From a virus, in IMG/VR virus record IMGVR_UViG_3300046804_001189, positions 1 through 22,948 of that record: DNA of 22,948 bases; one strand, given 5' to 3'. Below are positions 1 to 22,948 of this stretch, in pieces. Each line of letters opens with the position of its first letter. Position 1 is the stretch's first letter. The translations under genes were made by a program, and so were the position numbers. The notes beneath the pieces were generated by a model. It did not search any database. It saw only the letters and a program-made list of their open reading frames with translations, and was not told the origin of the DNA.

Positions 1-380
1 CGTTTAGCCTGGTACTCGTAATCTCGTTTATCCAAGTTACTTTTTCCAATGTTTTGTACGTCAAAGTTGAGTAATCTATCTTTTGCAAATTGTCTAAAAC
101 CACGTATGAATTTATAAGCACCGTGATGAGTAGAATTTTCATCATCTGTTAAATCACCGCTAACTTGAATTACAATGCCGTCTTGCGGATCTAAAGTAAT
201 TGCAATGGTGCCTAACGGTGCTCCGTTTTCTTCATACTCAAACTCAAAGAATCGAGCTCTAGGAATGTCTTCCTTTTTACTCAATACTTCTGCGTTTTCA
301 TCACCTATTTTGATGTTGCGAAAACGTGTCTGTATTTTACCATACAGATCTTTAGCGATTTTATCTAAATTTGCGTCCAT
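1..380 (-). CDS. Conserved-looking phage protein of unknown function, C-terminus cut off by window edge
   Basis: The minus strand is open from an ATG at 380 to the first base of the window, giving 126 complete codons; the 3' end lies outside. The product begins MDANLDKIAKDLYGK and is acidic and soluble, with no signal peptide, membrane segment or nucleotide-binding motif that I can see. It follows the large terminase on the same strand, and its promoter box overlaps the terminase stop codon. There is no Shine-Dalgarno sequence; a GATAAATA late-type box lies 4 bases before the ATG. I recall similar proteins after the terminase in marine T4-like phages but cannot name a function. A virion or head-associated role is only a guess from position. 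Confidence 0.75.
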   Translation of the reverse strand, partial: MDANLDKIAKDLYGKIQTRFRNIKIGDENAEVLSKKEDIPRARFFEFEYEENGAPLGTIAITLDPQDGIVIQVSGDLTDDENSTHHGAYKFIRGFRQFAKDRLLNFDVQNIGKSNLDKRDYEYQAK

Positions 381-384
381 GTTA

Positions 385-392
385 TATTTATC
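385..392 (-). promoter_or_regulatory. T4-late-type promoter box GATAAATA, 4 bases before the ATG
   Basis: The minus strand reads GATAAATA followed by TAAC and the ATG at 380. It matches the T4 late -10 element TATAAATA in 7 of 8 positions, and the N-A-T-A-A-A-T-A form reported for marine T4-like phages in full. It overlaps the terminase stop codon. The predicted start of transcription falls at or within the ATG, so the message would be leaderless. Confidence 0.55.
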
Positions 393-1986
393 AAAGGTTT
401 GAGGAAACGAATATAGGCAACGGTGGTTCCCAATCGTCATTTAGCTCATCGTTTACGCTCATAAGCTCAAATACTTTAGGATCCCAGTCCGCTAGTATTA
501 CGCTCATGCGTATAATTAGCAAAAGAGCTGCAACTAAATCGTCATGTTGACCGTCTTTTGCTTTAAAACTTACTCCGCTAGCAATAAAGGTTTTAAGTTC
601 GCTGATTAATATTTTGCTGTTAAGCTTCATCTTATCTTCTTCAATTAGATATTTTAATCGAGCACACGCTGCAATTTTATTACCAAATGTAGTGTTAAAT
701 CCTTTGCGGAATTTACGTACATGTCCTTTTCTTATAGGTTCGCTAACAAATAATCCTGGAAATGTCTCTTCTCCTAAATCATTAATAACTACTAGTGCTG
801 CTTCGCCAACAGTGTTATTTTCCACGCTCCAATAAATGCTGTTAGTATAATCTTGTCCTATTTCATTTTGAATGTATTTTAATACATCTCTAAATATTTT
901 TACTTGATCTTGAATAATTGTTAAATTATGTTGCCATTCTGCTACTTGCGTCATGCTAGGAAGTTCAAACACTTGAATACCTGCATAGTCTCCACCGGTA
1001 CCTAAACAAGGATCTAATGCTACCAGATATAAATTTCCAGCCATTGGTTTTTTAAACCAGCGTACTTGTCCCATTTTAAATGTTGGATCTTTACCTAATA
1101 ATTCTGACAGTTTAATACTGTTAATTAGGGTTTCGTCAAATACTAAGAACTCGCAACCGTACTCACGTCGAAAACGTTCTTCTCCAATTCGACCCATTTC
1201 ATTTTTGCGCCATTCTTCATCTCTATCTGGGTGCTCGTGCCATTCTGCACGAAATCCATGGAATCCGTTACGACCAATTCCGTCTGGTCTTTCGTTACCA
1301 AATTCGTCAAATAAATCCTTACTTTCCTTCCAAATAGTAGCAAACGTATCTTCATCACTGTTAGGTGTTGAAGTGATAATTGCTTTACCACCAGTTGCTA
1401 GTGTTGGCGAAATAGATGTCCAAAACTCTTCTGCAATGTTTGGTTGTACAAATGCAAACTCATCACAGTATAGTAAGGAAATTGACATACCGCGACCAGT
1501 GTTGCCAGTTGTAGTTGCTGATACAATACGAGATCCATTATCAAACTCCATTGAGCCCTTGTTATAGTTTACAACTCCGCAACGTATATGGTCAGGGCAT
1601 AGTTCATAACCATATCGAATACGTTGCATAATTTCTTGTGCGCCTGTGTATTTGTGTGCAGCTACTAGAATAGTTTGGTCGGGATGAAACATTGCGTACC
1701 ATAACAAATAACCAGCTGCACAAGTGGTCTTACCGCTTTGTCGTGGCATCATGTTAATGTTAAAACGATAATCGTGATAACTATGCATGAGTCGTATTTG
1801 ATATTCATACGGTTCAAACTTCATCTTACCTTTAGTAGGATGTTGTATATGAAAAAAGTTTTTTGCAAAATGTAAGTACCCTTCTACAGGGTCGGCACAC
1901 ATTAACAAGTCTTGGACTTGTGCTTCATTAAACTTTTCTTTAGTATGTGCCTTTTTAGTTAAGACACCATCTAGTGATTTTGCCAT
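391..1986 (-). CDS. Terminase large subunit (T4 gp17-like), ATPase and nuclease
   Basis: This is the motor of DNA packaging: it powers translocation into the prohead by ATP hydrolysis and cuts the concatemer at headful. Of 531 residues, the N-terminal ATPase half shows Walker A PRQSGKTT (81-88), Walker B LLYCDE (171-176) and a coupling motif STPNS (206-210). The C-terminal RNase-H-like nuclease shows the acidic triad D325 (ALDPCLG), E389 (SVENN) and D482/D483 (GQHDDL). T4 gp17 is about 610 residues, so this is a slightly short but intact member. The ATG at 1986 has no Shine-Dalgarno but sits 5 bases from a TGTAAATA late-type box. A rho-independent terminator separates it from the genes upstream, so it appears to be its own transcription unit. 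The putative small subunit is three genes away. Confidence 0.97.
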   Translation of the reverse strand: MAKSLDGVLTKKAHTKEKFNEAQVQDLLMCADPVEGYLHFAKNFFHIQHPTKGKMKFEPYEYQIRLMHSYHDYRFNINMMPRQSGKTTCAAGYLLWYAMFHPDQTILVAAHKYTGAQEIMQRIRYGYELCPDHIRCGVVNYNKGSMEFDNGSRIVSATTTGNTGRGMSISLLYCDEFAFVQPNIAEEFWTSISPTLATGGKAIITSTPNSDEDTFATIWKESKDLFDEFGNERPDGIGRNGFHGFRAEWHEHPDRDEEWRKNEMGRIGEERFRREYGCEFLVFDETLINSIKLSELLGKDPTFKMGQVRWFKKPMAGNLYLVALDPCLGTGGDYAGIQVFELPSMTQVAEWQHNLTIIQDQVKIFRDVLKYIQNEIGQDYTNSIYWSVENNTVGEAALVVINDLGEETFPGLFVSEPIRKGHVRKFRKGFNTTFGNKIAACARLKYLIEEDKMKLNSKILISELKTFIASGVSFKAKDGQHDDLVAALLLIIRMSVILADWDPKVFELMSVNDELNDDWEPPLPIFVSSNL

Positions 1987-1991
1987 AACTT

Positions 1992-1999
1992 TATTTACA
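1992..1999 (-). promoter_or_regulatory. T4-late-type promoter box TGTAAATA of the terminase gene
   Basis: The minus strand reads TGTAAATA, then AAGTT, then the terminase ATG at 1986. It matches TATAAATA in 7 of 8 positions. It lies directly behind a rho-independent terminator, as expected for a promoter restarting transcription. The 5-base gap places the expected +1 on the A of ATG. Confidence 0.5.
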
Positions 2000-2000
2000 T

Positions 2001-2028
2001 AAAAAAAGGGCTCCTAAGAGCCCTTTTT
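2001..2028 (-). terminator. Rho-independent terminator between small virion gene and terminase
   Basis: A perfect 11-base-pair stem (2003-2013 with 2018-2028) closes a 4-base loop. On the minus strand the GC core AGGGCTC is followed by an unbroken run of seven U. It would end transcripts coming from the 2047-4979 gene block before the terminase gene. The stem is A-flanked on both sides, so it could also act on the plus strand. Confidence 0.85.
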
Positions 2029-2046
2029 GATACTGCTGACGAAATC

Positions 2047-2484
2047 TTATGCACCCATGTTTCCAGCCGCCACTAAATTAAGCGTATCGGCTTGATTTTG
2101 ATTGGCAATGCCGCCACCTGGTTGAATTGGTGGAACATAAACTGCCGGTTGAATTCCTCCAGTTTTAGGCGGAACAACTGGTTGAGGATTAACTGGATCT
2201 TTAACTGCATAAACTCCGCACCACTTGAATTTCTTTAATTTTTGTGCTCTAGCCTTGGCGTATGCTTGACTAAATGTTGGTGCTTCGATTGTAGGAATTT
2301 GATTTGGATCTGCAGCTGGTGCTGGTGCTGGTGTAGTTGTTGCAGATTGTGTAGGAGCTGCTGATGCGTCTGCTGGTTGGAAATTAGCCGATGCTACATT
2401 CATTGCACTTTGTTCTGGCTCAGTTGGTGCTTCTTGTAATGCTTCTAATTTGTTAACTAAAGCACGGTATTGTTCTGCGTTCAT
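2047..2484 (-). CDS. Small Ala/Pro-rich probable virion protein, function unknown
   Basis: The product has 145 residues from the chosen ATG at 2484; an ATG 45 bases further upstream is open but lies inside the preceding gene. The chosen start has a Shine-Dalgarno AAAGGA in the right place and follows the upstream stop codon by one base. The N-terminus (MNAEQYRALVNKLEALQE) is helical, with a long low-complexity Ala/Pro/Thr/Gln linker after it. Around residues 80-105 is a basic segment with the pattern F-x-x-A-x-x-x-A-R...F-x-W-x-G-x-Y, which I have seen in other phage proteins of unknown role. The C-terminal third is Pro/Gly/Gln-rich. It ends just before a terminator, so it closes the operon. 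Role in head or packaging is inferred from context only. Confidence 0.7.
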   Translation of the reverse strand: MNAEQYRALVNKLEALQEAPTEPEQSAMNVASANFQPADASAAPTQSATTTPAPAPAADPNQIPTIEAPTFSQAYAKARAQKLKKFKWCGVYAVKDPVNPQPVVPPKTGGIQPAVYVPPIQPGGGIANQNQADTLNLVAAGNMGA

Positions 2485-2485
2485 A

Positions 2486-3034
2486 TTATTGTCCTTTAAT
2501 TTCGTTGTATTTTGCGGACAACTTAGCAACTAGTGTCTCATGCATACGCATTGGGTTGCCGCCACCGTTGGCTTTCTTGTATTCGTCTTTTTCACGATGC
2601 AAATCATCGCCGCTATCTGGTACAGGAACTTTTTTAGGATTTGGACGAGTTGTTGCATCGTCAAAATTTTCTTCTGCTCCAATACCAACTAGAATATCGT
2701 CGCTGTTGTGTTCACCGCTGCCTTGAATATTGCGAATAATATCTAACAAATCTTTAATGCCACCGGCACCACTTCCGTTCATGCTAACATTCATTGTTAC
2801 TGAATCACTTTGTTTAGGAGCAGTTTGTACGTCCATCATGCCGCCACATTCGCCTGTTAAAATGTCATCATCTCCGCTTGGTAATACTGCTTTTGGATTG
2901 TTATCCATACATTCGTCTCCAGCGCCAGCGCCTGACATTTGATCCGCTGGGGACTCTCCTATGTCATCGTCTGGCACTAGTAGCGGATTCTCGTCTAATT
3001 TTTTAATTTTTGTTAATAAGTCTTGAAAGTTCAT
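2486..3034 (-). CDS. Acidic, Gly/Asp-rich probable virion protein, function unknown
   Basis: The 182-residue product starts MNFQDLLTKIKKLDENP, resembling the helical N-terminus of the next gene downstream (MNAEQYRALVNKLEALQE), which hints at a shared docking helix. The middle is Asp/Gly/Met-rich and acidic. A segment near residues 78-100 (SVTMNVSMNGSGAGGIKDLL) resembles a motif I recall in marine T4-like phage proteins of unknown function. The C-terminus is a short basic helix (LVAKLSAKYNEIKGQ). Its ATG shares a base with the stop codon of the preceding gene (TAATG), indicating translational coupling. No enzyme motif is visible. Confidence 0.75.
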   Translation of the reverse strand: MNFQDLLTKIKKLDENPLLVPDDDIGESPADQMSGAGAGDECMDNNPKAVLPSGDDDILTGECGGMMDVQTAPKQSDSVTMNVSMNGSGAGGIKDLLDIIRNIQGSGEHNSDDILVGIGAEENFDDATTRPNPKKVPVPDSGDDLHREKDEYKKANGGGNPMRMHETLVAKLSAKYNEIKGQ

Positions 3035-3654
3035 TATTTTACTCCGACAGTTTTAGCTGTTGGTTTTTTAACTTTCACGCTTCCAACAGGACTCTTAGTG
3101 TTAATCTTTTCCGAATCTGCTGGTGCTGATTCAGTTGGCATTTTTGATGCCAATATTGCATCATTAACGCCTTTGTATTGTTCAAGAGTCTTTTTATCTT
3201 TCATTAACTCTTTTAATAGATTAAATTTTTGTTTTTCGCCAACTAATTTTTGACCTTCTGATTGTGCTTCATAATCTTTGCTTAATAGTGCTTCGCCTGA
3301 TTTTTCATCGTTAGCGTGATTAAGTTCTTCTTCCTTAGTTTCTGCTAAATTACGAACTCGTACACTGTCAAGCGGGCAACGGCATTTTTCTGCAATTAAA
3401 GCTCTAACTTGTTGACTTGTAACTGGGTATGCTGTGCAAACGTCAAACATTGTGACATTTGTGTTTGTAACGTGTGGAAAATCTGCATGTGTTTCTGCAA
3501 TTGGCAAACGCTTGCCAGCTGAACAGCTTTCAACTTTATATTGAGCAAGAGCCGATTTAATCATCTCGCCGGCTTTTTTGTAGTCGCCCGCAAGTTTAAT
3601 TTTAAATTCGTAAACTTTCTTGCTTTCTGTTAGATATTCTTTAAATGATTTCAT
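3034..3654 (-). CDS. Probable head-internal protein with a T4-like capsid-targeting N-terminus
   Basis: The 206-residue protein begins MKSFKEYLTES. This closely follows the capsid-targeting sequence of T4 internal proteins and Alt (of the type MKTYQEFIAE), which is cut by the gp21 prohead protease after a pattern L/I-x-E. Here L8-T9-E10 followed by S11 fits that cut site. Residues 15-100 form a small mixed alpha/beta region with several Cys (C44, C72, C90, C92); the rest is Lys/Glu/Ala-rich, probably helical, ending in a basic Lys/Val/Pro tail. A late-type box lies 18 bases upstream with a weak Shine-Dalgarno (CGGGAT). Packaging into the head, and possible injection with DNA, are inferences from the N-terminus; the protein is otherwise unrecognised. 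Confidence 0.7.
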   Translation of the reverse strand: MKSFKEYLTESKKVYEFKIKLAGDYKKAGEMIKSALAQYKVESCSAGKRLPIAETHADFPHVTNTNVTMFDVCTAYPVTSQQVRALIAEKCRCPLDSVRVRNLAETKEEELNHANDEKSGEALLSKDYEAQSEGQKLVGEKQKFNLLKELMKDKKTLEQYKGVNDAILASKMPTESAPADSEKINTKSPVGSVKVKKPTAKTVGVK

Positions 3655-3672
3655 AGTTTAATCCCGATACTA

Positions 3673-3680
3673 TATTTATT
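3673..3680 (-). promoter_or_regulatory. T4-late-type promoter box AATAAATA upstream of the 3654 start
   Basis: The minus strand reads AATAAATA 18 bases before the ATG at 3654, overlapping the stop codon of the preceding gene. It differs from TATAAATA at one position and fits N-A-T-A-A-A-T-A. Unlike several others in this window it leaves room for a short leader. Confidence 0.45.
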
Positions 3681-4164
3681 TCATATTCTTTAATTTTTCC
3701 AGCAAACTATTGCGATCTGTAATAATTACGCCATCTCCGTTGAGATTAATGCCGTTATCTTCGCTGTTTGCATCCTGATCCAGCTTTTGTTTCTTAATTT
3801 GTAGCTCAATCATCTTGAGTTTTTTGTCAATTTTAGCGGCTTTTGCGTCAATTGCGTTTTTTAACATTGTTCCTGCAACTTCAAAAATACGTCCGCTGTA
3901 ACGTGCTTCTACGTTCATGCCCAAGTCCATTAAATCGTCATAAGCATCTGTAGCTCGTTGTGCAAGAGCATCAAATTCGCTATCGCTTGCATCTCCCAAG
4001 CCCTTAACTTGCGGTAAAGCTGCTGAAATTTTGTCAAATTCACTAATATCACGAAGCAACGGTTGTGCTTTTGCCATTTCAGCTTTGGCTGTTTTCTTTT
4101 CCTCATCCTTGATGATTTTTTTGCTCTCGGGGAGGTTTAATAATTCTTCAAGTTTTTTAGTCAT
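3676..4164 (-). CDS. Probable terminase small subunit (T4 gp16-like)
   Basis: The 162-residue protein is about the length of T4 gp16 (164 residues). It is mostly helical. After a charged N-terminus, residues 65-130 carry a pattern (AYDDLMDLGMNVEARYSG, then a helix with IFEVAGTMLKNAIDAK and IDKKLKMIELQIKK) that I associate with small terminase subunits of marine T4-like phages. The last part, DGVIITDRNSLLEKLKNMK, is the typical end. The small subunit forms a ring that recognises DNA and stimulates the large-subunit ATPase. The gene lies on the same strand as the large subunit but three small genes away, whereas in T4 they are adjacent. The assignment rests on recalled family pattern, without a diagnostic catalytic motif. 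Confidence 0.65.
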   Translation of the reverse strand: MTKKLEELLNLPESKKIIKDEEKKTAKAEMAKAQPLLRDISEFDKISAALPQVKGLGDASDSEFDALAQRATDAYDDLMDLGMNVEARYSGRIFEVAGTMLKNAIDAKAAKIDKKLKMIELQIKKQKLDQDANSEDNGINLNGDGVIITDRNSLLEKLKNMK

Positions 4165-4171
4165 ACTTTAC

Positions 4172-4609
4172 TTATGCGTTGCCTTGGTGGAACATATCAT
4201 TTTCGTTGAGTATTCGAAACCTAATTCCTTGTTGTTTACACCAAATATTTGCAGCAGCCCACTTTGCTTGATTTTTAACATACTGAGCTTGATTATATTT
4301 GTTTTTCCCTACACGCTCTAATATTGTTTGACTAGCAGGTTTTACTTCAATTAGTTCCACATGCATTGTGTTATTTTTGTCTACATATTGAATGAAGAAA
4401 TCTGGAACGTAAACTGTTTGTCTGCCGGTTAAAGGGTCTCTATAAGGAATCTGTATAGCTTCGCTAGCCCATTTTTGTACACTAATGTTAGTATCACAAA
4501 ATCTCATGAATTGAAATTCCCAACTGCTTCTGTATGTAGGCATTTTTGTTCCTACATATTTTTCAGGCTGGGTCATATTAAACTTCCCGCGGGCAAATTT
4601 AGTAGCCAT
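4172..4609 (-). CDS. Head completion protein with nuclease motif (T4 gp4-like)
   Basis: The 145-residue protein has the layout of T4 gp4 (150 residues), which finishes the DNA-filled head so that the tail can join. YRSSWEFQFMRFCD (26-39) is followed by KWASEAIQIPY, then VPDFFIQY (68-75) and ELIEVKP (85-91). Residues E31, D70 and E88-x-K90 form a restriction-endonuclease/TnsA-like E-D-ExK site, suggesting the protein is or was a DNA nuclease acting on packaged ends. It lies 7 bases before the gp16-like gene and 1 base after the stop of the gene upstream, so it belongs to the same operon. No clear Shine-Dalgarno is seen. Confidence 0.82.
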   Translation of the reverse strand: MATKFARGKFNMTQPEKYVGTKMPTYRSSWEFQFMRFCDTNISVQKWASEAIQIPYRDPLTGRQTVYVPDFFIQYVDKNNTMHVELIEVKPASQTILERVGKNKYNQAQYVKNQAKWAAANIWCKQQGIRFRILNENDMFHQGNA

Positions 4610-4610
4610 A

Positions 4611-4979
4611 TTACACTAAAATGTTTCTGCTTTCGTATTCGTCAGCAACACCCGCTACTCGGTATCCTAGTACACTGATTTTTTCTCTATAGGAATTTAA
4701 AATTTGTGCAACCACTTGACTAAGCTGAACATCATTTAATGTTTTTAATGTATCAATTAATTCAAAGACATTAACATTGTCTGCTCGAGCTTGGTTTAAT
4801 AATACAATTCCAGTACTTCTAGCACTTTCTTGGTCAAAACCGTGTTGTAAAAAGAAACCAACAACTGCATCAATTTGATTGCTTGGAAAACTTATTTGAT
4901 TGATATAATATTTGTCAAAAAATTGTTTAACTTCTTTGCTTGAATCTAATGAAGTTTGAATAGGTAAGTTTGTTGCCAT
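4611..4979 (-). CDS. Small probable virion protein, function unknown
   Basis: The 122-residue, mainly helical protein has no signal peptide or enzyme motif. Features include FFDKYYINQISFPSNQIDAV (20-39), a region rich in small hydrophobic helices, and a C-terminal segment LGYRVAGVADEYESRNILV. I recall a similar C-terminus (YR...EYxxRNxLV) in marine T4-like phages next to the gp4 and tube-like genes, annotated as structural or hypothetical. It sits tightly between the tail-tube-fold gene (4-base gap) and the gp4-like gene (1-base gap). A baseplate or neck role is plausible from context only. Confidence 0.72.
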   Translation of the reverse strand: MATNLPIQTSLDSSKEVKQFFDKYYINQISFPSNQIDAVVGFFLQHGFDQESARSTGIVLLNQARADNVNVFELIDTLKTLNDVQLSQVVAQILNSYREKISVLGYRVAGVADEYESRNILV

Positions 4980-4983
4980 AATG

Positions 4984-5991
4984 TTATCCGTTAGTAATGT
5001 TTAAATTTACTTGTTTGGCCACAACAGTATTATTATTTTGTTGTGCATTGACATTTACTTGAGGAAAACTAAATCCTTGTAATCCGCCAGTTTGTTGAGA
5101 TTGTACTGTTGTTAATATTTTATTTGAACCGCTATTTTGATTTTCTTTTGTGTTTAGATAGGTGTTAAGTTGACTTGATACTGTATTTGCTATTTCTTGT
5201 GCATTTAAAGACGAATTACCAATAAACGATGGACTTTCTTGTCTTGACCCATCACCAGGTTGTAAACTACTTGGAGTTTGATCATAATGTTCAAATGCAA
5301 ATCCTTCTGGATCGCCTACTGTTACAGTTCCGTTTCCGTAAGCTACTGCTTCGTATGCAATGCTCATACTAAAATCGTGAGGTGTGGTACTTTGTGCATA
5401 ATCTAATTTATTATGATTAAATGAACTAATGACAGGATTTAAAAGAGTGTAACTAACGTATTCGTGACGAGCCATTTGATATATTGTAATGTAGTTAAAA
5501 AATGGAGCAGTACTACCGTTATCTAAACCATAAGGGTTAGTAATAAAATTACTATTTCTAGTAGCATTGCGTTTGTATGCACTAGGATCTAAAGCACTTT
5601 TAGAATCAGCATAGTAATAACTGTAATAATTTTGCCATAATTGATTAATTAGGCTCATATTATCATCGTGGAACACAATATTCAATGCTTCATATTTGTG
5701 TGTTGATTGTATATTCTTTTTTCTGTTGTATTGATTAAGCGTATCTACAGTTACTTTAAATTGAGGCAAGTCACAACTTTTTACTAGAACATTAATTTCA
5801 TTTCTGTATCTTTGAACAAGGTCAATATTTTTTAAAGCTGACTGATTAATGCTAAACGCCACATGAAATAAAAACTTACTTTTAGGAGCAAGTCTAAATT
5901 GATCGTCTGTAAAGATACGAGCAGCATGAGCGTAATCTTTCAACGTCACGTTGCTTGGGCTGTATAAAAATTGATTAGGTGTGAATGCCAT
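4984..5991 (-). CDS. Tail-tube-fold virion protein (T4 gp54/gp19-like, likely baseplate tube initiator)
   Basis: The 335-residue protein is close to T4 gp54 in length (320). The pattern VLVKSCDLPQFKVTVDTLNQ (about 68-87), then NIQSTHKYEALNIVFHDD and NQLWQNYYSYYY, then an aromatic stretch with ITIYQMARHEYVSYTLLNPVI and a C-terminal domain YEAVAYGNGTV, is one I associate with tail-tube-like proteins of T4-like phages that nucleate tube assembly on the baseplate. Beyond about residue 235 the sequence is Gln/Asn/Ser-rich and likely flexible. It is preceded by a terminator, an inverted repeat and a late-type box only 5 bases from its ATG, so it starts a new transcription unit. It could instead correspond to gp48, or to a second tube subunit. 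Confidence 0.7.
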   Translation of the reverse strand: MAFTPNQFLYSPSNVTLKDYAHAARIFTDDQFRLAPKSKFLFHVAFSINQSALKNIDLVQRYRNEINVLVKSCDLPQFKVTVDTLNQYNRKKNIQSTHKYEALNIVFHDDNMSLINQLWQNYYSYYYADSKSALDPSAYKRNATRNSNFITNPYGLDNGSTAPFFNYITIYQMARHEYVSYTLLNPVISSFNHNKLDYAQSTTPHDFSMSIAYEAVAYGNGTVTVGDPEGFAFEHYDQTPSSLQPGDGSRQESPSFIGNSSLNAQEIANTVSSQLNTYLNTKENQNSGSNKILTTVQSQQTGGLQGFSFPQVNVNAQQNNNTVVAKQVNLNITNG

Positions 5992-5996
5992 ACAAA

Positions 5997-6004
5997 TATT
6001 TATC
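5997..6004 (-). promoter_or_regulatory. T4-late-type promoter box GATAAATA, 5 bases before the ATG
   Basis: The minus strand reads GATAAATA, then TTTGT, then ATG at 5991. There is no Shine-Dalgarno between box and start codon. It lies downstream of a terminator that ends the tail tube unit. Confidence 0.55.
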
Positions 6005-6005
6005 C

Positions 6006-6039
6006 ATAGGTATTAACTGAGTAGTTAATGAATACCTAT
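6006..6039. repeat. Imperfect inverted repeat between terminator and late promoter
   Basis: ATAGGT-ATTAAC (6006-6017) pairs with GTTAAT (6024-6029) and ACCTAT (6034-6039), leaving a 6-base loop and a 4-base bulge. An alternative register pairs ATAGGTATT with AATACCTAT as 9 perfect base pairs. It lies between the tail-tube terminator and the promoter box of the next gene. There is no U-run of its own. It may be a protein-binding or RNA-processing site; function unknown. Confidence 0.5.
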
Positions 6040-6062
6040 AAAAAAGGCCCACTAAGTAGGCC
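6040..6062 (-). terminator. Rho-independent terminator after the tail tube gene
   Basis: On the minus strand GGCCTAC pairs with GTGGGCC (one G-T pair) around a TTA loop, 7 base pairs, followed by six U. It would end transcription running through sheath and tube genes. Confidence 0.8.
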
Positions 6063-6069
6063 AATTTTA

Positions 6070-6693
6070 TTATCTTGAACCAGCTGCTGTTGCTGCTGTA
6101 CCAGCACGTCTTGAAGTTGGAGCTTCTGCTCCTCCTGAAATCTGAATACAGTTATCTGGTTGAATTGTTAAATCAATGGTTAATATTTCTTGTTGTCCGT
6201 AACCCAATGCATTGTACTGTGCTTGGCGTACATAGCATCCATAGCATTCCCATGTTTCAAGAATGTTTGGAGTTTGTGCGCCGTTTCCACCGTCTAGCAT
6301 TTCAATACGCATTAAGAATTTATAGTCGCCACCGGATGCTGCACTTGACTGTTCAAAGAAGTCAAATTGCTTTTGCATCTGTTCGCCAACTAATTTCGAT
6401 ACTTGTCCTGTTACATCATCACGTAATTTAACTGTCATTTCTGTCCATGTTGGACGACCTGCATAGTTAATTGTTGAATTGTAAACCATAATTTTTTGGT
6501 TTTCAAATTGTACTTGAGGACGAGCTGCGTCTTGAACTTGTTTTGTCAATTCAGTTGTTGGTGTTGATACTCCAAAGTTTTCAAACATCACTCTAAAGCG
6601 ATATTTTAGCTTTGGCATCAACATACCTTGAGCTGTTGCTGACTGATCAGTTGCTAAAGGTACTGTAAATTTTGATAAACTTGCGATTGCCAT
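6070..6693 (-). CDS. Tail tube protein (T4 gp19-like)
   Basis: The 207-residue protein is the expected size for the inner tube subunit of a contractile tail (T4 gp19 is 163). It has the N-terminal membrane-free core LKYRFRVMFENFG, the loop with QVQDAARPQVQFENQKIMVYNS, then a conserved strand pair NYAGRPTWTEMTVKLRDDVTG and the C-terminal strands ETWECYGCYVRQAQYNALGYG and QEILTIDLTIQPDNC. The gene follows the sheath gene on the same strand as gp18-gp19 do in T4, with a clear Shine-Dalgarno (GGAG) 8 bases before the ATG. A terminator follows directly. The Ala/Thr/Arg-rich last 15 residues look disordered. Confidence 0.92.
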   Translation of the reverse strand: MAIASLSKFTVPLATDQSATAQGMLMPKLKYRFRVMFENFGVSTPTTELTKQVQDAARPQVQFENQKIMVYNSTINYAGRPTWTEMTVKLRDDVTGQVSKLVGEQMQKQFDFFEQSSAASGGDYKFLMRIEMLDGGNGAQTPNILETWECYGCYVRQAQYNALGYGQQEILTIDLTIQPDNCIQISGGAEAPTSRRAGTAATAAGSR

Positions 6694-6712
6694 TTTGTAT
6701 GCTCCGTTATTA

Positions 6713-9700
6713 TTATGCTAGGCCTTTGATTTCGCCAGTGTTCTTTAAGCGTAGTGGAATGTAGATAAATTCTACTGCTTTTACTGGTTCAATTGCAACG
6801 TCTAGATATAGTTCGTTTCTGTCAATACGTGCTGGAGTATTGTTGCTAGTATCACAAACTACAATGTAGTCGTATAGAGCACGTTGTCCTACTAACTCGA
6901 GCAATAGACTTTCTGCTGCACCTTTTAACTCATCTCGTGTAATTTTGTCGTTTGGTTCAAACACGTATGGTTTTGCCAATAGTGCAAATTGACGACGTAG
7001 GTAAATTACCAAGCGAGCTACATTAATACGATCCAATGCACTGGCATTTCTAGCACGAGTATACTGTCCGTAGTTAACAAGACCTGTTCCTGTAATAAAT
7101 GTAATTGGGTTAATTTTGCTATCAGCAAGTGTATCACGCTGCCCTGTATTCAATGATACTGACTGGAATTCGCCTTCGCTTGTGATATATCCAACTGCTG
7201 TTGCATTTGTAATGCCGCCACGACGTGTACCAGCAGGTGCAAACCATGGATAACTAACTTGGTCGTTTAATGCAATAGTACGTAAAATCATGTGGCTTGG
7301 AGGAACAACAATGTTATTTCCAATGTTGTCGCTTGTGTAACCCCATGGATAGAAAATACCAAAATATTCATCGCTTGATACTAATCCATCATCATTGTCT
7401 TCTACTGCGCCTGCAACGTTTTTGCCCCAGTTGTTTAATGTTGTAGCATCTGGTGTTAAACGTGCTGGAGTGTCGCCTACTACAAATGCTGTTAGTCCGC
7501 GGTCATAGTTCAAACTAATCATTTCGCCAATTAGTTCTGGATAACCTGGGCAGGCAATTAAGTTAAACACACGACTTTCTTCATCACGTAGTTCTTGACT
7601 GCTGTTTACTAATGCTTGTAATGCTTGGATAACAACTTTACGTTGTGCTTTGCGTCCAAATGTTCCAGCACCGTTTACTTGGTTTCCTGATTCTGTTACC
7701 CAACGATGTGGATAATATGCAGACATAGATGCGCCGCTTTGACGCTCATTGTCTGCTAACAAGTCAATGCTATCGCGTACAAATCGTTTGACGTTAAAAC
7801 CTGAACGACGTAAGTTCCATAGCAACATACCTTTTGGATATAATGCTGGATCTGGTGCGTCCGGGTCTAAGAAATCGCTTAATAATAATTCTGGAATTGT
7901 ACTTTCTGTTGAAGCTGTAGCTGTTCCGCCATCAACACCCCAACGTGCATCAGCAAATATAATACCATCTTCAGTTGTTTGATCGCCAGTGTCTACAGCA
8001 ATCCACTTTCCTAAATTTTTGTTATATTTGTAAAGACTTGGGTAATTTTCTAAATCGCCAGTGTCAATCCATAAATCTCCATTAACCAATGCTGTACCAT
8101 CACTTTGTGTTTTTGGTTTAGTAGCTGAAACAATTGGTCCTTGTGGATCTGTCTTATCAGCATCGGTTGCAGAGTAATAAGGAGAAGAAATATTTGAAAT
8201 TCCTTCGCCTGATTCGTATTGGTAACCGACCCATGTTTCTCCGTTGTGTACTAAAATATCAACTTCGTCTACCATTGAGTTGTACCATAAACGACCATCT
8301 TCTGCTTCTGTTGTAGGAGCACTGCTGCTAGTTGTAATGTCAGCATATGGACTCCATAATGTAGCAATATACTGATGTTGGTGGTCAATATCAGTATAGA
8401 AATTTGCTGTACCTTGTCCTACACCGTTATTGTCAACTGTATAAACATCAAAGAAATCATTGATTGCAGAACCAGTTGAATCGCTAAAATGGATATCTCC
8501 GCCATCATTGTGTCTAATAGTTACAGTACCAGTTGCATTTTTTGTTACTGTAATTCTAGAAGTAATTGGACTGCTGTCCCATGTTGCCTCTGCTAGTTTT
8601 GCTGTAAGAGCTGCAACAAAACCGTCAATATTTGCAACATATGGATCTTCATTAGTTCCTGCGCCCAATCGGCCAGTAAATTCTACTGTTAGAGCATCGG
8701 ATAATGTTGCTTTTCCTTTAACGCTTTCTTGGATAGTAAATTGATTGCTTCCGCTAGTTGAAAAGAAAGTAAACGAAGTTGAAGATGTAATTTCAGTTGC
8801 ACCTGCTGAGCGACGTGCATAAATTTTGAAATTTGCGTTAGTTGGATTACTGTTTGTAGTTGTTTCTTCAATGTTGTATTTTACATACAATGCATTTTGA
8901 GTTAAGTTAATGCCACCACCCGATGCATCTAGACCTTTTAATGCTTCTGCATTAGATCCAAATAGTGGAGCTGATTTCTCAACCCAACTGCCAGTTGCTT
9001 CGTTGTAAACTTTAACTCTCCAACGAGCACCTAAGTTAGGTTCTGTTGTTTTAACCCAAACAGAACCTGTTGGTGTACCTTGAACGCTTGAGCTTGAACG
9101 CTTGAAATCAGGCACAGTATAGTGCGGGCTAATTTTAAGAGTTGGTGCTTTAAATGTTCCAGTTGTGCCGTAGCCTGAATTAGTTGGTACTAGACCTAAC
9201 TTAGCAACACTAGTTCCACTTACTGAAAAATCTTTTCCTGTTGTGTATAATTCTAAACGATTATTAATAATTGCTGCTGTAATGCCACGTGCAGTGCTTT
9301 CGTCATCTACGTCTTGATTAATTGTGTTAATATCAGCAACTAGTGATGTTAAACTGGTATGTCCAGTATAGTTGTTTGAATTACCATCAACAGTAATTGT
9401 TAATGTATCGCCAGACAGCAATACCGGACTACTAATAGCACCTTGTGCTGCAGGCCAGCTTGCTACCCAATTTGTTGACCCTACTTCTACCCAAATCCCT
9501 GCAGCAGTATCTGTCTTAGCTTTCTTAAACCATAAAGCATATTCGCCTTCTAGAGAAACAATAGCATAATCTCCTACTGCACCAACGCTGGCTTTTGGAG
9601 CACTGCTAGATAGCTGATCTGCACTAGTAATAATCAATGGGATCTTATTAGTAAATGTTTGCCCATTGGTAGTTGTTGCCGCTGCGCTATTCCATTGAAA

Positions 9701-10141
9701 AATACCAAATTTTGTACTGCCAGTGTCAAACCATAATTGTCCGTCTAACGGGCTTCCTGCTGGTGCATCTGCTTGTGCTTCAAGTTGAGCTAAATCAACA
9801 TCTGCACGTACTACATACGCACGATTGCTAACACCTAAATAACTGTAAGCTGCTTGAAGACCAAACTCGTTTTGCTCTCCAGCGTGAATTGGGTTGTTGT
9901 TTGCATCAGTTTTAAAACTTGGTGTTCCAAAGGTATCTGACAAATCTTTCTGACTAGTCATCAAATATACTTTTCCAGCATTTGCTTGAGTAGTACCTTG
10001 TGCTGTACCTGTGCCTGCACCGTTTGCTTTATCTTGTTCAGATGCAACAATAATTAAAGGGGTTGTACCTGGTGCTGCGCTGGTATAGAAACTTTCGTCT
10101 ATAACTGTTACGCTTACGCCTGGTGAACTTAGTTGAGCCAT
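6713..10141 (-). CDS. Tail sheath protein (T4 gp18-like), greatly enlarged
   Basis: This is the contractile sheath subunit. The N-terminus SSPGVSVTVIDESFY and the C-terminal third (FNLIACPGYPEL, PWGYTSDNIGNNIVVPPSH, APAGTRRGGI, INPITFITGTGLVNYGQYT, INVARLVIYLRRQFALLAKPYVFEPND, then LYLDVAIEPVKAVEFIYIPL) are hallmark gp18 segments. At 1142 residues it is much longer than T4 gp18 (659). The extra mass lies between about residues 120 and 740 and contains four or five copies of a short module with the pattern G-x-L-W-x-D-T...Y-x-x-N...W (about 128-150, 188-221, 357-387, 611-640, 686-716). These insertions probably decorate the outside of the tail. The ATG has a GGAGA Shine-Dalgarno 7 bases upstream and a late-type box about 34 bases upstream. 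Confidence 0.95.
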   Translation of the reverse strand: MAQLSSPGVSVTVIDESFYTSAAPGTTPLIIVASEQDKANGAGTGTAQGTTQANAGKVYLMTSQKDLSDTFGTPSFKTDANNNPIHAGEQNEFGLQAAYSYLGVSNRAYVVRADVDLAQLEAQADAPAGSPLDGQLWFDTGSTKFGIFQWNSAAATTTNGQTFTNKIPLIITSADQLSSSAPKASVGAVGDYAIVSLEGEYALWFKKAKTDTAAGIWVEVGSTNWVASWPAAQGAISSPVLLSGDTLTITVDGNSNNYTGHTSLTSLVADINTINQDVDDESTARGITAAIINNRLELYTTGKDFSVSGTSVAKLGLVPTNSGYGTTGTFKAPTLKISPHYTVPDFKRSSSSVQGTPTGSVWVKTTEPNLGARWRVKVYNEATGSWVEKSAPLFGSNAEALKGLDASGGGINLTQNALYVKYNIEETTTNSNPTNANFKIYARRSAGATEITSSTSFTFFSTSGSNQFTIQESVKGKATLSDALTVEFTGRLGAGTNEDPYVANIDGFVAALTAKLAEATWDSSPITSRITVTKNATGTVTIRHNDGGDIHFSDSTGSAINDFFDVYTVDNNGVGQGTANFYTDIDHQHQYIATLWSPYADITTSSSAPTTEAEDGRLWYNSMVDEVDILVHNGETWVGYQYESGEGISNISSPYYSATDADKTDPQGPIVSATKPKTQSDGTALVNGDLWIDTGDLENYPSLYKYNKNLGKWIAVDTGDQTTEDGIIFADARWGVDGGTATASTESTIPELLLSDFLDPDAPDPALYPKGMLLWNLRRSGFNVKRFVRDSIDLLADNERQSGASMSAYYPHRWVTESGNQVNGAGTFGRKAQRKVVIQALQALVNSSQELRDEESRVFNLIACPGYPELIGEMISLNYDRGLTAFVVGDTPARLTPDATTLNNWGKNVAGAVEDNDDGLVSSDEYFGIFYPWGYTSDNIGNNIVVPPSHMILRTIALNDQVSYPWFAPAGTRRGGITNATAVGYITSEGEFQSVSLNTGQRDTLADSKINPITFITGTGLVNYGQYTRARNASALDRINVARLVIYLRRQFALLAKPYVFEPNDKITRDELKGAAESLLLELVGQRALYDYIVVCDTSNNTPARIDRNELYLDVAIEPVKAVEFIYIPLRLKNTGEIKGLA

Positions 10142-10175
10142 TTTGTGATCTCCATGAATGCTATATTCCTATTTG

Positions 10176-10183
10176 TATTTAGT
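10176..10183 (-). promoter_or_regulatory. T4-late-type promoter box ACTAAATA of the tail sheath gene
   Basis: The minus strand reads ACTAAATA, 34 bases before the sheath ATG, followed at the proper distance by the Shine-Dalgarno GGAGA (10149-10153). Two positions differ from TATAAATA. It is one of the leadered late promoters in the window, as might be expected for a highly expressed structural gene. Confidence 0.4.
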
Positions 10184-10235
10184 GGATTTTGGCTTTTTGT
10201 ACCTGTTATCAACTATCAAAAAGGGGTAGAAAAGG

Positions 10236-10243
10236 CTTAAATA
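10236..10243 (+). promoter_or_regulatory. Possible late-type promoter box CTTAAATA, 4 bases before an ATG
   Basis: The plus strand reads CTTAAATA, then TTGT, then ATG at 10248. Two positions differ from TATAAATA. The spacing to the start codon equals that of other boxes in this window. A poly-purine AGAAAAGG lies just upstream but too far to serve as a Shine-Dalgarno. Confidence 0.35.
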
Positions 10244-10247
10244 TTGT

Positions 10248-10583
10248 ATGAGACCACTTTGCACCTGCGGATATAGACCAGCAGCCGTTAATTATATTAA
10301 AAACGGTCGTACTTATTATCGTAAATTATGTGAGGCTTGCCTTAAAGGTGGCAAATATGCAGGTATTGCCCGATGGTATCGTGCGGGCTATAAGATGAAA
10401 AACCTTTGTGACAAATGCGGGTTTAAATCACCGCATAAAGAAGTGTTTGCAGTATTTCACGTTGATGGTGATTTAAATAATTGCAAACACACTAATCTCA
10501 AGACTGTATGTGCAAACTGTCAGCGTGTGCTTCATAAAGAGGGTGTTCGTTGGCGCCAAGGTGATCTTGTACCAGATCTTTAA
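10248..10583 (+). CDS. Two-zinc-site, HNH-like nuclease-fold protein
   Basis: The 111-residue protein has four Cys pairs: C5/C7 with C28/C31, and C54/C57 with C88/C91, consistent with two zinc sites. The second half, FHVDGDLNNCKHTNLKTVCANC (70-91), matches the beta-beta-alpha HNH layout with H71-x-D73 and N83-L, but the usual His after the last Cys is Gln92, so catalytic activity is uncertain. I recall near-identical small proteins in marine T4-like phages, of unknown role. It may cut or bind DNA, perhaps branched DNA as T4 endonuclease VII does. It lies alone on the plus strand between two minus-strand genes, and its last 86 bases overlap the end of the convergent dNMP kinase gene. Confidence 0.78.
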   Translation: MRPLCTCGYRPAAVNYIKNGRTYYRKLCEACLKGGKYAGIARWYRAGYKMKNLCDKCGFKSPHKEVFAVFHVDGDLNNCKHTNLKTVCANCQRVLHKEGVRWRQGDLVPDL

Positions 10584-11196
10584 CTTTAGCAAACAAGTCG
10601 TCTATACTGTCATCATTAGTTAAGACTGCGTCAAAGCTGGTTCCTACCCAAGCAGTTTCACTGGCGTGTATTTTTAAACTATCAAGTCGTGTTTTACTCA
10701 ATGCCCATTTAACATTGCCATTAGGACCTCGGTTTGTGTTGACAGCATCTTCGTACCACTCAGGTTCTTCGCCACGTTTTACACGAATAACAATGCCACC
10801 AGCATCTCGAATTGATTTAATTTCGTTAGGAAAACGGCAATCACTAATGACAATATTATCTTTGCTGTTGCGTAGTTTATTTTCTAGTGCTGCAATCCAG
10901 ATATCATCATGAAAGCCTTTGCGGCATACTTCTGTGCCCCAGTATTGTAAAACCCAACGTGGAGTAAGGTTAGGCATGTTTAAGCGTTCTGCCCACCAAG
11001 GATCTACTTGTTCACGCCATTCGCGGGCTTGTTTTGTGCGCCCTTCTAGCATTGTACGATCCCAACCAAATACTTGAGCTACTGCATCTTTAAGACTGTT
11101 GGCGAAGCTTTCTCGTCGGAATCCATGGAAGTTAGTAAGGTAATCTGCAATAGTATCTTTACCACTGCCAATAAATCCGCATACGCCAATAATCAT
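10498..11196 (-). CDS. Deoxynucleoside monophosphate kinase (T4 gp1-like)
   Basis: The 232-residue cytoplasmic enzyme phosphorylates dNMPs, recycling nucleotides from degraded host DNA for phage replication; T4 gp1 has 241 residues. The P-loop GFIGSGKDT is at 7-15. Other segments typical of the family are RRESFANSLKDAVAQVFGWDR, TPRWVLQYWGTEVCRKGFHDDIW (about 78-100), and the strand IVISDCRFPNEIKSIRDAGG (about 115-135) followed by the strand VIRVKRG. The ATG has a good Shine-Dalgarno (TAGGAG) and a sigma70-type promoter upstream. The last 28 codons run antisense to the HNH-like gene, so the C-terminal tail (after about residue 205) may be constrained by the opposite strand and not part of the kinase core. 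Confidence 0.88.
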   Translation of the reverse strand: MIIGVCGFIGSGKDTIADYLTNFHGFRRESFANSLKDAVAQVFGWDRTMLEGRTKQAREWREQVDPWWAERLNMPNLTPRWVLQYWGTEVCRKGFHDDIWIAALENKLRNSKDNIVISDCRFPNEIKSIRDAGGIVIRVKRGEEPEWYEDAVNTNRGPNGNVKWALSKTRLDSLKIHASETAWVGTSFDAVLTNDDSIDDLFAKVKDLVQDHLGANEHPLYEAHADSLHIQS

Positions 11197-11218
11197 AGTA
11201 ATCTCCTAAGGAACTACT

Positions 11219-11247
11219 ACTATATAACAGTTTTATTACAAGGTCAA
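11219..11247 (-). promoter_or_regulatory. Sigma70-type promoter of the dNMP kinase gene
   Basis: On the minus strand -35 TTGACC (11242-11247) and -10 TATAGT (11219-11224) are separated by 17 bases. Each hexamer differs from consensus at one position. The -10 lies 22 bases before the ATG at 11196, leaving a short leader with a Shine-Dalgarno. This fits early transcription by host RNA polymerase of a nucleotide-metabolism gene. Confidence 0.6.
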
Positions 11248-11254
11248 GACTTTT

Positions 11255-12049
11255 TTAACCAATTACAAAGGTTAACGGAGTGCCGCCTGGAACCATATCG
11301 TTAATTTCTTTTTCAAGTTTTTCGATATCTTTATCGCCTTCAGCTTTGAGTGCAGTACCATTAAGCTGAATTCCGCTGCCACCTGGCCCTGCAATATTTC
11401 CAAACTTGCTACGAGCTTCACCTAATATTTGTTTACAAACTGCTAAGGTATAATCATATAACCATTGTTTTGCATAGATATCTTGAAGCAATACAAAATC
11501 TGGGCGATAGTTGTGTGTACGTAATAGCACCTGTTCGCCTTGGGCAAAGGGACGTTGTAAGATTGTCAGCATATGATTGCTTTGACGCCATTTGAATTCA
11601 ATATATGCTCCAAACATACGCCCAACTAATTTTTGATAGCCAGCAAACATTTCGTATGTTGCCAAACCACCCATCATACTACCAGTTAACAAATAGCTGT
11701 TTGTGTACGCCAAGTTGAATGGTTCGAACAATGTTCCACCTGCACCTAAACCGCTACGTGATCCTACTGCACGTCTAAAAATACTTTGAACTTCTACAAT
11801 TTCGTTTGGTAGGCGATATTCGTTAACGTCTTGAATTAGCTCTAAAAACATATAACTTTCTTCAACAGCATTACTGCTTCGTTGACGGAATTTTGTAATA
11901 GCACGATCTAGTGCTATTTCATAGTGTTTAGGGTCTAGCTCAACTTCAACCATGCCATCGCCCAACATAGTTTTAACGTAATCAAATGCTTTATTACGCT
12001 CTATAGTGCTGTCGGATTCACCAGGATTTGTTGGGTAAATATCTGCCAT
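11255..12049 (-). CDS. Neck protein (T4 gp13-like)
   Basis: The 264-residue protein joins the head portal to the tail. Segments I associate with this family are ELDPKHYEIALDRAITKFRQ (about 36-55), NAVEESYMFLELIQDVNEYRLP, EVQSIFRRAVG, GGTLFEPFNLAYTNSYLL, YQKLVGRMFGAYIEFKW and DFVLLQDIYAKQWLYDYTLA. A conserved C-terminal portion, CKQILGEARSKFGNIAGPGG, is followed by ALKAEGDKDIEKLEKE. It is about the size of marine homologues, shorter than T4 gp13 (309). The gene lies head to head with the gp14-like gene, with opposed late-type boxes between them, and has a strong Shine-Dalgarno (AGGAGA). I am sure it is a neck protein; gp13 rather than gp14 is by order and recalled pattern. Confidence 0.78.
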   Translation of the reverse strand: MADIYPTNPGESDSTIERNKAFDYVKTMLGDGMVEVELDPKHYEIALDRAITKFRQRSSNAVEESYMFLELIQDVNEYRLPNEIVEVQSIFRRAVGSRSGLGAGGTLFEPFNLAYTNSYLLTGSMMGGLATYEMFAGYQKLVGRMFGAYIEFKWRQSNHMLTILQRPFAQGEQVLLRTHNYRPDFVLLQDIYAKQWLYDYTLAVCKQILGEARSKFGNIAGPGGSGIQLNGTALKAEGDKDIEKLEKEINDMVPGGTPLTFVIG

Positions 12050-12066
12050 TATAAGTTCTCCTAGTA

Positions 12067-12074
12067 TATTTATG
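12067..12074 (-). promoter_or_regulatory. T4-late-type promoter box CATAAATA of the gp13-like gene
   Basis: The minus strand reads CATAAATA 17 bases before the ATG at 12049, with a Shine-Dalgarno AGGAGA (12057-12062) in between. It matches TATAAATA in 7 of 8 positions. It lies only 4 bases from the opposed plus-strand box. Confidence 0.6.
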
Positions 12075-12078
12075 TTGC

Positions 12079-12086
12079 GATAAATA
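12079..12086 (+). promoter_or_regulatory. T4-late-type promoter box GATAAATA of the gp14-like gene
   Basis: The plus strand reads GATAAATA, then TCATT, then ATG at 12092, with no Shine-Dalgarno. It matches TATAAATA in 7 of 8 positions. The expected +1 coincides with the A of the start codon. Confidence 0.55.
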
Positions 12087-12091
12087 TCATT

Positions 12092-13501
12092 ATGCCACGT
12101 TTATCATTATACAAACCCGAAAGAGGGCAAGATTACAAGTTTATGGATCGTCAGATTTCTGAGATGTTTCAGGTTGGCGGAACAGACGTGTACTTGCACA
12201 AATATCTAGGACCTAAGTTAAAAACTGAAGGTACTGCTGATCAGCCTATTTACGATGCTGTTAAAGAAACTAATATACAAGATTTGTTGTTTTTAGAAAA
12301 TAGAGACAGAAAATATAGCGAAGAAATATACAGAATTCGCGGACATTATAATGTACAAAACATTGATTTTAATCTAAGCCAATTTGGTTTGTTTATCGAT
12401 AATGATACATTGTACATGACCATACACATTAATGATTTTATCAACTACATTGGGCGCAAGCCAATAAGCGGAGATGTTTTAGAGTTACCGCATTTACGTG
12501 ATAATTTTGCATTAAATGATTACGAAATAGGACTGCCACGTTACTATGTAATTGAAGATGTAGGTCGTGCTAGTGAAGGATTTAGTGCTACTTGGTATCC
12601 GCATTTATATAGATTGCGTCTTAAAAAGATTACAGATGCTCAACAGTTTGCGGACATACTTGACAAGCCTGCTATTGATGCCAACGGAGATCCTATCGAT
12701 AAAACTCTGCGTGAAATATTAAGTACTCGCGGAGCAGAACTTGAAATTAATGATGCAGTAATATTACAAGCAGAAGCTGATTCACCACAAAGCGGATACG
12801 AAACTAGACAGTTTTATACTCTTGCCGTTGATGAAAAAGGCAAGACTACACTTAATACAGCAGACAACACAAGTGAACTTGATGCAAGTATTACAACAAT
12901 TACTGCATTAGAAAGTAATAAACGTCCTGTAAGAACAGGTTACACAGGATTCTTAGTAGGTGATGGATTCCCGCAAAATGGATATGACTTCGGTCACGGG
13001 ATACAATTTCCAGAAGCGCCAGGTCCAGATGATTTCTTTTTACGAACAGATTTTATGCCTAACAGATTATTCCGCTTTGATGGCACACGTTGGGTTAAAG
13101 TAGAAGATGCTGTACGTATGAATATGACTAACAATGATACACGTCAAACTCATACTACAGGATTTATTAACAATACAACTCACATTTATAATAATGCTGT
13201 TGCTGTTGACTGGATCAAACTTGAAGCAGATGTATTTGAATTTGACACTAATATAGATTATCCAACTACAGCACTATATCTAGTTCTAAAATTAGATACT
13301 GTTGAAGTTGCTTATACTATTGCAGACTATCCAGAAATGATTACTGATGTTGGCGGCAAGATTCACGTTACATTGCCAATTATTGATACTGAACAACAGG
13401 CTATTCCGTACAAAGGTACTTGGAAACTTAGCTTATGCAACAACAGAGAAGAACAAAGACAAAGCCTTAGCAAGGCTCTTAGACCCAAGGCAGACCTATA
13501 A
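12092..13501 (+). CDS. Neck protein (T4 gp14-like), enlarged
   Basis: The 469-residue product is nearly twice T4 gp14 (256). The N-terminal 195 residues carry the gp14-type layout: an N-terminal segment with QVGGTDVYLHKYLGPK, then IQDLLFLENRDRKYSEEIYR, FNLSQFGLFIDNDTLYMTIH, a strand with KPISGDVLELPHLRD (about 123-137), and the run PRYYVIEDVGRASEGFSATW followed by PHLYRLRLKKI. The C-terminal half is an extension. It includes a module PGPDDFFLRTDFMPNRLFRF followed by DGTRWVKVED (about 311-339), resembling the insert modules in the sheath, and a beta-rich end. Together with gp13 and gp15 it forms the collar that seals the head and attaches the tail. The next gene starts on its stop codon (TAATG). 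Confidence 0.8.
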   Translation: MPRLSLYKPERGQDYKFMDRQISEMFQVGGTDVYLHKYLGPKLKTEGTADQPIYDAVKETNIQDLLFLENRDRKYSEEIYRIRGHYNVQNIDFNLSQFGLFIDNDTLYMTIHINDFINYIGRKPISGDVLELPHLRDNFALNDYEIGLPRYYVIEDVGRASEGFSATWYPHLYRLRLKKITDAQQFADILDKPAIDANGDPIDKTLREILSTRGAELEINDAVILQAEADSPQSGYETRQFYTLAVDEKGKTTLNTADNTSELDASITTITALESNKRPVRTGYTGFLVGDGFPQNGYDFGHGIQFPEAPGPDDFFLRTDFMPNRLFRFDGTRWVKVEDAVRMNMTNNDTRQTHTTGFINNTTHIYNNAVAVDWIKLEADVFEFDTNIDYPTTALYLVLKLDTVEVAYTIADYPEMITDVGGKIHVTLPIIDTEQQAIPYKGTWKLSLCNNREEQRQSLSKALRPKADL

Positions 13502-14991
13502 TGCAATATTTTTATGACGGACAGATAAGACGCTATCTTACACAAACAATTCGTGTATTGAGTAATTTTACAGTAAGATATGGTGACGGCACACTTGTTC
13601 GTGTACCGGTAATGTACGGTGATGCTGATAGACAAGCCGCAAGTATTATTCGTCAAAACAGTGAAAATAAAATTAATAGTGTTCCTCGAATAAGTGTTTA
13701 CATTAGCAATTTAGAGTTAGATAGAAATCGTTTAGGCGACCCTACATACGTTGGAAAAGTACATGTTCGTGAACGCGAGATTAACGATAGTGATCCAGCA
13801 AATCCTGTTTATACTACTGGGCAAGGACGTAACTATACAGTTGAACGTTTAATGCCAACACCTTTCAAGTTGTCAATAAAATGCGATATATGGACTGCCA
13901 ACACAGAACAAAAATTACAGTTGTTAGAACAAATATTAGTATTGTTCAATCCTAGTTTAGAATTACAAACAACAGACAACTATATTGATTGGACTAGTTT
14001 AACAGTTCTAAATTTAGGACAAGTTACTTGGTCAAGTCGCACAGTTCCTGTTGGCAATGATAGTCCTATTGACATTGCATCGCTATCGTTTGATACACCT
14101 ATTTGGATTAGTCCGCCAGTTAAAGTCAAACACTTGGGCGTTATTACAAAAATTATCACTAGTATCCATCAAGGTGCTACTGTTGATAAAAATAGTTACA
14201 TAGACGGTCTTGGACAACCGTTAGCTGGTCCTGAAATTACTGTAGGACAAATGCTTACTAGAGATGTCGTAACAATCACTGACTATAATATTCAAGTTTA
14301 TAACAATCAAGCTATTTTATTACATAAGACAGAAAGTTCAATTCCAAGAGAACCAACACTAGATATTCCTGTACGTCAAGGAACACCAATTGAATGGCAA
14401 ACTGTATTTGATAAGTATCCGGGAAAATATACAGCTGGGTCTAGCTCGTTGTATTTGATACAGTCTAACGGAACAGAGATTGTTGGAACCGTTGCTATTA
14501 GTCCGTTGGATCCAACTATACTAACTGTATCTTGGGATAATGATACACTGAACACAAACACAGGTATTGACAGTAATGGCAATTTAGATACTGATCCGGA
14601 TTACAATGCTGCTGATAGTTACAGACCTAATAGTCCTGGTACTTTTGATGCTATTATTGATCCGCAAAAAGTCTACCCTGGTCATGGTATGCAAAATGTC
14701 AATGCTGGAGATAGATTTTTAATTGTAGAAGACATTGGTTCTGCTGATAATTCAGACGGTCCAGATGCTTGGAAATCCACAGGCGGTGACGATTTTATTG
14801 CTCGTGCAAACGACATTATAGAATGGACAGGAACCGAGTGGAACGTAATATTTGATTCTGCTCAAGAATCAGACACCTTGCTCTATCAAACTAATATATA
14901 CACTGGAGTTCAGTACGTCTGGAATGGCGTTTACTGGGCAAAATCATTTGAAGGTGAATATAGGGCAGGTGAATGGAGATTAGACCTCTAA
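13501..14991 (+). CDS. Tail completion / sheath stabilizer protein (T4 gp15-like), enlarged
   Basis: gp15 caps the tail and connects it to the neck. The first 240 residues fit: MQYFYDGQIRRYLTQTIRVL, then VRVPVMYGDADRQAASII, NKINSVPRISVYISNLELDR, the strand NYTVERLMPTPFKLSIKCDI, the helix EQKLQLLEQILVLFNPSLEL, and TDNYIDWTSLTVLNL followed by TPIWISPPVKVKHLGVITKI. At 496 residues it is much longer than T4 gp15 (272). The C-terminal extension of more than 200 residues ends with two W-x-G-x-x-W modules (around 440-455 and 472-482) like those in the sheath and gp14-like proteins. Its start overlaps the gp14-like stop, and its end overlaps the Nudix gene by 19 bases, so the three plus-strand genes form one operon. 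Confidence 0.85.
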   Translation: MQYFYDGQIRRYLTQTIRVLSNFTVRYGDGTLVRVPVMYGDADRQAASIIRQNSENKINSVPRISVYISNLELDRNRLGDPTYVGKVHVREREINDSDPANPVYTTGQGRNYTVERLMPTPFKLSIKCDIWTANTEQKLQLLEQILVLFNPSLELQTTDNYIDWTSLTVLNLGQVTWSSRTVPVGNDSPIDIASLSFDTPIWISPPVKVKHLGVITKIITSIHQGATVDKNSYIDGLGQPLAGPEITVGQMLTRDVVTITDYNIQVYNNQAILLHKTESSIPREPTLDIPVRQGTPIEWQTVFDKYPGKYTAGSSSLYLIQSNGTEIVGTVAISPLDPTILTVSWDNDTLNTNTGIDSNGNLDTDPDYNAADSYRPNSPGTFDAIIDPQKVYPGHGMQNVNAGDRFLIVEDIGSADNSDGPDAWKSTGGDDFIARANDIIEWTGTEWNVIFDSAQESDTLLYQTNIYTGVQYVWNGVYWAKSFEGEYRAGEWRLDL

Positions 14992-15422
14992 CAGATCGTA
15001 TCGTTTGTAGCGGAGCATTGTTCTACGCTAAAAATACACGACGATTTTTACTATTACAAAAAGCTCAAGGAAAACATACAGGTACTTGGGGATTAGTAGG
15101 CGGTACTAATTTGCAAAATGAAAATCCTTGGCAAGGATTACAAAGAGAAATTTTAGAAGAAATTGGTAGTTTACCAAAAATAATCAAAACAATTCCATTA
15201 GAAACATTTGTTAGCAATGACAAAGTTTTTAATTTTCACACTTATCTATGTGTAATCGAAGACGAATTTATTCCTATACTAAGTGAGGAACATTGTGCAT
15301 GGTGTTGGGCTAATATTGATTACGCACCAAAACCCTTACATCAAGGATTACGAAATAGTTTTAGTAATAAGACTATTAGGACAAAACTACAAACTGTATT
15401 TGATATAGTAGACTTAATATAA
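14973..15422 (+). CDS. Nudix hydrolase
   Basis: The 149-residue protein contains a complete Nudix box: G44, five residues, E50, seven residues, then REILEEIG (58-65). Upstream are ALFYAKNTRRFLLLQK and the substrate-side strand GTWGLVGG. Nudix enzymes cleave nucleoside diphosphates linked to another group (X); the substrate cannot be told from this sequence. Candidates include oxidised dNTPs, ADP-ribose, NAD-type cofactors and RNA caps. It overlaps the end of the gp15-like gene by 19 bases and is the last gene of the plus-strand neck operon, which is unusual company for an enzyme. A purine-rich AGGGCAGG lies just before the start. Its stop codon lies in the first bases of a bidirectional terminator. 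Confidence 0.92.
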   Translation: MEIRPLTDRIVCSGALFYAKNTRRFLLLQKAQGKHTGTWGLVGGTNLQNENPWQGLQREILEEIGSLPKIIKTIPLETFVSNDKVFNFHTYLCVIEDEFIPILSEEHCAWCWANIDYAPKPLHQGLRNSFSNKTIRTKLQTVFDIVDLI

Positions 15423-15444
15423 AAAGGACCCGAAGGTCCTTTTT
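15421..15444. terminator. Bidirectional rho-independent terminator between Nudix and outer-membrane protein genes
   Basis: AAAAAGGACC (15421-15430) and GGTCCTTTTT (15435-15444) form a perfect 10-base-pair stem around a CGAA tetraloop. A U-run follows on either strand, so it can end both the plus-strand neck operon and the minus-strand iron/porin operon. Confidence 0.88.
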
Positions 15445-15461
15445 TATTGGGGATTGTTTGA

Positions 15462-16148
15462 TTAAAACTTATATGCATATTCAAAGATATAAGCGTCAGA
15501 CTTGTGCTGTCCGTTCTTGAAGTTCAAGAAACTTGGGCCGTCTGCTTCATATGCTTTTACATAACGCAATTCGATAGTGTGATGATCGTCAATGTTCCAG
15601 TTAGGTCCAATACGGAACTTGTTCTTATCATGTCCTGTTGTACCATCAATTGAACGAATCAAACGATATGACGCTGTCATTCCCCATTGCTTGTTAAAGT
15701 CATACTTCAAAGCTGGTTCCCAGTAAGCATAATTATAGTTGTCTTCGTTGCTCATAGAACGACCAACTAGGCCACGAACATAACCACCAAAGCCATTACC
15801 TAATGTAAAGTCTTTACGGATACGAACACCAACTTTAGTTTCAGTGGTGTTACCTGTTGTACCGTTCGACCACATTTTGTCTTGGTTGCCTTCTAGGTAA
15901 AGTTCAGCACGATTGATCCAACCGTCTTTCCACTGGATACCTGGCATTACTGCTAGGGCAGTGTTGGTGTTGTCGCTAGTTGCTGATTTTTCATATTCAT
16001 ACTCAAAACCAATACGTGGACGACCACCAAATAGTGTGTCTGCTTCTTTTACTTCTACTTTCTTACCGTCTGCGGTATAATACTCTCCTGCTTGTGCCAT
16101 CCCCATGACACTAGCTAACAGAGCAAATGCTAATAACAATTTTTTCAT
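15462..16148 (-). CDS. Secreted outer-membrane beta-barrel protein (small porin, KdgM-like layout)
   Basis: The 228-residue product has a classical signal peptide, MKKLLLAFALLASVMGMAQA, with cleavage likely after A20. The mature part is rich in alternating aromatic/polar strands (for example INRAELYLEGNQ, TKVGVRIRKDF, GGYVRGLVGRS, WEPALKYDFN, GMTASYRLIRSI, HTIELRYVKAYEA). It ends in Tyr-Lys-Phe, the C-terminal aromatic signal read by the BAM insertion machinery. Length and layout resemble 10-14-stranded narrow porins such as KdgM, but substrate cannot be told. The protein would sit in the host outer membrane. It is the last gene after the Fe(III) transporter genes, separated by a structured 129-base gap, with a Shine-Dalgarno AAAGGA about 8 bases before the ATG. 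Alternatives to uptake: masking or altering a phage receptor, or membrane permeabilisation. Confidence 0.85.
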   Translation of the reverse strand: MKKLLLAFALLASVMGMAQAGEYYTADGKKVEVKEADTLFGGRPRIGFEYEYEKSATSDNTNTALAVMPGIQWKDGWINRAELYLEGNQDKMWSNGTTGNTTETKVGVRIRKDFTLGNGFGGYVRGLVGRSMSNEDNYNYAYWEPALKYDFNKQWGMTASYRLIRSIDGTTGHDKNKFRIGPNWNIDDHHTIELRYVKAYEADGPSFLNFKNGQHKSDAYIFEYAYKF

Positions 16149-16277
16149 TTTATTTTCCTTTTGTTTTATGTAGAGAATTGTCTAATTCAATTCTCTGGGC
16201 ACTATATGCCAGTTAGTCTACAAAGCCGACCATGGCTGTAGACAGCAAGTCCCCACTTGCTGTCAAACTCTTTACTT
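16149..16277 (-). other. Structured intercistronic region: four inverted repeats end to end
   Basis: The gap between the binding protein stop and the porin start holds four potential hairpins. 16241-16264 has a perfect 10-base-pair stem with a 4-base loop. 16216-16243 has a 10-base-pair stem with a 2-base bulge, sharing three bases with the first. 16195-16212 has a 6-base-pair stem with one bulge. 16172-16196 has a perfect 9-base-pair stem with a 7-base loop. None is followed by a U-run, so a simple terminator is unlikely. A Shine-Dalgarno (AAAGGA) follows. Likely roles are mRNA stabilisation, differential expression or regulation of the porin. Confidence 0.65.
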
Positions 16278-17309
16278 TTATTTGCTGGCTTCTGTTAAGA
16301 TTTTAACAGCGACTTCACGATTTTTAGCAATAGCATCGGTGGCGATAAAATTCATTTTAGCGCGACCTTTTACTACACCAGGTTGCCCTTCGCCAAATCC
16401 TTGAACAATAACTGGCAATGGTTCACCGTCATCGATTGCAGGGTATTCAAAGTTTACCTGGGCTACAAATGTTTGGCCAATTGGGCTTAGAATAAAATCT
16501 GCTAGTTGTTGCGCTTCTTTATTATTCTTAGCACCTTTAAGGGCCGCCATGCCTGCAATTAGCGTATAAGGACCTTTACCTGTTTGATCTGGGAAGAACA
16601 AACGAGTCTTAGCCGCAAATGGACGCTGTGCGTTGTTGGACAGCATTAAGCCGTAGTAGTATGTGTTCATTAGGCTAATATCGCAAGTACCATTGGCAAC
16701 TAATTCACCTTGTTTGCGATCATTACCACTTGGCTTAACTGCTAGATTGTTAGCAACGCCCTGTACCCAATTACGAGCATAAGCTTCACCACGATCTGCA
16801 ATCATTTGACTTACTAGACTAATATTATAAGCATGAGTTAACGGACGCATACAAACACGACCTTTAAACTCTGGACTTGCTAAATCATCATAACCTCTAA
16901 GTTTAGTTACATCGACTTTTTCAGGGTTATAAACCATTGTGCGAGCACGATAGCTATAAGCAACATAGTCGCTATCTCGTAATTCTGGACGAATACTAGA
17001 TACTAGTTTGCTGTTTAGTGTGTTTGCAGTCCAACCGTTCTTTTTAGCTAATTCTAACACAGCTGCATCTGTAGAAATAATGATATCTGCTTCGCCTGGT
17101 TTTGATGTCAAACGAGCCGGAATGCCTCCTTCATCTACAAATACAGAATTGACTTTAACGCTAGTCTGCTGTTCAAATTGTTTAAAAAGTGGTTTTAAGT
17201 GAAAATCAGTACGATCACTGATTACGTTTACTTCTGCGGCTTGTGCTACTGCCGCGGTCATTACGATTACACACCCAATCAGGGCGCGAGCATTTCTTAA
17301 AATTGACAT
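16278..17309 (-). CDS. Periplasmic Fe(III)-binding protein of an ABC transporter (FutA/FbpA/IdiA-like)
   Basis: The 343-residue precursor has a signal peptide ending around A24 (VAQA, then AEVNV), so the mature protein is periplasmic. It has the two-lobed iron-binder pattern: first strand VNVISDRTDF, GEADIIISTDAA (72-83), the hinge region YSYRARTMVYNPEKV (118-132), RVCMRPLTHAYNISL (151-165) and CDISLMNTYYYGL (209-221). Tyr217-Tyr219 correspond to the adjacent tyrosines that bind Fe(III) in FbpA and FutA, and Y161 and Y118/Y120 are further candidates. C153 and C209 may form a disulfide. ADFILSPIGQTFVAQVNFEYP (270-290) is a typical C-terminal part. The usual His/Tyr pair after the first strand is replaced by SDRTDFH. 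The start has a strong Shine-Dalgarno (AGGAG, 9 bases upstream). It overlaps the ATPase gene by 95 bases. Confidence 0.9.
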   Translation of the reverse strand: MSILRNARALIGCVIVMTAAVAQAAEVNVISDRTDFHLKPLFKQFEQQTSVKVNSVFVDEGGIPARLTSKPGEADIIISTDAAVLELAKKNGWTANTLNSKLVSSIRPELRDSDYVAYSYRARTMVYNPEKVDVTKLRGYDDLASPEFKGRVCMRPLTHAYNISLVSQMIADRGEAYARNWVQGVANNLAVKPSGNDRKQGELVANGTCDISLMNTYYYGLMLSNNAQRPFAAKTRLFFPDQTGKGPYTLIAGMAALKGAKNNKEAQQLADFILSPIGQTFVAQVNFEYPAIDDGEPLPVIVQGFGEGQPGVVKGRAKMNFIATDAIAKNREVAVKILTEASK

Positions 17310-18219
17310 AGATTCTTTCTCCTATACTAATGTCCATATCTGCGTAAACCTCCACAGCGAGGGGCTTTTTGGTTCCATCGAGAACCACGGAGACCTTGAT
17401 ACTTGGTCCATCCCACTGGACCCCGGTCACCGTTGCGTTAAAGTCGGTTGGATTCTTAAAAGGAGGTTTCTTGATCTTGAACCACTCAGGTCGGACCATA
17501 CAAGGGTCTTCATTAGAGTGTAGATCAAAACTTTTAAGGTCTTTCCTATCTAACACGGTATAGTTGCCAAAGAAGTTGGCCATCCAAGGAGTAGTTGGTG
17601 TGTCATACAGTTGCTTGAACTTATTATGAGCTACAACTTCGCCTTGTTTGACTACTATGGCATATTCAAATAATCCATAAACTTGATAAAGTTCATGTGT
17701 TACTAGAATGGCAGTTTTATTTAGTTGTTTAAGTTTGTATAACAACTGTTTTAATGTTTTGCGAACTACAATGGGATCGATGCCTTGCATTGGCTCGTCC
17801 AATAATACAACATTTGCTGGGCTACAGACAGCTCGTAAAATGTTCACACGCTGGCTTTCACCACCACTTAATTCATGTGGATATTTTTCTAGCAAATGCT
17901 CGATTTTAAATAATTCTGCCCATTGTTCTAAATGTGAATTATCACCGCCTAACTCGATATTTTTGCGTACAGTAAAATTTGGCAATAATCTACCATCTTG
18001 CCAAGCCATACTAACACTTCGTTTTGGGCCGACTAGTCCGTTTACATTTACATTATCAATTATTACATCTCCGGCATATTCCTGTAAGCCGGCAAGACAG
18101 CGAAGCAAAGTAGTTTTTCCTGCTCCGCTAGGTCCTATTATAACTGTATGTGTGTTAATATCTAAATTAACGTTAGCCAGTTTAGGAATGTTAGAATTTA
18201 GATTTTTTATCTGTATCAT
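17215..18219 (-). CDS. ABC transporter ATPase, Fe(III) uptake type (FbpC-like)
   Basis: This 334-residue subunit energises import at the inner membrane. All ABC motifs are present: Walker A GPSGAGKT (29-36), Q-loop Q74, signature LSGGESQ (117-123), Walker B VVLLDE (137-142), D-loop GIDP (146-149) and switch His175 (VTHE). Residues beyond about 235 form a C-terminal regulatory (TOBE-like) domain, ending near DISIGERIYVNFKK as in FbpC/PotA-type ATPases. After that the reading frame runs on for about 20 more residues (SRPDWVCNRND...), which are encoded inside the start of the binding protein gene in another frame. I see no frameshift in the core. The start overlaps the permease gene by 29 bases. 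Confidence 0.92.
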   Translation of the reverse strand: MIQIKNLNSNIPKLANVNLDINTHTVIIGPSGAGKTTLLRCLAGLQEYAGDVIIDNVNVNGLVGPKRSVSMAWQDGRLLPNFTVRKNIELGGDNSHLEQWAELFKIEHLLEKYPHELSGGESQRVNILRAVCSPANVVLLDEPMQGIDPIVVRKTLKQLLYKLKQLNKTAILVTHELYQVYGLFEYAIVVKQGEVVAHNKFKQLYDTPTTPWMANFFGNYTVLDRKDLKSFDLHSNEDPCMVRPEWFKIKKPPFKNPTDFNATVTGVQWDGPSIKVSVVLDGTKKPLAVEVYADMDISIGERIYVNFKKCSRPDWVCNRNDRGSSTSRRSKRNQ

Positions 18220-19495
18220 ATATAAGTTTAATTATAACAGAACAAAGCACAATACCCAAACTTAAGATTACCAAACTATGCGGACCTAAGTTTGGTATTG
18301 CTTCTGACCGAGCAATATAATTCATACGCATGGCTAGTGTTTGAAAATTCATTGGTTGTAAGATCATGCTAATAGGCAACTCCCTAATAACATCTAAGAC
18401 AATCAGACAAACTCCTAACGCTACACTTGGAAGTACAATTCTTGCTTTGTCTAGAATTCTTTTTATTTTAGTTGGGGTATAAAAATCAATAACTTCAAAA
18501 TATCTTTGATTACCCTTGTCTGCTACTGAAACAGTATTAATCATCAGACCATAATATCTAAGTGTAATACCGATAGATAGTAATACAAATAAACTGACGT
18601 AAGGACCAAAGAAATACAATATTGTTGCGCCAATGACAGTTCCTGGCATGGCATAAAATCCTAACCCGCTGCGTTCTAAAAACTGTTTTCCTATGTTAGA
18701 AAAATATACAGCTGATACAGAAACACACATAATCACTACAACTATTGTCAAATATAAAGTGTTTAATAATTCTTTCAAAAAATCGTCTGCTTCAAATGTT
18801 GCTCCAGTAACAATCCATGCTAAAGAGGTATATACACCAAAGCCTATTAGCATAATAGTAGGTAATATAGCTAAAATAGCCCACAAGATTCTGGACTTGC
18901 TAGAATTATCTCCTTGTAAAGAAGTCGATGTTTTTAAATCTAGTTGACTTATAGCAATACCTAGTAGAGCTAATAGTGCTACACCCCACCATATCTGACT
19001 CATGTTCCAAGTTGACGTCCAGATATTATAGGTTAACATTGTTACAGTATTCAAACCATAGAAGTTACTAACGCCAAAGTCAGCAACACATTCAGCCGCA
19101 ATAATAGCAATACTAGGCAGTAGGCTCAATTTTAAACTAGGCCATATAGCAGTAAACAAGGATTTAAAGTTTTGTCCGTTTACTACAGTCATCATTTCCC
19201 AAGCCTTGTGTGCTCTATTGGCTAAACTTGCCGATACAATGCTATGTGGATAAACTGAACAGCAGACTCCTAGGCTAACACTAGCACCTAACCAAGGATT
19301 AATGTAACCAAACTCGCTGAGATAGTAAGATAATAACCACGGAGGGACGCCTAGTATTAACAAAGGCACATAATAGGCCCAAGTTTTATTTGACCACCAT
19401 GCTGATACAGCCGTCAAAGTGCCAATCGATATAGATATTATCGATGTAAAAATTATTAACAAGAAGGTTGATATAATCGAGTCAAACCAAAACAT
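18191..19495 (-). CDS. ABC transporter permease, Fe(III) uptake type (FbpB-like), short at the N-terminus
   Basis: The 434-residue integral membrane protein has about 10-11 hydrophobic segments in two halves, as in the fused FbpB permeases. The first half has the loop VVNGQNFKSLFTAIWPSLKL (about 103-122), in the position of the EAA motif that docks the ATPase. The second half carries a degenerate loop (FYTPTKIKRILDKARIVLP) and the conserved DVIRELPISMILQPMNFQTLA that is characteristic of iron permeases. Family members are usually 500 residues or more; here the first one or two membrane segments are missing, and an in-frame TAA two codons before the ATG rules out a longer start. There is no Shine-Dalgarno; the ATG lies 5 bases from a perfect -10 box. 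First gene of the iron operon. Confidence 0.85.
   Translation of the reverse strand: MFWFDSIISTFLLIIFTSIISISIGTLTAVSAWWSNKTWAYYVPLLILGVPPWLLSYYLSEFGYINPWLGASVSLGVCCSVYPHSIVSASLANRAHKAWEMMTVVNGQNFKSLFTAIWPSLKLSLLPSIAIIAAECVADFGVSNFYGLNTVTMLTYNIWTSTWNMSQIWWGVALLALLGIAISQLDLKTSTSLQGDNSSKSRILWAILAILPTIMLIGFGVYTSLAWIVTGATFEADDFLKELLNTLYLTIVVVIMCVSVSAVYFSNIGKQFLERSGLGFYAMPGTVIGATILYFFGPYVSLFVLLSIGITLRYYGLMINTVSVADKGNQRYFEVIDFYTPTKIKRILDKARIVLPSVALGVCLIVLDVIRELPISMILQPMNFQTLAMRMNYIARSEAIPNLGPHSLVILSLGIVLCSVIIKLIYDTDKKSKF
18231..18259 (-). promoter_or_regulatory. Weak candidate sigma70 promoter inside the permease 3' end
   Basis: The minus strand has a perfect -10 TATAAT (18231-18236), and 17 bases upstream TTGGGT (18254-18259), which matches the -35 only at TTG. 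It lies 12 bases before the ATPase ATG. It overlaps permease codons, so the match may be chance in AT-rich coding DNA. Confidence 0.25.
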
Positions 19496-19500
19496 AACTT

Positions 19501-19529
19501 ATTATATGCTATATTTTTGATTTTGTCAA
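19501..19529 (-). promoter_or_regulatory. Perfect consensus sigma70 promoter of the iron uptake operon
   Basis: The minus strand carries -35 TTGACA (19524-19529), a 17-base spacer and -10 TATAAT (19501-19506), matching the bacterial housekeeping consensus in all 12 positions with optimal spacing. The -10 ends 5 bases before the permease ATG, so transcription should begin on or next to the start codon, giving a leaderless mRNA. The -35 contains the stop codon of the oxygenase gene upstream. I see no convincing Fur-box palindrome over it. Confidence 0.85.
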
Positions 19530-20038
19530 GATAATTCTTCAAAATTACCAGCAATACTAATTCTAGTTTGGTTGCCGCGGTTCTTACTAACGCTATGATT
19601 CATCCATCCTGGAAAAATTACCAAATGGCTTTCTAACGGAGGTATGCTAAATCTGAATCTGTCTAAGAACCAAAATGTTAAGTCTCCTGCGCCTGGAGGA
19701 ACTTGAACATAATATACCCATGCAAATGGACTGGTGCCATGATGGTGTGTATTTGTACTTTCAAGAGGACGATGGATTTGCCCCCATTGACTGGCAGTAT
19801 ACATGTTTTTAGTTTTTGCTATTTCGTCTGCCATGGCAACTAATCGTTTGCTTTCGCTGCCGTCCGGTATTTCTAGTATACTATCTTCACTAAGGCCGCT
19901 GTTTGGATCTTTGCTTAGTCTATCATTAATATGTGCTAACACTTCTTCCGCTAGTTTTGCATTATCTAGCCCATCTAGTTTATACTGACGTGCTGTTAGT
20001 TCTAGTAGAGTAATGTCTTTAATAAATGTGTGTGTCAT
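19526..20038 (-). CDS. Putative non-haem Fe(II)/2-oxoglutarate oxygenase (2OG-FeII_Oxy_5-like)
   Basis: The 170-residue protein has the C-terminal double-stranded beta-helix signature of phage 2OG oxygenases: THHHGTSPFAWVYYVQVPPG (97-116), then HLVIFPGWMNHSV (138-150) and NQTRISIAGNF (156-166). Candidate iron ligands are H98/H100 and H148, and R159 would bind 2-oxoglutarate. The first ligand pair is H-x-H, not the textbook H-x-D. The substrate is unknown. The start overlaps the stop of the preceding oxygenase gene by 4 bases (ATGA), so translation is coupled. Its stop codon lies within the -35 box of the iron operon promoter. Confidence 0.75.
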   Translation of the reverse strand: MTHTFIKDITLLELTARQYKLDGLDNAKLAEEVLAHINDRLSKDPNSGLSEDSILEIPDGSESKRLVAMADEIAKTKNMYTASQWGQIHRPLESTNTHHHGTSPFAWVYYVQVPPGAGDLTFWFLDRFRFSIPPLESHLVIFPGWMNHSVSKNRGNQTRISIAGNFEELS

Positions 20039-20643
20039 CTTCTATTCATTCGTTGTAGAGAATAATGATCAACACCTAGTGCTTCTATAAAAAATACCAA
20101 AGTTAAACGTTCTTCATCCTGGAATGAATTAACTCCATGCCATAAGTGTCCGTCAAATGCTATCAATCTGTTAAACTTATTTTTTACTACAACAGATTCA
20201 TCAAAATGCGAATTATGTTCGTCCCTAACAGATGCAGGAAGGATTAATTTGTTATCTGGATCTGGATCGTTGTAGCTTAAATCTTTAGGTTGGTAGATAG
20301 TTGTACCAGAATCAAGCGAAGCATTCGGAGACAAGTATATTACTCCTGATATTAAATTAGGATCTCTATGTATCCATCCTTTTTCTGCTTTACTACTAAC
20401 TCTTTGAAAGTGTGCTTTTCCGTGCCAGCCACGAATTTGACCAGTAGTATGAAATAACGCAAGGTATCTTTCAATTGTAGACTTAAACAAATTTAAATTT
20501 AACTCATGTAACGGAGCAGAACGTTCTCCCGGCCAGAGATTTTCAGGATCGGATTCATACTTTTGTTTAAGAGCAAATTCTCTTACTGCTAATGGATCTT
20601 CAAAGAAGTTATCAACTACAGTTACAGGTGTAAGATATGTCAT
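20035..20643 (-). CDS. Putative Fe(II)/2-oxoglutarate oxygenase-like protein with H-x-D motif
   Basis: The 202-residue protein shows GWIHRDPNLISGVIYLSP (89-106) with H92-x-D94, and FDGHLWHGVNSF (163-174) with H169 as third ligand, then R179 in ERLTLVFFIEA as candidate 2-oxoglutarate anchor. This is the order expected in a cupin-like 2OG-Fe(II) oxygenase. The N-terminal part starts with a typical VVDNFFEDPLAVREFALKQ helix that I recall from phage and environmental oxygenase-like proteins. The substrate is unknown; possibilities are proteins, nucleotides or small molecules. It overlaps both neighbours by 4 bases in a three-gene oxygenase operon. Confidence 0.75.
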   Translation of the reverse strand: MTYLTPVTVVDNFFEDPLAVREFALKQKYESDPENLWPGERSAPLHELNLNLFKSTIERYLALFHTTGQIRGWHGKAHFQRVSSKAEKGWIHRDPNLISGVIYLSPNASLDSGTTIYQPKDLSYNDPDPDNKLILPASVRDEHNSHFDESVVVKNKFNRLIAFDGHLWHGVNSFQDEERLTLVFFIEALGVDHYSLQRMNRR

Positions 20644-21218
20644 TTTAAGTTTATAGCAATACTAATGCGTTCATGATTTGTGTTGTTGACATTTACTCTG
20701 TGAGTAAGCCAACTTGGAAATAATAACAATCTTCCTGTTTTTGGTTTGTATGATATTGATTCGCTTGGCATTCCGTCTGATGGAAATCCATTAAAATGTA
20801 TGTAAGGATTTGGATTCTGAAATCTTATAGCACCGTCGTCTTCGTTTGCACTCACGTAGTATACTCCACTAATGCGTGAACCTGCATGGACATGGTCGTA
20901 TTGAAAACTTCCCTTATTAGAAAAATTAAACCAGCTTTCGTATATACTAAATCCTGGACCGTTATAGCCGATAGATTTAGTATATTCATCTATTGCAGAT
21001 AAAATCATAGATTTAAAATTAGCTAAGTTATGCGTTTCTATGTCGTTAGTGCCTTGAAAATTAAATGTAGTATTTACAGCATCACCCCACGGGCTCAATT
21101 CGCTAGACTGTTTTATCACATTTAATGCCGTTGATAGTTCGTTTTGGATTATTTCCAAATTATCACCAGTTAGTTCGTGTGCAAATATAGGAGTAGGAAA
21201 CCAGTTTTCTGTAGGCAT
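20640..21218 (-). CDS. Putative Fe(II)/2-oxoglutarate oxygenase (2OG-FeII_Oxy_5-like)
   Basis: The 192-residue protein has the family layout in full: a start WFPTPIFAHEL, a middle Y-E-S-W-F segment (93-97), YDHVHAGSRISGVYYVSA (107-124) with H109/H111, then GRLLLFPSWLTHRVNVN (162-178) with H173, and HERISIAINL with R184. The first ligand pair is H-x-H. It is the first gene of a three-gene unit read from a perfect TATAAATA box 4 bases before the ATG, with no Shine-Dalgarno. Function beyond the oxygenase fold is unknown; such proteins are frequent in marine phage genomes. Confidence 0.82.
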   Translation of the reverse strand: MPTENWFPTPIFAHELTGDNLEIIQNELSTALNVIKQSSELSPWGDAVNTTFNFQGTNDIETHNLANFKSMILSAIDEYTKSIGYNGPGFSIYESWFNFSNKGSFQYDHVHAGSRISGVYYVSANEDDGAIRFQNPNPYIHFNGFPSDGMPSESISYKPKTGRLLLFPSWLTHRVNVNNTNHERISIAINLK

Positions 21219-21222
21219 GCGA

Positions 21223-21230
21223 TATTTATA
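21223..21230 (-). promoter_or_regulatory. Perfect T4 late promoter box TATAAATA of the oxygenase operon
   Basis: The minus strand reads TATAAATA, then TCGC, then ATG at 21218, an 8 of 8 match to the T4 late consensus. It lies 2 bases from an opposed plus-strand box, so the two oxygenase units are transcribed divergently from a 28-base gap. Confidence 0.65.
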
Positions 21231-21232
21231 GG

Positions 21233-21240
21233 TGTAAATA
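21233..21240 (+). promoter_or_regulatory. T4-late-type promoter box TGTAAATA of the plus-strand oxygenase gene
   Basis: The plus strand reads TGTAAATA, then CGTCAC, then ATG at 21247. It matches TATAAATA in 7 of 8 positions, the same variant as before the terminase gene. No Shine-Dalgarno is present. Confidence 0.5.
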
Positions 21241-21246
21241 CGTCAC

Positions 21247-21792
21247 ATGAAAATTTTAGAAAACTTAATAAGCCTACCAGATTGTCAATTCTTAACCAAT
21301 GTAATCAATGCCGCGTGGCTATCTGCCAAAATGAAGTTTCCAGGTAAAAAACTTGGAGATAATCTAGTTGCGGAATCTTTCAGCGCATACGCATTACCCG
21401 AAACTGATGATTTGCTGTGGCATTTAACTAGACGTGTTGCCGAGGAAACTGGTAAACGTTTAGTACCGACTTATAGTTATTGTCGAATCTATCATAAAGG
21501 TGCAATTTTGCCATTACATCAAGACAGAGAATCGTGCGAATATTCAATCAGTCTTAAAGTTAGTGGTGATGATTGGCCAATTTGGTTTAATGTAGACGGT
21601 CCTAAAGAGCTTGTGCTACCAAACGGCACTGGTGTGTTGTATAAGGGATTAGATACTCCGCATTGGAGAGAACGATTTACAGGCAATACATGTATTCAAG
21701 TATTCTTTCACTGGGTTGACGCCAACGGTCCGTACGCAGAATGGCGTTATGATAAACGTCCTTACTTAACCCAGCTTACAGTCCCACGCTAA
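21247..21792 (+). CDS. Putative Fe(II)/2-oxoglutarate oxygenase-like protein (prolyl-hydroxylase-type layout)
   Basis: The 181-residue protein has YSYCRIYHKGAILPLHQDRE (76-95) with H91-x-D93, a strand SISLKVSGDDWPIWFNVDG, then GTGVLYKGLDTPHWRERF (127-144) with H139 as third iron ligand and R141/R143 nearby, and a final FFHWVDANGPYAEWRYDKRP. The arrangement R-x-Y...H-x-D...H...R fits a 2OG-Fe(II) oxygenase of the prolyl-hydroxylase type. It differs clearly from the Oxy_5-like neighbours. It is the only plus-strand gene in this block and converges on the next oxygenase gene, overlapping it by 27 bases at the 3' ends. Substrate unknown. Confidence 0.75.
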   Translation: MKILENLISLPDCQFLTNVINAAWLSAKMKFPGKKLGDNLVAESFSAYALPETDDLLWHLTRRVAEETGKRLVPTYSYCRIYHKGAILPLHQDRESCEYSISLKVSGDDWPIWFNVDGPKELVLPNGTGVLYKGLDTPHWRERFTGNTCIQVFFHWVDANGPYAEWRYDKRPYLTQLTVPR

Positions 21793-22344
21793 CACTCGCC
21801 TAGTACCGGTACCTTGCCATGGATACACTTGATGTGGCAACCAACTAGGAAATATTAACATCATTCCTACCGCTGGTTTTATATGAGCAAATTGAACATG
21901 ACTTGGGTTAGGTGATTGGCCAAATTGAAAACTAATACAACAATCTGTTTCTGCACTATTAGGATTTAGGTCGGGTACTTCTAAATATAAATTTCCAGAA
22001 ATGTCCCCATTAGGATGTGTATGTGTAACTTGATAACTGTTTGCTGGCTGAGTTATTGTCCAACAGTTTGCAAGTTTAGGAGTTAATTTTGCATATTCTT
22101 GCGACTGTGTATAATATTCAAGAGCGTGTTGTTCAATCCACTCACTAAGCCACTGTCTATCTTCAGCGGATGGCAATACTCTACGCTGTTCACCACCACG
22201 GAGTGTTAAATCGCTGTATGGATAATCTATGCTAGTTGCTGAGGTTTTAAATAAGTCTACACTTAGCTGGTTTATTTTTGATAATACATCAGCAGGAACA
22301 TAAACTTTAGCAATAGCAATAGGATTAAAAAACTTAATGTCCAT
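21766..22344 (-). CDS. Putative Fe(II)/2-oxoglutarate oxygenase (2OG-FeII_Oxy_5-like)
   Basis: The 192-residue protein contains YQVTHTHPNGDISGNLYLEV (104-123) with H108/H110, MMLIFPSWLPHQVYPW (161-176) with H171, and TGTRRVLAWDC (179-189) with R182/R183. The first ligand pair is H-x-H, as in two of its neighbours. It overlaps the end of the halogenase gene by 11 bases on the same strand, so the two are likely co-translated and may act together. Its 3' end overlaps the convergent plus-strand oxygenase gene. Substrate unknown. Confidence 0.8.
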   Translation of the reverse strand: MDIKFFNPIAIAKVYVPADVLSKINQLSVDLFKTSATSIDYPYSDLTLRGGEQRRVLPSAEDRQWLSEWIEQHALEYYTQSQEYAKLTPKLANCWTITQPANSYQVTHTHPNGDISGNLYLEVPDLNPNSAETDCCISFQFGQSPNPSHVQFAHIKPAVGMMLIFPSWLPHQVYPWQGTGTRRVLAWDCKLG

Positions 22345-22948
22345 ATTTGTTCTTTAAAAACTCATATAGTGTTGGTTCATCTTTAGCAACATCGTTCCAG
22401 TAGGCTTTTTTCTTTTCAAAGATAGCAAAACTTTCTGCGTATTTGTCTTTATAATCTTCTTCATCACGTAATTGTTCATAGGCAATTGTAATAGGATCTA
22501 AAATAGGATAATTCATACCTGTACTAATACGTGTAATGCCGCCATCTAATGATGCAGTACCTGTGAACATTTTTCTATGTTGTAAATCGTAAAATCCGTG
22601 GAAACTTTGTGGCTCCATGCTAACCATTCCTGGGCTGTATGTGCGTGAACCGTTGGCTTTCCAATAGTCTGAGTCGTCTCTGATACTAAGTGCATAGTGC
22701 TGTGCTACAAATTCTGAGAAATTTCTAAAAATTTGTAAGGTAGCAGAGTTATAAACATCAATGTCCCATTGTGTTACCGCTGGACGTTGTAATGTTTTAA
22801 CTAATTTAAACAAGAATTCATGCACACTAAACAAGCCATTAGATTCTAATGGTTCAATAAATCCTGCACTAAGTCCAATGGCTACGCAATTTTTAACCCA
22901 TGTACGTTTATGAATACCTACACGCATTGGAACATCTTTAAATTCAAG
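22334..22948 (-). CDS. Flavin-dependent halogenase, tryptophan halogenase type (C-terminal part; start outside window)
   Basis: The minus strand is open to the window edge, giving 204 C-terminal codons plus stop; the in-frame ATG at 22927 is internal to conserved sequence and not the likely start. The segment WVKNCVAIGLSAGFIEPLES is the FAD-side signature of PrnA-type tryptophan halogenases (family pattern W-V-K-N-C-V-A-I-G-L-S...F-x-E-P-L-E-S-T). The N-terminal GxGxxG FAD motif and the W-x-W-x-I-P halogenation motif would lie outside, so activity cannot be judged. Such enzymes use FADH2, O2 and halide to chlorinate or brominate aromatic substrates; phage members have unknown targets. The gene overlaps the following oxygenase gene by 11 bases. 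Confidence 0.88.
   Translation of the reverse strand, partial: LEFKDVPMRVGIHKRTWVKNCVAIGLSAGFIEPLESNGLFSVHEFLFKLVKTLQRPAVTQWDIDVYNSATLQIFRNFSEFVAQHYALSIRDDSDYWKANGSRTYSPGMVSMEPQSFHGFYDLQHRKMFTGTASLDGGITRISTGMNYPILDPITIAYEQLRDEEDYKDKYAESFAIFEKKKAYWNDVAKDEPTLYEFLKNKYGH

What the first reader, a model, noticed from the sequence alone, without database searches (positions are those of the whole stretch)
19501..19529. Perfect consensus bacterial promoter drives the iron operon and should give a leaderless mRNA
TTGACA, 17 bases, TATAAT is a 12 of 12 match with best spacing, rare even in bacteria. The box ends 5 bases before the permease ATG and there is no Shine-Dalgarno, so +1 must be at or next to the A of ATG for the gene to be translated from this transcript. 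The promoter appears independent of the phage late system and possibly of iron repression (no clear Fur palindrome). It suggests strong early expression by host RNA polymerase of an uptake system that escapes host control.
Basis: partly seen in the sequence, partly recalled or inferred. Interest (0 to 1): 0.78.

Follow-up and report, generated by a model that had tools for sequence, protein, structure and literature searches.

The report
Leaderless promoter of phage iron operon
A giant T4-like phage has a perfect bacterial promoter five bases before an iron-uptake operon, so the messenger RNA should begin at the start codon itself; comparison with related phages shows that this layout recurs across many phage genes and is not an accident.

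Summary
Confirmed: the - strand at 19529-19501 reads TTGACA-17-TATAAT (12 of 12), the only one in the window (about 0.013 expected). It ends 5 bases before the permease ATG (19495), with no Shine-Dalgarno and no Fur box. The start codon is right, because homologues begin at the same residue. The operon encodes an iron ABC transporter: permease, ATPase and FbpA/FutA-type binding protein. The window belongs to a PA5oct-like jumbo T4-type lineage. Five sister contigs carry 67 perfect promoters; controls carry none. So the box is rare in bacteria but standard in these phages. Its distance to ATG is bimodal: 21-35 nt with Shine-Dalgarno, or 5-6 nt without. Across viral contigs, TATAAT-N5-ATG opens a gene in 52 of 120 cases with a perfect -35 box, but in 2 of 61 without one (P 1e-9). 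Such genes at gaps 5-7 form 65 protein families, including PA5oct's exonuclease. Late-type NATAAATA boxes show the same layout. Best reading: a host-RNA-polymerase, early-class, leaderless promoter inside a late-gene module. Early timing, translation and escape from host control are inferred, not shown.

The parts
19524..19529 (-). -35 hexamer TTGACA (contains the TGA stop of the upstream 2OG-oxygenase gene)
19507..19523 (-). 17-bp spacer AAATCAAAAATATAGCA; no extended -10 TG
19501..19506 (-). -10 hexamer TATAAT; its TAA (19504-19502) is an in-frame stop for the permease frame, so the gene cannot start upstream
   Evidence: frame read directly from the sequence
19496..19500 (-). 5-nt discriminator AAGTT; no Shine-Dalgarno
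19495..19495 (-). predicted transcription start (+1) = A of the permease ATG
   Evidence: inferred from -10 spacing; gap profile
18191..19495 (-). permease of an iron ABC transporter, 434 aa
   Evidence: homologues 49-53%; profile matches 9j4r iron ABC permease, E 2e-7, over nearly the full length; no Pfam family
17215..18219 (-). ABC transporter ATPase (overlaps the permease end)
   Evidence: (ABC_tran 1.5e-26)
16278..17309 (-). periplasmic ferric-iron-binding protein, FbpA/FutA type, with NTYYYG motif; has its own SD TAGGAG
   Evidence: (7li0 E 7e-50, 2pt1, 1q35)
15462..16148 (-). outer-membrane beta-barrel protein, last gene of the module
   Evidence: weak OMP_b-brl
19526..20038 (-). upstream 2OG-Fe(II) oxygenase; ends inside the -35 box
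21223..21230 (-). late-type box TATAAATA 4 nt before the ATG of the 2OG gene 20640-21218; possible source of read-through
11219..11247 (-). positive control: sigma70 promoter TTGACC-17-TATAGT of the dNMP kinase gene, conserved in about 40 sister loci with SD
12079..12086 (+). late-type box GATAAATA 5 nt before ATG, no SD (virion gene)
5997..6004 (-). late-type box GATAAATA 5 nt before ATG, no SD (tail-tube-like gene 4984-5991)

Best explanation
The 29 bases are a genuine host-RNA-polymerase (sigma70-type) promoter. It starts a leaderless mRNA at the A of the permease ATG and so drives the permease-ATPase-iron-binding-protein(-porin) operon. It belongs to what is probably the early promoter class of this PA5oct-like jumbo phage lineage, which uses perfect -35/-10 boxes with either a 21-35-nt leader carrying an SD or a 5-7-nt gap with none. 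Here such a promoter sits inside a virion/2OG-oxygenase module whose other genes carry T4-type late boxes. The transporter would therefore be made by unmodified host polymerase from the start of infection, with ribosomes binding the 5'-terminal AUG directly. Shown: the sequence, lineage-wide enrichment, gap- and -35-dependence, start-codon conservation. Inferred: start site, timing, translation, physiological role.
For: 12/12 box, about 0.013 expected per window. 67 perfect boxes in five sister contigs (about 699 kb) against 0 in reversed-pattern controls and about 0.03 expected per 100 kb. Bimodal gap to ATG: 42 of 59 at 21-35 nt and 8 at 5-6 nt, of which one (MLRKLAY...) is doubtful. The same gene is leaderless in G006/G007 (MTKRTARKDSNY..., gap 6) and leadered in G008 (MRRKTRVDCNY..., gap 26, SD). 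The dNMP kinase is leadered in about 40 sister loci and leaderless in L162 (gap 5). TATAAT-N5-ATG opens an ORF of 60 aa or more in 52/120 with perfect -35 against 2/61 without (P 1.5e-9); N6 37/49 against 13/55 (1.7e-7); no excess at gaps 4, 8 or 10. 98 proteins in 65 families at gaps 5-7. Exonuclease built this way in PA5oct and three other phages. Start codon conserved.
Against: No transcript data. The gap of 5 is one short of the modal 6, so some initiation could fall at the G of ATG and be unproductive. The promoter has no close homologue: the two other viral iron operons have different upstream regions (G002 permease overlaps clpS; G001 has TGATATAAT with a hairpin leader and a poor -35). 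Only 1 of 67 sister promoters lies within 10 kb of this module. The spacer lacks the TTTGGGCT-like pattern seen in many sister promoters. In three other sister contigs no perfect box was found. The gap-5 sample was fetched by pattern, and its loci come from mixed phages of unknown hosts.
Confidence: 0.74

Rival explanations
1. The promoter is real, but the permease is mainly translated from read-through transcripts of the upstream 2OG-oxygenase operon (late box TATAAATA at 21230-21223), by reinitiation 30 nt after the oxygenase stop; the leaderless RNA is minor.
For: No terminator between the oxygenase and permease genes; late box in front of the 2OG genes; same strand, overlapping genes.
Against: A read-through RNA has no SD for the permease, and its predicted fold pairs the AUG with the -10/spacer region (though no better than shuffles, z -0.7). 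Agreement between 12/12 boxes and gene starts at gap 5 is far above control.
Confidence: 0.13
2. The promoter mainly supplies the downstream genes (ATPase overlap, binding protein and porin with their own SD); starts at the 7th-8th base leave the permease AUG truncated, so permease translation is inefficient.
For: Modal gap in related phages is 6, not 5; the 7th and 8th bases after the box are T and G; the binding protein has a good SD.
Against: An initiating A lies at the 6th base; gap-5 sites open genes in 43% of cases against 3% in controls, so gap 5 is used.
Confidence: 0.07
3. Chance: the 12/12 match has no function.
For: Look-elsewhere expectation 0.04 per window for 16-18-bp spacers; in the 773 kb of structural-region sister loci only 4 were seen with about 1.4 expected (extrapolated).
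Against: It stands directly before an operon start whose permease has no other start signal; sister phages use identical boxes in numbers that chance cannot give; opening of genes depends on the -35 box.
Confidence: 0.04
4. The operon is a late gene set: the one-mismatch late box CAAAAATA, 16 nt before the ATG, is the real promoter and the sigma70 match is incidental.
For: Late boxes with gaps of 16-18 nt occur in these phages; sister cargo genes (DUF401) at the same slot carry NATAAATA plus a hairpin leader and SD.
Against: The box departs from NATAAATA; the gap-17 late gene in the window has an SD, this one has none; one-mismatch hits are common in AT-rich DNA.
Confidence: 0.04

Closest known systems
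Leaderless phage genes: lambda cI from PRM; PY54 cI and cro
   Same: sigma70 promoter immediately upstream of the start codon; mRNA begins with AUG (RACE for PY54, PMC4488713; lambda cI cited there)
   Different: those are repressor genes of temperate phages; here a metabolic operon of a jumbo T4-type phage, with a perfect consensus and no operator found
Leaderless (TA-led) genes of bacteria, e.g. Deinococcus (PMC3160421, PMC12340547)
   Same: -10 box about 10-12 bp before the start codon, no SD
   Different: those usually have TANNNT and often no -35; here both hexamers are perfect and the -35 is what separates real sites from chance
Early promoters of T4-type phages
   Same: host sigma70 polymerase, near-consensus boxes, strand-clustered regions
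   Different: leadered with SD as a rule; a leaderless minority is described here
T4-type late promoters (NATAAATA)
   Same: present in the window and also placed 4-5 nt before ATG without SD
   Different: no exact late box lies in front of the permease
FbpABC / FutABC ferric-iron ABC transporters
   Same: binding protein of the FbpA/FutA family with Tyr-rich motif, ATPase, iron permease match
   Different: about 33% identical to the bacterial binding proteins found, 53-70% to two other viral operons; no Fur box; linked to a beta-barrel gene

Membership tests
sigma70 consensus promoter | TTGACA, 16-18 bp, TATAAT | tested here: met
   12/12, 17 bp
sigma70 consensus promoter | more than chance, used by relatives | tested here: met
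   0.013 expected per window; 67 perfect sites in five sister contigs, controls 0
sigma70 consensus promoter | RNA start 6-9 nt downstream of -10 | not testable with these tools
   needs 5'-end mapping
Leaderless gene | -10 box 5-7 nt before a verified start codon | tested here: met
   gap 5; start conserved in homologues
Leaderless gene | no Shine-Dalgarno | tested here: met
   AAGTT only, then the -10 box
Leaderless gene | mRNA 5' end at the start codon, translated | not testable with these tools
   comparative support only
T4-type late promoter | NATAAATA upstream | tested here: not met
   best is CAAAAATA, 1 mismatch, gap 16
Fur-regulated iron promoter | 19-bp Fur palindrome over or near the promoter | tested here: not met
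   best 11/19, 82% of shuffles as good; E. coli-type consensus only
FbpABC iron transporter | FbpA-type iron-binding protein | tested here: met
   7li0 E 7e-50, 2pt1, 1q35; NTYYYG kept
FbpABC iron transporter | iron permease and ATPase in one operon | tested here: met
   permease profile to 9j4r E 2e-7; ABC_tran
FbpABC iron transporter | iron transport activity | not testable with these tools
   no assay

The most novel reading that the evidence does not exclude
Leaderless mRNAs are a systematic expression class in T4-type jumbo phages, built on both host-sigma70 promoters and phage late promoters, and exchangeable with leadered versions of the same gene. They might let chosen genes be translated by 70S ribosomes when initiation is otherwise limiting, and the phage has used this class to put a captured iron-uptake operon under early expression, independent of host regulators, within a late module.
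Probability: 0.4. Interest if true: 0.75.

Novelty: new member of a known kind. Interest (0 to 1): 0.52.

Why it matters
Leaderless phage mRNAs are known mainly from a few repressor genes. Here the geometry recurs in 65 protein families of viral contigs and in a cultured, annotated phage (PA5oct gp244 exonuclease; probably also the primase, GTG at gap 6), so it can be tested at once by 5'-end mapping in an existing phage-host system. It also gives a concrete case of a phage placing a nutrient-uptake operon under a host-polymerase promoter and not under the late class that governs the surrounding module.

Tried and rejected
(1) I first took TATAAT in sister L022, at the same distance after the oxygenase gene, as a conserved -10. 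Rejected: in L022, L031 and L084 it lies inside a leader hairpin (GCACTATAATTATAGTGC, followed by T6, in L031 and L084) after a late box and before an SD. (2) Global enrichment of near-consensus boxes in the structural-region loci: none for one mismatch (19 against 41 in the reversed control), so the claim rests on perfect boxes and whole contigs. (3) Fur box: none above chance. (4) Stable 5' RNA structure: none in the leaderless form (z +1.07). (5) Permease fold: AlphaFold with two sequences failed (pLDDT 34) and is not used; the PDB profile search served instead. (6) Bacterial donor of the operon: best binding proteins only about 33% identical, so no donor or host can be named. (7) Permease in the phage genome collection: no match. 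(8) A DNA alignment and a translation were set up with wrong coordinates and are ignored. (9) Paper searches gave no report of this operon in the held library.

Full report
What is there. The - strand at 19529-19501 reads TTGACA-AAATCAAAAATATAGCA-TATAAT. It is the only 12-of-12 site in the window. A dinucleotide model expects 0.013 such sites with a 17-bp spacer in the whole window, and about 5e-5 in a given 60-nt upstream region. The box ends five bases before ATG 19495. The -35 hexamer overlaps the TGA of the upstream 2OG-oxygenase gene, and the -10 hexamer itself supplies an in-frame TAA, so the permease cannot start further upstream. The start is confirmed by homology: window MFWFDSI, G002 MIWFWAV, G001 MIWIDSI.

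What it drives. The three genes are an iron ABC transporter. The binding protein matches FbpA/FutA-type iron-binding proteins of known structure (best E 7e-50) and keeps the NTYYYG motif. The ATPase is a plain ABC ATPase. The permease has no Pfam match, but its profile matches an iron ABC permease of known structure over nearly its full length (9j4r, E 2e-7). A beta-barrel gene follows. Only two other viral contigs carry relatives, and bacterial binding proteins found are about 33% identical.

What phage it is. The terminase and sheath are closest to PA5oct, MIJ3 and Atu_ph07, that is, jumbo T4-type myoviruses. The nudix neighbour has 512 relatives in viral contigs; 80 were fetched. The interval between the 2OG cassette and nudix is an exchangeable slot: iron transporter here, DUF401 transporter plus porin in L022, L031, L044, L084 and (without a detected porin) L079, another 2OG gene in L023, nothing in L024.

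Is the promoter class real? Yes. Five sister contigs hold 11, 15, 18, 17 and 6 perfect boxes (67 in about 699 kb), three hold none, and the reversed pattern occurs nowhere; about 0.03 per 100 kb would be expected. A phage contig that carries the same operon (G001) shows all 18 of its 0-1-mismatch boxes on one strand. The dNMP kinase gene, also in the window (11247-11219), has a conserved promoter TTGACC-17-TATACT with SD in about 40 sister loci. Hence a perfect box is rare in bacteria but ordinary for these phages. What is unusual is its place: only 1 of the 67 lies within 10 kb of the nudix module.

Is it leaderless? In the sister contigs the distance from box to ATG is bimodal: 42 of 59 at 21-35 nt, nearly all with AAGGAGCG-like SD, and 8 at 5-6 nt without SD, of which one is doubtful. 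One gene occurs both ways: gap 6 without SD in G006 and G007, gap 26 with SD in G008. The dNMP kinase is leadered in most sisters and leaderless (gap 5, 12/12) in L162. In a collection-wide scan with gaps of 1-20, ATGs that open an ORF peak at gap 6 (14 of 16). The control that matters: TATAAT-N5-ATG opens an ORF of at least 60 aa in 52 of 120 cases with a perfect -35 and in 2 of 61 with none (P 1.5e-9); at gap 6, 37 of 49 against 13 of 55 (P 1.7e-7); gaps 4, 8 and 10 show no excess. This is the range in which the A of ATG can be the first transcribed base. The cases at gaps 5-7 are 98 distinct proteins in 65 families. One family is an exonuclease found leaderless in PA5oct (gp244, gap 7), G006, L197 and L322, which speaks for selection. 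Related sequences are not fully independent, and hosts are unknown.

Late boxes. NATAAATA, the T4-type late motif, lies 4-5 nt before ATG in 43 distinct contexts, 42 of which open an ORF (10 families), and 16-20 nt before ATG in others; the window has four of the first kind (12079+, 21230-, 6004-, 392-). No exact late box stands before the permease; the nearest is CAAAAATA at gap 16. In PA5oct, late boxes usually lie 21-37 nt upstream.

Regulation. No Fur-like site above chance. Read-through from the TATAAATA box of the 2OG genes is possible because no terminator intervenes. In such an RNA the AUG can pair with the -10/spacer region, but no more stably than shuffled sequence.

Known background. 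A -10-like signal about 10-12 bp upstream of the start codon is the accepted signature of leaderless bacterial genes (PMC3160421; PMC12340547). PY54 cI and cro are leaderless by RACE from strong promoters (PMC4488713), and phage transcripts are said to be often leaderless (PMC5312081). T4 late promoters have a -10-like element and no conserved -35 (PMC7892883). The element is thus a new member of a known kind; the lineage-wide two-format use of it, and its use for an iron operon, are what is new here as far as the held library shows.

Verdict. Observation confirmed. Leaderless host-polymerase promoter: likely (0.74). Early timing and escape from host control: inference only.

Noticed in passing
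window 15423-19525; L022, L023, L024, L031, L044, L079, L084: The interval between the 2OG-oxygenase/halogenase cassette and the nudix gene is an exchangeable cargo slot: iron transporter + porin, DUF401 transporter + porin, another 2OG gene, or nothing.
   Followed up: partly
L031 and L084 upstream of DUF401 (ATG at L031:4657-, L084:8139-): Late box NATAAATA followed by a perfect palindrome GCACTATAATTATAGTGC, T6, and AAGGAG: a leader hairpin or attenuator in front of the cargo gene.
   Followed up: no
window 12079-12086 (+), 5997-6004 (-), 385-392 (-), 21223-21230 (-): Late boxes GATAAATA/TATAAATA lie 4-5 nt before ATG without SD: late virion genes also look leaderless.
   Followed up: yes
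G003, G006, G007, G008 promoter clusters (L371, L373, L379, L380): Many perfect promoters share a spacer pattern such as TTTGGGCT and an extended -10 TGC; it may bind a factor.
   Followed up: no
NC_071039.1 145855-145889: PA5oct DNA primase: perfect promoter with an annotated GTG at gap 0 and a second GTG at gap 6, so the true start may be the second one, leaderless.
   Followed up: partly
L005 and L002: Two other large phage contigs carry the same iron operon: in one after clpS (permease ATG overlaps clpS), in the other after an SLH-type porin with TGATATAAT and a GC hairpin leader.
   Followed up: partly
window 19526-22927: Several 2OG-Fe(II)-oxygenase genes and a tryptophan-halogenase fragment adjoin the iron operon; the oxygenases need iron.
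   Followed up: no
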